DNA from: Haloplanus ruber
GTDB lineage: Archaea; Halobacteriota; Halobacteria; Halobacteriales; Haloferacaceae
Assembly (NCBI RefSeq): GCF_024494725.1
Contig: NZ_JANHDK010000005.1
Location: forward strand, 124,001-188,000
Length of the DNA stretch: 64,000 bases
Direction of reading: 5' to 3'
The position numbers were made by a program, and so were the translations under genes. Shown here piece by piece: positions 1 to 64,000 of the stretch. Positions within the stretch are counted from its first letter, which is position 1, and each line of letters starts with the position of its first letter. The notes under the pieces are model-generated. The model did not search any database. It was not told the origin of the DNA and saw nothing but the letters and a program-made list of their open reading frames with translations.

Positions 1-727
1 GGGTCGCGGACTCGCCCTCGATGAGCCGCATCGCCGTGACGAACGCTTGGAACGCGCCGTAGGTTGGTCCCCAACCCATCGACTCCACGAGGCCGTCCGT
101 TTCAGGGAAATCCATCACCGTGTCCGGGATGTCCGCCGCGGAGAGCGCGTTCGTGTTGTACGGAACGCTCCGGGCGCGGCCCGCCGTTCCGACCCACCGA
201 CCGGTGGGATGGAACTCCTCGGGGACCGATTCGACGACGTCGCCCGAGAGGTCCACCGTCATGCCCGCCTCGTCGACGGCACCGAGTGAGCCTGCGTCGA
301 CCGCCCAGAACACGTCGGCGGGGGTGTTCTCCCCCTCCTCGATGATGGTGTTTGCGAGCTGTGCGGTGCCACCCTCGCGGGGTCGGGCGGTGAAGTCGGG
401 ATAGATCTGTGAGAACATCGCGAGCAGGTCGCGGTACAGCCCGCCCTCGCCGCCGCCGAGGTAGATGGTAAGCTCGCCGGAGAGGTCGGGGAGGTCGGCG
501 ATCCGGGTGCCGCTCAGCGACGCCCGGTTCTCGACGAGTGGCCCGGACCCGCGGAACGAACTCAGGCTGAGCGTTCCGCCGCCGTCGCCGCTGCTGCCGC
601 TGCCGCCGCTGCCGCCACCGCTCCCACCGGGCAACCCGTTGCACCCTGCGAGCGCACCGACAGCCGCGGCCGCACCAGTCGCGAGGAACCGACGCCGTCG
701 GAGGGACGACGAAGTATCGTCTTCCAT
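1..727 (-). CDS. Iron-type ABC transporter substrate-binding lipoprotein (partial, 3' end outside window)
   Basis: Reading leftward from an ATG at 727, the product begins with a twin-arginine stretch (RRRRFLATG), a short hydrophobic segment and a lipobox (LAGC), followed by a Gly/Ser-rich linker. This is the usual layout of haloarchaeal Tat-exported, lipid-anchored binding proteins. The mature part (for example GELTIYLGGGEGGLYRDLL and a later TGRWVGTAGRARSVPYN) resembles the Fe(III)/extracellular solute-binding type 1 family. The gene runs off the left edge, so about 242 residues are visible. The inverted repeat just upstream, shared with the next gene, fits metal-dependent control. Substrate iron is inferred. 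Confidence 0.8.
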   Translation of the reverse strand, partial: MEDDTSSSLRRRRFLATGAAAAVGALAGCNGLPGGSGGGSGGSGSSGDGGGTLSLSSFRGSGPLVENRASLSGTRIADLPDLSGELTIYLGGGEGGLYRDLLAMFSQIYPDFTARPREGGTAQLANTIIEEGENTPADVFWAVDAGSLGAVDEAGMTVDLSGDVVESVPEEFHPTGRWVGTAGRARSVPYNTNALSAADIPDTVMDFPETDGLVESMGWGPTYGAFQAFVTAMRLIEGESAT

Positions 728-733
728 AGTTTG

Positions 734-749
734 TTTAGGCCGCCCTAAA
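734..749. promoter_or_regulatory. Inverted repeat TTTAGG-N4-CCTAAA upstream of binding-protein gene
   Basis: A perfect 6-bp inverted repeat with a 4-nt spacer (TTTAGGCCGCCCTAAA) lies 6 bp before the ATG at 727, where a repressor would cover the promoter/start region of a near-leaderless gene. The same palindrome with a different spacer occurs at 1973-1988. DtxR-family metal regulators of haloarchaea bind TTAGG-type palindromes, so an iron-responsive operator is the likely reading. Confidence 0.65.
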
Positions 750-805
750 ACACTTATACCTGCCGATTCAGCTGACCGAGTCGTCAGTCGCCGGGGAGCG
801 AATCG

Positions 806-1960
806 TCAGTCGTCGGCCGGCACCGCGCGCTCGACCGACTGGAGTTCGTCGAGACACGCCAGCCAGTCGTGCATATACTCGCCGACGTGTGCGAGGAAGT
901 CACCGTTACGGTAGTCCGCCTCCGCGTCGATCAGCGCGTCGGCCATGGCGGCGAAGGCGTCGGCGTACGTGACTTCGCCGGTCGGTTCGGCGCCGTCGAC
1001 CAGTTTCCAGAGGTGCTCGTTGAGTTCGAGCCCCGCCACCTCGTTGTGCAGGTCGTCGAAGGTGGATCGCGGTGCCTTGTCGTGCCGACAGAGCGGGTCG
1101 CCCGTCAGAATCTGTTTGCCCAACAGGTCCGCGGCCCGCTTCAGGAACACGCCGCTCCAGATGTCGTCGAACCGGCCGACCGACCACTCGTTGTCGTCCA
1201 TCGGCAACTGGTAGAAGGCCGGCACGACTTCCCGGCGGAAGGCCAGGTTCATCGAGCAGACGGTGAGATACTGGCCGGGTTCGGCGACGAAGTCGGGGCC
1301 GAAATCCGCGGCCGTCAGCCGTGTTTCCGCCTGTCCCTGTAGGTCGCCGTCCATGAGAATGCGCACCGCGTCGAGGTCGGGGACGTTCGTCCACAGCCCC
1401 TGTGAGGCGACCACGCTGTCGACGTGGGTCGTCCCCGTTTCCACCCGCTCGTCCATGGCTGCGTAGGGGTAGCCGCGAGGGTAGAGTCCGTGGTCGTCGG
1501 CCTCGTGATAGAGCACGTTGACCCACCCCTCGTCGGATCGCACCGACTCGACGGTGCGGTCGGCGTGCAGGTTTCGGAGGTGTGTTCCGAAGAAGTCGAC
1601 GTCGTCGTGTGGCCGTGTGTCGTCGTCGATGAACACTCCGTAGGGGTGGTCGTGGGCCCAGAGATACAGCAGGCCGAAACTCGTCTGAGCGTGACTCCGC
1701 GCCGGGATCAGGTGGTCGTACTCACCGACGCCCCGTTCGGCCAGCCACGCTTCGCGCCGACTCCCGTCGAACACCTCGCCGGCGACGCCCAGATCGTCGA
1801 GCATCGCCGCCATCTCCGCGGTCGGGCAGTGGTCCTCGGTCACCAACACGAACTCCAGTCGGTCCGTATCGAACCCGTGTCGCTCGGCGTTCGCGACGTA
1901 AGACCGCACACATTCGTACTCCCTGATCGTCGGCACGATCACACAGACGTCCTCGCTCAT
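806..1960 (-). CDS. Reversibly glycosylated polypeptide / GT75-like glycosyltransferase
   Basis: A 384-residue soluble protein from ATG 1960 (a GTG lies one codon earlier). It starts with a nucleotide-sugar-binding strand (DVCVIVPTIREYECV) and has a DDD metal/substrate motif in GVFIDDDTRPHDD, typical of the alpha-1,4-glucan-protein synthase / UDP-arabinopyranose mutase family (GT75). A conserved region near NLAFRREVVPAFYQLPM also fits. No membrane segments are seen. The exact reaction is unknown. It lies just behind the iron-binding-protein gene on the same strand but has its own copy of the TTTAGG-N4-CCTAAA operator, so it is probably co-regulated with metal uptake rather than part of a surface-glycan cluster. 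Confidence 0.7.
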   Translation of the reverse strand: MSEDVCVIVPTIREYECVRSYVANAERHGFDTDRLEFVLVTEDHCPTAEMAAMLDDLGVAGEVFDGSRREAWLAERGVGEYDHLIPARSHAQTSFGLLYLWAHDHPYGVFIDDDTRPHDDVDFFGTHLRNLHADRTVESVRSDEGWVNVLYHEADDHGLYPRGYPYAAMDERVETGTTHVDSVVASQGLWTNVPDLDAVRILMDGDLQGQAETRLTAADFGPDFVAEPGQYLTVCSMNLAFRREVVPAFYQLPMDDNEWSVGRFDDIWSGVFLKRAADLLGKQILTGDPLCRHDKAPRSTFDDLHNEVAGLELNEHLWKLVDGAEPTGEVTYADAFAAMADALIDAEADYRNGDFLAHVGEYMHDWLACLDELQSVERAVPADD

Positions 1961-1972
1961 CACACGTTCGTC

Positions 1973-1988
1973 TTTAGGGGCACCTAAA
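1973..1988. promoter_or_regulatory. Second TTTAGG-N4-CCTAAA inverted repeat
   Basis: TTTAGGGGCACCTAAA is the same perfect 6-bp palindrome with a 4-nt spacer as at 734-749. It sits 12 bp upstream of the ATG of the GT75-like gene. The position relative to the start codon is nearly the same in both genes, which argues for a true operator of a shared regulator. Confidence 0.65.
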
Positions 1989-2112
1989 GTAACTGTCGCT
2001 CCGCACCGAGAGTATATATGACTCTGTAGCCCGATAGAGTCATCATACCAACCGCTTTCCGTCGCTGCTGTCTCCGCTCATTCGATCCGCCGACGGCGGC
2101 GACCCCACTCCC

Positions 2113-4323
2113 ATGACCGGACCCGACGACACGGACACCGTCCCCGAGTCGACGCCCGATCTGTCCGACCCCGAGTTCTATCTGAACCGGGAGTTGAGCC
2201 ACCTCGAATTTCAGCGGCGCGTCCTCCACGAGGCGCTCGACGAGCGGACCCCCCTGTTGGAGCGGGTACGCTTTCTCGGCCTCTTCACGAAGAACCTCGA
2301 TGAGTTCTTCATGAAGCGGGTCGGGGGGTTGAAACAGCAGATCGACGCGGGCGTCACCGATCCGACGGTCGACGGACGGACCCCTCGCGAGCAGTGGGCC
2401 GAGATCCTCCAGATGACCCGCCCGCTGTTCGACCGACAGACCGACTGTTACCGCGAGACGATCCGACCTGCGCTCGCGGCGGCGGGGATCGAAATCGTCG
2501 ACCACGACGATCTTACGGCCGCCGAACGCGACCGTATGCGGGACTACTTCGAGGAGTCTGTCCTGCCGACGCTGACGCCGCTCGCGTTCGACCCTGCCCA
2601 CCCCTTTCCCTTTATTTCGAACCTCAGCCTCTCGATTGGGGCGTACGTCCGTCACGAATCTGGCGCGGACCCGACGTTCACCCGCGTGAAGATCCCGCAG
2701 AACCGGCCGCGACTCGTCCCCGTGACCGACGGGACGCGGTATCTCCTCCTCGAGGACCTCATCTGCGCCCATCTAGATCTGCTGATGCCGAACGTCGAAA
2801 TCGTCGACACCGCCACCTTCCGGATCACGCGTAACGCCGAGGTCCGCAACGACCAGGAAGTCGCCGAGGACCTCATCAAGGCCATCGAGAAGGTGATCGA
2901 ACAGCGTCGCTTCGCCACCGCGGTTCGCTTGGAAATCGACGCCGACGCACCGCCGGCGATGGTGGACCTCCTGCGTGAGCAACTCGACCTCGACCCCGAA
3001 GAGGTGTTCCACCGATCTGGTCCCCTCGACTACCGCGATTTGACGACGCTAACTGACCTCAACCGGCCGGATCTCACACGCGACTCGTGGTCCCCGCTCC
3101 CGCATCCGCGCTTCGAAGACGGAGCGAGCGCCGACGCGTCTCTCACGGGGAGTGATCTCTTCGACACCATCGCCGCCGACGACGTCCTCCTGCATCACCC
3201 GTATCACTCCTTCGAGGGGACCGTCCAGCGCTTTCTCGACGCCGCCGCCAACGACCCCGACGTGTTGGCGATCAAGGCGGCCATCTACCGCACCGCGAGC
3301 GACTCGCAGGTGATCCAGCGGCTGATCGACGCCGCCGACAACGGCAAACAGGTGGCCGTGATGGTCGAACTCAAGGCGCGGTTCGACGAGCGGAACAACC
3401 TCCAGTGGGTGCGAAAACTGGAGGAACATGGCATCCACGTCGCCTACGGAACGGTCGGCCTGAAGACACACACAAAGACCGCACTGGTCGTCCGCGAAGA
3501 GGACGATGGCGTCTCGCTGTACTCCCACATCGCCACCGGGAACTACCACTCCGAGACGGCGAAAGGCTACGTCGACCTCGGACTGCTGACCGCCGACCGT
3601 GACATCGGACAGGATCTGGTGACCGTTTTCAACTTCTTTACCGGCCCCTCGCTTGACGAGGAGTTCCGCAAACTGCTGGTCGCGCCGGTCACCATGCGCG
3701 AGCGGTTCACCGACCTGATCCGTCGGGAGGCGGATCACGCCCGCGACGGTCGTCCCGCCCGCATCGTCGCCAAAATGAACGCGCTCGAAGACCCCGACAT
3801 CGTCGCCGAACTGTACCGCGCCTCCATGGCTGGGGTCGACATCGACCTGATCGTCCGCGACATCTGTCGGCTCCGCCCGGGGATTGAGGGCGTCAGCGAC
3901 ACCGTCGACGTCTACTCCGTCGTCGGTCGGTTCCTCGAACACTCCCGTATCTTCTACTTCGAGAACGGGGCGCGAGCGAGCGACCCGGATGCCGACCGCA
4001 GTCCGGAGTATTACCTCGGGTCGGCCGACTGGATGACCCGCAATCTCGATCACCGGGTCGAGGCTGTCACCCCCGTCGACGACCCCGACCTCCGTGAGCA
4101 ACTCCGCTTTATTCTCGAGGTGGTGCGCAACGACAACCGCACCTGCTGGACGATGAACGCCGACGGGAGCTACGATCAGCGGACGCCGGGCGACGAGCCG
4201 TCCCGGGCCACCCAGTCGGTCCTCATGGACGCCGTCCGCGCGGCCCACGACCGCGACGACGACCGGGGCCTCGACACCGAGCACCCGGCCAGCCCCGGCG
4301 ACCTCCTCATCGGGGACGACTAG
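2113..4323 (+). CDS. ppk1: Polyphosphate kinase 1
   Basis: A 736-residue protein with the full PPK1 architecture. It has an N-terminal helical domain (YLNRELSHLEFQRRVLHEA), a head domain, and two phospholipase-D-like catalytic domains. The likely autophosphorylated histidine is H453 in KTHTKTALV, and H610 in EHSRIFYF is the second conserved histidine. The enzyme reversibly polymerises the ATP gamma-phosphate into polyphosphate. Length is usual for the family. The gene stands alone and its 3' end overlaps the convergent helicase gene by 4 nt. Confidence 0.95.
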   Translation: MTGPDDTDTVPESTPDLSDPEFYLNRELSHLEFQRRVLHEALDERTPLLERVRFLGLFTKNLDEFFMKRVGGLKQQIDAGVTDPTVDGRTPREQWAEILQMTRPLFDRQTDCYRETIRPALAAAGIEIVDHDDLTAAERDRMRDYFEESVLPTLTPLAFDPAHPFPFISNLSLSIGAYVRHESGADPTFTRVKIPQNRPRLVPVTDGTRYLLLEDLICAHLDLLMPNVEIVDTATFRITRNAEVRNDQEVAEDLIKAIEKVIEQRRFATAVRLEIDADAPPAMVDLLREQLDLDPEEVFHRSGPLDYRDLTTLTDLNRPDLTRDSWSPLPHPRFEDGASADASLTGSDLFDTIAADDVLLHHPYHSFEGTVQRFLDAAANDPDVLAIKAAIYRTASDSQVIQRLIDAADNGKQVAVMVELKARFDERNNLQWVRKLEEHGIHVAYGTVGLKTHTKTALVVREEDDGVSLYSHIATGNYHSETAKGYVDLGLLTADRDIGQDLVTVFNFFTGPSLDEEFRKLLVAPVTMRERFTDLIRREADHARDGRPARIVAKMNALEDPDIVAELYRASMAGVDIDLIVRDICRLRPGIEGVSDTVDVYSVVGRFLEHSRIFYFENGARASDPDADRSPEYYLGSADWMTRNLDHRVEAVTPVDDPDLREQLRFILEVVRNDNRTCWTMNADGSYDQRTPGDEPSRATQSVLMDAVRAAHDRDDDRGLDTEHPASPGDLLIGDD

Positions 4324-6650
4324 TCCGCCTCACTCAGGGCCGACAGGAGGTGGACGGCCGGTTCGGGGGCCAGCGGATCGTTGGCGTTGCCACAGTGTGG
4401 CGACTGGACGCAGGCCGGACAGCCACCCGCGCAGTCGCAGTCGTCGATCAGCCGTTCGGTCCGTGCGAGCAGGGGTTCGATCCGCTCGTAGCCGCCGCGG
4501 GTGAGGCCGACACCGCCGGGGTGACCGTCGTAGACGAAGACAGTGCTCGCGCCGGTGTGGGGGTGGTGCGGTGTCGAGAGGCCGCCCACGTCCGCCCGGT
4601 CACAGAGGAGATGGAGGGGAAACAGCGAGATGAGGCCGTGTTCGGCGGCGTGGATGCCGCCGAGAAAGTCACCGAGCGCCCGCATTTCCGCTTCCACGTC
4701 CGCCGGGACGGTGAAATACAGCGCCGTCGTCCGCAGAGTCGTCTCCGGCAGGTCCAGGGTCTCGCGGCCGAGCGTCTCGCCCCGACTCGCGTCCCGGCGC
4801 TCGAACCCTGTCACCCGCTCGGTGACGGTCACGTCCGCGAGGTGGACCGCCGTCTCGGGCCGGGCCGACAGTGCTGTCGACTCGCGGTCCCGCTCAACCG
4901 CGACTGACTTCTCGGTCAGCACCCGGGTGTAGTAGTCCGCCCACGTCGACTGGAGGGTCGCCACGTCCCGGTCCAGGTCGAGTTCTGTCACCTCGTAGGA
5001 CCGCCCCTGGTGGTGGTATATCGCGCCCGGGTGGGCGTCCCGGAGGGCGTCGTCAAGCCCCAGCGTGGCGATCACGTCGCCGTCCGCCAGCAGATCCACC
5101 TCGCGGTCGTCCGCGCTCCGGAGGCTCGTTCCCTGTTGTGGGCTCCGGTCGCCGGCGTGGGTCCAGCGGACGCCACCCTCGGTCTCCCGGCGCTCTAAGC
5201 GCCCGGCCGCCTCTAGGTCCGCCACGATTTCGGGAAAGCCCTCGCCGAAGTGAGACTCGTCCCCCTGTGAGAGCCAGTTTTCCGTCGCCGCTGCAGCGAC
5301 GTGATCCGGCAGGAGGTGGTCGTTCTCGGGGTCGACGGTCGCCCGCTCCGGGTCGCCATCGAAGAGGTCGTCGGGCTGGCTCATCAGATACTGATCCAGT
5401 TGGTCCTCGCCGGCGACGAGGGCGACGAGCGCGGGGTCCGATCCCCGCCCCGCCCGCCCGGCACGCTGGAACGTCGACATCCGGGTGCCGGGGTAGCCAT
5501 CGAGGAGGACCGCATCGAGGCCGCCGACGTCGACACCGAGTTCGAGCGCGCTGGTCGACCAGACGCCCGCCACCTGTCCCTCGTGGAGTCCATCCTCAAC
5601 CTCGCGGCGACGCTCGTCGCGCAACGAGGCTTGGTAGGCCTCGATCCGCCCCGCAAGCCCGTGTTCGCCCCGGTCGCGCAGAGCGTCGGCGCTCTCGGTC
5701 GCGTACCGCTCGGCGGTCTGTCGCGCTCGGGTGAACGCGAGGGTCTGGTGGTCCGCCGCGACGAGGTCCGCGAATAGCCGCTTCGTCTCGACGTGGCTCG
5801 ACCGACGACGGCCCGATCCACGGTCGCCCTCGTACTCGGGCGGGTTCCAGAGGAGCCAGTGGCGCGGCCCCCGACCGCTCGTGTCCTCGTCGACGAGCGC
5901 GAACGACGACGCCTCGCGGCCGGTGAGGCGCGCGGCGTGTTCGACGGGATTGCCGATGGTGGCCGAACAGCAGACAAACTGGGGGTCGCTCCCGAACCGC
6001 TCACAGAGTCGGGCGAGGCGCCGGAGTACGAGCGCGACGTGGCTCCCGAACACGCCGCGGTAGCCGTGTACCTCGTCGACGACGACGAGCGAGAGCGACG
6101 AGAACAGCCACTCCCACAGCCGGTGGCCGTGCGGGAGTAGGCCGTAGTGGAGCATGTCGGGATTCGACAGTAGGACCGTCGGCCGCCGGTCCCGGACCTC
6201 GCGTTTCTTGGATTGGGAGAGTCGGCCGGTGTAGGTGTCCACCGAGACCCGGCTGCCGAACCCCAGCCCCTTCGCGAGGTCGCTCAGGCTCGCGGCCTGG
6301 TCCGCGATCAGCGCGTTCTGTGGGCCGAGATACAGCGTGCGCTCCCCGTCGGCCATCGCCCGCTCGAACGCCGGCACGGTGTACGCGAGGCTCTTTCCGC
6401 TCGCCGTCGGCGTCGCCAGCACGACGTTGCGGCCGTCCCGGACGGCCTCGATGGCGTCGACCTGGTGGCGATACAGGCGGTCGACCCCGCGGTCAGCGAG
6501 CGCGCCCGCGAGCCGGGATTCCAGATCGCAGTCGGCGTAGCTCGGGTCGCGTTCCGGCACCACCCGGTAGTCCGCGACCGCTCCGTCCCCACGCTCTCGC
6601 AGTCGGTCGACCACGTCGTCCACGCCCTCCGCTCGGGACGACGCGAACAA
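4320..6650 (-). CDS. DEAD/DEAH-box helicase with C-terminal DUF1998 (YprA/MrfA-like)
   Basis: About 776 residues of superfamily-2 helicase. Motif I is TPTASGKS, motif II is DEVH, and motif VI is QRAGRAGR. The C-terminal DUF1998 region ends in a Cys cluster (CDCAGGCPACVQSPHCG), which in MrfA binds zinc. MrfA/YprA enzymes are 3'-5' DNA helicases linked to mitomycin-type damage repair. The only upstream start is a TTG at 6650, 45 bp from the divergent nuclease gene; no ATG lies close by, so the exact N-terminus is uncertain. Confidence 0.88.
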   Translation of the reverse strand: MFASSRAEGVDDVVDRLRERGDGAVADYRVVPERDPSYADCDLESRLAGALADRGVDRLYRHQVDAIEAVRDGRNVVLATPTASGKSLAYTVPAFERAMADGERTLYLGPQNALIADQAASLSDLAKGLGFGSRVSVDTYTGRLSQSKKREVRDRRPTVLLSNPDMLHYGLLPHGHRLWEWLFSSLSLVVVDEVHGYRGVFGSHVALVLRRLARLCERFGSDPQFVCCSATIGNPVEHAARLTGREASSFALVDEDTSGRGPRHWLLWNPPEYEGDRGSGRRRSSHVETKRLFADLVAADHQTLAFTRARQTAERYATESADALRDRGEHGLAGRIEAYQASLRDERRREVEDGLHEGQVAGVWSTSALELGVDVGGLDAVLLDGYPGTRMSTFQRAGRAGRGSDPALVALVAGEDQLDQYLMSQPDDLFDGDPERATVDPENDHLLPDHVAAAATENWLSQGDESHFGEGFPEIVADLEAAGRLERRETEGGVRWTHAGDRSPQQGTSLRSADDREVDLLADGDVIATLGLDDALRDAHPGAIYHHQGRSYEVTELDLDRDVATLQSTWADYYTRVLTEKSVAVERDRESTALSARPETAVHLADVTVTERVTGFERRDASRGETLGRETLDLPETTLRTTALYFTVPADVEAEMRALGDFLGGIHAAEHGLISLFPLHLLCDRADVGGLSTPHHPHTGASTVFVYDGHPGGVGLTRGGYERIEPLLARTERLIDDCDCAGGCPACVQSPHCGNANDPLAPEPAVHLLSALSEAD

Positions 6651-6695
6651 ACCGGTTCCGGTCGATCTTTGGCTCTCGACCGCCCGGGTGTAACC

Positions 6696-7121
6696 ATGAC
6701 CGATGCGGACGGCGGCACCTACACGCTACTCCTCGAACTGCCCCGCGACGTGGACATCGAGGTCGGTGCGCTGGGCACCCACCACTTTCCCGCTGGCGCC
6801 TACGCCTACACCGGGAGCGCTCTCGGGAGTGGCGGCTTCGCCCGCGTGGACCGACACCGCCGCCTCGCGGCCGGCGAGAGCGACACCCGCCACTGGCACG
6901 TGGACTACCTCACCGGCCATCCGGCGACGGATCTGGCTACCGTCGTCACGTCCGGCGGCGCAGACGTCGAGTGTGCCGTCGCCGAGCGCCTGCCCGACGG
7001 GCCGGTCGACGGCTTCGGCGCCTCGGACTGTGACTGTCGCGCTCACCTCGCGATGGCTCCGTCGCTGTCGACGTTGACAGCGACCGTCGAGTCCGCACAC
7101 CGCGACGCGATGAAAGGGTGA
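6696..7121 (+). CDS. GIY-YIG-like (DUF123) nuclease-family protein
   Basis: A 141-residue protein of the COG1833/DUF123 group. The start GTYTLLLELP with GAYAYTGSALG gives the GIY-YIG-type strands, and HRRLAAGESDTRHWHVDYL holds the conserved R/H region. The C-terminus carries DCDCRAHL, a small Cys/His site typical of the family. Such proteins are predicted DNA endonucleases; the substrate is unknown. It is divergent from the DUF1998 helicase, a pairing that suggests a repair context. Confidence 0.8.
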   Translation: MTDADGGTYTLLLELPRDVDIEVGALGTHHFPAGAYAYTGSALGSGGFARVDRHRRLAAGESDTRHWHVDYLTGHPATDLATVVTSGGADVECAVAERLPDGPVDGFGASDCDCRAHLAMAPSLSTLTATVESAHRDAMKG

Positions 7122-7381
7122 TCCCGACCGCTGTCGGGCGACCGGGGGCACCGACGCCGACGGGGCCGGGCATCCCCGTCGGGGGTACGGTGCCGGATCG
7201 AATGGCGGGCCGGGCAACCCGCCACGACCCCGTGTGTCAGAGGCACCCCGGCGTACAGGAGTACAGCCATCGACGACTTGATGTTGTCGTGCGGCGAAAA
7301 CCTCACTCGTTGAAACGTGATATATAACTATTGTGCTGATTGTCTATCGAGGCGGCGGATCAGGTCGCCGGGCGGGGGTCG

Positions 7382-8152
7382 ATGACCGATCCGTCACCGG
7401 CCGCGGTCGTCGCCCGACGGATCGAGACACTCCGCGCGCTCGACGAGGGGGAGGTCACAAAGGCGGCGCTCGTCGACCGACTCGGCGTCTCCCGGTCGAC
7501 GGTCGACCGAGCCGTCCGCGAGCTGTCGGCGGCCGGGTTCGTGGAGGCGACACAGTCGGGATACCACACGACGCCGTCCGGACGACTGGCCGTCGGGGTG
7601 TACGACCGTCACACTCGACGGAGCGAGACGCTGGCCGAGGCCGCCCCCCTGTTTGCTGGGGTCGAGATCGGTCTCGACCTCGACCCGGCGATTCTCGACG
7701 AGGCGACGCTGATCGAGGCGACGCCACACGCACCCAGCCGTCCGGTTTCGGCGGTCGCGGACCTGATCGGGACGGCGACGCACGTGTCGGTGTATACGGG
7801 ACGATTCCTCTCCCGACACGCACAGCGCTATCACAACCGGGTCACGGAGGCGGGCATGACCGGCTCGTTCGTCACGACCGAGCGGGTGCTCGAACGGCAG
7901 GCGGCGGCTCGGCCCGGAGACATGCGCGAGGTGGTCGCGAGCGGGCGCGTCGCGATCCGTCACGTCGACCGGGACGACCCCGTGACGCTCGTCCTCGCGG
8001 AGACGCCGTCCGGTCCCAAGATGGGGCTGGTGGTCTACCGCGACGGCACCCCGAGTGGCTTTCTCGGCACCGACGCGCCCGCGGCGACACGCTGGGCGCG
8101 TGCGTGTCACGACCGCCTGTGGGCGGCGGCGACGCCGTTCGATCCTACCTGA
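7382..8152 (+). CDS. HTH transcriptional regulator with FilR1-like C-terminal domain
   Basis: A 256-residue protein from ATG 7382 (a TTG 42 bp earlier is in frame). The N-terminal winged helix is clear: DEGEVTKAALVDRLGVSRSTVDRAV. The C-terminal half, about residues 110-245, has the predicted ligand/dimer fold of FilR1-type archaeal regulators. A TATA-like element (ATATATAAC, about 7319-7327) sits a fitting distance upstream. The gene converges with, and slightly overlaps, the lactate dehydrogenase-type gene, so lactate-related control is possible but unproven. Confidence 0.75.
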   Translation: MTDPSPAAVVARRIETLRALDEGEVTKAALVDRLGVSRSTVDRAVRELSAAGFVEATQSGYHTTPSGRLAVGVYDRHTRRSETLAEAAPLFAGVEIGLDLDPAILDEATLIEATPHAPSRPVSAVADLIGTATHVSVYTGRFLSRHAQRYHNRVTEAGMTGSFVTTERVLERQAAARPGDMREVVASGRVAIRHVDRDDPVTLVLAETPSGPKMGLVVYRDGTPSGFLGTDAPAATRWARACHDRLWAAATPFDPT

Positions 8153-11100
8153 GCGCGGCGTCGAGTTTCTCCACCGGTGTCGGCGGCTCCGCGTCGTAGT
8201 GATCGCCGAGTTGTGTCCGGCAGGAGGCACCGGGCGCGACGAGTTCCTCGCCCGGACTGTCGTCCACCTGGTCGAAGAGGATGGCCCCGATGGCCTTGCT
8301 CATGGAGAAGTGTTCGGCCTCGTAACCGAAGGAGCCGGCCATCCCACAACAGCCGGAGTCGAGGGGGTCGACCGCGTAGCCCGCCCGCCGCAACACGCCG
8401 ACGGCGTGGTGATCCTTCTGTGTCGACTTCTGGTGACAGTGGCCGTGGTAGGTCAGCGACCCGTCCGCCTCCGTCTCCAGCGCCTCGTCGAGGCGGAAGG
8501 CGTCGAGATACTCCATGACCCCGTAGGCGTTGTCCGCGAGGGTTTCGACGTCGTCGCCGTCGAGCAAGTCGCGGTAGTCCGACTGGAACATCACGGCGTC
8601 GGTGGGTTCGACCAGTACCACGTCCCAGCCGTCGCGGACGCGGGGCGCGAGGGCGTCGACGTTCGTCGCCGCCTGCTCGCGAGCCCGGTCGAGAAAGCCC
8701 TTCGAGAACGGCGGGCGGCCGCTCCCGCTCACGTCTCGCGGAATGCGGACGTGGACGTTCGCCGCCTCCAAGATCCGGACCGCGGCCTTCCCGGACTCGG
8801 GGTGGTTGTACGTAGTGTAGGTGTCGGGAAAGAGCAGAGCGTGGCGGTCGGCCTCGGCCTCGGGAACGCGACTGCCGCCCCGGTCGTCGAACCAGTCGAC
8901 GAGCGACTCGCGGTGGAAGGTCGGTAGCGTGCGGTCTTTCGCGATACCGAGGGTCTTCTCTATCACCGTTCGGGCGCCGGGTACCTTCGCCGCCCAGTTC
9001 GAGAGCGGTGCGAACGCCGAGCCCAACGCGTTCAGGCGGTCGACGTTCGCGAACAGCTTATCCCGCAGGCTGGCGCCGTGACGCTGGTGGTGTTCGTGGG
9101 TCACCTCCGCTTTCAGCTTCGCGAGATCCACCTCGCTCGGGCAGTCCTTCGAGCAGCCCTTACACCCGATACAGAGGTCGAGCACCTCGTGCATGAACTC
9201 CACGTCGGTAGCGTCGGCGTCCAAGTCGCCGCTCATCGCCTGCCGGAGCAGGTTCGCCCGACCTCTGGTGGCGGTGATCTCCTCCTCGCTCGCGCGGTAG
9301 GTCGGACACATCACGCCGCCGGTCGTCTCCTGGGGGCCGCGACAGCCGCCACAGCCGTGACAGAGTTCGACCATGCCCTGCATGCCGTTTTCGTTGTCCC
9401 ACGCGAGGGTCGTCGAGAAGCCGGCGTCGAACTCGTAGTCGGAGCCAAAGCGGAGATTCTCGGTCATGTCCGCGACGGCCGCGCGGTTGGCCAGGCCGTC
9501 GGGGATCGGCTCGTCGTCGGCGTAGCCACAGACCGTCCCCGGGTTCAGGAGCCAGTTGGGATCGAACGCGCTCTTCAGATCCCGGAACACCTTCCAGAGG
9601 CGGTCACCGTACAGCTTCCGGTTCCACTGGGTACGGGCGCGGCCGTCGCCGTGTTCGCCGGAGACGGAGCCGTTGTATTTCACCACGAGGTCGGTCGCGG
9701 CGTCGGCGATGGCCTCCATCTCCTCGACGCCCGCGACTGTCTTGGTGTTGACCAGCGGGCGGATGTGGAGGACGCCCGGCCCTGCGTGGGCGTAGTAGGT
9801 CGTGAGGGTGTCATGTTCGTCGAGTATCGCCTGGAAGTCGGCGACGTAGTCGGGAAGGTTCTCGGCCGGGATGGCCGTATCCTCGATGAACGCGATGTGT
9901 TTCTCGTCGGTAGTCCGGCTGAGAAGGATCGGCAGTCCGGACTTTCGCATCTTCCAGAACTTCGCCCGCGTCTCGGCGTCGTGGGCCTCCATCGCCGCCT
10001 GCGCGACCTGCGGGGTGTCCGTCCGCTCGGCCGCCCCGTCACCCGGGGTCGCCGCGGGGTCGCCGTCGGGGACCCGGTCCGCGATGAGGTCTGCTACCTT
10101 CCGGCGGCCGTCGTCGTCGTCTTCGGCGTAAAACTCCACGAGCAGGACTGAACTCGTCCCCTCGGGAAGCATCCCGACCACGTCGGCGAACTCCGCGGTG
10201 TCCCGCGCTAAGTCGAGCAACACGTCGTCCATCACCTCCACGGCCGCGGGGTCATGTTCGAGGATGGGCGCGACGTCCTCCATCGCGTCAAGCAGGTCGT
10301 CGTAGGTCAGGAGGGCAACCGACTTCGTCTCCGGGACGGGTTCGAGCGAGACGGTCGCCTCGGTGACGACTGCGAGCGTTCCCTCGCTCCCGGCGAGGAG
10401 GCGGCCGAGGTTGACCGACCCCGACGCGGCCTCGTCGACCAGCATGTCGAGGTTGTACCCCGAGACGTTGCGTTTCATGTCCGGGTATCGCTCGCGCACC
10501 TCGTCGGCCTCCTCGTCGACGATTCGCACGACCGCGGCGTAGATGCGCTCCTCGATGGTGCCCTCGGGGTCGGCCCCCTCGCGGAGTTCCGTGAGCGACA
10601 CCTCGCCGAAGGTGGTCACGGTTCCGTCGGCCAGCACTACCTCCAGTTCCTCGACGTAGGCGTCGGTTTTGCCGTATTTCAGTGAGTGGGCGCCGGTGGA
10701 GTTGTTACCGATGGCGCCTCCGAGGACGCTCTTATCGCCCCACGCGGGGTCGGGAGCGAACTTCAGGCCGTGGGACTCCAGTTCCGCGTTGAGGTCCCCG
10801 AGCGTGACACCCGGCTGTGCGCGGGCCCGCCGGCCATCGGGGTCGGTCTCGATCACGTCGGTCATGTGCCGCGAGAAATCGAGGACGACCGCCTCGTTGA
10901 CGGTCTGGCCGGCGAGACTGGTTCCGCCGCCACGAGGAAGGATCGGCACCTCGCGCTCGGCGCAGTATTCGACAGCAGCGGCCACGTCGGCGGTCGAGGT
11001 GGGGAAGACGACCCCGACAGGGGTCATCTCGTAGGCGCTCGCGTCCGTGGCGTAGAGCTGTCGAGAGTAGTCATCGAACCGCACGTCACCCTCGATCAGT

Positions 11101-11204
11101 TCCTCGAGGTCGTCGACCATCCCCGGGCGGTCGACGTCGTCGCTTCGATAGTCGTACTCCCCCGACGCTGCGGGATCGTCGGCGGGGTCACCTGTCGTTG
11201 CCAT
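8145..11204 (-). CDS. FAD-linked D-lactate/glycolate dehydrogenase fused to Fe-S and CCG domains (GlcD-GlcF fusion)
   Basis: 1019 residues. An FAD-binding type-4 domain (LPRGGGTSLAGQTV, about residues 90-105) and an FAD-oxidase C domain are followed by two Fe-S clusters (CHGCGGCRGP near 615, CIGCKGCSKDCP near 676) and a CCG heterodisulfide-reductase-type domain (SGCCGMAGSFGY near 949). Such fusions oxidise D-lactate or other 2-hydroxy acids and pass electrons to the chain. The lactate permease lies 39 bp upstream on the same strand, so the two form an operon. The CCG portion is clearly paralogous to the C-terminus of the LutB-LutA fusion at 16258-18459. D-lactate is the favoured substrate by context. 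Confidence 0.88.
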   Translation of the reverse strand: MATTGDPADDPAASGEYDYRSDDVDRPGMVDDLEELIEGDVRFDDYSRQLYATDASAYEMTPVGVVFPTSTADVAAAVEYCAEREVPILPRGGGTSLAGQTVNEAVVLDFSRHMTDVIETDPDGRRARAQPGVTLGDLNAELESHGLKFAPDPAWGDKSVLGGAIGNNSTGAHSLKYGKTDAYVEELEVVLADGTVTTFGEVSLTELREGADPEGTIEERIYAAVVRIVDEEADEVRERYPDMKRNVSGYNLDMLVDEAASGSVNLGRLLAGSEGTLAVVTEATVSLEPVPETKSVALLTYDDLLDAMEDVAPILEHDPAAVEVMDDVLLDLARDTAEFADVVGMLPEGTSSVLLVEFYAEDDDDGRRKVADLIADRVPDGDPAATPGDGAAERTDTPQVAQAAMEAHDAETRAKFWKMRKSGLPILLSRTTDEKHIAFIEDTAIPAENLPDYVADFQAILDEHDTLTTYYAHAGPGVLHIRPLVNTKTVAGVEEMEAIADAATDLVVKYNGSVSGEHGDGRARTQWNRKLYGDRLWKVFRDLKSAFDPNWLLNPGTVCGYADDEPIPDGLANRAAVADMTENLRFGSDYEFDAGFSTTLAWDNENGMQGMVELCHGCGGCRGPQETTGGVMCPTYRASEEEITATRGRANLLRQAMSGDLDADATDVEFMHEVLDLCIGCKGCSKDCPSEVDLAKLKAEVTHEHHQRHGASLRDKLFANVDRLNALGSAFAPLSNWAAKVPGARTVIEKTLGIAKDRTLPTFHRESLVDWFDDRGGSRVPEAEADRHALLFPDTYTTYNHPESGKAAVRILEAANVHVRIPRDVSGSGRPPFSKGFLDRAREQAATNVDALAPRVRDGWDVVLVEPTDAVMFQSDYRDLLDGDDVETLADNAYGVMEYLDAFRLDEALETEADGSLTYHGHCHQKSTQKDHHAVGVLRRAGYAVDPLDSGCCGMAGSFGYEAEHFSMSKAIGAILFDQVDDSPGEELVAPGASCRTQLGDHYDAEPPTPVEKLDAALR

Positions 11205-11243
11205 CGGCGGCCACTTGGTGTATGGCCGCTTAAATTCCGGGTA

Positions 11244-12953
11244 CTAGAACGTGCCGGGGAACAGCACGTACCCGAATAGCAAGGTCAGGATTCCGGTCAT
11301 CGTCGCGTAGTACGTGAGCGGGATGAGTTCGTAGCGGATGACACGGCCCTCCTCGCCGACGAGTCCGACGACGGCGAGCGCCGCGACGACGTTGTGGACG
11401 GCGATGAGGTTGCCGATGGCACCGCCGACGGCCTGCGCGCCGAGGATGATGGTGCGCGGGAAGCCGATCTGGTCGGCGACGCCGTACTGGAAGGTGCCAA
11501 AGAGAATGTCGGAGACGGTGTTCGACCCCGCGAGGAAGGCACCGAGGGCGCCGACGAGCGACGCGAAGAAGGGGTAGACCCCGCCGGCGAGGTTCGCCAT
11601 CGCGTCCGAGAGGACGATCAACATCCCGTCGGTGCCGGTGGCGGTGCCGGACTGGAGCATGATCTGGACCGTGGCCACCGCGAACAGCAGGGCGATGACT
11701 GCGGGAGTCACTTTCTCTATCGTCTCGCTCCACGCACCGGTGATCTCGTCGCTCGACATCCCGTGAATGGGAATCGTCAGCAGGTGGACGCCGACGAACA
11801 CCGCGCCGGGGAGATACAACACCGCGAGCGATCCGGACAGCGACGTTCCGAAGATCGACCCCCACTGCAGGACGAGCGTCGACTGGAGGAAGCCCGTCAC
11901 CGGGTCGACGACGCGCGTGACGACCAGCAGCGCCGCGACGAGGGCGTACGGCGTCCACGCCTTCCAGAGCGGCATCGTCTGCACTGCGCCGCCGTCGGCC
12001 GCAACACTGGCCTCGCGACTGGAGGATTCGCCGGGCTGGATCTCGCCGACCCAGTGGTCGGGCCACGACGACTGGTCACCGAAGTCCCACTCGTCGTCGG
12101 GGTGGAAGAAGCCGGCCTTGAGGGCGCCGACCGTGATGAACAGGCCGGCCATCGCGCCGATCAGTCCGGGGAACTCCGGCCCCAGGAAGTATGCCGTCGC
12201 CCAGTAGGGGACCGCGAAGGAGGCCCACGCAAAGAGGGTGAGCGGCAACACCTCCAGAGCGGGCTTGATCGAGCGCTCCTCGCCGAAAAAGCGGGTCATC
12301 ATCGCCACGCCGATGAACGGCAGGACGGCGCCGACGACGACGTGGAAGGAGGCGGCCCACACCGCGATGTCGGCCACCCAGCCATCGATGGTCATGCCCT
12401 GAGCGGTGACAGCCGAGGAGATGACCTCGACGTCGGCGAAGATGTCGATCATGCCGATGATGAGCGGGGTTCCGACGGCGCCGAAGGTGACGGCCATCAG
12501 GTTCCCGGTGAGCGCAACCACAACGGCCGCAAGCGGCGGGAAACCGAGACCGACCAGCAGGGGGCCGACGATGGCCGCCGGCGTCCCGAAGCCGGCCGCG
12601 CCCTCGATGAACGAGCCCATCAGGAAGACGAGCAGGACCACCTGGACGCGGCGGTCGTCGCTGATGGAGGCAAAGCCCTGGTTGATGGCATCGAACGCAC
12701 CGGTCTGTTTGAGCGTATAGAGCAACAGGATCGCCCCGAAGACGATCCAGAGGATGCTTGCGGCGGTGATGAAGCCGTTGACGGTGGCGGCACCGATCCA
12801 GGCCGGCGACATGTTCCACCCGGCGTAGCCGGCGACCATGGCGACGACCCACGCCACAGGCATCGCCCGCGTCGCGGGCCAGAACCGCCCGACCATCAGG
12901 TAGGCGATGACCGCCAGCGGTGCGATGGCGATGGCGATATCGGCTAGTGCCAT
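11244..12953 (-). CDS. lctP: L-lactate permease (LctP family)
   Basis: A 569-residue polytopic membrane protein. I place the start at ATG 12953 ([20 protein letters not shown]) because upstream codons are non-hydrophobic and overlap the control region. Family-typical stretches include [21 protein letters not shown] and, near the end, [15 protein letters not shown]. LctP proteins import lactate and glycolate with protons. It heads an operon with the dehydrogenase gene and is divergent from the HTH gene at 13274 across a palindrome-rich region. Confidence 0.92.
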
Positions 12954-13185
12954 CGCACACCCCCGTCGGCCACCCGTCGATTCGTTCCACGACCGTTCGC
13001 AGATCGTTCTGGCATCGTTCCCTGCCACCGTCTGCCCCGATATATATCCATCGTTCCTCGCTTTTCGTGATGGATACGGCGTGACTCGGGAGTGGTTCTC
13101 ACACTCTTGATCTCTCGACTGAATCGAAAAAACCGACGAAAGGGCGGGTTTCAGTGGGTTTCTCTCGACCGACCCCACATCCACA

Positions 13186-13260
13186 ACACACGTGTGTACT
13201 ACCCTCTTCACTCGTGTGTGCCGACGTTCACACGAGTGCGAAGGCTTTTGTCCTCGTGTG
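13186..13260. promoter_or_regulatory. Cluster of CTCGTGTG-type palindromes between lctP and the HTH gene
   Basis: The 320-bp divergent spacer holds a perfect 12-bp palindrome ACACACGTGTGT (13186-13197). Next is a perfect inverted repeat with 10-bp arms and a 10-nt spacer: CACTCGTGTG at 13209-13218 and CACACGAGTG at 13229-13238. A third half-site CTCGTGTG follows at 13253-13260, 13 bp before the regulator start. This looks like a multi-site operator, probably for the adjacent HTH protein, controlling both directions. Confidence 0.6.
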
Positions 13261-13273
13261 TAAAGGGTCGACC

Positions 13274-13855
13274 ATGGCCGGAGAGGACCGCGCGCGGAAC
13301 GACGACGGCCAGTACGCCGACCGCATCCCGCCGGAGGCGGTGCTGGAGGTGTTCGACGAACGCGACGACCTGGCGCGGCCGCTCACCGCCGGCGACGTGA
13401 TGGCGGCGGTGGACTGCTCGCGGCGGACGGCCCACAACAAACTCGAGACGCTCGTCGAGCGTGGGCGGCTGAAGACGCGGAAAGTCGGCGCGCGGAGTCG
13501 TGTCTGGTGGGTGCCGATGGAGCGGGCGTCGTCCCAACCGTCGCCCGACGACGACTCTGCGACCGACGGCCGACCGCTCGCCGTTGCCAACGCCATCCGC
13601 GAGGCGAAGTTGCCGGGGAGCGGGCCGACCTTGGAGGCTCGCCGCGAGGCACTGTCGGCCGCCTACGACTATCTGGCTGCCCACCCCGAGGCAAAGAAGG
13701 CCGACTTTCTCCGGGACGTGTACCACGAGCACCCCGCGGGCTACGAGTCGCCCGAGTCGTGGTGGAACGCCATCCAGCCGGCGCTGAAGGGGTTACCGGG
13801 GGTCGACCCGCCGGCCGAGCGGGGTCACCTCTGGCATTTCCTCGGCGGCGACTGA
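13274..13855 (+). CDS. HTH regulator, probable controller of the lactate locus
   Basis: 193 residues. The N-terminal winged-helix segment reads [20 protein letters not shown] and the wing [11 protein letters not shown]. The C-terminal domain (about residues 100-193) is a separate helical module ([39 protein letters not shown]) for which I recognise no named function. It lies between lctP and the downstream lactate-use genes and has palindromes immediately upstream, so autoregulation and control of both flanks are likely. Confidence 0.7.
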
Positions 13856-13946
13856 TCGGTTCGTTTTTCTCGCGCGCTTCCTGAGTCGGAACTGATGGGA
13901 GCGTCGACGCCCAGCGACCGCCCGACATCACGCGGCGGGGGTAGCC

Positions 13947-15704
13947 GTGGGTGACGACGACGCGGCGTCCGCGGACTCCGTGGACCCGACCGACGAGGGC
14001 GACGCCGATGCCCCGGTGTACGCCTCCGCGGTCGAGGGCCGACAGTACCGGGGGACGTGGTACTGCCCACTCCCCTACGACGACCTGGACCGCGCGCCCG
14101 AGACGGTCGACTACCCCGACCGCGGGACCGGCGGCGCCTTCCGGCTGGCCGAACTGCCGCGCGTGCCCCGCCTCCGTCACATCGTCGGCCCGAGCGCCAT
14201 CATGCTCGGTGCGTCGCTCGGGAGCGGCGAGACGCTGTTTTGGCCGGGGTTGATCGCTCGCCACGGCTGGGGGCTCTACTGGGCGTTCTGGGTCGGCGTC
14301 CTCACGCAGTTTTTCGTCAACACGGAACTCCAGCGGTGGACGCTCGCCACCGGTGAGAGTGTCTTTCGTTCGTACGTCCGCGTCCACCGCGCGTGGCCGT
14401 GGGTCTTCCTCGTCGCCGGTCTCCTCAGTCTCGGATGGCCCGGCTGGGCCGCCGGAGCCGCACAGGTCGCGGCCACCGCAATCGGCGTCGCCGGATCGAC
14501 ACTGTTCGGCCTCCCCGTCTGGAAACCCCTCGCTATCGGCCTCATGCTCCTCGTCTGGGGCTCCTACCAGGCGTCGTCGGTGATGTACAACGCCGTCGAG
14601 GCGTTCCAGATCGGGCTGCTCACGCTCGCCATCGTCACGGCGCTCGCGCTTGCGGCCGTCGGCGGTGCGGCCGGCGAACTCACCGCCCTGCCGACGGCAC
14701 TCGGCGGTGTGGGAACCCTCCCCCCGAACATGGACGTGGCGGTCTTCCTCGGTGGTCTCGCCTTCGCCGGCGCCGGCGGCTACCTCAACCTCTCACAGAG
14801 CCTCTGGGCCCGCGAGAAGGGCTACGCCATGGGCAACTATCAGGGCCGCGTCCACAACCCCTTCAGCGGTGACGACCCCGAGGCCATCCACCGAAACGGC
14901 TTCACCTTCCGCCCCACGGAGTTGAACCTCCGCCGCTGGCGCGGCTGGTGGCGGGTGATCCAGGCCGAACACCTGCTCACGTTCGTTCTCGGCCTGTTGC
15001 TCGTGGCGACGGTGCTGATGGCCGTTGCCCACCGCCACGCCCCCGGGGTCGAGGCCAACGCCCTCGATATGTGGCTCGGGCAGATTGCCCCCGCAATCGG
15101 CGGATTCGGGGCGCTGCTGGTCTTTCTTCTGCTCTTTCTCGCCCTCTTTACTACCGAGTACGCCATCGTCGAGTCGTTCGTCCGCAACTCCGCGGACGCC
15201 GTCTACGAGGCGTTCGCCCGCGACGCGGGGTGGGACCTCTCCCGTCTGTTCTGGTGGTTGCTCACCGCCTTCACCGTCTGGGGGGTGATCGTCATCCTCC
15301 TGTTCTCGGCGCCGCTCGGCGACCGTGACCCCTTCTTCCTGCTCGTCGTTGGCGCCGCCCTCTCCGGGCTGATGATGTGGCCTTACACGCTCCTGACGCT
15401 ACTCGTCAACACCGGACGGCTCCCCGAACACCTCCAGCCCGGATGGAGCCGGGTCGTCGTGCTCTGGTGGGCCTCCGGATTCTACGGCTACTTCTCGGTC
15501 CTCCTGCTCGGCGAGACGGCGGTCACGGCCGGTCTCGACGCCTTCGGAACCGCCGTCGGCGTCGTCGGAAGCGCTCCCGGCGGGTACGTCCTCTGGGCCG
15601 GCTACGCACTCGTGCAGGCGTACGCGGTGGTTCGCTCGATCCGCGCGAAGCGGGCGGCGGCGGGCACCGTCGCGGCCCTCGACCGCCCTCGGGCGTTCCG
15701 GTGA
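13947..15704 (+). CDS. Nramp-like membrane transporter lacking canonical metal ligands
   Basis: A 585-residue protein with about 11-12 membrane helices and an 80-residue hydrophilic, acidic N-terminus. The first helix region (GPSAIMLGASLGSGETLFWP) aligns in character with Nramp TM1, but the metal-binding DPGN is absent, and the TM6 MPH motif is replaced by GGYLNLSQS. The start is GTG 13947. It precedes lutC by 51 bp in the same direction. Family membership is moderately sure; a metal substrate is doubtful and an organic-acid role linked to lactate is possible. Confidence 0.7.
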   Translation: MGDDDAASADSVDPTDEGDADAPVYASAVEGRQYRGTWYCPLPYDDLDRAPETVDYPDRGTGGAFRLAELPRVPRLRHIVGPSAIMLGASLGSGETLFWPGLIARHGWGLYWAFWVGVLTQFFVNTELQRWTLATGESVFRSYVRVHRAWPWVFLVAGLLSLGWPGWAAGAAQVAATAIGVAGSTLFGLPVWKPLAIGLMLLVWGSYQASSVMYNAVEAFQIGLLTLAIVTALALAAVGGAAGELTALPTALGGVGTLPPNMDVAVFLGGLAFAGAGGYLNLSQSLWAREKGYAMGNYQGRVHNPFSGDDPEAIHRNGFTFRPTELNLRRWRGWWRVIQAEHLLTFVLGLLLVATVLMAVAHRHAPGVEANALDMWLGQIAPAIGGFGALLVFLLLFLALFTTEYAIVESFVRNSADAVYEAFARDAGWDLSRLFWWLLTAFTVWGVIVILLFSAPLGDRDPFFLLVVGAALSGLMMWPYTLLTLLVNTGRLPEHLQPGWSRVVVLWWASGFYGYFSVLLLGETAVTAGLDAFGTAVGVVGSAPGGYVLWAGYALVQAYAVVRSIRAKRAAAGTVAALDRPRAFR

Positions 15705-15755
15705 GCCGCCGCCGGACCGAAGCTACAAAGCCGGCGCGCCCCAAACGCCGTGCAT

Positions 15756-16265
15756 ATGGCTACCACGACCACGAACCCACTGTCGACGTTCGAGGACGCC
15801 CTCGACGAACTCGGGGTCGCCCTCACCCGGACGACAACCGACGAGTTTGCGGCGACGCTCGACGGTGTCGTCCGCGCCCCCGCGGTCGGCACCCCCCTCC
15901 CCTTCGATGTCGCGTATCCCGACAGCGTGGCCGTCGATCCGACGCCTGCGGCCCTAGAGCGGGCGGCGACCGGCGTCACCCCCGCCTCGTTCGGCGTGGC
16001 CAACTACGGGAGCGTCTTCCTCCCTTCCACCGCCGACGGCGCCGAACCCGTCTCCCTCTACCCCGAACTGCACGTTCCCGTGATTCGCGCGGGCGACGTC
16101 CTCCCGGACCTCCCCGAAGCCCTGGATCGGTTCGGTGAGACGGCTCGTGCGGACGCCGCCAGCGCCATCGTCGGCACCGGGCCGAGCGCCACCGCCGACA
16201 TGGGTGAACTCGTCCTCGGCGCGCACGGTCCCGAGGCCGTCCACGTGGTGATGCTCGATGAGTAA
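15756..16265 (+). CDS. lutC: LUD-domain protein, LutC-like
   Basis: 169 residues from ATG 15756. This is a single LUD domain, with strands ending in AIVGTGPSATADMGELVLGAHGP cut here into the signature parts TGPSATADM and GAHGPE. LutC is one of three components of the LutABC L-lactate oxidation system. The stop overlaps the start of the LutB-LutA fusion by 8 nt, so translation is coupled. Confidence 0.85.
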   Translation: MATTTTNPLSTFEDALDELGVALTRTTTDEFAATLDGVVRAPAVGTPLPFDVAYPDSVAVDPTPAALERAATGVTPASFGVANYGSVFLPSTADGAEPVSLYPELHVPVIRAGDVLPDLPEALDRFGETARADAASAIVGTGPSATADMGELVLGAHGPEAVHVVMLDE

Positions 16266-18459
16266 GGGCCGTGGCGACAAGGCCGCCGAGATCAGGCGGC
16301 TGATGGCGACCGAGGGCCCAGCCATCGAGGAGAACACCAAGGGGTTCAACCGCAAGCGTCAGGCGGCGGTGGCCGACTTGGAGAACTACGAGGAACTCCG
16401 GACCCGCGCCCGCGAGATCAAGGAGGACGCCATCGAGCGACTCCCGGAACTGATCGAGCAGTTGCGTGAGTCCGTCGAGGCGAACGGCGGCACCCTCTAT
16501 CTCGCCGACGACGCCGCGGACGCAAACCAGTATATCCGGGAGGTGGCCGACGACGAGGACGCCGAGCGCGTCGTCAAGAGCAAGTCCATGACCACCGAGG
16601 AACTCGATGTCAACGACGCCTTGGAAGACGACGGCGTCGACGTCGTCGAGACCGACCTCGGCGAGTGGGTCGTCCAGCTAGCCGACGAGACGCCCTCGCA
16701 TCTGATCGCCCCCGCCATCCACCGCTCGCAGGAGAGCATCGCCGACCTGTTCGAGACGATATTCGATCCCGACGATCCGCCCGAGACGGCGGACGAACTC
16801 ACCAGTTTCGCCCGGGAACGGCTCGGCGAACGCATCCGCGACGCCGACGTGGGCATGACCGGCGCCAACTTCGTCGCCGCCGACTCCGGGACGATGGCTA
16901 TCGTCACCAGCGAGGGCAACGCCCGGAAGTGTGCCGTCACGCCCGATACCCACGTCGCCGTCACTGGTGTCGAGAAGATCGTCCCCTCGACGGACGACCT
17001 CTCGCCGTTCCTCGAACTCCTCGCGCGCTCCGGCACGGGCCAGGATCTCACGGCGTACGTCTCGCTTCTCACCCCGCCGGTCGACTCCCCGACACTCGAC
17101 TTTGACGACGACGAGACGCCGCTCTCGGAGCGCGATTCTGACCGCGACTTCCACCTCGTCCTCATCGACAACGGCCGCATGGCGATGCGCGAGGACGAGC
17201 AACTCCGCGAAACGCTGTACTGCATCCGGTGTGGGCAGTGTTCGAACTCCTGTGCCAACTTCCAGCACGTCGGCGGCCACGCCTTCGGCGGTGAGACGTA
17301 CTCCGGCGGCATCGGTACCGGCTGGGAGGCGGGCATCGAAGGACTCGACACCGCCGCCGAGTTCAACGACTTCTGTACCGGTTGTTCGCGGTGTGTCAAC
17401 GGCTGTCCCACCAAGATCGACATCCCCTGGATCAACACGGTGGTCCGCGACCGGATCAACCGCGGCGAGGAGCCGGAAGGGACTGACTTCCTCGTCGAGG
17501 GACTCACCCCCGACGCGGAGTCCAGCGGCTTGGACCTGGATAAGCGCCTCTTCGGGAACTTCGAGACGCTGGCGAAACTCGGGAGCGCCACCGCGCCCGT
17601 CTCGAACTGGCTCGCCGACACCGCGCCCGCCCGATGGGCACTCGAACGCGTCGCCGGCGTCGATGCCCGCCGTGACCTCCCCGAGTTCCAACGGGAGACC
17701 CTCGTCGACTGGTTCGAGCGCCGCGCCTCCACGGTGTCCGACCCGACGCGGGAAGTCGTCCTCTATCCCGACGTCTACACCAACCACGTCCAGGTCGAAC
17801 GCGGCAAAGCCGCAGTCCGGACCCTCGAAGCGCTGGGTGTCGACGTGCGGGTCCCGTCGGTCCCGTCCAGTGGCCGTGCCCCCCTGTCACAGGGGATGAT
17901 CGCCACCGCCGAGGAGCACGCCCACGACGTCTACGGCGCTCTCGCCGAACACGTCGACGCCGGGCGCGACGTGGTCGTGATCGAACCGTCCGACCTCGCG
18001 ATGTTCGACCGGGAGTACGAGCGATTCCTTCCGGCGGCCTCCGCCGAGCGGCTTCAGGAGCGCAGCTACGAGGTCATGGAGTACGTTTACGGCCTGCTGG
18101 AGAACGGAGCCGACGCCGACCCGCTCCGCTCAGGTGACAGCCACGACGTGGCCTATCACGCCCACTGCCAGCAGCGGACGCTCGGTCTCGAAGCCCACAC
18201 CGTCACCGTCCTCGAGGACCTCGGCTACGACGTGGCCACCTCCGACGTGGAGTGTTGTGGCATGGCTGGCTCCTTCGGCTACAAGGACACCTACTACGAG
18301 TTGAGCATGGATGTGGGTGAGGATCTGGCCGAGCAGTTTTCGACCCCCGAGACGCGCGACCGGACGGTCGTCGCGAGTGGCACCTCCTGTCTGGAGCAAC
18401 TCGACGCCTTGCTCGCCCGCCCCTCTCGACACCCCGTCGAGTTGATTGCCCCGCCGTAG
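16258..18459 (+). CDS. lutB: LutB-LutA fusion: LUD + two 4Fe-4S motifs + CCG domain
   Basis: 733 residues. Residues 1-310 are the LUD domain of LutB (NFVAADSGTMAIV is a recognisable core). Two ferredoxin-like motifs follow: CIRCGQCSNSC near 322 and CTGCSRCVNGCP near 372. From about 500 onward a CCG domain of LutA type ends with HCQQRT, ECCGMAGSFGYK and a last Cys in GTSCLEQ. In bacteria LutA and LutB are separate proteins. The enzyme should oxidise L-lactate to pyruvate together with LutC. Its C-terminal 230 residues are paralogous to the end of the dehydrogenase at 8145-11204. Confidence 0.88.
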   Translation: MSKGRGDKAAEIRRLMATEGPAIEENTKGFNRKRQAAVADLENYEELRTRAREIKEDAIERLPELIEQLRESVEANGGTLYLADDAADANQYIREVADDEDAERVVKSKSMTTEELDVNDALEDDGVDVVETDLGEWVVQLADETPSHLIAPAIHRSQESIADLFETIFDPDDPPETADELTSFARERLGERIRDADVGMTGANFVAADSGTMAIVTSEGNARKCAVTPDTHVAVTGVEKIVPSTDDLSPFLELLARSGTGQDLTAYVSLLTPPVDSPTLDFDDDETPLSERDSDRDFHLVLIDNGRMAMREDEQLRETLYCIRCGQCSNSCANFQHVGGHAFGGETYSGGIGTGWEAGIEGLDTAAEFNDFCTGCSRCVNGCPTKIDIPWINTVVRDRINRGEEPEGTDFLVEGLTPDAESSGLDLDKRLFGNFETLAKLGSATAPVSNWLADTAPARWALERVAGVDARRDLPEFQRETLVDWFERRASTVSDPTREVVLYPDVYTNHVQVERGKAAVRTLEALGVDVRVPSVPSSGRAPLSQGMIATAEEHAHDVYGALAEHVDAGRDVVVIEPSDLAMFDREYERFLPAASAERLQERSYEVMEYVYGLLENGADADPLRSGDSHDVAYHAHCQQRTLGLEAHTVTVLEDLGYDVATSDVECCGMAGSFGYKDTYYELSMDVGEDLAEQFSTPETRDRTVVASGTSCLEQLDALLARPSRHPVELIAPP

Positions 18460-18561
18460 CCACCGGTCCCACCCGCGGCGACACCGTCGGCGTCCGTTTC
18501 GAACACACGGCCCTGGGACTCGGGCACGTGATTTTATGCGCGTTCCGCCCTGAATACGGGT

Positions 18562-18945
18562 ATGAGCACCGCGACGAACTCCGGACTCGTCGATCCGGAC
18601 ACGCTGGGACCGCTGCATTACGCTGGCGTGGCGCTGGCGGTTGTCAGCGGACTGCTCCACATCGGACTCGGCGTTGGCTTCGTCCCCGAACCGCTCGGCC
18701 TGTCGTTCCTGTTTGCCGGGGTCGTGTTCCTCGCCGCCGGCGCCGCTGTCGTCGTGAACTACCGGCGGGGGCTTCTCTACCGCCTCGGGATTCCCTTTAC
18801 CGCCGGACAGATCGTCCTGTGGTACTACCTCAACTTCGCCGCTGGCCCGAAGTCGTTCCCCAGCGATGTCGGGACGCTCGGCGCCGTCGACAAGGTCGCA
18901 CAGGGGTTGCTCCTCGTCGTCCTCGTGCTTCTCGTCCGGAAGTGA
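18562..18945 (+). CDS. Small four-helix membrane protein (haloarchaeal conserved, DUF7475-like)
   Basis: 127 residues with four hydrophobic segments (for example GVALAVVSGLLHIGLGVGF and LSFLFAGVVFLAAGAAVV). Function is unknown. A TATA-like GATTTTATG about 30 bp upstream fits a leaderless or short-leader transcript. It follows the lut genes but has its own promoter, so a link to lactate is not implied. Confidence 0.65.
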   Translation: MSTATNSGLVDPDTLGPLHYAGVALAVVSGLLHIGLGVGFVPEPLGLSFLFAGVVFLAAGAAVVVNYRRGLLYRLGIPFTAGQIVLWYYLNFAAGPKSFPSDVGTLGAVDKVAQGLLLVVLVLLVRK

Positions 18946-19024
18946 CCCCGCGGTTCGCGTCCTCGTCCGAGCGCCGCGAGGCGGTCCGCGAACTATTAAG
19001 ACCCATCACCAACAGGGAGTGCAT

Positions 19025-19315
19025 ATGGACGGCACGCCACAGGAGATTACGACGCTCGTCGGGCGCGAGGTGTATTCGAACAACGGAGTCTTCGTCGGAG
19101 AGGTCGAAGACGTCCGCCTCGACCTGGGTCAGCAGTCGGTCACGGGACTCGCACTCGGCGAACTGAGCCAAGAGCTGTTTGCCGGACGGATCGAAGCCGG
19201 AAAGGGTGTGATGATCCCCTACCGGTGGGTTCGTGCGGTGGGTGACGTGATCCTGATCAACGACGTGGTCGAACGCCTCGACGAGGACGACGAAGACGAG
19301 GACGTCGTCGCTTAA
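19025..19315 (+). CDS. PRC-barrel domain protein
   Basis: A 96-residue protein from ATG 19025. Residues 8-75 form a PRC barrel (LVGREVYSNNGVFVGEVEDV, then GVMIPYRWVRAVGDVILI), followed by an acidic tail. PRC barrels are small beta domains in RNA-processing and cell-division contexts; haloarchaeal CdpB proteins are stand-alone PRC barrels. Which role applies here cannot be told. The end overlaps the convergent DHH gene by 4 nt. Confidence 0.85.
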   Translation: MDGTPQEITTLVGREVYSNNGVFVGEVEDVRLDLGQQSVTGLALGELSQELFAGRIEAGKGVMIPYRWVRAVGDVILINDVVERLDEDDEDEDVVA

Positions 19316-20772
19316 CTCCCGTTTGTCGCCTCGCCTGCGGTGCTCTCGACACCCATCGCGTCGAATAGCTTCTTGCGGACCGCCTCCTCGGCGAGCGACA
19401 GGAGCGTGTCACGGTTGTCCTCGCTGGCCTCGATACCGGTAAAGAGGCCCAGCGGAATCTCGACGCTACCCTGGGTGGAGTGGCCGCCGGCTTCCCCGAC
19501 GTTGCCGTAGGCGTCGTCGAGAACGTTGCCGATGTTGATGCGGATGTCCTTCGAGCGAGCGGCGAGGTAGATGGTGTCGTCGGCGATGCCGAAGACGGCC
19601 GTCGTCGTGATTCCTTCCAAGTTCAGGAGATGCTGGGCGGCCTGCGAGAGGGCGTCCCGGTCGCGGATGAACCCCGCGTTCGAGACGAGGTGGCTTCCCT
19701 GAACCTGCCGATTCTGGATGGCCTCCGCCAGTACGTCCAGCGTCTCGGGCGACATCGACGGCGACTCGACCTGTTCGAGCGTGTCGTGGTTGGCGAAGGG
19801 GTAGAGATACGCCGCGGCCGTCAGGTCCGCGGGCGTGGTGTCGCGCTTGAAATCGAGCGTCTCGGCTCTGATACCGTACAAGAGCGCCGTCGCCACCGCC
19901 TCGCTCGGCGAGAGATCGAACTCCTGGATGTACTTCGTGAGGATGGTCGACGTCGACGAGACGTTCGGCCGCACGTCCATAAACTCGGCCTCGTACTCCG
20001 ATTCGGGTTCGTAGTGGTCGATGAAGATGTCGACGCCCGAATCCAGCCCGATGTCGCCCGACTTCATGTGATCGACGAGTGCGAGTAGGTCGTAGTCGTC
20101 GAGCGACTCCACGTCCGAGAGCGGCAGGAGTTCGATCCCGAGGAGGTTGACGAACGCCCGGTTCTCTTGGTGGCCGATGTCGCCGTGATAGAGGATGTGC
20201 GCCTCGACGTCGTGGGCGGCGGCGACAGCCTGGAGCGCGACGGCACTGGCGATGGAGTCCGGATCGGGGTTGTCGTGGGTGAGGATGGCGAGGTCGTCCG
20301 CCCCCGAGTGGAAGATGTCCGCCAACTGTTTTGCCTTGTACTCCAGTTCTCCCGTCTCCAAGGTCCGCAACGCCGATTCGGCGATCACCTGCGAGGGGTT
20401 GATCACCACGTCCGCGCCCGCCTCGGTGAGTTCGTCCTCCGAGACCGGGTCGGAGGCGCGCACGATGATGAACTGATCGCCGCCGCGGTCCCGAATCGTC
20501 GACACCGCGGCCTTGTTCGCCTCGACGTCCGAGGCGAGAATCAGGAGGATATCACGGTCGGCGACCAACTCCGCCACCTCCTCGTCGCGGATGTCCGTCT
20601 GCCGGGCGTCAAGGTCCTGATCGCGGAGCGCTTCGACGCGGCTCTCGTCCCGGTCGAGGATCAACACGTTCTTGCCTTCCTCCGTGAGGTCCTCGGCGAC
20701 GGCGTGACCGACGCTCCCGCAACCGAGGATTGCGTACGAAGACATCGTCGACACGGGGGCCGCGTTACTCAT
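19312..20772 (-). CDS. TrkA-N / DHH phosphoesterase fusion
   Basis: About 486 residues. The N-terminus is an NAD-binding Rossmann/TrkA-N fold (YAILGCGSVGHAVAEDLTEEG). A DHH phosphoesterase domain follows, with ILTHDNPDPDSIASA (DHH motif I) and LALVDHMKSGD, then a DHHA1 region with GGHSTQGS. Such fusions are common in euryarchaea and are predicted to hydrolyse small phosphodiesters such as pApA or c-di-AMP products under nucleotide control. Starts are possible at GTG 20799, ATG 20772 or ATG 20745; 20772 is my choice. Confidence 0.85.
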   Translation of the reverse strand: MSNAAPVSTMSSYAILGCGSVGHAVAEDLTEEGKNVLILDRDESRVEALRDQDLDARQTDIRDEEVAELVADRDILLILASDVEANKAAVSTIRDRGGDQFIIVRASDPVSEDELTEAGADVVINPSQVIAESALRTLETGELEYKAKQLADIFHSGADDLAILTHDNPDPDSIASAVALQAVAAAHDVEAHILYHGDIGHQENRAFVNLLGIELLPLSDVESLDDYDLLALVDHMKSGDIGLDSGVDIFIDHYEPESEYEAEFMDVRPNVSSTSTILTKYIQEFDLSPSEAVATALLYGIRAETLDFKRDTTPADLTAAAYLYPFANHDTLEQVESPSMSPETLDVLAEAIQNRQVQGSHLVSNAGFIRDRDALSQAAQHLLNLEGITTTAVFGIADDTIYLAARSKDIRINIGNVLDDAYGNVGEAGGHSTQGSVEIPLGLFTGIEASEDNRDTLLSLAEEAVRKKLFDAMGVESTAGEATNGS

Positions 20773-20872
20773 GCAATCCGACCTATCGAGTCGCTTCACT
20801 TAACATCGTCCCTTCTTCCCACCACGACGAAGGGAAACGCCTTTTAGTGGCCCACCGATAGCGAATACCGTA

Positions 20873-20946
20873 GGGCCGGTAGCTCAGTCAGGTAGAGCGA
20901 CGGACTCTTAATCCGTCGGTCGGGGGTTCAACTCCCTCCCGGCCCG
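20873..20946 (+). tRNA. tRNA-Lys(CUU)
   Basis: A 74-nt cloverleaf. The acceptor GGGCCGG pairs with CCGGCCC, the discriminator is G, and the D-arm is AGCTCAGTCAGGTAGAGC. The anticodon loop CTCTTAA gives CUU, and the T-arm is GGGGGTTCAACTCCC. There is no intron and no encoded CCA. Its 3' part is repeated twice downstream. Confidence 0.95.
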
Positions 20947-21200
20947 TGCATCGAACCGCCGAGTGACAACGAGGCGGTGAGGGAACCGGCAGGAAGGAGT
21001 TGAATCAGGAAACGGAGCGAAGCGGAGTGACCGTGGTTCAACTCCCTCCCGGCCCGCTTCTGCGCGACACTACGCGATGAGCGGAGCGGCCGGCGTGACC
21101 GACGCTAAGTGCCGTGTCGCGCGGACGGTGTACGAGAGCGTTGAATCAGGGAACGAACGAAGCGGCGTGACCGTGGTTCAACTCCCTCCAAGGCCGTTCT
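20947..21200. repeat. Tandem copies of the tRNA-Lys 3' end within hairpin-forming units
   Basis: The 22-nt GGTTCAACTCCC...GGCCCG end of the tRNA recurs exactly at 21035-21056 and with changes at 21175-21196. Both copies are preceded by the same ~35-nt block starting GTTGAATCAGG. Hairpins can form: ACCGCC/GGCGGT (20955-20960/20973-20978), GGAGTTGAA/TTCAACTCC (20996-21004/21037-21045), GCGCGACAC/GTGTCGCGC (21062-21070/21114-21122) and GTTGAA/TTCAAC (21140-21145/21177-21182). All loops contain a G(A/C)GTGAC motif. No protein gene is seen in this stretch. Confidence 0.8.
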
Positions 21201-21254
21201 TCGTGCGGTAGATTCCGCGAATCAAGGAAGGATTAATAACATCCTCTCGTTATC

Positions 21255-21662
21255 ATGTTAATCATGGGAAAAGACGAGTACGAGACGCCACGGATTACCC
21301 GGCGTGAGACGGTCGAGAATTTCAGCATCGTCGGCTTGGGGGGTGCCGGTGTGGGAACGATGTGGATGGGATCACCGGTTAACGGCAACGGCCACGGTAA
21401 CGGTAACGGCAACGGCCACGGTAACGGTAACGGCAACGGCCACGGTAACGGTAACGGCAACGGCCACGGTAACGGCAACGGCCACGGTAACGGCAACGGC
21501 CACGGTAACGGCAACGGCCACGGTAACGGCAACGGCCACGGTAACGGCAACGGCCACGGTAACGGCAACGGTAACGGCAACGGCAACGGCCACAGTAACG
21601 GCAACGGTAACGGCAACAGCAATAGCAACAGCAACGGCAACAGCAACCACAAGGGTAACTAA
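21255..21662 (+). CDS. Putative modified-peptide precursor with Gly-Asn-His repeat
   Basis: 135 residues from ATG 21255, or 132 from ATG 21264, which suits a leaderless transcript from the TATA-like ATTAATAAC near 21231. The N-terminus contains EYETPRITRRETVENFS, similar to the YxxPxL leader motif recognised in lasso-peptide precursors. A Gly-rich segment (VGLGGAGVGTMWMGSP) follows, then about 93 residues of Gly alternating with Asn/His. Serines occur in the repeat only in its last 24 residues. No signal peptide. The HprK-like kinase downstream supports a modified-peptide role. This is inference; a structural or metal-binding protein is the alternative. Confidence 0.5.
   Translation: MLIMGKDEYETPRITRRETVENFSIVGLGGAGVGTMWMGSPVNGNGHGNGNGNGHGNGNGNGHGNGNGNGHGNGNGHGNGNGHGNGNGHGNGNGHGNGNGHGNGNGNGNGNGHSNGNGNGNSNSNSNGNSNHKGN
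21379..21650 (+). repeat. In-frame 6/18-bp tandem repeat encoding GN(G)H
   Basis: About 270 bp built from 6-bp units GGTAAC, GGCAAC and GGCCAC, often arranged as an 18-bp higher unit. Synonymous GGT/GGC alternate regularly. Because unit length is a multiple of three, changes in copy number keep the frame. Several other frames also stay open, which is a by-product of the repeat. Confidence 0.9.
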
Positions 21663-21938
21663 CCTAACGGCAACGGCGGCGAAGGCGAGGAGGCCTGAAG
21701 CGGACCGACGAACGGGAACTGGCGATGAGGTCGGTAGAGTTGTGCTCAACCACTGGACCCAGATTCCCGGAACCGCGGCCGGTCAGTTCGGTCAAGAGAC
21801 GATATCGCCATTCGAAGCAGAGGTACCTATTCGACACGCGCGGGAGGGACGCAAGTGCGACCACCGAAGCGGTTGGCAGCCGAGTCCGCAGACGGACCGG
21901 CGGGCTGCGATGTCGATGCGGCGGTGGCAGAAACGACT

Positions 21939-22868
21939 ATGTCCGGGAGAATCAACCATCGAGTCGTGAGCGACGAGTTGAGCCACTACCGGGCGTACGG
22001 ACTGACGATCCAGTCGGACCTGTCTCTGCCCGAACTGCACGGCGTCGATTCGGTTCGCGGGTCACCCGACATCGTCATTCGGACCGGTGACGTCGAGGCA
22101 CTCTGCGCCTCGGCCGACGACACTGTCGACCTGAACACGGTTCGGTTCGACTCCGTGGGAGCGTTTGCGGTCGTCGACGGTCACAAGATACTCTACGACC
22201 TCCACTCGTCCGACTTGCGACAGTACCAATACGTTCGTCGGATCGTCTACAACAAGGCACTCCCCGTCGCGTTGCTCCAGCGTGGCTCGGTGGTGTTGCA
22301 CGCGAGTGCCGTCGTTATCGACGGGCAGGCGGCCATCTTCCTGGGATCGCGGTCGACGGGCAAGTCGACGACTGCGGCGGCGTTTCATCTGCAGGGCCAT
22401 TCCGTTCTGGCGGACGACATCGTCGGGATTCGGCCCGGTGACGGTGCCCCGACTGTTCTCTCTGGTGTCCCACAGTTACGACTCGAACCGGAGGTGGTGG
22501 CAGCCCTCGACATCGACGAGACGGCCACGTCCAACCAGTCGGCGCGTTCCGAGAAACAGTATTTGAACCTCACTCCAGTCGCGGACACAGTTCCGGTCGG
22601 CTGTTTCTACCTGCTTGCTGAGGGCGAGTCGGTGGCGATCGAGTCGCTCGCCGGAACCGAGCAGTTCTTTCAGGTGGTCAAGCGCACCTTCCACGACGGG
22701 TTCCTGTCCGAAGATCGGATGACCCCGACCGGCTTCCAGCAGTGTTCGACGGTTATCGACGCCTCGCCGGTTCGGTACCTCCGTCGACCGAGGCGGTACG
22801 AGGCGCTTCCGTCGGTCGTCAAAAGGGTAGTGCGGGATCTTACGGCGGAGGAGACGGCCGCTGAGTGA
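21939..22868 (+). CDS. HprK-like (serine) kinase
   Basis: 309 residues from ATG 21939 (a GTG 84 bp upstream is in frame but the sequence there is unlike the family). The start HYRAYGLTIQSDLSLPEL is typical of HprK-related kinases found in peptide-modification clusters. The P-loop is GSRSTGKST (136-144), followed by the DD-containing LADDIVGI (157-164). Known relatives phosphorylate the C-terminal Ser of lasso peptides. It lies 276 bp behind the Gly-Asn-His gene on the same strand. No PqqD-like, transglutaminase-like or asparagine-synthetase-like partner is visible nearby, so the pathway may be different or incomplete. Confidence 0.75.
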   Translation: MSGRINHRVVSDELSHYRAYGLTIQSDLSLPELHGVDSVRGSPDIVIRTGDVEALCASADDTVDLNTVRFDSVGAFAVVDGHKILYDLHSSDLRQYQYVRRIVYNKALPVALLQRGSVVLHASAVVIDGQAAIFLGSRSTGKSTTAAAFHLQGHSVLADDIVGIRPGDGAPTVLSGVPQLRLEPEVVAALDIDETATSNQSARSEKQYLNLTPVADTVPVGCFYLLAEGESVAIESLAGTEQFFQVVKRTFHDGFLSEDRMTPTGFQQCSTVIDASPVRYLRRPRRYEALPSVVKRVVRDLTAEETAAE

Positions 22869-23425
22869 GCTGTCGGAATCAGCTCTCTATTCTCCTTCCG
22901 CCAGAGGGGGAACTCGTGCAATCTGCGGCCCGTGAGTTGATTCAGGTTGTGGATGCTTTCTTCGGTAGAAGTGCTTTAACCGACACCTGTACACCTCTGT
23001 CGTACCGTTTCCGGCGCGGACGCAGTCGGTGTGCGGTGGGTTGTAGTGGGTTACGACACCATTTTTCGGCGTGGTGTTGGGGAGAGCGTTAGCCGCTAAC
23101 AGCAACTCGGAAAATCGGGAAACTTCTCTTGGGGCGTTTTCATTTACGACGTAATCGTGGTTGACGAAGTGATGGAGTGGCGACAGGTGTGAATCCTCGG
23201 TTGTGTTCAAAAGCGAGACCGCCGTCGGTGTTGGTGTTTTGATAATTATTGCCACTCTTTCGTTTGTGGGGCCCAATGACTCCGATCTACCTACGCTTGG
23301 GAATTCTCGTGGTTGTTGCTGGTTTCCTAATGGCACTACTGCGGTGATTTAGCACCTTGCTGTGGGCGGGGTGCGCGTGAGGTTGTCGGAATTGAGTCCC
23401 TTCGACACCCGCCGCGGCCGACGCT
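22869..23425. other. Intergenic stretch, no convincing gene
   Basis: Around 560 bp of lower GC with no long credible reading frame. The only coding hint is a 23-residue hydrophobic peptide at 23276-23347 (MTPIYLRLGILVVVAGFLM...). It overlaps, in another frame, a run reading GVLIIIATLSFVGP. The two could be halves of a broken two-helix membrane protein. Confidence 0.4.
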
Positions 23426-23839
23426 TCAGACCGCGTAGGCTCCGTCTTCGGTGCGTTCGACGCCGGCGGCGTCCAAGTACGCCTCGACCGTCGATGCGTC
23501 CTGCGTGCATCCGGCGCCCTCGGCGGCGTAGCTCTCGCCGGCGACCGCTCGACAGACACGGTCTTGCTCAGGGAGGACGACGACGCCGAGGACATCATCG
23601 CTCGGGGGATCGACCGCCGTCGGCGCGAGTTCGATCGTATGGAGCGTCTCGCCGGCGTCGGTCTCGTGTTCGTAGACCTGTACGGGCGTCGCTCCGTCGG
23701 CCGAGTGCTCACCGACCGGGGCGTGACCCCCGCCGACCGTCGCCCCCGCTCCGGCGGCGGTCAACACCAACAGTCCGACCGCCACGACCGTCGCCCCGAC
23801 TCGCACCGCCATCACTCCGCGTCCAAGTTGTTCGAACAT
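23426..23839 (-). CDS. Small secreted or membrane-anchored hypothetical protein
   Basis: 137 residues from ATG 23839. There is a hydrophobic signal or anchor segment at about 10-35 (MAVRVGATVVAVGLLVLTAA), then a Gly/His-rich stretch and an acidic outer domain with two cysteines (DRVCRAVAG and GAGCTQD), which could form a disulfide. I do not recognise the family. The AT-rich 23840-23930 spacer supplies divergent promoters for it and the next micro-gene. Confidence 0.6.
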   Translation of the reverse strand: MFEQLGRGVMAVRVGATVVAVGLLVLTAAGAGATVGGGHAPVGEHSADGATPVQVYEHETDAGETLHTIELAPTAVDPPSDDVLGVVVLPEQDRVCRAVAGESYAAEGAGCTQDASTVEAYLDAAGVERTEDGAYAV

Positions 23840-23930
23840 ACGTCTACGTGTCGAGGAGAAATCATATGAATGTACCGTAGATATACATATTAGTACTAGT
23901 AAGCCTAAAATATTCTGCGAATATTTAAAC

Positions 23931-24035
23931 ATGCGAAAGAACCAGGGTTGTGAGACGGCTGTCGACGGGTCGCTCACTGACCGCAGTGAGGATACCGGCG
24001 ACGGGACGACGCCGAAGCCGTACGATATGGGGTAA
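23931..24035 (+). CDS. 34-residue hypothetical protein
   Basis: A short frame from ATG 23931 to TAA 24035 (MRKNQGCETAVDGSLTD...). The sequence CTAAAATATT at about 23904-23913 is a good TATA element 20-25 bp upstream, as expected for a leaderless haloarchaeal mRNA. Composition is acidic and polar like its neighbours. No family recognised. The response regulator follows 47 bp later. Confidence 0.4.
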   Translation: MRKNQGCETAVDGSLTDRSEDTGDGTTPKPYDMG

Positions 24036-24082
24036 CAGTGGTGTTGCGGCGGATTTATGCTCGTGTCGCCCTCACTCGATAC

Positions 24083-24829
24083 ATGACGACGGGCGATTCG
24101 GATTTGGACCTCTCCGTTCTCCACGTGGACGACGATGCGGCGCTGGGTGAGCTGGTCCAGCTCTATCTCGAACGCGAGGAGTCGGTCGACTGCGGTGTCA
24201 CGACGGTCACGTCGGCGACGGCCGCCCTCGACCAACTCCGTGGCGACGACGACTTCGACTGTATCGTCAGTGACTACCGGATGCCCGGGACCGGCGGCAT
24301 CGACCTACTCGGGGAGGTTCGGGAGACCCATCCCGAGATCCCTTTTCTCCTCTTCTCGGGCGAGGAAACGGGCGATGTGGCCGCTGAAATCGTCCGCGCC
24401 GGCGTGACCGACTACCTCCGGAAGGGGGTCGGAACCGATCAGTACACCCTGTTACTCCGGCGGGTCGAACACGCGACCGGCACGGATGGCCGATTCGCTC
24501 CCGAGGCCGGGACGGCGACCGATGCCGTCGGCGTCGTCGGACCGGACGAGCGGTTCGACCGGGTCGATCCCGGCTACGCCGCCGTCTACGACTACGAACC
24601 GGCGGAGATTCAGGGCAAACACTGGACCGCACTCCACCCCAAGGAGGCGGTCGAACACATCCGCACGCACGTGTTACCGGTCGTCCAGGGGGGCGGAGAG
24701 TGGACGGGTCGGAGTACCGGACTCCGGGCCGACGGCAGCACTTTCACCGAGTCGAAACTGGTCACTGCCCTCGACGATGGCCGTCTGCTTATCGCCGCCT
24801 CTGAGATTCCGTCCGCCGAATCGAACTGA
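24083..24829 (+). CDS. Response regulator with REC and PAS domains
   Basis: 248 residues from ATG 24083. The receiver domain occupies residues 8-125: VLHVDDDAALGELV holds the acidic pocket, DCIVSDYRMPG the phospho-acceptor Asp, and DYLRKG the conserved Lys. A PAS domain follows (about 145-240, ending with DGRLLIAASE). There is no DNA-binding or kinase domain, so it probably signals by protein contact or partners with an orphan kinase elsewhere. Confidence 0.85.
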   Translation: MTTGDSDLDLSVLHVDDDAALGELVQLYLEREESVDCGVTTVTSATAALDQLRGDDDFDCIVSDYRMPGTGGIDLLGEVRETHPEIPFLLFSGEETGDVAAEIVRAGVTDYLRKGVGTDQYTLLLRRVEHATGTDGRFAPEAGTATDAVGVVGPDERFDRVDPGYAAVYDYEPAEIQGKHWTALHPKEAVEHIRTHVLPVVQGGGEWTGRSTGLRADGSTFTESKLVTALDDGRLLIAASEIPSAESN

Positions 24830-24987
24830 CACCCGCCATCGTTCGCCGACACACAGAATAAACAGGAACTTTTATGAACAATCGGCCGCTCGTTTGAACT
24901 GATGCACTCGCACATCGTACCCGTACGCGACTGATTTCTCCACCGACGGGTATCGATGTTCGACCGCCGCCGCGTTGCAGTCTCCAC

Positions 24988-25185
24988 ATGAGCACACACC
25001 AGCAATCGACGACCGACACACGCACCGAACCGACGCTCACCGACGGCCGATGGACGGCCGAGACGAACGGTACGACCGGAGAGACCCCTGTCGATCCGGC
25101 TCACATGACACAACACCAGTTCACCGCCGACGCCCGCTATCGACTTCCGAACCTCGTTGACGACGAAAACCGCGCGATGTTCTAA
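24988..25185 (+). CDS. Small Thr-rich hypothetical protein
   Basis: 65 residues ([17 protein letters not shown]... ending DDENRAMF), polar, with no membrane segment. It has haloarchaeal composition and a separate promoter region. The 3' end overlaps the convergent thrS by 4 nt. Family not recognised. Confidence 0.5.
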
Positions 25186-27104
25186 TCGAGGAAGTCGGGC
25201 TCGATCCGCTTTTCGTCGCGTTCCGCCCGGAGGTGGGCAGCGAAGGCCTCCCGGTCGACGTCCTTGCGCTCTCGCTCGTTCCGGTCCCGAACCGAGACGG
25301 TTCCCGTGGACTCCTCGTCGTCGCCGATGATGAGCATGTACGGCACGCGGTCGCTGTGGGCCTGCTGGATCTTGCGGCCGACGGTCCACGAGCGGTCCTC
25401 GATTTCGACCCGGAAGTCGTCGAGTTCGTTCGCGAGGCGGTGGGCGTAGCCGAGATTGTCGTCGCTGACAGGGAGGATCCGCACCTGTTCGGGGGCCAGC
25501 CACAGCGGGAACTTCCCGTCGAAGTGTTCGATGAGCACCATCAGGAATCGCTCGTAACTCCCATAGAGCGCGCGGTGGATCATCACCGGGCGGTGGTCCT
25601 CGTTGTCCTCACCGGTGTACGTGAGGTCGAAGCGCTCGGGCATGTTGAAGTCGAGTTGGACGGTCGGGCCGTCCCAGTCACGGCCGAGGGCATCCTCGAA
25701 CGCGAAGTCGATCTTCGGGCCGTAGAAGGCGCCGTCGCCCTCCTCGACATCGTACTCGATGTCGCGGGACTCGAGCACCGACCGGAGCTGTGACTCGGCG
25801 CGCTCCCAAATCTCGTCACTTCCGACGGACTTCTCCGGTCGGGTGGCGAGTGCCACCTGCGCGTCGAGTCCGAACGTCTCGAAGACGCGGACGATGTTGT
25901 CCATCACCAGCGTCACCTCCGCTTCGATCTGGTCGGGGCGAACGAACTCGTGGCCGTCGTCGATGGTGAACGCCCACACGCGGGAGAGTCCCGAGAGTTC
26001 GCCGCGCTGTTCCTTGCGGTACACCTTGCCGTCCTCGAAGTAGCGGACAGGCAGGTCCCGGTAGCTCCACGACTGCTGGTCGAAGATGGTGGCGTGGCCC
26101 GGACAGTTCATCGGCTTCAAGCCGTACTCCTCGTCGTTCACGTCGAGGAGGAACATGTCGTCGACGTAGTTCTCGTAGTGTCCCGACTTCTTCCACAGCT
26201 CCGTCCGGAAGAGGTGTGGCGTCTCGACGGGTTCGTACCCCGCATCGAGGTTCAGATCGCGGGCGAAGGCCGCGAGTTCGTCCAGGATTCGCTTGCCGTT
26301 GGGGTGATAGAGCGGCAGCCCCGGTCCGGTCGTCTCGTCGATGGAGAAGATGTCGAGTTCCTGGCCGAGCTTCCGGTGATCGCGCTCCTCGGCCTCACGG
26401 CGGCGTTCGAGGTAGGCCTCCATCTCCTCTTCCTCGGCAAAGGCCGTGCCGTACACCCGGGTCAGCGTGTCGTTGTCCTCGTCTCCTCGCCAGTACGCCG
26501 ACGAGATGTTCAGCAGCGTGAACGCACCAATCTCGCCGGTCGACTCGACGTGCGGGCCCGCACAGAGGTCTTCGAACTCGCCCTGTCGATAGACGCTCAC
26601 GGGGTCCTCGCCGGCGGCCTCGGTCTCGAGGATGTCCCGCTTGTACGGGTTGTCCTCGTACGCTTCGAGGACCGCCGCGCGCGGACGTTCCTCGCGCTCG
26701 ATCTCCAGATCTTCGGCGATGATCTCCTCGGCCTCCGCCTCGATTTCCGCGATGTCCTCGCTGTCGAGGTCGACGTTCGTCACGTCGTAGTAGAAGCCGT
26801 CGTCGGTCGGCGGCCCGATGGCAAGCTTGGCCTCTGGGTGGCGTCGCTGGAGGGCCTGTGCGAAGACGTGTGCCGCCGAGTGACGCAACACACGACGATA
26901 CTCGTCGCTGTCCTCGGTGACGATGACGAGGTCGGCACCGTCCTCGAGCGGGGTGGCCTTGTCGACGAGGTCGCCGTCGACGACGCCCGCAACCGTGTCG
27001 CGTCCGAGGCCCGGGCCGATCTCGTAGGCGACGTCCTCCACCGTCGACCCCTCCGCGACGGAGAGCTCCGACCCGTCGGGAAGCGTCACTACGATTTCGC
27101 TCAT
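25182..27104 (-). CDS. thrS: Threonyl-tRNA synthetase (bacterial type)
   Basis: 640 residues. Domains in order: TGS (1-62), N2 editing domain with HSAAH and CAGPHV metal ligands, class II catalytic core ([10 protein letters not shown]; motif 2 [11 protein letters not shown]; motif 3 [11 protein letters not shown]) and an anticodon-binding domain ([14 protein letters not shown]). It charges tRNA-Thr. The TGS-N2 arrangement is that of bacterial ThrRS, unlike the DTD-like editing domain of many other archaea; this is known for haloarchaea. Confidence 0.96.
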
Positions 27105-27189
27105 ACCGGTCGAAGTCGGACGAGCGGAATAATACTATCGAACACGCGGCTCCGGCCAGCCGCGCAAGTTATTTTTCGCTTCTCTTCCC

Positions 27190-28623
27190 ATGCGAACTGT
27201 GCACACGACCTGCCCACTCGCGCCACGACACGCCGTCGCCCTCGCCATCGCGCTCCCGCTGGGCGCGGGCGTGTTCGCCCTCCCGAGTGGCGTCGAAAAT
27301 CTCGGTGGTCCGGCCACGCCGCTTGCCTACCTCGTCGGGACGCTCGCGGCCTGTTCGGTCGCCGTCACTGCCGCCGTCTACCTCTCCAGCCCCCTCGCCG
27401 CCCGGGACGGCCTCGTCTACCTCGCCGTCTCCCGAACCTGGGGGTCCCGCCCGGTCGGGTTTCTGGCAGCCTGGCCCACCGTCGGCGCCTACGTGGCCGT
27501 CCTCGCCGCCATCGTGGCTGGCCTCGGTGACGCGGCCGCAACTCTCCTACCCGTCACCCCCACCGCCGCCGCCCTGGCCGTCCTCGCCGCGCTTGTGTTC
27601 GTCCACGCCCTCGGCCCGGCGACGGCAGGGCGCGCCCAGTTGTGGCTCACCGGGACGCTCCTCGTGTTTCTCGCCGGGATGCTCGCCGCGGGGGCGACGG
27701 CCGTCGCCCCCGACAACTTCCGGCCGCTCCTGCCGACGCCCCCGCTCCAAGAACGACCGCTGCCGACTCTCGGCGGCGCGGCCGTCGCCGCGCTGTTCGG
27801 CTTCGCCGGCTTCGAGGCCGCCGCCGCCCCGTCCGCGCTCGTCGCCGACGCCCGCCGGACCGTTCCCCGGGCGCTCCTCGTCGGCGTGTTGCTCGTGGGT
27901 GCCGTCACGACTCTCGCCGCGCTGGTGACCCTCGGTGTCATCCCCTGGGCGCGGCTGGTGTTCGCGTCGGCGCCGTTCGCCGAGGCGGCCGCGAGCGCCC
28001 TCGGAACCGCCCCTCGGCACCTGCTCGTCCCCGGGACGACCCTCGCGGCTCTCGGGGCTGCGCTCGCGACGGTGTGGCTCCCCACCCGGACGCTCCGAGG
28101 CGTCGCCGAGGTGGTTCCCGGACTCGACCGGGCCACTCGGCCCGGCGTGCCCGACCCCGCGCTGGCGACGACTGGCCTCCTCGCCGGCGTCGTCGTCGCC
28201 CTGGATCTGGTCGGCTACGCCCTCTACCTTGCGCTCGCCGGGATCTTTCTCGGCTACGCCGCCCTCGCCGTCTCCGCCGGCTTCCTCCCCGTTCTCCGCC
28301 CGGGGCTGTACCGTCGGTGTCTGTTTCGCCCCCCTGTCGTCGCTCTGGCGGTCGTCGCCGCCGTCGCCGTCGCCGCGACGGCGGTCATCCTCGCGCGTGT
28401 CGTCACTCTCGACCCCGCCACGACACTCGGCTTCGCGCGGTGGACGCCGCCCCTCGACGGCGTGGTCGCCGACACCGTCCTCGTTCGCGACCCGCTGTCG
28501 ACGGTGGTCCCCGCTCTCGTGCTGTGGGAGTGTCTCGGCGTCGCGGTGCTCGCCGTGGCCGCCGACTACCGCGCCGACCGCGGCGTCGAAGCCCCACCAC
28601 TCGACGCCGCCTACGAGAAGTAG
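27190..28623 (+). CDS. APC-superfamily amino-acid permease
   Basis: 477 residues, about 12 membrane helices. The first helix has the unwound Gly motif ALPLGAGVFALPSG, and the sixth region has FGFAGFEAAAA, both typical of APC transporters. The substrate is unknown; amino acids are likely. It is divergent from thrS with an AT-rich 85-bp promoter gap. Confidence 0.8.
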   Translation: MRTVHTTCPLAPRHAVALAIALPLGAGVFALPSGVENLGGPATPLAYLVGTLAACSVAVTAAVYLSSPLAARDGLVYLAVSRTWGSRPVGFLAAWPTVGAYVAVLAAIVAGLGDAAATLLPVTPTAAALAVLAALVFVHALGPATAGRAQLWLTGTLLVFLAGMLAAGATAVAPDNFRPLLPTPPLQERPLPTLGGAAVAALFGFAGFEAAAAPSALVADARRTVPRALLVGVLLVGAVTTLAALVTLGVIPWARLVFASAPFAEAAASALGTAPRHLLVPGTTLAALGAALATVWLPTRTLRGVAEVVPGLDRATRPGVPDPALATTGLLAGVVVALDLVGYALYLALAGIFLGYAALAVSAGFLPVLRPGLYRRCLFRPPVVALAVVAAVAVAATAVILARVVTLDPATTLGFARWTPPLDGVVADTVLVRDPLSTVVPALVLWECLGVAVLAVAADYRADRGVEAPPLDAAYEK

Positions 28624-28662
28624 AAGCGAAACCGGGAAACCCCGCCGGGCCAACCCGACCGC

Positions 28663-29577
28663 ATGGAACGCGGCGCCATCCCACTCGATACCCTCGACGG
28701 CCCCTTCGACCTGCAGGCGACCGTCGAGAGCGGGCAGAGCTACCTCTGGACCCGAGCCGATGGGGGGATGTACGAACGTGACGTCGCCCACGGCGGCGAC
28801 GCGTGGTACGAGACGGTCGTTCCGCCGCTCGACGCCGTCGGCAACGACCGGGCAGTTGTCCGGGTGCGACAGGCCGACGAGCGACTGGTGTGGGAGTCGA
28901 CGACCGACGCTGTCCCGATCCTCACCCACCTGCTCCGCCTCGACGACGACCTCGATGCGATTCTCGGGGCCACCCCCGACGACTCGCTGCTCGCTCGCGC
29001 GTACGAGGCCTATCGGGGCATGCGACTGGTTCGCGACCCGCCGTTTCCCTGCCTGATCTCGTTTATCTGCTCGGCACAGATGCGCGTCTCGCGCATCCAC
29101 GGTATGCAGCGGGCGCTCGCCACCGAGTACGGCGACACGCTCTCGGTCGACGGCCGGACGTACCACGCCTTCCCGACACCGACGCAACTCGCCGCCCGCA
29201 CCGAGGAGGAACTCCGGGCGCTAAAACTCGGCTACCGCGCCCCCTACGTCGGGCGAACGGCGACCATGGTCGCCGACGGTGAGGCGACGCCGGCGGCTGC
29301 CGGCGACCGCTCGTACGAGGACGCCCGCGAGTATCTCACGCGCTTCGTCGGCGTCGGCGAGAAGGTGGCAGACTGCGTGTTGCTGTTCTCGCTGGGCTAT
29401 CTGGAGGCGGTGCCGCTGGATACGTGGATCCGCTCGGCCATCGCCGACCACTACCCCGACTGCGACCGCGGCTCCTACGCCGAGACCTCACGGGCGATCC
29501 GCGAACGCCTCGGGGGCGAGTACGCCGGCTACGCACAGACGTATCTGTTCTACTACCTCCGGGCCGGCGGGGAGTGA
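28663..29577 (+). CDS. ogg: 8-oxoguanine-type DNA glycosylase (HhH-GPD, Ogg)
   Basis: 304 residues. An N-terminal Ogg domain (DLQATVESGQSYLWTR) is followed by the HhH-GPD domain. The catalytic Lys lies in GVGEKVADCVLLF and the catalytic Asp in AVPLDTWIR. These match human OGG1 (VGTKVADC and VPVD). It excises 8-oxoguanine and nicks the abasic site. The gene follows the permease by 39 bp. Confidence 0.9.
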   Translation: MERGAIPLDTLDGPFDLQATVESGQSYLWTRADGGMYERDVAHGGDAWYETVVPPLDAVGNDRAVVRVRQADERLVWESTTDAVPILTHLLRLDDDLDAILGATPDDSLLARAYEAYRGMRLVRDPPFPCLISFICSAQMRVSRIHGMQRALATEYGDTLSVDGRTYHAFPTPTQLAARTEEELRALKLGYRAPYVGRTATMVADGEATPAAAGDRSYEDAREYLTRFVGVGEKVADCVLLFSLGYLEAVPLDTWIRSAIADHYPDCDRGSYAETSRAIRERLGGEYAGYAQTYLFYYLRAGGE

Positions 29578-29584
29578 CCCGGCC

Positions 29585-30001
29585 CTATTCGATCTCGTCG
29601 AACAGCGCGATCACGCGGCGGTCGACTTCGTCGCGGATCTCCCGCACCCGGTCGAGGTCGGCCCCTCCGGGGTCGTCGAGCGCCCAGTCGCGGACGTCGA
29701 CCTCGTCGCGGACCGCGTCCACGTCGAGTGTCGAACAGCCCATCGTGGCGGCGTAGTCGCAGGTCCGAAGCTCCGCGGTGCCGATTTCTCGGGGTGTCCG
29801 GTCGGCTATGTCGATCCCGACCTCGCTCATCGCGTCGACCACGACGTCGTGGACGTGACCGGCGGGATCGGTGCCACCGCTCAGTATCTCGACGTCGAGG
29901 CCCCGGCGGTCACGCTCTCGCTCGGCGAACGCGGCGGACATCTGCGAGCGGCCCGCGTTCCGGACACAGACGAAGGCGAGACGGATCGGATCGGTGGTCA
30001 T
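29585..30001 (-). CDS. arsC: Arsenate reductase, low-molecular-weight phosphatase type
   Basis: 138 residues. The active-site loop is CVRNAGRSQM near the N-terminus (CX5R). The catalytic acid region near the C-terminus reads DWALDDPGG. It is the last gene of an arsenic operon: its start overlaps the end of the ACR3 gene by 4 nt. It reduces arsenate to arsenite for export. Confidence 0.9.
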   Translation of the reverse strand: MTTDPIRLAFVCVRNAGRSQMSAAFAERERDRRGLDVEILSGGTDPAGHVHDVVVDAMSEVGIDIADRTPREIGTAELRTCDYAATMGCSTLDVDAVRDEVDVRDWALDDPGGADLDRVREIRDEVDRRVIALFDEIE

Positions 30002-31143
30002 GAGTCGGTCGTCGGTTCCGCGGCCGTCGTTCCGGCACTCTCACCCCACTCGTAGCGGCGCTGGAAGTACAGTGCGACGTTAACCAGTGCTAGCAGGACG
30101 GGGACCTCGATCAGCGGCCCGACGACGGTGGCGAAGGCGACGCCGGAGCCAACACCGAAGACGGCGACGGCGACGGCGATAGCGAGTTCGAAGTTGTTGG
30201 AGGCGGCGGTGAAGCCGATGGCCGTCGTCGTCGAGTAGTCCGCGCCGATGCCCCGTCCCATGCCGAAGCTCACGAGAAACATCACGACGAAGTAGACCGT
30301 GAGGGGGACGGCGATCAACAGCACGTCGCCCGGCGAGGCGACGATGGTTCTGCCCTGCGTGGCGAACATCACGACGACGGTAAAGAGCAACGCGACGAGC
30401 GTCAGCGGATCGATCCGCGGAACGAACTCGGTTTCGTACCACGTTTCGCCCTTGAGACGGGTCCCGACGTAGCGGCTCAGGAACCCACCCGCGAACGGGA
30501 CCCCGAGGAAGACGACGATGGCCTCGAACACTTGCCCCGGCGAGACGTCGAAGGCTGTGATTCCCGCGACGAGCGATTCCATGCCCAACAACGGGGGGAG
30601 CACGAGACCGAACACCCAGACGTAGACGCCGTAGGTAACGATCTGAAACAGGCTGTTGAACGCCACGAGACCGGTGACGTACTCCGTCGACCCCTCGGCG
30701 AGTTCGTTCCAGACCAACACCATCGCGATACAGCGGGCCATCCCGATGAACACGAGACCGAGGAAGTACTCGGGACGGGCCGGCAGGCCGGGGACGAGTC
30801 CGCTGAAGAAGATCACTGCCAACCCGAACATCAGCGTCGGGCCGATCACCCAGTTCTGGACGAGGCTGAGTCCGAGGACGCGCCAGTTGCTGAAGACGGA
30901 GCGAAGCTGCGAGTAATCCGCCTTCGCCAGCGGCGGGTACATCATCACGACGAGGCCGATTTCGACGAGATGGAAGTCTCGGATGGGTTCCGTCACCGAC
31001 GGTGCGACGAAGCCGAGGCCGACACCGACGGCCATCGCCCCGAAGATCCAGACGGTGAGATACTTATCGAGGACGTCCATCGAACGCGGGTCGCCACAGC
31101 TCTCACAGCCGCAGTGTGGCCCGTGGTCGTGTGCGTTACTCAT
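29998..31143 (-). CDS. arsB: ACR3-family arsenite efflux transporter
   Basis: 381 residues with ten predicted helices and the ACR3 landmarks MYPPLAKADY and VFIGMARCIAMVLVWN, where the conserved Cys lies. It starts with an unusual soluble tail, HDHGPHCGCESCGD, rich in His and Cys, which could bind As(III) or another metal before transport. It overlaps arsR and arsC by a few nt, which implies one transcript. Confidence 0.92.
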   Translation of the reverse strand: MSNAHDHGPHCGCESCGDPRSMDVLDKYLTVWIFGAMAVGVGLGFVAPSVTEPIRDFHLVEIGLVVMMYPPLAKADYSQLRSVFSNWRVLGLSLVQNWVIGPTLMFGLAVIFFSGLVPGLPARPEYFLGLVFIGMARCIAMVLVWNELAEGSTEYVTGLVAFNSLFQIVTYGVYVWVFGLVLPPLLGMESLVAGITAFDVSPGQVFEAIVVFLGVPFAGGFLSRYVGTRLKGETWYETEFVPRIDPLTLVALLFTVVVMFATQGRTIVASPGDVLLIAVPLTVYFVVMFLVSFGMGRGIGADYSTTTAIGFTAASNNFELAIAVAVAVFGVGSGVAFATVVGPLIEVPVLLALVNVALYFQRRYEWGESAGTTAAEPTTDS

Positions 31144-31537
31144 CGCCGACGCTCCCGTCGAGTAGCGTCACGAGCGCGACGGCGCGGTTGGTCGCTCGGT
31201 ATTTCTTCCAGCGGCCGTCCTTTCGTCCCTCCACCAGCCCCGCGTCGACGAGCCGTGAGAGAGCGTGACTGAGGCCGCTCTCGCTCACGTCGACGATTGG
31301 GTGTAGTTCACAGACACAGAGTTCCTCGCCCGCGGCGACGAGCACCCGGACGAGGGTGTAGCGCGTCTCGTTGGCGAGCGCCGAGAGCACGTCGAGTTCG
31401 GCGTCGACTCGCGCAGCCCCGAGCGCCGCTTCGAGCGTCCCGAGTTCGTCGAGTCGGCGCTCTACGTCCTCGCTACGACACTCTCCGAGTTCGTCCGCCA
31501 GATATCGTCGGAGCCGGTCGGTCCCTTGTGCCATCAT
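31136..31537 (-). CDS. arsR: ArsR-family arsenite-responsive repressor
   Basis: 133 residues (ATG-ATG start at 31537/31534). The winged helix has SALANETRYTLVRVLV and, at the alpha3 site, ELCVCELH, the CxC metal-sensing motif of ArsR. The recognition helix contains SESGLSHALSRL. It should repress the arsR-acr3-arsC operon when no arsenite is bound. A 30-50 residue N-terminal extension precedes the domain. Confidence 0.9.
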   Translation of the reverse strand: MMAQGTDRLRRYLADELGECRSEDVERRLDELGTLEAALGAARVDAELDVLSALANETRYTLVRVLVAAGEELCVCELHPIVDVSESGLSHALSRLVDAGLVEGRKDGRWKKYRATNRAVALVTLLDGSVGDE

Positions 31538-31641
31538 CTCAACGGACGCTCTCGCCGAAATTAATTGTACCGATACTCAACTAACAGGTAGAGAAAAAGA
31601 GAAATATGGCGGCAAAGGCGGATTTGATCGCCGTATGAGAA

Positions 31642-31661
31642 AATACAGTTGAACAAGTATT
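31642..31661. promoter_or_regulatory. Inverted repeat in the arsR / DUF555 divergent promoter region
   Basis: AATACAGTTGAACAAGTATT has 5-bp AATAC/GTATT arms. It lies about 105 bp upstream of arsR and 78 bp upstream of the DUF555 gene, in an AT-rich 200-bp spacer. It could be an operator, though the distance to arsR is large. Confidence 0.35.
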
Positions 31662-31738
31662 GAAATAGATGACACACCGAGGCGGCGTCGGTCGGTCCAC
31701 AAGCGGCGCCGCCGCCGACGCCGTGCGGCCGAAGGTTC

Positions 31739-32194
31739 ATGACGGTGGAAATACAATTTCAGTGTGGTATGGACTGTCGAGTCGTCGTCGAGGCAGCGGT
31801 TCCGGTGTACGATGTAGAGACCCCGGACGAGGCGATCAGGATCGGTATCGCCAAGACCGGCGAGATGCTGAACCCGGACCTCAATTACGTGGAGATCGAA
31901 ATGGGGTCACGAACCTCGCCATCGGGCGAGGAGCTTCCCCCGGCGTTTATCGCCGCCGACGAGGCACTCGTGGCCCTCGAACTCGAGATGACGGTGTTCA
32001 ACGTCGAACAGGAGGAACACGCCTCCCGTATCGCGCGCAAGGAGATCGGTCAGCGACTGGAGAACGTCCCGCTGACGGTCCTGTCTGTCGAGCGCCTCGA
32101 GGAGGAAAGCGAGGACGACGAGAGCGACACATCGGCCGACGAGGACGGTGACGAAGACCTCATCCCCGAGTTCGAGGAACTCGTCGACGAGTAA
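31739..32194 (+). CDS. DUF555 / UPF0212 family protein
   Basis: 151 residues beginning MTVEIQFQCGMDCRVVVEA, with GIAKTGEMLNPDLNYVEIEMG in the core. The family is confined to archaea and has no known function; an acidic C-terminal tail is a halophile feature. Stand-alone gene. Confidence 0.85.
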   Translation: MTVEIQFQCGMDCRVVVEAAVPVYDVETPDEAIRIGIAKTGEMLNPDLNYVEIEMGSRTSPSGEELPPAFIAADEALVALELEMTVFNVEQEEHASRIARKEIGQRLENVPLTVLSVERLEEESEDDESDTSADEDGDEDLIPEFEELVDE

Positions 32195-32250
32195 CCGCCG
32201 GTGCCGCCGCTGGTCGGTTCGGGTACACCGCGGGACTGCGCCGTACGTGT

Positions 32251-32484
32251 TTAGTCCGCGTGTGGCGCGACGCGCTCCTCAGACGTGTCCAGAGAGGAAG
32301 TGATGCCGTTCGCCAGCTTGAAAACGGCCGCCTTGTGGTCAGTCTTGGACTTATGAATAGATGTAGGTCGTACCCCCATCTCCTCGTACGCCGTCAGATC
32401 GATTTCGCCGTCATGCCACGCCGCACACTGTTTCTCTACCTCGGCCAGGAGGCCGTGCAGGTGAATGAGCTCCTGCTTTTTCAT
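32251..32484 (-). CDS. UPF0058 family protein
   Basis: 77 residues from ATG 32484 (MKKQELIHLHGLLAEVEKQC). The frame continues upstream, but the family start and the AT-rich promoter just before it fix this Met. UPF0058 proteins are small helical archaeal proteins of unknown function, common in haloarchaea. Confidence 0.85.
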   Translation of the reverse strand: MKKQELIHLHGLLAEVEKQCAAWHDGEIDLTAYEEMGVRPTSIHKSKTDHKAAVFKLANGITSSLDTSEERVAPHAD

Positions 32485-32678
32485 AACAACACTCCATAGC
32501 GAGTGGAAGGTTATATTATTATCTTGAGTGGAGTTAACATGCGCCTCGATAATTGTCCGTGACCTATGGCTCGCGACGGTCGTCTCTCGCGTGTTCCATG
32601 TAACCTGCCCACACGCCCAGCGTTCTGATCCGCACGGGTCCTGAAACGTTTTAGTCGTCACGGTAGTCAACTGGGCGT

Positions 32679-33086
32679 ATGGACTACGACGACAGTCTCG
32701 ACCGGGCGCTGACGGAGACGCCGGAGATCAACGACGCTGTCGAGCGGTTCCAAGTGCCCGACCCCGAGGTCCGTCCCGAGGGGAACGTGACCATCTACGA
32801 GAACTTCGCCGAGACACACGACCGCTTGAACCGGGACCAGGACCACCTTCTCAAGTTCTTCCAGTCGGAACTGGGGACGAGCGCCAGTATCGACGACCGG
32901 GGCCGCGCTCGGTTCACTGGCGACTTCAAACAGTCTCGCGCGAGCGACGCCCTCGACGAGTACGTCGAGACGTTCGTAACGTGTTCCGAGTGTGGGTCGC
33001 CCGACACCCGACTGGTCGAGGAACAGGGGGCGACGGTGCTGAAGTGTGACGCCTGCGGTGCGCTCTCCGCCGTTTCGGAGATCTGA
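32679..33086 (+). CDS. eif2b: Translation initiation factor aIF2 subunit beta
   Basis: 135 residues. An N-terminal helix (SLDRALTETPE) and a middle alpha/beta domain (LLKFFQSELGTSASID) precede a C-terminal zinc ribbon with CSECGSPDTRL and CDACGAL. It is part of the heterotrimer that brings initiator tRNA to the ribosome. Complete and of usual length. Its stop abuts the convergent zinc-finger gene. Confidence 0.95.
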   Translation: MDYDDSLDRALTETPEINDAVERFQVPDPEVRPEGNVTIYENFAETHDRLNRDQDHLLKFFQSELGTSASIDDRGRARFTGDFKQSRASDALDEYVETFVTCSECGSPDTRLVEEQGATVLKCDACGALSAVSEI

Positions 33087-33266
33087 TCACTCGAACTGTT
33101 TGACGAGTTCCAGGTCGCGTTCGGTCCGCATGAACTCCGCAAGCCGACGCGTCGCGTGACACGTCGGACAGCTGAAGTTCTTCCGATGGCCGGGCAGGTC
33201 GGTCGGTCCGTCCTCCCAGTCCTTGCCGCACTCCGGGCAGAGCAGTCTCACGAACGCTTCAACCAT
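33087..33266 (-). CDS. Small zinc-finger protein
   Basis: 59 residues from ATG 33266. It has two CxxC pairs, LLCPECGKDWED and FSCPTCHATR, so a four-cysteine zinc ribbon is likely. The C-terminus is charged (EFMRTERDLELVKQFE). It directly abuts aIF2-beta end to end. Function unknown; such micro-proteins are widespread in haloarchaea. Confidence 0.75.
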   Translation of the reverse strand: MVEAFVRLLCPECGKDWEDGPTDLPGHRKNFSCPTCHATRRLAEFMRTERDLELVKQFE

Positions 33267-33309
33267 GCCCCCGTCTGTGTCACGGAATCACATTAAACGT
33301 TCGGCGATT

Positions 33310-33870
33310 CTCGATGGCGCTCTTCGGATGAGTCTGTTCCATGCGAAGCCGAACGATCTAAACCACTCGTCTACTGTTTCTATATTGGCGCTACCGATAC
33401 AGTTCGAAAAATTGGTAGTTCACTGAGTTATACTTTAAACGATACGTTCTCCGTCGTTCCGATTCCCGTAGTGTTCGTCCCCGAAATCGAGGCTGTGGCG
33501 ACGGCAGGTGGCGTTCAGGGGAATCGCGTCATCGACGTCGTGTTGTCCACGTAATTCACACGCGAGTAAGCGATGACGTTCGTTCCGTCGGTTCACGTGT
33601 TGTATGGGATGATTCCCTCACTTCCGGATCAACCGCCCTAACGAGAGTTGTGCTCTCGTTCGTCGACTGCAACGCGTTCTGCTGACGGCGTACAGCCAAC
33701 ATCGCCCGCCATCGAGTCAGATTACGGTCTCGTCGACCGCAACGCCATCGGGACTTCGACTCTCTTCGGACTGTAGAGCAACCCCGTGAACCCGATTGCG
33801 GGCGGTAGATCATCCCCGTCCAACGCCAAAATATCTAAGGAAAAGAGATAGTGTACAAAAATGGTAGTTC
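33310..33870 (-). pseudogene. Decayed IS6-type transposase (ISH-like)
   Basis: Reading leftward through several frameshifts and stops recovers the order of an IS6-family DDE transposase. FGVGRG and TARNRVHGVALQ lie near 33820-33780. SPDGVAVDETVI and LDGGRCWLYAV surround the first catalytic Asp. AVDPEVRE, TNVIAYS, ELRGQHDVDDAI and HYGNRNDGE come next, and TVDEWFRSFGFAWNRLI ends near 33325. Family consensus: DxVAVDETVI, WLYAAVDP, ELREKHDVDDA, HGNRNAVERVF. Borders are approximate; I see no clear terminal repeats. Confidence 0.7.
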
Positions 33871-34349
33871 TGCGAGACAGCGCCAGATTTTGAGCGTTAT
33901 AAACTATTATAGAGTTGTAACTCGCTCTGCAACGCCTGCTCCGATTCGATCAACACTGTCGCTGGGGCTAGCGTTTTTGCAGTATCGGGCACTCGGACGA
34001 CGTGACGTTTCACTCTCCACCCCTAACCCAATACGGCCGTCGTCAGGGTCCACAGTCAGTTACGAGCGTCGTGCTTGCTATTTTCTCGACACTTCGCAAA
34101 GTCCTTGGACTCGCCTCGATGCAGCAGGGTTGCTCGTGGCTATTGTACATCACTCCGTTCGCATTCGCGTCAGTACAGCCCGGCAGGACCGTAATTGGGG
34201 CACGGGCCGCCATGTGTGCCGGTCGCACCCTCGCACATCTCACGGCGACGGACAAACCCGCAAACAGCGTTGGGACGGTCAGGACGAATTTGTCGACTCG
34301 ACCGCGCAACCACGCTTATTAGCGGGCAGACACATCTTCGAATCAAACA
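33871..34349. other. Gene-free spacer upstream of rdfA
   Basis: About 480 bp with no recognisable product in any frame. A TATA-like CTTATTA at about 34315-34321 is placed correctly for a leaderless rdfA transcript starting at 34350. Along with the dead transposase, this makes a 1.1-kb scar between the translation-factor gene and rdfA. Confidence 0.4.
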
Positions 34350-35102
34350 ATGGGATGCAAGGTCGATTCCCTCACCGAGCGTCACGCCCCGACCGTGCCT
34401 GACCCGGGCTACGAGTCGGTCGACGAGTATCTCGTGGCGCGATGGACCGGCGCGGACGGACGTTCTGCCGACGGATACAAAGCCCTCACCGAGTGGTTCA
34501 ATAAGCGACTGCTAAAGCGAGTGTACGAAGAACACGGCCGTGATGTCGTCAGCGTTCACCTCGACCGTGAGTACGAGGTCATCACCGGTGATGCGGACAT
34601 CCAGCGGGACGAACTCGCGGCCGACCTTGCTGCGGATGGTCTCGATATCGACGAGGTCCAGACGGAACTCGTCTCTTGGAGTACGATGCGGCATCACCTC
34701 AAGGGCTGTCTCGAAGCCGAGAAAGACACGACACCGGCCGAAACCGACTGGGAAGCAAACACGGTGCAGATGGCCCGCGAACGAACCGCGGAAAAAGCGC
34801 AGTCAGTCTTGTCTTCGCTTACCTCGAAGGGCCGACTACAGGATGCAGACCGGGCGCAGGTCGATGTCCAAGTCAAACTGCGTTGTCCGGAGTGTTCAGT
34901 CCGGGTGCCGTTCGAGGATGCCGTCGAGCGCGGGTATGTGTGCAATACACACTCCGAACCGGACTCCGAAGAGTCAGTCGTGGACCGCGTCCAGAATCAG
35001 TTGTCGGCTATTGCACTCCCGTACGCTGCTGTTGAAGCACTGCAGACTGTTCTCCTTGGAGAGTCGCTCCTCGTCGAGAGTGTCGCAATGGGTGCTCTCT
35101 AG
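34350..35102 (+). CDS. rdfA: Rod-determining factor RdfA family protein
   Basis: 250 residues. The N-terminal two-thirds match the RdfA family in order: GCKVDSL, ARWTGADG, LTEWFNKRLLKRVYEEHGRD and SWSTMRHHLKGCLEAEK. A C-terminal CPEC with a later Cys (GYVCNTH) may hold zinc. RdfA is required for rod shape in Haloferax volcanii. The SMC-related gene starts 2 bp after the stop, the usual pairing for this family. Confidence 0.8.
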   Translation: MGCKVDSLTERHAPTVPDPGYESVDEYLVARWTGADGRSADGYKALTEWFNKRLLKRVYEEHGRDVVSVHLDREYEVITGDADIQRDELAADLAADGLDIDEVQTELVSWSTMRHHLKGCLEAEKDTTPAETDWEANTVQMARERTAEKAQSVLSSLTSKGRLQDADRAQVDVQVKLRCPECSVRVPFEDAVERGYVCNTHSEPDSEESVVDRVQNQLSAIALPYAAVEALQTVLLGESLLVESVAMGAL

Positions 35103-35104
35103 AA

Positions 35105-36892
35105 ATGTCGTGGCAGCTCTCTCTCAGGAATATCGCTGGCATTCGGCACGGTGAGGCACACGTCGAACCGGGTGTGAACGCCGTTCGAGCGAGTAACTGG
35201 CAGGGGAAATCCAGCTTTCTGGCCGGTATCAAAACTGCGTTCGGCACCGCAACCCCGTTGACTGAGGGGCAATCATCCGGGGAAGTCGTCCTGCAGACCG
35301 ACGACGGAGAGACCACGGTTCAGTTAGAACGAACGAACGGCACTGTCTCCCGATCCGGGCAACCGTATCTCGACGCGGAGTACGACCGCGTCTGTGCGGA
35401 GCTATTCGCGTTCCTCGACGAGGACAACGAGATCCGGCAAGCCGTTCGATCCGGGCAGAACCTAGAGGACCGTCTCACCCGGCCACTGGAGTTCGAGAAT
35501 ATCGACGAACAGATTGCGGAGTTGCGGGCCGAACGTGAGCAGGTCGAACGAGAGCGTGAACGGGCGGAGGCCGCAGCCGAGCGCCTGCCACAGCTACAAC
35601 AACGCGTAACGGATCTTGCAACCGAACTCGAAGAGCTGCGGACTGCGCGTGCCGACATCGATGACGACACCGCTGGTGACAGTGATGCCCGCGAGCAACT
35701 GAGCGAGCGACGGGCCCAGCGCGACCGCGTGGAGCGTAAAATCGAACGGCTCGAAGCGACTGCCGAGAGCGTTCGTGAGACTCTTTCGGAACAGCGAGAC
35801 GAACTGGAAGCTCTTACCGTTCCGTCCAACGACGATATTGCGGGCGCCTTAGAGCGTCTCCGTGCCGACCTTCGAGATATCGAACGCGACAAGGAGCTGT
35901 TGCAATCGGTGTACGAAGCGAACAAACGGGTGGTGGATGAAGAGCGCGTAGAACTCCTCACCGACGTCTCACACGAGATGCTCGCGGACTCGATGACGTG
36001 TTGGCTCTGTGGTTCTGACGCGACGCGGGAGGATATCGAAGCCCAATTAGCCACACTCGACGACCGGATCACCGATCTCGGTTCACGAGCGGAAGACACC
36101 AGAGCGCAGGTCGACGAACTCGAGACCAAACGAGATAAAATCAAGAACGCACGCCGCCGTGAGACGGATCTCACCGACCGGATTGCTGACCTCGAGTCCC
36201 GGCTTGCAGACGTGGAGACCGACCTCGAGACGGCGCGCGAACGGCGAGACGATCTGACATCGAAAATCGAGGAACTCGGGTCGGCTGTCGATTCGACTGA
36301 GGACCGCATCACTGATCTCGAAAGCGAGATCAAGTACACCGAGGCGGAACTGGCTGACGCTCGCGACGAACTCGAGGACACGGAGACGGTAGCGGGACAG
36401 CGGGACATGCTCGACAGCGAGTACGACTCGTTGACGAGTGAGATCACCGACCTCCGAACCCGAAAAGAGCAGGTCAAACGGCGGACGCGCGAGGCATTTT
36501 CCTCGGCGCTCGACGACCTGCTCAAGCCGTTCGAGACGGGATTCGAGACGGCCCGCCTCACGAGCACGTTTGAACTCGTCGTTGCGCGGGACGGCCGAGA
36601 GGCGGCGCTCGACGCCCTGAGTGAAGGCGAACGCGAACTACTGGGATTCGTGGCTGCGCTTGCCGGATACGAGGCCTTCGAGGTCGGTGAACGTCTGCCG
36701 GTGATGTTACTCGACGGACTCGGTGGGCTTGCCAGCGATAACGTCCAGATCCTCGTCGAGTATCTGGCCGAGCGCACGGAGTATCTCATCCTCACGGCCT
36801 ATCCTGAGTACGAGGGTTTCGATGGACACGAACTGTCGCCGTCCGACTGGCGAGTGGTATCGCACGACTCGGACGCGGAAGCGGCATCATAG
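35105..36892 (+). CDS. Archaea-specific SMC-related protein (Rad50-like ATPase)
   Basis: 595 residues. The N-terminal ATPase half has RNIAGIRHGEAHVEPGVN and a P-loop variant ASNWQGKSSFL. A long coiled coil (about 130-480) is interrupted near 300 by TCWLCGSD, a CxxC zinc-hook-like apex. The C-terminal half has the signature LSEGERELLG and Walker B VMLLDGLGG. It is shorter than SMC or Rad50. It is encoded with RdfA, so a joint role in cell shape or chromosome organisation is likely. Confidence 0.85.
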   Translation: MSWQLSLRNIAGIRHGEAHVEPGVNAVRASNWQGKSSFLAGIKTAFGTATPLTEGQSSGEVVLQTDDGETTVQLERTNGTVSRSGQPYLDAEYDRVCAELFAFLDEDNEIRQAVRSGQNLEDRLTRPLEFENIDEQIAELRAEREQVERERERAEAAAERLPQLQQRVTDLATELEELRTARADIDDDTAGDSDAREQLSERRAQRDRVERKIERLEATAESVRETLSEQRDELEALTVPSNDDIAGALERLRADLRDIERDKELLQSVYEANKRVVDEERVELLTDVSHEMLADSMTCWLCGSDATREDIEAQLATLDDRITDLGSRAEDTRAQVDELETKRDKIKNARRRETDLTDRIADLESRLADVETDLETARERRDDLTSKIEELGSAVDSTEDRITDLESEIKYTEAELADARDELEDTETVAGQRDMLDSEYDSLTSEITDLRTRKEQVKRRTREAFSSALDDLLKPFETGFETARLTSTFELVVARDGREAALDALSEGERELLGFVAALAGYEAFEVGERLPVMLLDGLGGLASDNVQILVEYLAERTEYLILTAYPEYEGFDGHELSPSDWRVVSHDSDAEAAS

Positions 36893-37046
36893 CGCGGCAA
36901 TCGGCGCTCGTTTCGCGTTTCTCGTGTTCTCAGAACCCGTCACGGGACGTCCCAACCAGCCGGGACTTCTCGCACCTTCCGTGTCGCGCTCCACTCGTCC
37001 AAACAGAAGGGTTGATAACGACTAGATTCGAGCCTCGTACAAGCGT

Positions 37047-37946
37047 ATGCCAGAAGAACAGCTAGAGTCGCTTCTCGAGAATCCAGCAGTGCGTGAGGCG
37101 ATTGCTGTTGTATTCGACCGAAGCGACGGTGGGAGCGAAAAGCTTCAATGGGGCGATGTAAGCGATGCGCTGTCGAGTGACGAGTGGGGACGGCTGATTC
37201 GAGAGGGTGTTCTTGTAAGCGCGGGTGCTGGGTTCACCATCGCGAATCCAGAGGAGGTTCGGCAGACGCTTCAGGAACACGGAGACTCCTCAGACACGAC
37301 GGATGGGGTCGACGACATTGACCCCGAGTCGTGGGCGTGGTACGACAAGGCTGCAGGCGTGACCGCCCTCGCCTTCTTTGCCGGTTATTGGAACACCGGC
37401 ATTCGCGATATCATCGCGTCCTTCGACAATCTGCTTCTCGCTCCGATTGTCGATCTGGTACCGTTCTACGTGGTCATTATTCTCCTTGCGATTGTCACGG
37501 GCCTGTATTCGACCGTGTTGCAGGCGCGGCTCATGGACCACGAGACGATGCAGATGTATCAGGAACGGATGGCGGAACTGAACGAGCGGAAAGAGGCGGC
37601 CAAAGAACGCGGGGACGACGAGGCGCTCGAGCAGATCCAAGCGGAACAGATGGAGGCGGCGGGGGACCAACTCGGGATGTTCAAACTGCAATTCCGTCCG
37701 ATGGTCTGGATCATGCTGCTGACGATTCCCGTGTTCCTCTGGCTTCGCTGGAAAGTTCGCGGCGGCCACCTCGGTGTGGGCGAGACTGGCTTGGTCGTGC
37801 CGCTTGCTGGCGCCGTCTCTTGGCAAGAGCCACTGCTCGGACCGATGGCGACGTGGATCGTCTGGTATTTCCTTGCCTCGATGGCGGCGCGGCAAATCAT
37901 CCAGAAGACGCTCAACGTTCAGACGTCCCCTTCCTCGTCCTCGTAA
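37047..37946 (+). CDS. DUF106 membrane protein (EMC3/TMCO1, Oxa1 superfamily)
   Basis: 299 residues. A soluble N-terminal winged-helix-like part (1-85) is followed by three membrane segments: VTALAFFAGYW, VVIILLAIVTGLYSTVLQ and VWIMLLTIPVFLWL. A charged cytosolic coiled coil (QERMAELNERKEAAKERG) lies between them, and a final helix ends the protein. Archaeal DUF106 proteins are Oxa1-type membrane-protein insertases. An N-terminal extension of this sort is unusual for the family. Confidence 0.8.
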   Translation: MPEEQLESLLENPAVREAIAVVFDRSDGGSEKLQWGDVSDALSSDEWGRLIREGVLVSAGAGFTIANPEEVRQTLQEHGDSSDTTDGVDDIDPESWAWYDKAAGVTALAFFAGYWNTGIRDIIASFDNLLLAPIVDLVPFYVVIILLAIVTGLYSTVLQARLMDHETMQMYQERMAELNERKEAAKERGDDEALEQIQAEQMEAAGDQLGMFKLQFRPMVWIMLLTIPVFLWLRWKVRGGHLGVGETGLVVPLAGAVSWQEPLLGPMATWIVWYFLASMAARQIIQKTLNVQTSPSSSS

Positions 37947-38123
37947 CAACAGCTAAGTGGTTGTTAGACCGCACCCCACTCGAGACCGGTTGCAGTTCGC
38001 ACACCCCGACGTCTCAAAACGGATCGAGACGCGGAGCGGTGAGAAAGTGGTCCGTACCGAAGACCAGACACGACGAGAGTGAGACGACAACCGGGTGTCG
38101 TTCGCTCGTCCTCACGTGCTTGC

Positions 38124-40571
38124 CTACGAACGGCGACTCTTGAACCACCGCGTCACGCGTGACGTGATCCCGAGATCCTGTTTTGCCATGATGACGGCAC
38201 TTTGCGCCCGCTTGCCGACCGCTTCGGGAATGGCCCCGAACACGACTTGCTGGAGGAGTCCTTCCCGGGACGCTCCGATGACTGTGAGGTCGTGATCGGC
38301 CGACTCCTCGACGATGGCGTCGGCAATATCCCTCCCCTCGACGACCTCTGTTGTCGTCTCGAGGGCTTCGAGTTCGGCAATGGTCGAATCGAGAATCGAT
38401 TGTGCAGCGTCGTCACCGTCTGATTCGTCCGACCGGACGTATATCACCTTGATGTGGGCATGGTTGCGCCTGGCAACGGCACGGGCGATTTCGGTTGCGA
38501 ATTTGGCGTGCGGCCCGCCAGCCGTCGGCAAGAGGAGCGAATCCACGCTCCCGTCAGACTCACCGTCGGCAGCAGGGCCGACACGCTCGACCAAGACATC
38601 ACAGCGAGACTTAGTTACCACCTCGTCGACGTTACTCCCCAGGACGAAATCACGACGGCGTGGGCGACTCCGCCACCCCATCAGTACGAGGTCGATGTCG
38701 TCCTGATCGATCGTATTGAGGATTGCCTGGGAGACGTCGTGTCCGATGCGGATTTTGCCACTCACCGGGACCTCTGAGCGCTCTTCGTCGGCAAAGTCAA
38801 TTGCTTGGTCGATGACAGCACGCTCCTCAGCGACGAACTGGCGCCCCTCTGAGAGCGGCGTCTGCTGTGGGACCGTGGCAACACTCACCACTTCGATCTC
38901 TGCGTCTCGCTCCTCGGCAAGGTCGAGTGCCGTCCGCATCAACTGTTCGACGGTCGCCGGATTCGCCACCGGGACGAGAATCCGCTGCTCGCGGTCCCGC
39001 CGTGCTTCGGCGGGCGCTTGCTCGGTCGTGACGGTCGGTGTTTCCTCTTCGATCTTCTCGTTTTCCTTCCGCTGGGAGTATCCGTAGTAGAGGAGAAGGC
39101 CGAGGACCATCCAGATCGCGGTCGTCACGAGGGCGATGAACCCGTGTGAGTCCGGTCCCAGTCCGATCTTCATCCCAAGCGCCGAGAGGAGGAACGGCGT
39201 CAACAGGAATTGGAGGACGATCCCGATGAGCGGCGGCCACGGCATGTAGGGGACCTCGTAGGTGCGGGGAAGGTCCGGGTGGGTCTTGCGCATCTTGATG
39301 ACCGTCCAGTTGACCTGCACGAACAGGAGAATGAACATGATGTCAGCCGACGCCGCGACCGCTTCGATGGGCAGGACGACTGCCATCAACGCGATGAGGA
39401 CCGCCGAGAGGAAGATTGCCACGTGGGGCGTTCGCTTCTCGGGGTGAACCGCACTGAAGAGTTGGGGGAGCGCCCTGTCACGCCCCATCGCAAACGAAAC
39501 GCGTGACGAGGAGTAGACGGTCGCGTTCAGGGCACTCATCGTCGCCGTCAGTCCAGCGACTAGGAGTAACGGGACGCCGTAGGGAACGAACTGGCCGGCC
39601 GCCTCGATGATCCCGAGTTCGCCCAGATTCCCAAGCAGTTGCCACGTGGGGGCGCTAGCGGAGACGCTCGCCCGTTCCGCGAGTTCGGGAATCGTCTCGA
39701 TTCCACCGATTGCGGCGAACGCGACGAGAATGTAGATGGGGACGACGATAGCCAGCGAGTAGAAGACGGCCTTCGGGACGTTCTTTCCCGGATCAACGAC
39801 CTCCTCGCCCGATTGGACGATAATCTCGTAGCCCTCGAAGGCGATGTAGGTAAAGCCCATCGCGCCGATGATTCCGATGACACCGTTTGGCGCAAAGCGG
39901 GGACTGTTGATGAATTTCGCGGGCCAATCCGGGGTATGCATCGTCGCCAGAATACCGAACGCGACGAAGATTCCAAGAATGACGACTTTGATGAACGTCA
40001 CAACGACGCCCGCCTTGCCCGTCTCCTCCGCGCCGCGATAGTTGATGTACGCGAACAGTGACACCATAAGCACTGCGAGAACCTTATCCAACAGTCCACG
40101 GCCGATGAATCCCAAGAGTTGGAATCCCTCGGCGAGGACACCGCCGTAGACCAAAAACTCGGTGAGGAACACGCCGAACGTCACCGCGTACAGCGAACAG
40201 GCAACCGCGTGCGCGAACCAGGACATCCAGCCCGCGTAGAAGCCATTCGGATCGACGAGCGCCTCTTTCACCCAGAGATAGCCACCACCTGCCTCCGGGA
40301 ACGCGGCCCCGAGTTCGGCATAGGAAACGGCAGTGAACAGCGCAACGAAGCCATTCAACCCGAACGCGAGAATCAGCGCCGGCCCCGCGAGTCCCGCAGC
40401 GAAGCCCGTGAGGGCGAACACACCGGCACCGATCATCGCACCGACGCCGATGAAGGTGATATCGAAGAGACTCATGTCCCGCGAGAGCTCCGTCTCGACG
40501 TTGCCAGACTCCTCCTGCGTAGCGTCACCCTCCGAGTCTTGGACTACACGATCCGAAGGCTCATCGTCCAT
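38124..40571 (-). CDS. APC-family permease fused to two UspA domains
   Basis: About 815 residues from ATG 40571 (a GTG nine bases earlier is in frame). Residues 30-480 form 12 membrane helices with the APC motif GVGAMIGAGVFALTG. Two universal-stress (UspA) domains follow: EQRILVPVANPATVEQL with LMGWRSRPRRRDFVLGSNVDEV, and a second ending VIGASREGLLQQVVFG. The fusion is known in haloarchaea. UspA domains bind ATP or adenosine nucleotides and may gate transport. A small acidic protein gene lies 51 bp upstream on the same strand. Confidence 0.88.
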   Translation of the reverse strand: MDDEPSDRVVQDSEGDATQEESGNVETELSRDMSLFDITFIGVGAMIGAGVFALTGFAAGLAGPALILAFGLNGFVALFTAVSYAELGAAFPEAGGGYLWVKEALVDPNGFYAGWMSWFAHAVACSLYAVTFGVFLTEFLVYGGVLAEGFQLLGFIGRGLLDKVLAVLMVSLFAYINYRGAEETGKAGVVVTFIKVVILGIFVAFGILATMHTPDWPAKFINSPRFAPNGVIGIIGAMGFTYIAFEGYEIIVQSGEEVVDPGKNVPKAVFYSLAIVVPIYILVAFAAIGGIETIPELAERASVSASAPTWQLLGNLGELGIIEAAGQFVPYGVPLLLVAGLTATMSALNATVYSSSRVSFAMGRDRALPQLFSAVHPEKRTPHVAIFLSAVLIALMAVVLPIEAVAASADIMFILLFVQVNWTVIKMRKTHPDLPRTYEVPYMPWPPLIGIVLQFLLTPFLLSALGMKIGLGPDSHGFIALVTTAIWMVLGLLLYYGYSQRKENEKIEEETPTVTTEQAPAEARRDREQRILVPVANPATVEQLMRTALDLAEERDAEIEVVSVATVPQQTPLSEGRQFVAEERAVIDQAIDFADEERSEVPVSGKIRIGHDVSQAILNTIDQDDIDLVLMGWRSRPRRRDFVLGSNVDEVVTKSRCDVLVERVGPAADGESDGSVDSLLLPTAGGPHAKFATEIARAVARRNHAHIKVIYVRSDESDGDDAAQSILDSTIAELEALETTTEVVEGRDIADAIVEESADHDLTVIGASREGLLQQVVFGAIPEAVGKRAQSAVIMAKQDLGITSRVTRWFKSRRS

Positions 40572-40622
40572 GTTCGCCACAACCAGACGCGATAGTAAAA
40601 AAGCAGATGGTTAGAAGGTGAG

Positions 40623-40889
40623 TCACTCTGACTCCCCGTCTGCGGCCGGCCCGAGGTACTCCCAGTGAACGTCATCCGTTCCATCCGGTCTCGGTTCGTG
40701 TTGAACCCGATAGAGAACCACCCGTGGACCACCATCCTCCGTCGTTTCAGTGACTTTGACGAGGACGTGTTCTATCCCCGATTCGGTTATTTCGTAGTCC
40801 GACACACCGTCGCGTGCGTCCAGCGCTTCGTTCACCGCTCGGTTCAGGTCGAAATCACTCCCGTTACCGCCGGCTTGGGAAGGAGCCAT
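40623..40889 (-). CDS. Small acidic hypothetical protein (HalOD1-like)
   Basis: 88 residues from ATG 40889 (MAPSQAGGNGSDFDLNRAVN). A helical N-terminus is followed by beta strands (HVLVKVTETT, PRVVLYRVQHEP), with an acidic end. It resembles the small haloarchaeal output-domain proteins, but I am not sure of the family. It leads the APC-UspA gene. Confidence 0.45.
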   Translation of the reverse strand: MAPSQAGGNGSDFDLNRAVNEALDARDGVSDYEITESGIEHVLVKVTETTEDGGPRVVLYRVQHEPRPDGTDDVHWEYLGPAADGESE

Positions 40890-41290
40890 CGTGGCTAGTT
40901 CCTTCCGAATGGTATTGAATCCCGGTCTCTCACCCGAGACATCGCGGCTGAACCAGACGGTTGCCACAGTTCGAACGCCGGCTTCGAGTCACGAGTGAGC
41001 GACGGTCGCACGGCAACGTCGACCGGTATGCCAGCCACTCGCTGTGTGACTCCTTTGCAGTCGAACGACAGACATGTCACAAGGTGACGCCTGCGTTGCC
41101 GTCATCTGCGTTCAGCATCGCGTGACTCGCATTAGTTATGCAAAACATTGGCTCACCACCTGCCAATATATGCAAATCCGATGGGTTCATCAGTCTCGTG
41201 GCACGGGTCCCGGACAAATGAAGAGACGCAGTTGTAGCCAAGCATTTCCAACGATTCACCACCTGAGACAGCGTCGGGGGTGCTGAATAC
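40890..41290. other. 400-bp spacer upstream of the PiT permease
   Basis: No gene is evident. AT-rich elements including CCAATATATGC (about 41163-41173) could give a promoter toward the permease about 120 bp downstream. Confidence 0.35.
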
Positions 41291-42508
41291 GTGGCACCTG
41301 CGATTCTCGTTCTCTCGGTTGCGCTGCTCGCGGCGCTTTTCATGTCCTTCACCGTCGGGGCGAACAGTAATTCGGCCCCCGTTGCGCCCGCTGTCGGAGC
41401 GAACGCACTCTCGGTTCTTCGAGCGGCTCTCTTGGTCGGAATCGTGGCTGGACTTGGAGCAATCCTCCAAGGAGGCAGCATCTCCGAAACAATCGGTAAA
41501 GACCTCGTGACCGGCGTGACGATCACGCCACTCGCCGCCGCCGCAGCGTTACTCACAGCGGCAACCCTCATCACGATCGGGAACAGCTACGGCTATCCGA
41601 TTCCATCGGCATTCACTGTCACGGGAGCGATGATCGGCGCGGGCATCGCACTCGGTGGAGGATTCGCCGTCGACGAGTACGTCGTCATCCTCGAGTTCTG
41701 GTTCGCGATTCCCATCGCGGAGGGTGTGCTCGCCTACGGACTCGCTCGCGGCCTTCGGAGCGAATCCGTGCCCGAAATCGTCGGGATTCCCGTACTCGGC
41801 GGAGCAGTCGGGTACGCGCTGGCCAACATCCAGCTTACCATCATTCCAACAGCGAGCGGCGCACAGGGATCGATCGCCCGATATCTCGCGACTGCGTCCC
41901 ACCTGCTCCCGGCGTCTGTTGGCGGGACCTACACGCTTGGGATGGTCCTCGTGAGTATCGTGTGTGGCCTCCTCGCGCTCGCCGGAACACGTGCGCTGTT
42001 GCACCGTGACAAGACAGCCGGAATCAATCAGTTCCTCGTCATCTTGGGCCTCATCGTCGTGTTCACGAGCGGTGGCACGCAAGTCGGACTTGCAACCGGG
42101 CCACTCGAAACGATCTTCCAGACGGACCTCCAGTTCTCGTCGATCTACCTGCTCGCGCTCGGTGGTGGCGGCATCCTCCTCGGTGCGTGGATCAGGGGAC
42201 CACGGCTCGTTCAAGCCGTCTCGAACGAGTACGCCGCACTCGGACCGCGGCGGTCGATTGCTGCCCTGATTCCGGCGTTTCTGATCGCCCAACTCGCGAT
42301 TGTCTTGGGCATTCCCATCTCGTTCAACAAGGTGATGATCGCCAGTATCGTCGGCAGTGGTCTCGCCGCGAGTTCATCCGGAGGAAGTGGTATTTCACCC
42401 CGGAAGGTCGGCATCACGATCGGATCGTGGGTTGGATCGATGGTGGGCGCAGGTATCATCAGCTACGGGTTGTTCCACCTTCTGAACGCCGTGCCTAGAA
42501 CCGGGTAA
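41291..42508 (+). CDS. pitA: PiT-family inorganic phosphate permease
   Basis: 405 residues from GTG 41291. The two PiT signature halves are visible: MSFTVGANSNSAPVAPAVGA (GAND-like with N/S) and, in the second half, PISFNKVMIASIVGSG. About 10-11 helices. It should import phosphate with a cation. The next gene, convergent, begins directly after its stop. Confidence 0.88.
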   Translation: MAPAILVLSVALLAALFMSFTVGANSNSAPVAPAVGANALSVLRAALLVGIVAGLGAILQGGSISETIGKDLVTGVTITPLAAAAALLTAATLITIGNSYGYPIPSAFTVTGAMIGAGIALGGGFAVDEYVVILEFWFAIPIAEGVLAYGLARGLRSESVPEIVGIPVLGGAVGYALANIQLTIIPTASGAQGSIARYLATASHLLPASVGGTYTLGMVLVSIVCGLLALAGTRALLHRDKTAGINQFLVILGLIVVFTSGGTQVGLATGPLETIFQTDLQFSSIYLLALGGGGILLGAWIRGPRLVQAVSNEYAALGPRRSIAALIPAFLIAQLAIVLGIPISFNKVMIASIVGSGLAASSSGGSGISPRKVGITIGSWVGSMVGAGIISYGLFHLLNAVPRTG

Positions 42509-42832
42509 TCAGGAGACGATCTGATCGATAATCTCTTCCTCTGCCGCTTGGGTCTTCATGTCCTCCCACGTTTCGAATTCAGTCGTGGCGCGGACATACT
42601 CGTTGAGTCGGTCACGAGGAGCACCTTGGACGTCGCTGGCACCGTTGAGGGACCACGGACTTTGCGTGCAGAACGCGGTGAACGAGTCGAATTCGGTGTG
42701 AGCGCGCATGAACTCCTGTGAGAAGAAGGTGTCCGACTCGACTCGCGTCCCCGTCTGGAACTCACCGATTCGATCGACTGCCTCTCGAACTCGTTTTTCG
42801 AGATCCTCCAGTCCAACAACCTGAAGGTCCAT
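42509..42832 (-). CDS. Haloarchaeal hypothetical protein
   Basis: 107 residues (MDLQVVGLEDLEKRVREAVD...), acidic and mainly helical, with FDSFTAFCTQSPWSL in the middle. I recognise no family. It abuts the phosphate permease gene end to end. Confidence 0.6.
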   Translation of the reverse strand: MDLQVVGLEDLEKRVREAVDRIGEFQTGTRVESDTFFSQEFMRAHTEFDSFTAFCTQSPWSLNGASDVQGAPRDRLNEYVRATTEFETWEDMKTQAAEEEIIDQIVS

Positions 42833-43030
42833 AGCGGATTTGGCCCCTCAACCTTGGTAAAAGTCACGACCACCGAGAGCGGTGAATCTCTTATGTGATG
42901 TAGCCTGTCGTCTTCCAACGATTCGTTACGGAACACACGGGGACGGTTCGTGTTTTCAGAGAATTGAGTCCGGTGTCTGCCGGCCACGAGTGAAGCCTAG
43001 GGGGAGTCGACGACACGACGGCCGCCGATT

Positions 43031-43717
43031 TCAGAACGGCTCGACGGTGATTCCGTGCGCTTCAACGTCGTCGACGAAGGCTTCGACATCGGTTTCGATG
43101 GCCTCGAACGTGTCGTAATGGACGGGCAAGACGAGGTCGGCCTCGACGGAGTCGGCGAAGTCGGCGGCCGCGTGACGGTCCATCGTGAAGTGGCCACCGA
43201 TCGGCGGGATGAACACGTCCGCCCGGATCGACGCGTGTTCGGGAAGCACGTCCGTGTCACTCGTGAAGTAGACGGCCGTCCCCGAGATGTCAAGCAGGAG
43301 GCCGACTACCTCGCGCTCGGCGTGGAACGGATCGCCGTCCTCGTCGACGTGTGGCCCGTCCGTACGATTGTACGCTGGCACGGCCTCGACGCCGATACCG
43401 CGAACCGTGCGCGAGCCTCCGTACGGAACAGTGGTGACCTCTAAGTTGAGGTCGCTCGTGTCGATAGCCTCGTAAGCGACGACCGTGGCCTCCGGCCCCG
43501 CGACGGCCGCGATTCCTGCCGGGTCGTAGTGATCCACGTCGTCGTGGGTTACGAACACCACGTCTCCGTCTTGGGGGTCGTCCGCAAGCACGTCACTCCA
43601 GGGATCGATATAGACGACGAGACCATCGTCGGTTTCGATTCGGACTGAAGCGTGACCCAGCCGTTCGAACGTCAACGCGTCGTACTCTACGTGCACACTC
43701 GATATTACGGGACCCAT
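43031..43717 (-). CDS. Metallo-beta-lactamase-fold hydrolase (UPF0173-like)
   Basis: 228 residues from ATG 43717. Early strands FERLGHASVRIETDDG and YIDPW are typical of YtkL-type MBL proteins. The metal motif reads THDDVDH (57-63), so the second His of HxHxDH is replaced by Asp. Later metal ligands remain (PAYN, YFTSDTDV, PPIGGHFTM, LPVHYDT). Likely a metal-dependent hydrolase of unknown substrate with altered site 1. Confidence 0.8.
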   Translation of the reverse strand: MGPVISSVHVEYDALTFERLGHASVRIETDDGLVVYIDPWSDVLADDPQDGDVVFVTHDDVDHYDPAGIAAVAGPEATVVAYEAIDTSDLNLEVTTVPYGGSRTVRGIGVEAVPAYNRTDGPHVDEDGDPFHAEREVVGLLLDISGTAVYFTSDTDVLPEHASIRADVFIPPIGGHFTMDRHAAADFADSVEADLVLPVHYDTFEAIETDVEAFVDDVEAHGITVEPF

Positions 43718-43793
43718 CGATAAAGCGTGCTTGCCGGTGGGGCGGTGTTCGGATACGGAGCAGGAACGAGAGGGTGCGATTTCTGCCCGATGC

Positions 43794-44401
43794 ATGTCCG
43801 AAGTCACCCGCTCAACAGTAGTAGCGACTGCTTCGAACGAGAGCGCGTGGAGCGTGAGTCGACACCCGAGCCAGCGATGAGGCTCGGTGTTCGGCTCTGC
43901 TTGCCCGATATATCACTTTCAAATACAATATCGATTTCATATAGTTTTGGCGCCGAGTAGCGTTGATTCACTATTCACAACGGAGTGCAGAAGGCCGATT
44001 TAGCGTCCACAGATGGGGCCGATCCGGATCACGCTGCGGCCGACGAACTGTGCTCCAGTTCAGTGACGAGCGTCTTAGCTATGCGCTGCGATTGATTTCG
44101 AGACGAACCAGATACTATCCCTCAGACTCTCTGAGACGAAAAATCGTGCAACTACAAAGATGTATTCTGTCGAACTTCGCGGGATACATTTCGCTGACGA
44201 TGCGCTCTGCTTCGCCGATTCTGCACCGTGGTGACAAGCCGTGCACCACCGACACGGCCTCGATTATCGCTACGAAACGCGTGATGATCGGAACAGCGTC
44301 AACATATCATTCAAAAACTAAAGCGTCGAACAAACCAACTCCCAAACTATTCTAGCCGCACCGAAGCAGACACTGCTCTGAAGCCAGCAAGGGTCCGTTA
44401 G
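43794..44401 (+). pseudogene. Decayed full-length IS6-type transposase
   Basis: Reading rightward across frameshifts gives nearly the whole IS6/ISH-type transposase: MSEVTR, FERERVERESTPEPAMRLG, ISLSNTIS, HNGVQKADL, GADPDHAAADE, FSDERL, AAIDFETNQILSLRL, SVELRGIHFADDA, SAPW, HRHGLDYRYETRDDRNSV and QKLKRRTNQLPNY, ending at TAG 44399-44401. Family consensus includes VERERTP, AMKLGI, LSLSNT, HNWVQKADL and KRRTNQFSN. At 608 bp it is about full length. At least four frame changes and internal stops make it dead. Confidence 0.75.
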
Positions 44402-44571
44402 CACCCACCGGGTGTTCCACGGTGTCAGTCCATCAACGCTCGGGAGGCCAGTCTTCTTTGCGGGCCGAAACGCCGAGGCGATGCGACTCCGAGTGGCCAT
44501 TGCAATCTATACTCTGGAGCGTGAGATGGACCGACAACTCCCGTACTTACTACTCAGTCAGAAGGCTCTTA

Positions 44572-44585
44572 ACTAACCAGTTAGT
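44572..44585. promoter_or_regulatory. Palindromic operator ACTAAC-CA-GTTAGT
   Basis: A perfect 6-bp inverted repeat with a 2-bp centre, 15 bp before the ATG of the TetR gene. This size and placement are typical for self-repression by TetR-type proteins. Confidence 0.6.
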
Positions 44586-44600
44586 AAGCTTGAGTAGCGA

Positions 44601-45191
44601 ATGAAATCGGAGACAAAATCCGAAATCATCGATGCGACGAACCGGGTACTCTGCAAACATGGGTATGCCGGACTCACGATGCAGAAAATCGCCGACGAGT
44701 CGTCGCTGACCACCGCAGCGATCCACTACCACTTCGACACGAAAGAGGAGTTGCTGAACGCGTTTCTTGACAACCTGATCGAGCGGTTCACATCGAAACT
44801 CGCCTCCGAAGCGACCGACCCGCGGGAACGACTCACCGCGTTCCTCGATGCGGTCTTCTCATCGCCGAACCCTGACGTCGACGGCTTCCCCGTGGCGATC
44901 ATGGAGCTAAAGTCACAGGCACCCTTCCAGACGCTCTTCCGAGAACGATTTCTCGACCTCGACGACATGGTACGCGAGATTGTCGTGGACATCGTCGCAG
45001 ACGGCATCGACGAAGGGCACTTCGAGGAGACCGACCCGAACGAAGTCGCCGGCCTCGTCACAACCACGATCAACGGCGCACACGCACGGAAAGTGGCACT
45101 CGGTGAACCACTCGACGAGACGCGTCACGTCCTCGAAACCACACTGGAACTGCATCTCGGATGGAACCCTGGATCGGAGGTGGTCGCGTGA
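44601..45191 (+). CDS. TetR/AcrR-family repressor
   Basis: 196 residues. The N-terminal HTH reads EIIDATNRVLCKHGYAGLTM followed by SLTTAAIHYHFDTKEELL, textbook TetR. The ligand domain follows. It is coupled to the MATE gene (start overlaps this stop), so it likely represses its own efflux operon through the palindrome at 44572-44585. Confidence 0.9.
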   Translation: MKSETKSEIIDATNRVLCKHGYAGLTMQKIADESSLTTAAIHYHFDTKEELLNAFLDNLIERFTSKLASEATDPRERLTAFLDAVFSSPNPDVDGFPVAIMELKSQAPFQTLFRERFLDLDDMVREIVVDIVADGIDEGHFEETDPNEVAGLVTTTINGAHARKVALGEPLDETRHVLETTLELHLGWNPGSEVVA

Positions 45192-46654
45192 ACCTGTTCA
45201 AAGGGCAGGAAGAACTCAACCTGACAGAGGGGGGTATCGTCAAGCCGCTCCTGTTTCTCTCGCTACCGATTGTTGTCACGAACCTGCTCCAGACGGCGTA
45301 CAACCTGGCCGACACGTTCTGGCTTGGCCAGTACTCCACGGAGGCGCTCGCAGCCATCTCCTTCGCGTTCCCGACGGTGTTCCTGCTCATCTCGCTCGGG
45401 ATGGGGCTCTCGGTTGCCGGGAGCGTCCTCGTCGCCCAGCACACAGGGGCCGAGGAGACCGAGCAGGCCGAGTATGCGGCTTCGCAGACGGTTTCGTTCG
45501 CGTTCATCGCCTCGTCGATTCTCGGTGCAATCGGCTATCCGCTCGTCCGAGAGTTTCTCGCGTTCCTCGGGGCGTCGCCCGAGGTCCTTCCCGGCGCGAC
45601 GGCGTATATGCAGGTGGTTGCGCTGGGCCTGCCGTTCATGTTCGGATTCTTCGTGTTTATCTCGCTGATGCGCGGCGCGGGCGACACCATCACGCCGATG
45701 CTCGTGATGTTCGGGACAGTCGTCGTCAACGTGATTCTCGACCCGTTCCTCATCAACGGCTGGACGGTCGGCCCAATCGCGTTTCCCGAACTCGGCATTC
45801 AAGGAGCCGCTATCGCCACGGTCTTCTCGCGGGGGCTGGCGATGCTCGTTGGACTCGGCATCATGCTGTCGGGAACGCGGGGTATCCAGATCAATCTCGA
45901 CGATATGACGCCCGACCTCCAGTACCTCCGGAAGATCCTGCGCATCGGCATTCCGGCGTCGATTGAGGGAACTGGCCGTGCACTCTCGATCAACGCCCTC
46001 CTGATCGTGGTTGGGCTGTTCTCGACGTCAGTCGTCGCCGCGTTCGGCATCGGAACTCGCGTCTTCTCCGTCATCTTCCTCCCCGCGATTGCTGTCGCAC
46101 GCGGTGTCGAGACGATGACCGGTCAAAACGTCGGGGCTGGTAAGTACGACCGCGCCCAAGAGGCGAACTACGTCGCCGCAAAAGGGTTGTTCGGCGTCCT
46201 GAGTGTCGCCGGCGTTGCCATCTTCTTCATCCCGACGCCCATCGTTGCGGTGTTCACCAACGACCCTGCCGTTCTCGACATCGGTGCGGAGTTCCTGCGG
46301 TATGTCGCGTTGTCGTTCGGATTCATCGGAATCCAGCGGGCGTTCACTGGCGGTTTCCGCGGCGCCGGCAAGACACTAACCGCTGCTGCCATCTCTATCG
46401 CCGCACTCGCTTTCATCCGACTTCCCGTCGCATACCTGGCCTCACAAGGCGTGCTCCCAACGGACCTGTGGTTTCTCGGACAACCCGATGTCCGGGGCAT
46501 CTGGATCGCGTTCTTCGCCTCGAACGTCGCCGGAGCGATCATCGCGTGGCTGTGGTTCCGCCGTGGCACCTGGCGGGCGGGCGACGTCCGGGAAACCGGT
46601 GGTCCCACGGCCATCGGCCCCGATGAACCCGATCCGACAACGAGGGGGGATTAG
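45188..46654 (+). CDS. MATE-family multidrug/metabolite efflux transporter
   Basis: 488 residues from GTG 45188, which overlaps the TetR stop (GTGA). Twelve helices, starting PLLFLSLPIVVTNLLQTAYN and with AGSVLVAQHTGA. The MATE fold exports cations or drugs against Na+ or H+. Regulated with the TetR gene. Confidence 0.9.
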   Translation: MNLFKGQEELNLTEGGIVKPLLFLSLPIVVTNLLQTAYNLADTFWLGQYSTEALAAISFAFPTVFLLISLGMGLSVAGSVLVAQHTGAEETEQAEYAASQTVSFAFIASSILGAIGYPLVREFLAFLGASPEVLPGATAYMQVVALGLPFMFGFFVFISLMRGAGDTITPMLVMFGTVVVNVILDPFLINGWTVGPIAFPELGIQGAAIATVFSRGLAMLVGLGIMLSGTRGIQINLDDMTPDLQYLRKILRIGIPASIEGTGRALSINALLIVVGLFSTSVVAAFGIGTRVFSVIFLPAIAVARGVETMTGQNVGAGKYDRAQEANYVAAKGLFGVLSVAGVAIFFIPTPIVAVFTNDPAVLDIGAEFLRYVALSFGFIGIQRAFTGGFRGAGKTLTAAAISIAALAFIRLPVAYLASQGVLPTDLWFLGQPDVRGIWIAFFASNVAGAIIAWLWFRRGTWRAGDVRETGGPTAIGPDEPDPTTRGD

Positions 46655-46816
46655 ACGGATATATCCGACACAGAGCCACACCACGGCAGTGCCTGTGGTC
46701 CGGACACACCCACAGCGGATCAGATCGAGCCACAGCGAGTCGATTCGATAACCGTACGACGATTCGATAGCTGGACGCGAACGGCTTACTAAGGTGATCT
46801 CCACCGCCGATCTGCA

Positions 46817-46876
46817 ATGGCAGAACGCAACGACCGACACGTCGAGGATAGCGATTCTACAACGGGGTGTCGCTAA
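46817..46876 (+). CDS. 19-residue leader reading frame
   Basis: MAERNDRHVEDSDSTTGCR from ATG 46817 to TAA 46876. The next gene's GTG at 46879 follows after two bases. A TTACTAAGG element near 46786 could serve as TATA and would place the mRNA 5' end at this ATG. It may work as a translational lead-in. Confidence 0.35.
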   Translation: MAERNDRHVEDSDSTTGCR

Positions 46877-46878
46877 CC

Positions 46879-47283
46879 GTGCGCATTCCGCTTCCCAATA
46901 ACAAACTCGTCGCCTTCACGCTAGCAGGCGCCCTCCTCACCGCAGTCGTGGCCGGTGGCCTTGCGATGCCCGGCGTTGGCCTCGGGCAGGCTGGTGGGGA
47001 CTCTGACTCGCCTGGAACGCCCGCGTCGGATGCCTCACAACAGGCTGCTGCCGATGCTCCGACGCCCAATGAGGACTTCACGCCAGCAGTTCAGACCCAA
47101 TCCGGCTACGAGGACGAAGCTCATGAGGAAGATGAAGCCTACGGGGACGAAGCCCACGAAGAGAGTGAATCCCATGAGGAGGATGAAGCCTACGAGGACG
47201 ACGAAGCCCACGAGGACGACGACGACCACGAGGACGAATACGAAGCGGGGGACGAGGACGGCGAACACGAAGAGGACGAGTGA
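46879..47283 (+). CDS. Membrane-anchored acidic, His-containing repeat protein
   Basis: 134 residues from GTG 46879. A signal or anchor helix (VAFTLAGALLTAVVAGG) and a Ser/Thr/Pro linker precede about 55 residues of repeats built on E-A-H-E-E-D and E-A-Y-E-D-D, ending GEHEEDE. The outer tail is extremely acidic with regularly placed His, suitable for binding divalent metals. First gene of a tight operon with apbE, a TSP3 protein and a bis-haem protein. No family recognised. Confidence 0.65.
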   Translation: MRIPLPNNKLVAFTLAGALLTAVVAGGLAMPGVGLGQAGGDSDSPGTPASDASQQAAADAPTPNEDFTPAVQTQSGYEDEAHEEDEAYGDEAHEESESHEEDEAYEDDEAHEDDDDHEDEYEAGDEDGEHEEDE

Positions 47284-48158
47284 CCGAGATGATGGGATCG
47301 CTCGCATCGCTCACCGAACGGCTCGGCGACGCTCGCCGGGAGTTCGACTGCTGTGATACGATGTTTCGGGTCCACGCGACAGGTGTTCGGGCTGACACGG
47401 CGGCGACTGCGGCACGAGACACGGCTGAGTCGCTCGAAGCGCAGTTGAACGCCTTCGACGAGGCGAGTGCTGTCAGCCATCTCAACCGCGACGGTGCGGT
47501 CGTGAACGAACACGTCGCCCGTGCCGTTCGCCGTGGACTCGAATACAACGATCGGACCGGAGGGGTGTTCGACATCCATCAGGGGCGCGTCGAACAGGAG
47601 TGCAAACGGTTCCTGCGTGGTGACAGTGACACACCACCCACGGACTTCGATACCGGAACGGTTCGTGTCAGCGGCTCTCGGGTCACTACCGACGTCGAAC
47701 TCGACCTCAATGGTCTCGCCAAGGGGTATATCGTCGACCGAGCCAGCGAGACACTCACCGGTCTCGGTCGACGAGGGTTCGTCAGTGGTGGTGGGGATCT
47801 GTCCCCGCCAACTGGCCCGGTGGCCATCGAGAGTCCGTACGGCGACGATACACCGCTGAAGATTCTGGACACGGATTGGTCTGTCGCGACGTCTGGAGGC
47901 TATCGACGCTCGCGAAACGGCACGGACCACATCTACGACCCGACGACCGAGTCGCTCGGCTCTCGTCACGACTCCGTCACCGTCGTCGCCCGTCGCGACT
48001 GCATGGAAGCCGATGCGCTGGCGACGACGCTTGCCGCGCTCTCCCTTGACGATGCACGTGAAGTAGCCGCCGAGTGGGACGGGCTAGAGGCACTGATCGT
48101 TCACGACGGCATCTTCCACACGACAGGAGGATTCGATTCACATGTCATTGACACATAA
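47280..48158 (+). CDS. apbE: FAD:protein FMN transferase (ApbE)
   Basis: About 292 residues (GTG 47280 overlapping the previous stop, or ATG 47289). Family motifs: NAFDEASAVSHLN, VELDLNGLAKGYIVD, FVSGGGDLS, SVATSGGY, HIYDPTT and CMEADALATTL. ApbE attaches FMN to Thr/Ser of partner flavoproteins. None of the neighbouring products shows an SGAT-type acceptor motif, so the substrate is elsewhere or atypical. The end overlaps the next gene by 17 nt. Confidence 0.92.
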   Translation: MTEMMGSLASLTERLGDARREFDCCDTMFRVHATGVRADTAATAARDTAESLEAQLNAFDEASAVSHLNRDGAVVNEHVARAVRRGLEYNDRTGGVFDIHQGRVEQECKRFLRGDSDTPPTDFDTGTVRVSGSRVTTDVELDLNGLAKGYIVDRASETLTGLGRRGFVSGGGDLSPPTGPVAIESPYGDDTPLKILDTDWSVATSGGYRRSRNGTDHIYDPTTESLGSRHDSVTVVARRDCMEADALATTLAALSLDDAREVAAEWDGLEALIVHDGIFHTTGGFDSHVIDT

Positions 48159-48429
48159 GCAGCGTATCACTGTCGTCGCAATCGTCGTACTGGTCGTAGC
48201 CGTTCCGGCTCTCTGGCAGATCGGTGACGTCCGTGCCACCCAGGCGACTGCGAACGCACAGAGTAACCTCGCCGATCAGACCGTTTCGGAGCGACAGGCG
48301 CCGGCAGATTACGACGGAGATGGCATCGACGACTCCGCCGACGAGTGTCCGACACGTGCAGAGACGGACAACGGGTTCCAAGATGCTGACGGCTGTCCCG
48401 ATGTCGTGGAAACGACGGGAGCATCGTAA
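48142..48429 (+). CDS. Membrane-anchored thrombospondin type-3 repeat protein
   Basis: 95 residues. An N-terminal helix (ITVVAIVVLVVAVPALW) anchors a short outer domain. The end has calcium-binding type-3 repeats, DYDGDGIDDSADECPT and GFQDADGCPD, with two Cys. It overlaps apbE at the start, and its final base is the first base of the next gene's ATG. Probable extracellular partner of the redox unit. Confidence 0.75.
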   Translation: MSLTHKQRITVVAIVVLVVAVPALWQIGDVRATQATANAQSNLADQTVSERQAPADYDGDGIDDSADECPTRAETDNGFQDADGCPDVVETTGAS

Positions 48430-48971
48430 TGTCACAACTCGTCTGGCTCCTCGACCGCGGTGCCGCGCTCGTCACGTACCCATTGCTTTACTTGGCTGTA
48501 CTCACGGGCGTCTTCTACAATACAGAGTCGTTCGGCGTGCTCCACGAGGCTGCCCAGCGGATACACGTCGAACTCTCCGTGTTCGCGATGATCGTCACGC
48601 TGCTGCACGCGGGGCTCGGTATCCCCGACGCGTGGTTCGTCGTCAGCGGTCAGGTTCCGGCTCCGGCGTACTCGATGCCGTACTTCCTCGGTGGGATCGC
48701 CGTCGGCGTGGGGGCGCTGCTCATGTTCGTCGTTGCGGTGCTGGGCTTCACCGACGCGAAGCGCTTCCAGCGGCCATGGGGGCCGCGTGTCGTTCACTCG
48801 TTCGCGTACCTCGGATTCGCCTTCGGAGTGATCCACGCCGCAGCGGTCGGGACCGATCTGACGGGACTCGTCCGTCCCCTACTGGGCCCCTCGGTGGCGT
48901 TTCTCGTGTACCTGCTTCTGTTGCGCTTGCTGGTGCTTCGGAGGGTCCCGTCGAACGCGACGCCGAGCTAA
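48429..48971 (+). CDS. Membrane protein with bis-haem-b histidine pattern (ferric-reductase-like)
   Basis: 180 residues, about five helices. Helix 2 has H46 and H60, 14 residues apart (IHVELSVFAMIVTLLH). Helix 4 has H123 and H136, 13 apart (HSFAYLGFAFGVIH). Two His pairs with this spacing in two helices are the hallmark of transmembrane bis-haem cytochromes such as ferric reductases and MsrQ. No FAD/NAD domain is fused. Likely moves electrons across the membrane with an ApbE-flavinylated partner. Confidence 0.7.
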   Translation: MSQLVWLLDRGAALVTYPLLYLAVLTGVFYNTESFGVLHEAAQRIHVELSVFAMIVTLLHAGLGIPDAWFVVSGQVPAPAYSMPYFLGGIAVGVGALLMFVVAVLGFTDAKRFQRPWGPRVVHSFAYLGFAFGVIHAAAVGTDLTGLVRPLLGPSVAFLVYLLLLRLLVLRRVPSNATPS

Positions 48972-49489
48972 TAGCCGTCCCAGAGGCCCAGAATCCGGTC
49001 GACGACTTTGTCGGTGAACGAGCGTTGGTGAACCGTATAGAGGTACTCGACGCGGTCAGGGTCGCTAACCTCGTAGACGACGCTCCGACCGTCGCGCTCT
49101 TTCGTGACGAGGTCCGCTTCTGCGAGCTTCGAGAGATGCCACGAGACGGTCGATTGGGCCTTGTCCAGGTGGTCAGTTAATTCGGTCGTCGATAGCGGGC
49201 CGTCTGCGAGAAGGTGCGCAAGGATGCGGCGACTGTACTCCCGCCGCAACGCGTTCATCACTGTTCGGTCGGCTTCGTCGAACTCGACGGCGGGGTAGTA
49301 CCGCGTGTACTTGCCGTCGTCCGAAACGTCGATCAGGCCCTCGTCGGCGAGCCAGCGGAGTTGGTACTGGAGTGTTCCCTGTGCGTACTCGAGTTCGTCG
49401 AGGAGTGCGCGAAAGTGAACACCCGGCGTGTCGGCTATCCGCTGGTAGATTGTCCGCCGAGAGTCCAGTTCGAGGTCCGGGTCCGGCAT
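48968..49489 (-). CDS. Tandem winged-helix regulator
   Basis: 173 residues. Two wHTH modules: residues 8-65 (FRALLDELEYAQGTLQYQLRWL) and 75-150 (LSTTELTDHLDKAQSTVSWHLSKLAEADLV). The second resembles ArsR/MarR-type domains. Its 3' end overlaps the bis-haem gene by 4 nt on the opposite strand. A small membrane protein gene lies 3 bp upstream, a pairing seen often in haloarchaea. Confidence 0.8.
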   Translation of the reverse strand: MPDPDLELDSRRTIYQRIADTPGVHFRALLDELEYAQGTLQYQLRWLADEGLIDVSDDGKYTRYYPAVEFDEADRTVMNALRREYSRRILAHLLADGPLSTTELTDHLDKAQSTVSWHLSKLAEADLVTKERDGRSVVYEVSDPDRVEYLYTVHQRSFTDKVVDRILGLWDGY

Positions 49490-49492
49490 TGA

Positions 49493-49780
49493 TCAATCCC
49501 GCGTGAGAGCGATGAAGAAGGTGAGAAGCCCTCCGAGAATCAGGATTGCACTTGCGTGTTCGAGCAATTCGAGCGGCGCGTACGGGAGATAGGGAAGCAA
49601 GAGGTACTTGAGAAATACGATGAGCCCATAGACGGCGAACATCGCGTAGCCGAGCGTGACGATTCGCATCCGACTGTCACGTTCCCGTCGCCACGCGAGG
49701 AGACTCAGGACGCTAAGGCCCCCAGCGAGGACGAAGATACCGAGACTGACGTACTGTTCGAGGAGTTGCGCAAGTGTCAT
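49493..49780 (-). CDS. Small three-helix membrane protein (DUF7521-like)
   Basis: 95 residues with three helices: LGIFVLAGGLSVLSLLAW, TLGYAMFAVYGLIVFL and ASAILILGGLLTFFIAL. It is directly followed by the tandem-wHTH regulator, so it may act as the membrane sensor for it. Family assignment is tentative. Confidence 0.65.
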   Translation of the reverse strand: MTLAQLLEQYVSLGIFVLAGGLSVLSLLAWRRERDSRMRIVTLGYAMFAVYGLIVFLKYLLLPYLPYAPLELLEHASAILILGGLLTFFIALTRD

Positions 49781-49882
49781 ACTGGATGTATACTGGACTG
49801 GTGTGACGTGCTCGGCGGTCGATCCAACTCAACTGAGGGAGCGTGTCGGGGAAAACGGTTGGCGTCCAACCGTCGAATCCAA

Positions 49883-50229
49883 TCAAATATCTTCCTTGGG
49901 CCGTTCAGAAATTCTCTCAGGAGACTCCGCCGAAGAGATTCCCGACGGTGTCGACAGACTCCCGACCGGTGTCAAATCTCGAATACGAAGTGACACGTTC
50001 TCACCTGGTAGTCCTTTGAGGTAGTCGCGGTTCGTGGGGTTGTACTCGGTTTCGAGTTGTCAGCGGCGGCTGTAGCGCCGACAGGACGACTCTCTGCCCC
50101 CGGTCCTACCGGGAGACGTGTCGCGACGGTGGCCGTGATTTCACCTTTGATCGACGGAGCGTACAGGAACCGCCGTGGGTGAGACCCAACCTCGAACTCA
50201 ACGGGAGCGTTCTCCACCGCAATCTCGTG
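49883..50229 (-). pseudogene. Probable frameshifted gene remnant of unknown family
   Basis: In two minus-strand frames the translation reads like real protein. GHEIAVENAPVEFEVGSHP and LYAPSIKGEITATVATRL come first (to about 50100). After a shift near 50060, TEYNPTNRDYLKGLPGENV and LRIRDLTPVGSLSTPSG follow, to a stop at 49883. No start is visible upstream, where the sequence turns AT-rich. I do not recognise the family. Confidence 0.35.
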
Positions 50230-50354
50230 TCCATCTGCTCTTTACACCCGCCGCGGACGGCGGAAGTCTCGCCTCGACAAAAGCAGATTAATAATTTTCA
50301 TAGAAAAGCAAAAATTTTAATGCATATTCTACGCATCGGACGAGAAGCAGTACC

Positions 50355-50534
50355 ATGTTCGCACAACCCATACCAATGCAGACGAGTATCGCATCGACGA
50401 TGTCATGGGTCTACGCTGCAACCGCCCTACTCATCGTTTTACTCTGTCTCCTCGTTGCTCCGTATTTCGGCGTCTACGGGGAGCGAAACGTCGAAATAGA
50501 GACGGAACAGTCGGAACCTTCTGAGGGATCGTAA
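50355..50534 (+). CDS. 59-residue single-helix membrane protein preceding symporter
   Basis: ATG 50355 to TAA 50534. A membrane helix AATALLIVLLCLLVAPYFG and an acidic tail ending EQSEPSEGS. The symporter ATG follows one base after the stop. Small helper subunits beside SSS symporters are known in bacteria; this is a plausible archaeal version. Confidence 0.6.
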   Translation: MFAQPIPMQTSIASTMSWVYAATALLIVLLCLLVAPYFGVYGERNVEIETEQSEPSEGS

Positions 50535-50535
50535 G

Positions 50536-51972
50536 ATGGCCCTGCCACTCATTAACATCGGGATCGTGCTCCTGCTCGGAACCGTATTTATCGGTGTCGG
50601 GTGGTACTTCTCCCGGCGCTCCGGCGGCACGGACGACTTCATCCTCGGAGGTGGTCAGCTCGGTATCGCATTGGGGATGACCTCACTGCTTGCGTTCTGG
50701 ATTACGGGCAATACGATGCTGGCTGCGCCGGAAAGCGCGTACACGTACGGAATCCTCGGAGCCCTCGGATACGGTATGCTGGGCGGGGCAGGGGTTCTCC
50801 TGTTCGCACTCCTCTCTAAACGGCTGCACAAAGTCATCCCTCACGGGAAATCCGTCGGGGACTTCTACGGCACCCGCTACGACGAGAAGAACTACTACGT
50901 ATTCGTCTCCCTTCTCGTTATCTACGTCCTCGGGCTAATCGTCACACAGGGTATCGGCGGCGGCGTACTGCTCGAACAAATCTTCGATATTCCATACTAT
51001 CTGGCTGTCTTCCTCACGTTCGGCATCGTCATCGTCTACGCGTATCTCGGCGGTTTCCGTAGTGTCACTGGGGTTGCCTACTTCCAAGTGCTTTTGATTC
51101 TTGTTGTCGCACTCGTCGTCCCCCCGCTTGTCTACTTCAACGTCGGATTCGGTCCCGTCTACGAACGTATCCTCGCGGATTCCCCTGCGAAACTCAGCCT
51201 CACTGCCCCGAGCGGACTGCTGTTCGCAACGGCAGGAGCGCTCCTCGGGATTGGGGAGGTGTTCATGGACAACACGTTTTGGCAGCGCGCATACGCTATT
51301 CGGAGCGACGTCGTCGCCAAAACGTTTGGACTCAGTGGAATCGGCTGGATTCTCGTCCCCCTAGCAATCGCCAGCCTGTCGTTCGTCGCGCTCGCGTTCG
51401 ATCAGACGCCCGAACAGGTCAATCAGGTCGCGCCGATGATTGCCCAAATCTACGGTGGGGCGTTCTCCGGATGGCTGTTCCTCATCGCCGTCTGGAGCGC
51501 TCTCTGTTCCACGACTGCGGCGAGTATCAATGCACTTGCCACGCTCCTGATGAACGACGCCGTTCCCCGAGTGAAAGACGATGTCTCCGAAGACGAGCTA
51601 CTCCGCTACGGCAAGTACTTCACGCTGCTCGTGGGTGTGCTCGGGCTTCTGTTTAGCCTGCCCCGGATTCTCACCATGCTTCAGATGCTGTTCTTCCTCG
51701 GCGTGATCAACGTCGCGTTCGTATTCCCGATTGTCGCCGGACTGTGGTGGGAGAAGGCGAACCCACAGGTGGTCTTCGTCGCAACGACGACGGCGACTAT
51801 CGTCGGGTATGCGGCCTACTTCACTATCGGAGCGAACCAAGGAATCATCCTCAGCGGCTGGATTTCGTGTGTCATCACCTACGGTGGCTCGTACCTCTGG
51901 CCAAAGGACTTCGATTGGGGGAAACTCCAACGTGTCGGACAGGATGTGACTGCGGGAGGTGACGGAACGTGA
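50536..51972 (+). CDS. SSS-family sodium:solute symporter
   Basis: 478 residues, about 13 helices. SSS hallmarks: DDFILGGGQLGIALGMTS, VYAYLGGFRSVTGVAYFQ and a sodium-site region WSALCSTTAASINALATLL. Context with nitrilase, DUF1028 and N-carbamoylase genes suggests it imports a ureido or hydantoin-like nitrogen compound. The stop overlaps the next micro-gene. Confidence 0.85.
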   Translation: MALPLINIGIVLLLGTVFIGVGWYFSRRSGGTDDFILGGGQLGIALGMTSLLAFWITGNTMLAAPESAYTYGILGALGYGMLGGAGVLLFALLSKRLHKVIPHGKSVGDFYGTRYDEKNYYVFVSLLVIYVLGLIVTQGIGGGVLLEQIFDIPYYLAVFLTFGIVIVYAYLGGFRSVTGVAYFQVLLILVVALVVPPLVYFNVGFGPVYERILADSPAKLSLTAPSGLLFATAGALLGIGEVFMDNTFWQRAYAIRSDVVAKTFGLSGIGWILVPLAIASLSFVALAFDQTPEQVNQVAPMIAQIYGGAFSGWLFLIAVWSALCSTTAASINALATLLMNDAVPRVKDDVSEDELLRYGKYFTLLVGVLGLLFSLPRILTMLQMLFFLGVINVAFVFPIVAGLWWEKANPQVVFVATTTATIVGYAAYFTIGANQGIILSGWISCVITYGGSYLWPKDFDWGKLQRVGQDVTAGGDGT

Positions 51973-52103
51973 TCCTTCCGCTTGTGGTTAGCCAAACCTT
52001 CTTCACTGGGATGGTTATCCTCGGAATCGCTGGAACGTTTCTCGTCACGTTGATCATTCTCCGGTATACCGTTCAGGAGATGCGAAGCAACGAAATGTGG
52101 TGA
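51969..52103 (+). CDS. 44-residue membrane micro-protein
   Basis: GTG 51969 overlaps the symporter stop (GTGA). The helix reads FFTGMVILGIAGTFLVTLII with a basic/acidic end YTVQEMRSNEMW. Its TGA (52101-52103) overlaps the next ATG as TGATG. Overlap on both sides argues for real translation. Confidence 0.5.
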   Translation: MILPLVVSQTFFTGMVILGIAGTFLVTLIILRYTVQEMRSNEMW

Positions 52104-52207
52104 TGTCCATGAGTACAGACGAATCGCCCACGGTAGAATCGAGGCGCGTCGGTGGCACCCATCCAAGCCACCAGCCGGCTCTCGCGGAACGTCCCCACAA
52201 TGAGTGA
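52103..52207 (+). CDS. 34-residue coupling peptide
   Basis: ATG 52103 to TGA 52207, overlapping the micro-protein stop before it and the nitrilase ATG (52200) after it. Sequence is polar (MSMSTDESPTVESRRVG...). It may serve only to carry ribosomes to the nitrilase start. Confidence 0.35.
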   Translation: MSMSTDESPTVESRRVGGTHPSHQPALAERPHNE

Positions 52208-53141
52208 ACGCACGCACAGCAGCAACGAGGCGAGTAGTACCGAAGACGAACGTACCGGCTCCGCCAGCTCTCCCGTTACCATCGCCTGCGTACAGTTCGA
52301 GCCAGTGGTCGGCGAACCTGAGGCGAACCGGAGCACATCCTGTCGGCTGATCGAAGAAGCGGCGGAGAGCGGGAGCGACTTCATCGTCCTGCCAGAGTTA
52401 GCGAACTCGGGGTACGTCTTCGAGGACCGCGCCGAAGCACGGTCGCTCGCGGAACCGATTCCAGGCGGTGAGACAGCGCAGCGATGGAAAGAACTGGCAG
52501 CCACTCACGACGTATACATCGTCGGTGGCTACGCCGAGTGCGACGGCGTGGACCTCTACAACTCCGCAGTACTGTTCGGGCCGGATGGGTATATCGGGAC
52601 TCACCGAAAGCTCCACCTCTGGGACAAGGAAAAACTGTGGTTCGAACCTGGTGACGAGATTCAGGTGTTCAACACGGAGATCGGCCGTATCGGCGTACAG
52701 ATCTGCTACGATCAGTGGTTCCCAGAACTGTCACGCATCCAAGCCGCGAAAGGCGCGGACCTCATCGCGGAGCCGACGAATTGGGTGCCGATCAACGAAC
52801 ACGAGCGGACGGGGTTGGCTGGCGGCGAATTCGCTCGGGCGAACTATCTCGCCATCTCGAACGCGCACGTGAACACGGTGTGGTTCGCCTGTGCTGACCG
52901 GATCGGGACCGAAAGAGGGCAGCCGTTTCTGGGCCGGAGTCTCATCGTTGATCCGACCGGGACGGCGGTTGCTGGACCCGCAAGCCAATCCGACGACGAG
53001 ATCCTCATCGCACGCGACTGCGACCTCATGAGCGCCCGGACTGAAAAAGTGTGGAACGACATGAACGTCATCCCCCGAGACAGGCGAACCGACCTCTACG
53101 ACGACTTACTCGGCTACGACGACGACATACACCCCCACTAG
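52200..53141 (+). CDS. Nitrilase-superfamily carbon-nitrogen hydrolase
   Basis: 313 residues from ATG 52200, with a 25-residue polar lead. The catalytic triad is visible: Glu in VLPELANSG, Lys in HRKLHLWDKEK, Cys169 in QICYDQWFPE. The layout resembles beta-ureidopropionase / N-carbamoylputrescine amidase branches. With the downstream M20 N-carbamoylase it points to stepwise breakdown of carbamoylated amines. Confidence 0.85.
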   Translation: MSERTHSSNEASSTEDERTGSASSPVTIACVQFEPVVGEPEANRSTSCRLIEEAAESGSDFIVLPELANSGYVFEDRAEARSLAEPIPGGETAQRWKELAATHDVYIVGGYAECDGVDLYNSAVLFGPDGYIGTHRKLHLWDKEKLWFEPGDEIQVFNTEIGRIGVQICYDQWFPELSRIQAAKGADLIAEPTNWVPINEHERTGLAGGEFARANYLAISNAHVNTVWFACADRIGTERGQPFLGRSLIVDPTGTAVAGPASQSDDEILIARDCDLMSARTEKVWNDMNVIPRDRRTDLYDDLLGYDDDIHPH

Positions 53142-53243
53142 TGAGATCGGTACTCCCTGCTGACGATCAGACGGATGACACGGACGCAGTAGCGTGCCGA
53201 TAGTGGCAGCGTAACACGAGACAGAACGTCACCGAACCCACCC

Positions 53244-53918
53244 ATGACATACTCGATTTGCATGACGGACGGTACTCGACACGGAACCGCCATCGCAACC
53301 AAAGCGCCGGCAGTCGGCGGACTGGCACCGTTTCTCTCGCCGAACGGTGTCGTCTGCACGCAGTCTATCGTCAACGTCCCACTGGGACCGAAGGCGGCCC
53401 GGTTGCTCGACGGAGAGGCGAGTATCGACGACGCGATACCGACTCTTCTTCGGAAGGACGATAACGCCAGCCTCCGGCAGATCCACGGCGTGGATACGTG
53501 GGGGAACACGTCGACGTTCTCCGGCGACGAGTGTGTCGACTGGTTCGGATCACAGACGGGATCCGCCGGCCAGACGACCTACACCGTCGCAGGCAACATG
53601 CTCGAAGGTGAGCACGTAATTGAGGCCGTCGCCACGGAATTCGCCAGCGCCGTCGATTCGTCCAAGTCGCTCCCCGAGTGCCTCTTGGACGCCTTGCAAG
53701 CGGGCGAAGACGCCGGGGGAGACAAACGCGCTGGAACCGCTCAGAGTGCCGCGCTGAAAATCTACGACCCGGAGGACCCCCGACTCGCCCACGACCTCCG
53801 CGTCGACGACCACGAGGACCCCGTCCCCGAGTTACAGCGGGTGTACGAGAGTGCCTGTGAGGACGACGAAGCTTGGGAAGACGAATTCCCGGGGGCGATC
53901 CTCCAGCGGACGCTCTAA
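53244..53918 (+). CDS. DUF1028 family protein
   Basis: 224 residues (MTYSICMTDGTRHGTAIATK...). DUF1028 proteins are predicted Ntn-hydrolase-like enzymes often found with amidohydrolases of purine, pyrimidine or hydantoin catabolism. The N-terminal Ser/Cys and the GVVCTQS segment fit. Acidic end region. 102 bp after the nitrilase. Confidence 0.8.
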   Translation: MTYSICMTDGTRHGTAIATKAPAVGGLAPFLSPNGVVCTQSIVNVPLGPKAARLLDGEASIDDAIPTLLRKDDNASLRQIHGVDTWGNTSTFSGDECVDWFGSQTGSAGQTTYTVAGNMLEGEHVIEAVATEFASAVDSSKSLPECLLDALQAGEDAGGDKRAGTAQSAALKIYDPEDPRLAHDLRVDDHEDPVPELQRVYESACEDDEAWEDEFPGAILQRTL

Positions 53919-53988
53919 TCGACCCACTCGACGGTGCCCGGCGATATCGCCGAATAACTGTTCTATCCACCACGCTAATTCACCAGTG

Positions 53989-55236
53989 ATGATCATCGAC
54001 GAATCACGGCTTCAAGACGATATCGAAACCACTGCAGCGTTCGGAACGACCGATGCCCCCGACGGCCACGGACGGACTGTCCTTCCCGGGACGCCCGCCA
54101 ATCAGGAGGCTCGAGACTACCTCGTATCCCGAATGGAAGCCACCGGGCTTGATGTCCGGATCGACGCCGTTGGAAATATCGCGGGTCGATGGGTTCCCGA
54201 CGCGGCCGACGCTGACGCCGCGCCTGTGGCCACGGGAAGCCACTTGGATTCCGTTCCCAACGGAGGCATCTTCGACGGTCCACTCGGCGTCTACGCTGCC
54301 CTCGAAGCCGTCAGAGCACTCGAATCGAGTAACGAACGGATTCGTCGACCGATCGAGGTTGTGAGCTTCACCGGAGAGGAGGGGTCGCGGTTTCCACCGC
54401 TTCTCGGATCGTCGGTCGCTGTCGGGACACGAGACGTGTCGGACGCACTCGCAGCCACGGATGCCGACGGCGTCACACTCCGGGAAGCGCTCGAAGGGAT
54501 CGGATACGCTGGCGACGGCGTTCTCGATGCCTCCTCCTGGGACAGTTGGTTCGAACTCCATATCGAACAGGGCCGCGTCCTCGAACACGAAGGCGTCTCC
54601 GCCGGTGTCGTCTCTGCCATCACCGGAATCATGCACGGTGATGTGCGAATCGATGGCGAGGCGAACCACGCCGGGACGACTGCGATGCTGGAGCGACAGG
54701 ACGCTCTCGCAGCAGCGGCGGAGTTCATCCTCGACGTGGAACGAGCGGCGGACGACCGACTCGCCGATAGCGAATCGGTCGTCGGCACCGTCGGGAGAGT
54801 AGACGTTGCTCCGAACGCCACCAACGTCGTCCCGGGAACCGTCGAGATGGGTGTCGACGTCCGTGATGTCGAACGAGATATGATGGACGCAGTCGAAGCG
54901 GATATTCGAGACAGCCTCGACCGGATTGCCACGGATCGCGACGTCGAAACGAGATTCGAGAAGGGGGTCGATATCGATCCCGTTCCGATGGACGAACGCT
55001 GCCGGGACGCGCTTCGTGATGGTGCAGCCGCAGCCGGGATCGACGCCCTCGAGCTTTCTTCGGGTGCAGGACACGATACGATGCACGTAGCGTCCGTTAC
55101 TGACGCCGGTCTGCTCTTCGTCCCGTCCCGAGGGGGGATCTCACACAACCCAGCTGAGTGGACGGACTGGCAGGATTGTGCCAAGGCAACCGAGGTGTTG
55201 GCACAGACGATCAGTCGCATCGCCAGCGACGGCTAA
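53989..55236 (+). CDS. M20-family N-carbamoyl-L-amino-acid hydrolase / allantoate amidohydrolase
   Basis: 415 residues from ATG 53989. Metal motifs are GSHLDSVPNGGIFDG (His, Asp), SFTGEEGSRFP (Glu-Glu) and SGAGHDTMH, plus ELHIEQGRVLE from the dimer-lid domain. These fit the AmaB/HyuC/AllC subgroup. It hydrolyses ureido amino acids to amino acid, CO2 and ammonia. Last gene of the ureido cluster. Confidence 0.88.
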   Translation: MIIDESRLQDDIETTAAFGTTDAPDGHGRTVLPGTPANQEARDYLVSRMEATGLDVRIDAVGNIAGRWVPDAADADAAPVATGSHLDSVPNGGIFDGPLGVYAALEAVRALESSNERIRRPIEVVSFTGEEGSRFPPLLGSSVAVGTRDVSDALAATDADGVTLREALEGIGYAGDGVLDASSWDSWFELHIEQGRVLEHEGVSAGVVSAITGIMHGDVRIDGEANHAGTTAMLERQDALAAAAEFILDVERAADDRLADSESVVGTVGRVDVAPNATNVVPGTVEMGVDVRDVERDMMDAVEADIRDSLDRIATDRDVETRFEKGVDIDPVPMDERCRDALRDGAAAAGIDALELSSGAGHDTMHVASVTDAGLLFVPSRGGISHNPAEWTDWQDCAKATEVLAQTISRIASDG

Positions 55237-55598
55237 CGGCCGTTCGAGCGTCTCGTAGCGGTCATCGGTATGCAGTCACGCCGAGGAGCGACTACATCGC
55301 ACTGTCTCCACGTCTCCGACCCGCGTACTCCGAGACGAAGGATGTCGCGTGAACGGTCGCGACCGACTCGCTGGCCTGTCTACGGACAGGATTCCTACAT
55401 CTGCGCTGTGTCTCTTGTACAACCGCTCTCTGCCTCAGCGCTGGCAGAAATACCTTGCAAGAGACAGATACACGACAGTGGTACACCGTCCGCGAGCGCT
55501 AAGACGCCACAGGCTGCGTTTGCGTCCCGGCACTGGCATCCAACGCTCCCGAAATCCACACCGTCCCTTGATCGGTCTTTGCGAGACTCGGTCGCCGC
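55237..55598. repeat. Convergent spacer with a long-armed inverted repeat
   Basis: 362 bp without a credible gene between two convergent genes. It contains TGTCTCTTG (55409-55417) and CAAGAGACA (55458-55466), a perfect 9-bp inverted repeat with a 40-nt loop. It could be a transcription-end structure or relic of a small element. Confidence 0.4.
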
Positions 55599-56174
55599 TT
55601 ACTCGTCAGGTCGCCACCGGCCACCGATCCCCTCGCGAGGATAGTCCTGATACGTGCCGTTGAGAAACGTCGTGACGCGGCCGTCCTCTTCGCTGAGCGT
55701 GATCACCCACAGGACTTCCTCACGGATCGACGTTTCCAGCGCGCTCATGTGTTTGGCCCCCATCCACTCGGCGTATTCGAGATTGCTGGACTCCTTGATA
55801 TCCTCTCGGTTGGGGCTGCGGACCCGAACCATCTGCTCCTGAATCGTCCCATCCCCGGTCACGACGACAGCACCGTCGCAGCTGAACGCCACGTCCCGGG
55901 CAACCTGCGTGAATCCGTCGGGCGACCCGGTGACGACCTGGCATCGCTCAACGGGCCACCTGTTGTCGCCCATCGGGTCGGTGTAGGCATCGAAGTTGAC
56001 GTCGGCAACGATCAACAGGTACAGACTCGGACCACTCACATGCCGTTCTCCCCACCGGTCGAACCCCATGCTCAACGACTCGGCAGTGTACCTGATCTGG
56101 TCCATGAGCTCCTGACTGGTCGCATACCTGTTCAAAACGCGATCGAGTTCCTCCATGCTGATGCATGTCCGCAT
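55599..56174 (-). CDS. DacZ/DisA_N-type diadenylate cyclase
   Basis: 191 residues (ATG 56174, or ATG 56156). The DAC domain fills the C-terminal half: DGAVVVTGDGT (DGA at 100-102) and YAEWMGAKHMSALET, where the canonical RHR-type motif reads KHM (141-143). It ends EEDGRVTTF and GGRWRPDE. It should make c-di-AMP, but it is short and has a changed nucleotide-binding motif, so it may be a divergent paralogue. Confidence 0.7.
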   Translation of the reverse strand: MRTCISMEELDRVLNRYATSQELMDQIRYTAESLSMGFDRWGERHVSGPSLYLLIVADVNFDAYTDPMGDNRWPVERCQVVTGSPDGFTQVARDVAFSCDGAVVVTGDGTIQEQMVRVRSPNREDIKESSNLEYAEWMGAKHMSALETSIREEVLWVITLSEEDGRVTTFLNGTYQDYPREGIGGRWRPDE

Positions 56175-56393
56175 ACGTCAGGTGACTGTTTAAGCACTCT
56201 CCCGGCACGAAGTGGTGTGACGTGGCTTGCTCCGTCGCTGCGCGTCTTCTGGTTCGAATCGAGTCCGATCCAGTTCTCCCGACTCCTCTCTCCCCAATAC
56301 GCGCCGTGTATTCAGCGTAATCGTGGGAATCCGTCCGCTGTTGGGGGTTAGCAGAGTCAACTCGGCGGAACGAGCGACCAGCAGTTGACTAGT

Positions 56394-56594
56394 TCACACG
56401 TCGAATCCGTTCCGCCTGAGTGCCTCTGCCAACTCTCCGTCAGGATCCGCCGAAAACTCGACCAACGACGACTCTGGTCGTGTCGTCGTATACAACTCAG
56501 AGTCGATATTGTCCGGGATTTCGTTCGTGTGTGACTCGTCGACAACTGCAACTGAGATTTTTGGCTTCGTGGCCGTGTCTTCTGACTCGCTCAT
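56394..56594 (-). CDS. Small acidic hypothetical protein
   Basis: 66 residues (MSESEDTATKPKISVAVVDE... ending ALRRNGFDV). One beta-strand-like ISVAVVDE and an acidic helical end. Composition is haloarchaeal. Family unknown; stands alone upstream of the initiator tRNA. Confidence 0.5.
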   Translation of the reverse strand: MSESEDTATKPKISVAVVDESHTNEIPDNIDSELYTTTRPESSLVEFSADPDGELAEALRRNGFDV

Positions 56595-56837
56595 TATCTG
56601 ACTGTATGGGAGAGCGACGGTTGTCCTTTTGCATTTGAGTATCCGATGCCCTTTGTGGCAAGAGCATCTACGGGGGAAGCCATCACCACGTGGTTTCGTT
56701 GTGAGTGCACCACCTGTGCTGACTGTATCAGATGACTTCGCTCACGTTGTTCAGGGGGAGATAGTCACCTCGAATTCGTCCCAATCCCCCGTCCGGATTT
56801 CAAAACCCTTAACGCCGACTCGCCGGTAGGGATCAGT

Positions 56838-56912
56838 AGCGGGATGGGATAGCCAGGAGATTCCGCCGGGCTCATAACCCGGAGATCGGTAGTTCAAATC
56901 TACCTCCCGCTA
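56838..56912 (+). tRNA. Initiator tRNA-Met (CAU)
   Basis: 75 nt. The acceptor AGCGGGA pairs with TCCCGCT, giving an A1-U72 pair, and the discriminator is A. The anticodon stem has three G-C pairs around CTCATAA (CCGGG/CCCGG), the hallmark of initiators. The T-arm is GGTAGTTCAAATCTACC. No intron, no CCA. Confidence 0.93.
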
Positions 56913-57004
56913 CTTTTATTCGATATCTGTGACCGGGGAGAGACGGGAATATTCCTCGTTCGAGGGTACGCGTCGTCGGAGGTGTGCGACACGCACCGCC
57001 AGTG

Positions 57005-57154
57005 TCAGGATTCGAACCCCTGTTCCGTGCGGCCGAGGTACGCATAGCAGTTGGGGCATTGAAATGGTCGCGCCCCGTGTCGGTCCGGTTCGCCGAGAAA
57101 CCGGGTACGCGAATAGCCCCGCCCACACTCCTCGCAGGTCACGATGATGACCAC
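57005..57154 (-). CDS. Small zinc-ribbon protein
   Basis: 49 residues from GTG 57154. CEECGRGYSRTRF and CPNCYAYLG give a four-Cys zinc site. The start is uncertain as no ATG is available. Function unknown. Confidence 0.45.
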   Translation of the reverse strand: MVIIVTCEECGRGYSRTRFLGEPDRHGARPFQCPNCYAYLGRTEQGFES

Positions 57155-57204
57155 ACACAGGACAGTCGCCGCGCGCCCTTGGAGGTGTCCATTTTCGACG
57201 CGGG

Positions 57205-57951
57205 TCACGCCGTCTCGTCGGGGGCCGTCGGTCGGACGAGGTTCGCGAGTGTCACCAAGAGGCCGAGCGTCCACCCCACGGGCACCGCGAGTGTACCCCA
57301 CATGCCGACGTACGCGACCCCGACGAGTTCGAATCGACGGCGAAGCAGGGTGTTCAGCCCGCGGTACTCGAGGAGCGTATCGAGCAGCCACACCGCGAGC
57401 GTCTCGCTCCGGGGGAAGACGGCCGCGGCGAGGGCTGTCGAGTAGAGTGCCGCCACCACCGGCGGGAGAAAGACCGCGATCACCGCAAATGGGTAGGCCA
57501 GGACGACCGTCGTCACCCGTCCGCCGAGACGCCGAAAGAGCACCGCCAGCATCGTCGAGACGACGGCGACGGACCCCGCGGCGGCGACGGCGAGAAATCC
57601 CTCAGCCGAGAACCGAACGCGGGCGAGCGCGGTCAATCCTCCCCAGACGAACGCCGCGAGGAGGACGGTCCCGACGGCGCCCAGACGAGCGGTCGTCCGG
57701 TCGAGTCCGTCGACCTGAACCCGAACTAGCAGTCCAAGCACCGTGAGCGGGTAGCCCACGAGCAGTCCGATCCCGCCCAGAAGTGCCCAGAGCCGATAGA
57801 CCGCGCGCTCCCGCGTCGTCCCCGGAGTCCAACGGGTGACGACCGGATGCGAATCGCGAAGTTGTGGAAAGGCAAGCGCCATCCAGAGGCCGTGCAGGCG
57901 CCGGAGGTCGTAGGCAACGTCGGCGACGACGCTCGTCAGTACCGTCCGCAT
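57205..57951 (-). CDS. Multi-helix membrane protein of unknown function
   Basis: 248 residues from ATG 57951. Five or six helices, such as LWALLGGIGLLVGYPLTVLG and VTTVVLAYPFAVIAVFLPPV. Haloarchaeal, with no recognised motif. The 300-bp stretch before it (57952-58250) holds no gene that I can support. Confidence 0.7.
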   Translation of the reverse strand: MRTVLTSVVADVAYDLRRLHGLWMALAFPQLRDSHPVVTRWTPGTTRERAVYRLWALLGGIGLLVGYPLTVLGLLVRVQVDGLDRTTARLGAVGTVLLAAFVWGGLTALARVRFSAEGFLAVAAAGSVAVVSTMLAVLFRRLGGRVTTVVLAYPFAVIAVFLPPVVAALYSTALAAAVFPRSETLAVWLLDTLLEYRGLNTLLRRRFELVGVAYVGMWGTLAVPVGWTLGLLVTLANLVRPTAPDETA

Positions 57952-58250
57952 GGTCACGTCGGTTCGCCCCGCCCGAGTTAACGGTACGGGGTTCGTCCCG
58001 ACGTGACGGACGGCGAGCCGCGGTGTTGGACGGTGGTGAAAGTGGAGGCGGGCTACGTGGCTACCGCTCGATGCTCGAGGGGCATGCCGCTGGAGGGTGT
58101 AGTGGAATAAACTGTCCCATCACCTCACTACGATCATGGTGTGTGTCGACATGACATGAACGTTGTGGCCGATGTGGTCGCGGGGTGGGCCGGCGTTCGA
58201 CGGTGCCAGCACACTGGACGCCGCTGATGGTGCCTAATTCCTCCGGCCCC

Positions 58251-59402
58251 TCAGTCGCGGCGCTCGCTCGCGAGTTCGGCCCCCTCGACGAGCGCTGACA
58301 GTTTCGCCCACGCGATTTCCGGATCGACCATGCCGAGGCCCGCCTGTGTGCCGAACCCGCAGTCCGGTGCGGCGACCAGCGGCGTCGAGTCGTCGACTGT
58401 CTCGGCGACCCGCTCCAGACGGTCCGCGATAGTCCGCGGGTGATCGACGATGTTCGTCTTCACGTCGACGACGCCCGGGAGGAGCGTCCAGCCGTCCGGC
58501 AGAGGGTGTTCCGCGAACGCGCGATACTCGTGTTGGTGGCGCGGGTTGGCCTGTTCGACGCTGAGTCCCGAGATATCCGCCTCGTAGAGTTCCGGCAGCA
58601 TCTCGACCAGATCCGTATCGTGGTGGTGGGGTCCTTCGTAACTCCCCCAGCAGGTGTGGAGGCGAACCTGCTCGGCCGGGACGTTCGACAGTGCCTCGTT
58701 GAGCGCCTCGACGTGGAGACGCGTTGCCGCCTTGATTTCGTCGAGCGGTTCGTCGGCGTAGGCCGCCGTATGGCCGACCGTGAGGAGTTCCGGGGCGTCG
58801 ATCTGCAGCGTCATCCCGTGCTCGGCGATACGTTCGTACTCCTCGGCCATCGCGTCCGCGACGGCAAAGAGGAACTCGTCGTAGGCGTCGTAATACTCGT
58901 TGACGTGCGTGGCCGTGACGACACTCGGCGATGCCGCAGTCATGAATGTCTCCTCGACGTCGGCGCCGACGGCCGATAGCGCGTCGTCGAACGCCGCGAG
59001 TTCCGCCTCGGCCTCCTCACGGCCAGTGTATTCGACCGGCCCCGTCACGACGGGGTGCATCGACAGGTCGATGACGTCGGTCTTGAACGTCTCCTCGGCG
59101 TAGTCCGGGAACTCTTGGAGGTCCGCCCAGAGTTCCTGTTCGCGCTCCCCCTCGATGCCGCTGAGACGGTTCGCGACGTACCAGTTGAACGAGACACGGG
59201 GCTGTTCCCCGTTGTTGACGACGTCGAGACCGACCTCGGCTTGGCGCTCGACGACGCCGCGCGTAGCCGACTCGACGGTGTCGTCCCACTCCTCGGGGTC
59301 GACGTCCGTGCCGTCCTGGCGTCGTTCGAGTAGGTCGAGCAGTTCCGGCGGACGAGGCAGGCTTCCGATGTGCGTCGTGCGAATTCGCTCGTCGCTCGCC
59401 AT
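58251..59402 (-). CDS. MetE-C-like cobalamin-independent methionine synthase family protein
   Basis: 383 residues from ATG 59402. TTHIGSLPRP is the family start. The zinc site is partly visible in RLHTCWGSYEG and APDCGFGTQ. This is the UROD/MetE C-terminal barrel without the N-terminal half of full MetE. Such archaeal proteins use a corrinoid protein or simple methyl donor to make methionine, or act as S-methyl/alkyl transferases. Confidence 0.85.
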   Translation of the reverse strand: MASDERIRTTHIGSLPRPPELLDLLERRQDGTDVDPEEWDDTVESATRGVVERQAEVGLDVVNNGEQPRVSFNWYVANRLSGIEGEREQELWADLQEFPDYAEETFKTDVIDLSMHPVVTGPVEYTGREEAEAELAAFDDALSAVGADVEETFMTAASPSVVTATHVNEYYDAYDEFLFAVADAMAEEYERIAEHGMTLQIDAPELLTVGHTAAYADEPLDEIKAATRLHVEALNEALSNVPAEQVRLHTCWGSYEGPHHHDTDLVEMLPELYEADISGLSVEQANPRHQHEYRAFAEHPLPDGWTLLPGVVDVKTNIVDHPRTIADRLERVAETVDDSTPLVAAPDCGFGTQAGLGMVDPEIAWAKLSALVEGAELASERRD

Positions 59403-59581
59403 TGTACCACATCGTCGTCGCCGATCCAAATATGACTCCCGGTCTCGGCCGTTCGTGGTCGCTGGACCCCCTCACCGGGAGATCTGTCCCCGGCCACGCG
59501 CTCAAATATTACAAAAATTATACTTTTGAAGTGTCATATAACAACTTTCATTAATGTATATGATATTATCTGTTATGCAGT

Positions 59582-59938
59582 ATGACAACAAACACCAATT
59601 CGACGAGCAATCCCGAGGTCCCCATTCCGGAAGCGGTCGAAGCACAGTTCGATCAGACGAGCGAGCACTGGCGTTCGAAGGTCGAATGGGAGGCAAAGCG
59701 GCGGGAACTGGAGACGGTAACGGACGAAGAGCGGGAGCACGGAGAGCAGTTGCTGGCGATGATTGCACAGGGCTTGGCGGGACAGTTGGACGACCCCGAT
59801 GCGTTCCTGGATGCGCTCGAAGCCGTCGAGGCGCTGGGACAACAACGCGCTGAGACCATCGCCAGTCACCTCGACGATGCTCCCGACGACCCATGTGACC
59901 CCATAGCGGGACCAACGGAGCTGTCCCGAGATGGCTAA
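59582..59938 (+). CDS. Helical acidic protein, first gene of unknown pair
   Basis: 118 residues from ATG 59582. The TATA-like GTATATGA near 59553 and an unusually AT-rich 70-bp upstream block predict a strong leaderless promoter. Mostly helix: SEHWRSKVEWEAKRRELETV and AFLDALEAVEALGQQRAE. No signal or membrane segment. The end overlaps the next gene by 8 nt. Family unknown. Confidence 0.6.
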   Translation: MTTNTNSTSNPEVPIPEAVEAQFDQTSEHWRSKVEWEAKRRELETVTDEEREHGEQLLAMIAQGLAGQLDDPDAFLDALEAVEALGQQRAETIASHLDDAPDDPCDPIAGPTELSRDG

Positions 59939-60626
59939 CGAACTGTGGTGGGGACAGAGCAAGTGGAGTTGGCCGGGGCAGTTGAACCCCACCTGGAACT
60001 CCGGATGGCTGGAGATACGCGGGAGCATCTCCGGTCCCGGCAAGGGAAACATCGGTGCGTTGGACCAGACGACCTATACGCTCAGCCTGCTCGGCCAATA
60101 CTGGCTCACGCCCAACCGAATGGACCCGTGCCCGGACCTAGGAGGGCACTCATCCTTACCGACGGTCAAGTTACGGGGGCAGTTACGCGGCGACACGAAC
60201 GCCGGCCTGCTGTTCGATAAGCCGGACCTCAACGTTGACCTCGTCATCGAACAGACGGCATACTTCGACGGATACCGATACGACCACGCGCGAACCACCC
60301 AACGGATATTCGACCTGCCACACAAAGCGAACAAGAACGACAGGAAGTACTTCGGACCGGCGACGGGGTACTCCGCCCCGAGCCTCGGAATCAACCTGCA
60401 AAGACACCAGAACAAGACGCTCAACATCAACGTCGAGGCGAAACTAAAGATCTATCTGGAGGGGTGGGCGACCCTCGATCCCCGGCAGTTCGCCATGTCG
60501 ATCCCTCAGTGGACACTGACGGACAACTGTTACTCCCCTCCCGACCGCAGTTGGGGGACCGGCGTCCATGGGGGAGTCAGCACATCGACCGCCGACGACG
60601 GCGACGACGACGACGATGACTGGTAG
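59931..60626 (+). CDS. Trp-rich beta protein with DDDDDDW tail, second gene of unknown pair
   Basis: 231 residues. The start is unusually rich in Trp (ELWWGQSKWSWPGQLNPTWN). Alternating strands follow (YTLSLLGQYWLT, NINVEAKLKIYLEGWATL), then a flexible STSTADDG linker and the tail DDDDDDW. No signal peptide or membrane helix. Asn/Gln content is higher than in neighbours, which hints at transfer. I recognise no family. Confidence 0.6.
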   Translation: MANELWWGQSKWSWPGQLNPTWNSGWLEIRGSISGPGKGNIGALDQTTYTLSLLGQYWLTPNRMDPCPDLGGHSSLPTVKLRGQLRGDTNAGLLFDKPDLNVDLVIEQTAYFDGYRYDHARTTQRIFDLPHKANKNDRKYFGPATGYSAPSLGINLQRHQNKTLNINVEAKLKIYLEGWATLDPRQFAMSIPQWTLTDNCYSPPDRSWGTGVHGGVSTSTADDGDDDDDDW

Positions 60627-60781
60627 ACCGCCGGCTGCAACGCTTCGCCGCGGCTCGCGCATCGCTCGTGTAGCACGCGCCGCGCGTGGGCGACTCTGTT
60701 TGTAGTGAGTGAACCGAAATGAAATGGCTGGGGAGTTGCGGCCCCAGTTCCCGGCCGGTCAGAGACCGACAGGGAAGGAGG

Positions 60782-60855
60782 TGGGCCAACGCGGATTTGA
60801 ACCGCGGGCCTCCCGGTTATCAGCCGAGCGCTCAACCTGACTGAGCTATTGGCCC
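60782..60855 (-). tRNA. tRNA-Ile(GAU)
   Basis: 74 nt on the minus strand. The acceptor GGGCCAA pairs with TTGGCCC, the discriminator is A, the anticodon loop CTGATAA gives GAU, and the T-arm is CGCGGTTCAAATCCGCG. No intron and no CCA. Confidence 0.95.
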
Positions 60856-60923
60856 AGGTGAGCGCATCAATTGCTTGCGCGGTCTTTCGTTTAAGCGTTT
60901 CCGTTCGGAGTTCCGCGAGGCCG

Positions 60924-61400
60924 TCACTCGTCGTCGACGCGGTAGGAGCCGCCGTCGACGTCGTAGACGTCCTCGTCGTCGGGGAAGCCCCCGGTGTAGA
61001 CGCCGCCGGTGACGAACCCGCCGCTCTTGCGCTCCAGATACGGCCGTACCACGACCCGTTCGAGGAGGCCACGAATCGGCGCTCGCGTCAGCGGCACGCC
61101 GAGCAGAAAGCCGATGGCGTCGGTGACCAGTCCCGGCGTGAGCAGGAACGCGCCCGCGGCGATCAGCAGGCCGCCGTCCATGAGTTCCTTTGTCGGCACC
61201 TCGCCGGTGGCGACCCGTTCTTGGAGGCGGCGGACGGTGTGGCGTCCCTCAGCGCGCACCAGCAACATCCCGACGATACCGGTGAGGACGACCAGCGCGA
61301 CAGTCGCCGGGGCGCCGACGGCGTCGGCGACGACGACGAGCAACAGGGCGTCGGTGAGGGGGACGAGCAACAGGAGCGCGAACACCCAGCGCAAGCGCAT
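60924..61400 (-). CDS. FxsA-family membrane protein
   Basis: 158 residues from ATG 61400. Three to four helices (WVFALLLLVPLTDALLL, ATVALVVLTGIVGMLL, GLLIAAGAFLLTPGLVTD). The phrase LLTPGLVTDAIGFLL is the FxsA signature. The C-terminus is a Gly/Asp-rich soluble tail. In E. coli FxsA modulates phage exclusion; the role here is unknown. Confidence 0.88.
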   Translation of the reverse strand: MRLRWVFALLLLVPLTDALLLVVVADAVGAPATVALVVLTGIVGMLLVRAEGRHTVRRLQERVATGEVPTKELMDGGLLIAAGAFLLTPGLVTDAIGFLLGVPLTRAPIRGLLERVVVRPYLERKSGGFVTGGVYTGGFPDDEDVYDVDGGSYRVDDE

Positions 61401-61496
61401 ACGCCCACTACCGGGTGCCCGCTCATAGCCCTTTTGACGCCGTCGCGTCGGCGGCCGTGACGAAGCCCTTAGGCTTGCCCGCCCCGGAGGGCTGGT

Positions 61497-63095
61497 ATGA
61501 CCGACGGGACGCGCGTCGAGTGGCGCGAGTGGGGCGAGGCCGCCTTCGACGAGGCTCGCCGCCGCGGGACGCCCGTGTTGCTCGCGCTGACGGCGACCTG
61601 GTGTGGGGAGTGTCACGAGATGGACGCCCGGACGTACGCCGAACCGCGCATCGCGGCCAACCTGAACGACGGGTTCGTGCCCGTCCGGGTCGACGTGGAC
61701 CGCCACCCCCGGGTCCGCGAGCGCTACAACGTCGGCGGCTTCCCGTCGACGGTGTTCTGTACGCCCGACGGCAAGCGCATCGCGAGCGCCGGATTCCTCG
61801 GCCCGGACGGGATGCGCGATGTCCTCGACCGGGTGCGCGAGCGCTGGGACACGAGCGGTGCCGACGCGGGGCGGATGCCTCGGAGCCTTCGCGACGACCA
61901 GCCACCCCGTGGCCCGGTCACCGACCGCATCGAGGAACACCTCGCCGGCCAGGTCGATGGTGGCTTCGACGCGGAGTTTGGTGGATGGGGCGACGCGCCG
62001 AAGTTTCCCCTGCCTCGGACCATCGAGTTTGCGCTCAAGCGGGATCAGGCGAAGGCCCGTCAGACCCTCGACGCCGTCACCCGCGGACTCTTCGACGAGG
62101 AGGCGGGCGGGTTCTTCCGGTACGCTCGAACCCGCGACTGGGGGGACCCCGACCGGGCGAAACTCCTCGCCGACAACGCCGCGCTGGTCCGGGCGTTCGC
62201 CCACGCGTACTGCTACACGGGCGAGGACGCGTACCGGCGGCCGGCAGTCAGAACCGTCGAATACCTGACCGACGCCCTGTGGAACGGATCGGCGTTCGGT
62301 GGGAGCCAGGGGCCGGGCGACGCCGACGCCGACACCGGCCCTCGGACGGATCTGACCGCTTTTGCCGACTCGAACGCCCTCGCAGTCGACGCCTTGCTCA
62401 CGCTCGCTGCCTACACCGACGCCGAGCAACCCCGCGAGTACGCGCAGCGGACGCTCGCGACGCTTCGCTCGGAACTGGTCGACGACGAGGGCGCCGTCCA
62501 GCACTACGCCGACCCCGACGCGCCGACGCTCGTCCTCGCGGACCAGGCCTGGACCGTCGCCGCCGCCCTCCGTGCCGTTCAGGTGCTCGGCGACGAGGAC
62601 GCCCTCGCTCTGGCCCGCCGGGTCGCTGACCAAACGGTCGAGTCGCTGTTCGCGGACGGCGTGTTTCGCGACGGCCCGGCCGAGGGGCCGGGACTGCTCG
62701 ACCAGACCTTCCACCCCCTCGACGGTAACGTCGAGATGGCCGACGCGCTCCTCGATCTGGCCGTCCTGACCGGCGAGGAGCGGTACCGCGAGGTGGCGTC
62801 CGACGCCATCGGCGCCTTCGCGGGCGCCTGGGATCGGCTGGGCGTCCGAGTCGCCGGCTACGGTGCCGTCGCCGCCCGCCTCCAACGTCCGGGGCTGTCG
62901 ATCCGTGTGGCGACCGACCCCGGCAGCGACCTCCATCGGGCCGCCCTCCGGGTCGCCGACCACGAGGCGGTCGTCCGTCCGCGGGCACCCGGTCCCGACG
63001 CCGGCACGGCACAGGTGACCGTCGGCGACCGCTCGCGGACCGTGACGGCGCCGGCGGACCTCGCTGAGGCCGTCGCCGAACTCGCCGCCGAGTAA
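61497..63095 (+). CDS. DUF255 thioredoxin-domain protein (YyaL-like)
   Basis: 532 residues. A thioredoxin-like domain (1-105) carries LTATWCGECHEMD (CxxC) and GGFPSTVF. An alpha/alpha barrel (six-hairpin type) follows, with GGFDAEFGGWGDAPKFPLP and QTFHPLDGNVEM. The family (COG1331) is widespread; activity unproven. Somewhat shorter than the ~700-residue bacterial forms. Confidence 0.88.
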   Translation: MTDGTRVEWREWGEAAFDEARRRGTPVLLALTATWCGECHEMDARTYAEPRIAANLNDGFVPVRVDVDRHPRVRERYNVGGFPSTVFCTPDGKRIASAGFLGPDGMRDVLDRVRERWDTSGADAGRMPRSLRDDQPPRGPVTDRIEEHLAGQVDGGFDAEFGGWGDAPKFPLPRTIEFALKRDQAKARQTLDAVTRGLFDEEAGGFFRYARTRDWGDPDRAKLLADNAALVRAFAHAYCYTGEDAYRRPAVRTVEYLTDALWNGSAFGGSQGPGDADADTGPRTDLTAFADSNALAVDALLTLAAYTDAEQPREYAQRTLATLRSELVDDEGAVQHYADPDAPTLVLADQAWTVAAALRAVQVLGDEDALALARRVADQTVESLFADGVFRDGPAEGPGLLDQTFHPLDGNVEMADALLDLAVLTGEERYREVASDAIGAFAGAWDRLGVRVAGYGAVAARLQRPGLSIRVATDPGSDLHRAALRVADHEAVVRPRAPGPDAGTAQVTVGDRSRTVTAPADLAEAVAELAAE

Positions 63096-63136
63096 ACGAG
63101 CGATTCGTTTTTACCGCTCGCCACGCACGCGGACGT

Positions 63137-63943
63137 ATGGCGACGCTTCGAGATCTCGGCCTTTCCGAGTACGAATCCCGGACCTACCGCGAACTCCTCG
63201 ATCAGGGGCCGACAACGGCAAAGAAGTTGTCGTCGTCGAGCGACGTGCCGATGGGGCGGATCTACGACGTGTTGAACGATCTGGAGAGCAACGGTCTCGT
63301 CCGCAGTCAGGCGGCCAGTCGACCCAAGAAGTACGTCGCCGTCGAACCCGACGCCGCGCTGGACCGCCTCGTCGACGCCCGAAAGCGGGAACTCGACCAG
63401 CAGGCCGAGCGATACGAGGCGGTGGCCGACGACCTGATCGACGACCTTGACGCGGCCGACTCCGTGCAGGGGCAGTTCTGGACCGCGGCGGTCGGTCCCG
63501 AGGAGACGGTCGATCTCTTCCTCGAACGCCTCTCGGCGGCCGACGAGCGCATCCACTACGTCGTCGGTCTTCCTTCTCCACAGATCGACCTCGGAACGGT
63601 CGGCCGGCGGGTGTTAGAGGCGTTCGAGACGGCTCTCGACCGCGGCGTCGCCGTACAGGTGCTCATCCACCCCGAACTGATCGACACCGTCCCCACGGAA
63701 CTCACCGAGCGCTTCGAGGCACGCCTCGGTGGCTACGACCACTACGAGATCCGGGAGTCGCCGACCATCGACGGGACGTTCACGCTGATCGACAGCGAGG
63801 AGGTGTGTATCGAGGTGCCGAACCCGCTCGATTCGAGCGAGGTGTTCGCGATGATCGACTTCAAAGACGCCGCCTTCGCCGACGACGTGCGAACTGTCTT
63901 CGAGGAGCAGTGGGCGGAGTCGACTCCGACGGGCCGGCTGTAA
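63137..63943 (+). CDS. TrmB-family transcriptional regulator
   Basis: 268 residues. The N-terminal wHTH reads LGLSEYESRTYRELLDQG and SSSSDVPMGRIYDVLNDLE, the TrmB signature. A coiled coil and a phospholipase-D-like effector domain follow (YVVGLPSPQIDL to end). TrmB proteins sense sugars and control transport or sugar-metabolism genes. Confidence 0.9.
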   Translation: MATLRDLGLSEYESRTYRELLDQGPTTAKKLSSSSDVPMGRIYDVLNDLESNGLVRSQAASRPKKYVAVEPDAALDRLVDARKRELDQQAERYEAVADDLIDDLDAADSVQGQFWTAAVGPEETVDLFLERLSAADERIHYVVGLPSPQIDLGTVGRRVLEAFETALDRGVAVQVLIHPELIDTVPTELTERFEARLGGYDHYEIRESPTIDGTFTLIDSEEVCIEVPNPLDSSEVFAMIDFKDAAFADDVRTVFEEQWAESTPTGRL

Positions 63944-63949
63944 TCGGCG

Positions 63950-64000
63950 CTAGTCGCTGCCGTGGGTGCCGTCACCGACCTCTGTCCGGAGGGCCTCTAG
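63950..64000 (-). CDS. Possible 3' end of a gene leaving the window
   Basis: A minus-strand frame stays open to the edge and ends ALRTEVGDGTHGSD at a TAG (63950-63952), convergent with the TrmB gene. Only 16 residues are visible, so no product can be named. Confidence 0.3.
   Translation of the reverse strand, partial: LEALRTEVGDGTHGSD

Follow-up and report, generated by a model that had tools for sequence, protein, structure and literature searches.

Archaeal integrative elements that target tRNA genes carry a tyrosine integrase and include the SNJ2, pNOB8 and SSV groups, as described in the accessible portion of a review of these elements (PMC8371274). Like the units reported here, they use the tRNA 3' end as a target, restore the tRNA, leave a direct repeat on the far side and occupy many isoacceptors; however, in the accessible portion of the review they consist of an integrase and kilobases of genes, whereas the units are approximately 70-150 nt long, gene-less and stacked, and an inverted T-arm fitted to the local tRNA is a feature of the units (PMC8371274). 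Short gene-less mobile repeats with palindromes, namely MITEs, PATEs and small mobile repeats (SMRs), are known from Haloquadratum, as far as the available text of that study goes (PMC3119063). There, PATEs and SMRs cause no target duplication and all three classes are described without tRNA specificity, whereas the haloarchaeal units restore the tRNA 3' end and are tRNA-specific (available text of PMC3119063).

A bacterial parallel is found in E. coli K-12, where the RttR region has, behind both tyrT and tyrV, copies of the final 19 nt of tRNA-Tyr (positions 620 and 917 of locus L333). Both systems have tRNA 3'-end copies behind the gene; in E. coli, however, no T-arm foldback was found, the spacing is approximately 175-178 nt and a single locus is concerned, whereas the haloarchaeal units alone form a family that spans the clade and many tRNAs. 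Integron cassette arrays consist of stackable units, and their attC site is an imperfect palindrome with conserved unpaired positions and variable terminal structure. The haloarchaeal units resemble them in stacking and in having a palindrome of this kind, with an apical hairpin that ranges from a few to approximately 65 nt, but the units have neither an integron integrase nor a cassette gene, their arms follow the tRNA and their target is a tRNA gene. No description of such units was found in the literature searched, in which subscription papers were covered only in part, so that absence from print is not shown.

The window analysed here is a 64,000-nt stretch of the Haloplanus ruber genome (NZ_JANHDK010000005.1, positions 124,001 to 188,000). 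The locus under study is probably a tRNA-Lys(CTT) gene followed by two stacked, gene-less mini integrative elements of a haloarchaeal family specific to tRNA 3' ends, which would have arrived by conservative recombination with an integrase acting in trans. Its features are listed below, where R1 denotes a covariance model built on the unit hairpin.

20873-20946, + strand: tRNA-Lys(CTT) gene, the insertion target (ARAGORN; Rfam tRNA, 71.4 bits)
20925-20946, + strand: last 22 nt of tRNA-Lys(CTT), the repeated segment
20947-21034, + strand: body of unit 1, a type I element, 88 nt (R1 match at 20993-21056, 59.3 bits)
20953-20978, + strand: leader hairpin of unit 1, stem ACCGCC/GGCGGT, cap GAGTGACAACGA
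20992-21007, + strand: 5' arm of unit 1, reverse complement of the tRNA T-loop and T-stem
21008-21034, + strand: apical part of unit 1, with GGAGCGAAGCGGAGTGACCG
21035-21056, + strand: first copy of the tRNA-Lys 3' end, 22/22
21057-21174, + strand: body of unit 2, type I with a longer leader hairpin, 118 nt (R1 match at 21134-21196, 52 bits)
21062-21122, + strand: leader hairpin of unit 2, arms 21062-21070 and 21114-21122; leader common to L012 and L016
21134-21148, + strand: 5' arm of unit 2, degenerate reverse complement of the T-arm
21175-21196, + strand: second copy of the tRNA 3' end, 19/22 (3 mismatches)

With their copies included, unit 1 spans 20947-21056 and unit 2 spans 21057-21196, approximately 110-140 nt each, and in both the reverse complement of the T-arm lies approximately 26 nt ahead of the copy. 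RNA folding gives unit 1 a z-score of -3.8 and unit 2 one of -2.7. No ORF of at least 60 aa lies within 20947-21196, which leaves both bodies without an integrase gene, and none was found directly beside them. An Rfam search of 20800-21300 at a permissive threshold returned the tRNA alone above the gathering score. Directly 3' of the second copy is a 135-aa ORF (21255-21662, + strand) composed mostly of NGNGH-type repeats with an 18-nt DNA period.

The first-pass annotation had pointed to the two downstream copies of the tRNA-Lys end, each with a T-arm reverse complement ahead of it, and both are confirmed, the inverted arm being weaker in unit 2. Its four hairpins, each containing G(A/C)GTGAC, are likewise all present (20953-20978; 20992-21049; arms 21062-21070/21114-21122; 21134-21190), but it was mistaken in calling their stems unrelated, as hairpins 2 and 4 both have the T-arm for a stem. 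Nor is G(A/C)GTGAC the constant part of the family, being present in 4 of 91 related units, against 80 of 91 for the box GAANCAGGGAG. That all four hairpins contain it is a coincidence of this locus, in which the motif falls in unlike parts: hairpins 2 and 4 have it as the conserved box ahead of the copy (elsewhere usually CGACCGT), hairpin 1 as the apical GA-rich cap. The constant parts are the box pair GAATCAGGGAG / CGACCGTGG and the capped hairpin. The idea of stems made from local sequence around a constant loop therefore holds for the outer arms, which follow the local tRNA, but not for the apical loop, whose sequence varies.

A common plan can be drawn from 89 units. Type I units consist, in order, of a leader hairpin, a linker, the T-arm reverse complement, the box TCAGGGAG, an apical hairpin of variable size, the box CGACCGTG and the copy, which spans the T-loop to the discriminator of the tRNA; the arms are inverted, internal and tRNA-derived. 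Alignment A1 comprises 44 of the 58 listed units, picked by mismatches and length, and its junction was set beforehand by the pattern used for the search; 87.4% of its cells form the pairs of a 22-pair structure. Covariation in A1 is 0.189 compared with 0.077+-0.008 in shuffles (0/500), and slid controls reach at most 0.054; the unit arms covary with the host tRNA. Within the first five positions of the apical stem, 348 of 499 cells (100 units) are Watson-Crick, and the remainder are mostly G-A, A-G and G-G. Tandem G.A pairs are stable. What look like GA-rich "loops" in the window are helices on the tRNA strand, capped and built from both Watson-Crick and purine-purine pairs. A U.G wobble is fixed in 32 of the 44 A1 units (one T-G position in DNA). 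Apart from that position, G-T pairs show no excess over A-C pairs beyond column composition, and a purely RNA-level reading is therefore not favoured. Units behind tRNA-Leu(CAA) in L142 and L153 have an apical part grown to a multi-hairpin structure of approximately 65 nt.

Insertion can be seen directly at tRNA-Arg(TCT). Genome G005 has an empty site, in which the tRNA is followed immediately by TGGCAGTACC..., and in the window's genome the tRNA is followed by a 72-bp body, a 22-nt copy and then TGGCAGTACC... The native flank is equal to that of G005 at 47 of 60 positions, compared with 17 of 60 for the unit body, and the BLAST alignment is split likewise. This is a clean and exact 94-bp insertion (72-bp body plus 22-bp copy) that regenerates the tRNA end. 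A precise insertion at a tRNA 3' end, with the end restored and a direct repeat left behind, is what characterizes a tRNA-targeted integrative element. Before the same flank, four other members of the genus (G001, G007, G008 and G010) have differing combinations of type I and type II elements, together with a 5.6-kb element in G001; the pattern used did not find the flank in G002, G003, G006, G009 and G011. Units are absent behind many orthologous tRNAs of the genus, as in L266-L270 for Arg(CCT) and G005 for Arg(TCT).

Besides being stacked, units are amplified in tandem, with arrays of three to four identical or near-identical units in G026 (L228, four), G270 (L326, four) and G006 (L243). The last copy in the G026 array reads CTCCCC, as opposed to CTTCCC in the tRNA and the remaining copies, which suggests that the array grew on the tRNA side. 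In L171, L239 and L253, two tRNA-Asp genes lie a few hundred bases apart and have units closely following them, as if each tRNA had been duplicated along with its unit.

The distribution of the family was examined by searching GTDB contigs for the unit junction CGACCGTGGTTCAANTCCC, which is not a part of the tRNA; the pattern fixes the junction only and leaves the acceptor part of the copy and the rest of the unit free. At least 120 records were obtained. Among the matches listed, 118 of 120 records are haloarchaeal, and the other two (Niastella and a Lambdaproteobacteria MAG) have no unit. A same-strand tRNA gene lies 67-528 nt upstream in 115 of the 128 junction matches listed, covering 20 isoacceptor types, and the units always have the same orientation behind the tRNA. 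The copy equals the 3' 22 nt of its own tRNA in 87 of 114 comparable cases among these matches and has at most 3 mismatches in 106 of 114. The 13 listed matches without a nearby tRNA call comprise two bacterial chance matches (L188, L202), four at locus edges (L115, L117, L136, L211), two that directly follow a tRNA-like 3' end not called as a tRNA (L173, L221) and five that are displaced (L140, L165, L198, L208, L220).

The R1 model matches 52 of 60 relatives. Of 246 genomes drawn from the phylum, it matches 40 of the 43 that belong to the same order and 0 of the 203 others, a split based on a kinship-sorted listing in which 186 matchless genomes do not appear. The number of matches per genome reaches 29; such counts are maxima, since R1 also matches the palindrome on the other strand. 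Among the 34 best R1 loci, 32 have a tRNA directly upstream on the same strand; in the other two (L234, L246), the unit is separated from a short piece of the tRNA 3' end by an integrase-coding insertion, the integrase of L246 having been read by eye from the DNA. When 60 relatives were searched with the locus DNA, tRNA-Lys followed by one to three units was found in many species of the genus, family and order, and a unit could be parsed in 20 of 29 of the relatives' loci L010-L038, which were chosen by similarity to the query. Similar Leu(CAA) units occur in several genera. In the genomes searched, the family is restricted to haloarchaea.

The inspection of the window's own genome covered 42 of its 43 tRNA genes (all except C1:543726). 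Lys(CTT), Lys(TTT) and Arg(TCT) are followed by type I units, and Arg(CCT) by a divergent one that R1 reaches at E 0.07 only. A look-alike of the unit was also seen there, by eye only, behind an intron-bearing tRNA (L062). The Arg(TCT) gene of this genome was named tRNA-Pyl by ARAGORN (L058), its relatives being called Arg(TCT) with an intron. The unit structure at the locus exceeds chance, since R1 gives nothing at E<1 outside tRNA flanks in 507.6 kb of this genome, and a GA-capped hairpin whose stem reaches 5 bp or more occurs at this tRNA flank only in 464 kb (the window plus 20 other 20-kb stretches of the same genome). A genome-wide constant-loop element was rejected on the latter result and on the finding that no loop 6-mer is prominent among 580 inverted repeats with stems of at least 8 bp. 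The 18-mer core given in that annotation has four matches with at most 2 mismatches in the genome, three behind tRNA-Lys genes and the fourth (C4:277180) at a locus without a tRNA.

A second type of element is found at the same genes. Type II elements are approximately 60-80 nt long, contain the acceptor end in reverse complement and finish with approximately 13-15 nt of the tRNA, and their GA-capped strand is the opposite strand. With a narrow pattern, they were found at 2 of 41 of the genome's own tRNAs, at 2 of 136 in the 120 junction records listed and at 9 of 96 in relatives' loci. Type II-like elements also occur behind Arg(CCT), Arg(GCG) and Arg(CCG) (L047, 548-620, - strand; L073; L265). 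At tRNA-Lys(TTT) of G270, four identical type I units are followed by a fifth whose copy ends in the Arg-type CCCGTCGCGCCCG, and beyond it lie a type II element with an Arg-type arm and then the Lys-type end CCCTCCCGGCCCG. In the same genome, tRNA-Arg(CCT) and tRNA-Arg(CCG) both end in CCCGTCGCGCCCG (13 nt), each with a related type II element behind it. If an Arg-type circle recombined into a Lys copy, the core of the element would come to lie on the left and the Lys end, displaced, on the right; this is the arrangement in G270. This Arg/Lys hybrid, a single apparent case of core exchange with the target and one of type II rather than type I, may indicate how such elements move.

Leaders are common to different tRNAs. 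The leader of unit 1 is found behind tRNA-Lys in relatives and also behind tRNA-Arg in L027/L185; similar leaders accompany a Lys arm at tRNA-Lys (L011) and an Arg arm at tRNA-Arg(CCG) (L185/L027). Halobium salinum has near-identical leaders at two Ala tRNAs (L124, L181), and similar leaders with re-fitted arms lie behind Lys, Arg and Ser tRNAs. These shared leaders suggest that units move between tRNAs and that their arms are re-fitted. Recombination alone is insufficient for fitting the 5' arm to each tRNA; either selection or some form of copying would be required, the simplest idea being selection for pairing, with copying as a possible alternative.

Larger elements with integrases occupy the same insertion place. 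In G001, a 5.6-kb integrated plasmid-like element in tRNA-Arg(TCT) (L321, G001:C1:1703700-1710400) encodes a tyrosine recombinase (Phage_int_SAM_1 and Phage_integrase) and a DUF1424 Rep, and has the 13-nt 3'-end core on both sides. The large integrase-bearing insertions seen have this 13-nt core at the place where units insert, have no T-arm inversion and adjoin intact units. The short core precedes units in L165, L198, L208 and L220, and a relative of the integrase-like ORF of L165 lies approximately 0.8-0.9 kb upstream in L198 and L208. For the G001 integrase, the nearest NCBIfam models are XerC/XerD, far below the cut-off, and homologues were found in 12 of 13 genomes of the order tested and in 0 of 4 others. 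SNJ2-type integrases are reported from Halobacteria only in the accessible portion of the review (PMC8371274). The range of the G001 integrase matches this, a correspondence in described range and domains that is suggestive rather than proof.

The link between integrase and units is by location only. Their correlation by genome is weak, with the unit-rich G020 lacking a homologue and the unit-less G016, G143 and G044 having one, and because the integrative elements seen do not share type I flanks, a common recombinase for type I is unproven. A Natrinema unit had no match in plasmid or phage collections, and a further search of such collections returned tRNA matches only. The leader pattern had no match in viral contigs, and no circular form or vector was found. 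The unit-junction pattern gave three matches in viral contigs, all without unit structure. Viral attachment sites were considered and set aside: the T-arm foldback pattern occurs in three viral contigs (L099-L101), with short arms, and is not the unit; in L100 it lies beside an integrase-like ORF and has NN at its centre. These foldbacks may represent an attachment site of a parallel type or may stem from assembly. Behind tRNA-Glu(CTC), the window's own genome has an integrase region, in which no 3'-end copy with at most 5 mismatches was found in 17.3 kb.

Several other explanations can be weighed against this evidence. The units could be functional tRNA trailers similar to the rttR repeats of E. 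coli tyrT: structured RNA co-transcribed with the tRNA and maintained for a role in processing or regulation. The conserved boxes, covarying stems, fixed U.G wobble (32/44), constant orientation behind the tRNA and likeness of Leu(CAA) units across several genera are in keeping with such a role, which is nonetheless unlikely given that units are missing at the orthologous Arg(CCT) and Arg(TCT) genes noted above, that G-T is not favoured over A-C save at one wobble, that the GA-capped strand of type II is the opposite strand and that units appear mobile between tRNAs. It is distinctly unlikely that the units are simple remnants of repeated full-size tRNA integrations, decayed to their attachment ends. 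Integrase-bearing elements do share the 3'-end core at the same tRNAs, and archaeal integrases prefer tRNA 3' ends in the accessible portion of the review (PMC8371274); however, the 72-bp insertion has sharp ends in an otherwise collinear flank, the same conserved unit lies behind 20 isoacceptors in 118 records among the matches listed, and the ends of large elements are without T-arm inversion.

The first-pass annotation had itself proposed layered remnants of tRNA-targeted integrations. Precise insertion at tRNA 3' ends and stacking agree with that proposal, but the units are a mini-element family of their own and not decayed ends of big elements, since the large integrase-bearing insertions have a short core, lack the inversion and adjoin intact units. 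As for a simple att-site duplication with an integrase, the contrary outcome that it had named, an att-like duplication exists but an integrase is absent inside the units. Replication template switching at the T-arm palindrome, producing local inverted and direct copies, would account for arms and copies that follow the local tRNA, yet it is highly improbable as the origin of units restricted to one order; boxes and leaders common across tRNAs and genera do not come from local copying, which largely excludes it. Template switching may contribute to the fitting of the 5' arm.

Under the preferred reading, that of gene-less mini integrative elements, insertion would be a conservative site-specific recombination between the 3'-end core of the element and the tRNA. 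The core of the element would complete the tRNA, and the displaced end would become the downstream copy. The recombinase would act in trans, the likeliest source being XerC/SNJ2-like tyrosine integrases encoded by larger elements with the same 3'-end core, and the foldback hairpin would be the recognised attachment site, possibly as a folded single strand. The identity of this recombinase, and any function of the units beyond their own spread, are what we infer. A bolder and doubtful version is an integron-like system at haloarchaeal tRNA genes, in which gene-less cassettes with a folded single-strand T-arm attachment hairpin are stacked by a host or plasmid tyrosine recombinase and their arm is re-fitted. 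If this were true, the arrays would be landing pads for integrative plasmids and viruses.

A clade-wide family of mini-elements at tRNA ends would account for the partial tRNA copies that recur behind haloarchaeal tRNA genes and would give natural substrates for haloarchaeal tRNA-targeting integrases. It would also offer a sequence-defined case in which the hairpin of an element tracks its target, making target switching in tRNA-specific recombination directly testable.

Follow-up and report, generated by a model that had tools for sequence, protein, structure and literature searches.

Two overlapping genes beside tRNA-Ile in Haloplanus ruber: probable species-specific acquired DNA of apparently new protein families

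What are the two small genes that lie between a metE-like gene and tRNA-Ile in Haloplanus ruber, and how did they come to be there? In the 64,000-nucleotide stretch of DNA analyzed here (the window), gene A (59582-59938, + strand; 118 aa) and gene B (59931-60626, + strand; 231 aa) are the only genes between the metE-like gene (58251-59402, minus strand) and tRNA-Ile (GAT; 60780-60855, minus strand), whose 3' end faces them. They are probably species-specific acquired genes. A fuller account, which we put forward tentatively, is that they make up a real two-gene operon, the cargo of a lineage-specific mobile element, and that their products are translationally coupled and form a complex.

Are these ORFs genes at all? 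An earlier sequence-only reading had placed two overlapping ORFs here, and they are confirmed: the reading frames overlap by 8 nt, both on the + strand, and both show strong codon-position periodicity, which none of 5000 shuffles matched. GC by codon position is 0.71/0.44/0.70 in A and 0.55/0.47/0.80 in B, and in a six-frame comparison of codon use the annotated frame came out on top, with a score below that of the neighboring genes. The length of B is not decisive proof of coding, because shuffling the interval 2000 times produced an ORF of at least 231 aa on 24 occasions (about 1%). One possibility is that both ORFs are spurious or arose de novo, with no selected function; the chance length, the low codon score and the failure to find homologs (see below) are all in keeping with this, but the periodicity of both ORFs, their overlap, and an AT-rich region placed exactly before A make it improbable.

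That region (59502-59581, + strand) is 78.7% AT, as against 36% AT window-wide, and is the most AT-rich 80-nt stretch of the 64 kb, which makes it plausible that an archaeal promoter lies upstream of A and that its transcript is leaderless. Of the “strong AT-rich leaderless promoter” originally proposed, the AT-richness stands, while the strength and the leaderless start are presumptions: a strict 8-nt A/T run was not found at -37 to -8 of A. An RNA family scan of the window returned two tRNAs and nothing else.

The two predicted proteins differ in character. Protein A is acidic (pI 4.1, charge about -20), which is ordinary among ORFs of the window, and a single-sequence model of fair confidence (mean pLDDT 74) predicts three helices, at residues 17-44, 48-65 and 72-97. 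Protein B is rich in Trp, Tyr and Asn, and two unusual features claimed for it are both present in its translation: a Trp-rich N-terminal stretch (59946-60008, + strand) with six Trp in the first 26 residues (positions 6, 7, 12, 14, 22 and 26), and an acidic C-terminal tail, ADDGDDDDDDW (60591-60623, + strand). The unusual amino-acid use that had been suggested for the pair holds for B, whose Trp fraction (4.8%) is the highest, and Asn fraction the second highest, among about 50 window ORFs obtained by crude calling. Without its acidic tail, the B core has a pI of 8.5, against a window median of 4.7, and is 10.9% aromatic; by inspection, neither a signal peptide nor a membrane span was seen in B. 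The single-sequence AlphaFold2 model of B is mostly strands and is unreliable (pLDDT 40), so the picture of a helical first and a beta-rich second product is upheld for A, while B is beta-rich in a low-confidence model only. Foldseek searches with this unreliable model gave best TM-scores below 0.4; the best match in BFVD (E 0.002) had a TM-score of 0.11 and is not interpretable. Five Asp followed by Trp and a stop was found in 361 class genomes only at the locus itself, and a match to this pattern in one of them (G208) reads TGG and not a stop.

Could B be a single-stranded DNA-binding protein (SSB)? An aromatic, basic beta core would bind ssDNA, and an acidic tail with an aromatic end would compete for the binding face and recruit partners. 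A Trp-rich N-terminus such as that of B is not known to be an SSB feature. The composition of the core and the DDGDDDDDDW end fit such a scheme, an acidic C-terminal tail being typical of phage and bacterial SSBs (PMC5686142), and with T7 gp2.5-type SSBs such as Enc34 ORF6 (PMC5686142) B would share a probably beta-rich aromatic core followed by an acidic tail. It differs from them, however, in its Trp-rich N-terminus and its helical partner gene; no sequence, OB-fold family or structure match was found for it, and its model is of low confidence. The tail resembles those of phage and bacterial SSBs on paper, membership of the SSBs is not claimed, and the scheme as a whole is highly improbable.

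Do the proteins have relatives elsewhere? The proposal that neither belongs to a known family was borne out: searches of both against Pfam, NCBIfam, PHROGs, PADLOC and PDB sequences gave nothing above noise, and B had zero matches among the Pfam, NCBIfam, PHROGs and PADLOC profiles. The family matches of A (Cas3-like_C, E 0.14; fulvocin-related, 0.039; tail assembly chaperone, 0.17; DrmC in PADLOC, 0.017) were rejected as sub-threshold, chance-level hits of an acidic helical protein; its best Foldseek match in the PDB (E 3.1) is not interpretable. In a 391-genome sample of the class, 359 genomes contain matches to A, the best outside its own genome at E 9e-5. Most of them fall within long ORFs that encode other proteins; they were put down to composition noise, and no convincing relative of A was found in that sample. 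No relative of B was found in any other genome of the family (170 searched, including 11 other species of the genus), and none that was convincing in the class sample beyond its own genome, in two other families (125 and 146 genomes), or in a 295-genome sample of the phylum; these sets overlap, and those of which the window's own genome is a member include it. The best outside match of B (E 0.0039; G192 contig L002, 1501-1617) covers 39 residues only and sits in an ORF of 297-431 aa that, as read from its sequence, resembles an alpha/beta-hydrolase or PHA-synthase-like region; it was not accepted as a relative. BLAST searches of plasmids and phages, and pattern scans of GTDB contigs and IMG/VR, were empty or at chance level, and no donor DNA for the pair was found in plasmids, phages or IMG/VR. 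Searches of this kind detect close to moderate relatives, and fast-evolving distant homologs would escape them; within that range, A and B appear new as protein families. Membership of a known family and a place in the conserved core genome, the two outcomes named beforehand as contrary to the sequence-only reading, both failed to occur: no family was found, and the pair is absent from relatives.

The flanking genes allow the same place to be compared across the genus. In the closest species compared (G075; 91% identity in metE and in a thioredoxin-domain protein), blastn and local alignment against contig L077 show 57 bp in place of window positions 59442-60701, a species-specific segment of 1,260 bp, with metE and tRNA-Ile still on either side. 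In the other species the DNA differs on the pair's side of tRNA-Ile, and in two of the genus (G072, contig L079; G068, contig L081) a tyrosine recombinase gene (Pfam PF00589) lies on that same side, with exact repeats of 21 nt and 56 nt, respectively, overlapping the tRNA-Ile end. Because both have a recombinase together with a tRNA-end repeat, the tRNA-Ile 3' end is, as judged from these genomes, an integration hotspot in the genus. The suggestion that the pair is acquired DNA beside tRNA-Ile is supported by this hotspot and by the near-empty site in the closest species.

The pair shares with these tRNA-integrated elements the genus, the 3' side of tRNA-Ile, and a nearly empty counterpart in a close relative, but differs in having neither an integrase, in the 1,260-bp segment or near the pair in the window, nor an exact tRNA-end repeat of at least 10 nt leftward within 56.9-60.7 kb. 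The sole match to the tRNA-Ile end elsewhere in the window is a 14-nt inverted one inside tRNA-Lys, and the ends of the segment carry short chance repeats only. The segment is single-copy in its own genome, where its other matches are short GAC-repeats derived from the Asp tail. Since integrase and att repeat were both missing from the window, the pair does not strictly qualify as an integrated element and looks like the residual cargo of one.

Gain is favored over loss as the probable direction of the event because the pair is absent from all the other species of the genus and family that were compared. The reverse, in which A and B are old genes of the genus or family that have been lost many times and not recently gained, would be consistent with a composition that fits the host (GC3 0.70-0.80) and with the absence of an insertion scar. 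Each of the 11 other species in the genus, and the rest of the family as well, would have to have lost the genes, however, and blastn-detectable traces were absent from the intervals examined; we regard it as very unlikely.

A second species-specific region lies about 2.7 kb from the pair: some 23.7 kb (33087-56837) between an aIF2-beta-like gene (32679-33086) and tRNA-Met is missing at that place in G075, where these two are about 280 bp apart. Its GC content is lower, mostly 0.55-0.63, and a tRNA-Met repeat for it was looked for and not found. Inside the missing region, at 34350-36892, a gene for RdfA (rod-determining factor A; Pfam PF21811, E 4e-38) is directly followed by one for an SMC-like coiled-coil protein. 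At 46867-47283 (+ strand) is a probably exported protein of 138 aa that has no Pfam match and whose tail, a His/Glu/Asp repeat (DEAHEED...), is extremely acidic. At 55599-56174 (minus strand) is one of 191 aa whose match to the DisA diadenylate cyclase domain (PF02457, E 2.5e-5) stays under the bit-score cutoff. Farther left in the window, beside tRNA-Lys (20873-20946), a small ORF (21255-21662, + strand) encodes a leader-like MGKDEYETPRITRRETVENFSIVGLGGAG and then about 90 residues of (NGNGH)n; after it comes a distant HPr-kinase-like protein (21855-22868, + strand; NCBIfam HprK_rel_A, E 2.7e-7, below cutoff). The YxxP-like leader and the HprK-like neighbor resemble lasso-peptide/RiPP loci; a B or C enzyme of that type was not seen near 21255-22868.

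What kind of cargo might the pair be? One possibility is that a provirus once sat at tRNA-Ile and left A and B behind as remnants of its virion-assembly genes, with B, for example, a beta-rich surface, fiber or capsid-type protein and A its small helical assembly partner. The integrases at this hotspot in relatives and the predicted beta-richness of B would suit such an origin, as would the abundance of viral genes in narrow-spread archaeal gene islands (PMC4158269); B also has a non-significant likeness to adenovirus fiber heads (E 1.2), and A to the tail assembly chaperone family already mentioned. Every one of these sequence matches is at chance level, however, B has no match in PHROGs, phages or IMG/VR, the structural comparison starts from a low-confidence model whose best Foldseek TM-scores are below 0.4, and the segment contains no other viral gene, so that both the provirus origin and the roles sketched for the two proteins are rather unlikely.

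Archaeal “dark matter” (ORFan) islands offer a broader comparison. These hold narrow-spread, uncharacterized genes, often of mobile-element origin, and the study that described them states that mobile elements of archaea integrate most often at tRNA genes (Makarova et al., 2014; PMC4158269). Its procedure refers to five-gene islands, with genes present in at most five genomes (PMC4158269); B is uncharacterized and present in one genome, and A has no convincing match elsewhere. The difference is one of size and company, since the islands contain several genes and the segment two, neither a recognizable mobile nor a defense gene. As a genomic phenomenon the pair is ordinary, a small case of archaeal “dark matter.” A literature search for ORFans at tRNA genes of haloarchaea found nothing specific.

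In the operon account preferred here, the species or a recent ancestor would have gained the pair at tRNA-Ile, on the 3' side that mobile elements with tyrosine recombinases use in this genus, and the two genes would have been left as residual cargo once the recombinase and att repeats were gone. The AT-rich promoter may drive both genes, and the 8-nt overlap would couple their translation, giving a fixed ratio of products. Such coupling, together with the opposite charge of A and the B core, is the reason for proposing a complex in fixed ratio: A and B most likely associate with each other in the cytoplasm, A perhaps as chaperone, neutralizer or partner and B as the active or structural component.

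A related possibility is that the pair is a toxin-antitoxin or effector-immunity system, in which the acidic A, made first, neutralizes a B that is harmful to the cell or to a competitor. The pair resembles type II toxin-antitoxin operons in its two overlapping genes, its small acidic first product and its mobile-type location. It departs from them in the length of B, which is great for a type II toxin; toxin families gave no match to B, and antitoxin and DNA-binding families none to A. PADLOC gives the weak DrmC match for A only, and no secretion signal was seen; a role of this kind is distinctly unlikely. The structural or toxin-like assembly suggested in the sequence-only reading drew evidence neither for nor against it.

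Lineage-specific ORFan cargo found at tRNA hotspots is known to have given rise to new archaeal defense, virus and secretion genes. The pair offers a clean case, short (1.26 kb) and of two genes only, whose site is nearly empty in a sister species, so that its function could be tested by transferring a single small fragment to a laboratory haloarchaeon. At its most speculative, and fairly unlikely as a whole, A and B would found two new families that form a heteromeric complex with a function not described before; the acidic tail of B, with its Trp end, would control a basic, aromatic beta-sheet surface. Such a complex might serve, for example, as a halophilic anti-virus or virion-derived assembly.
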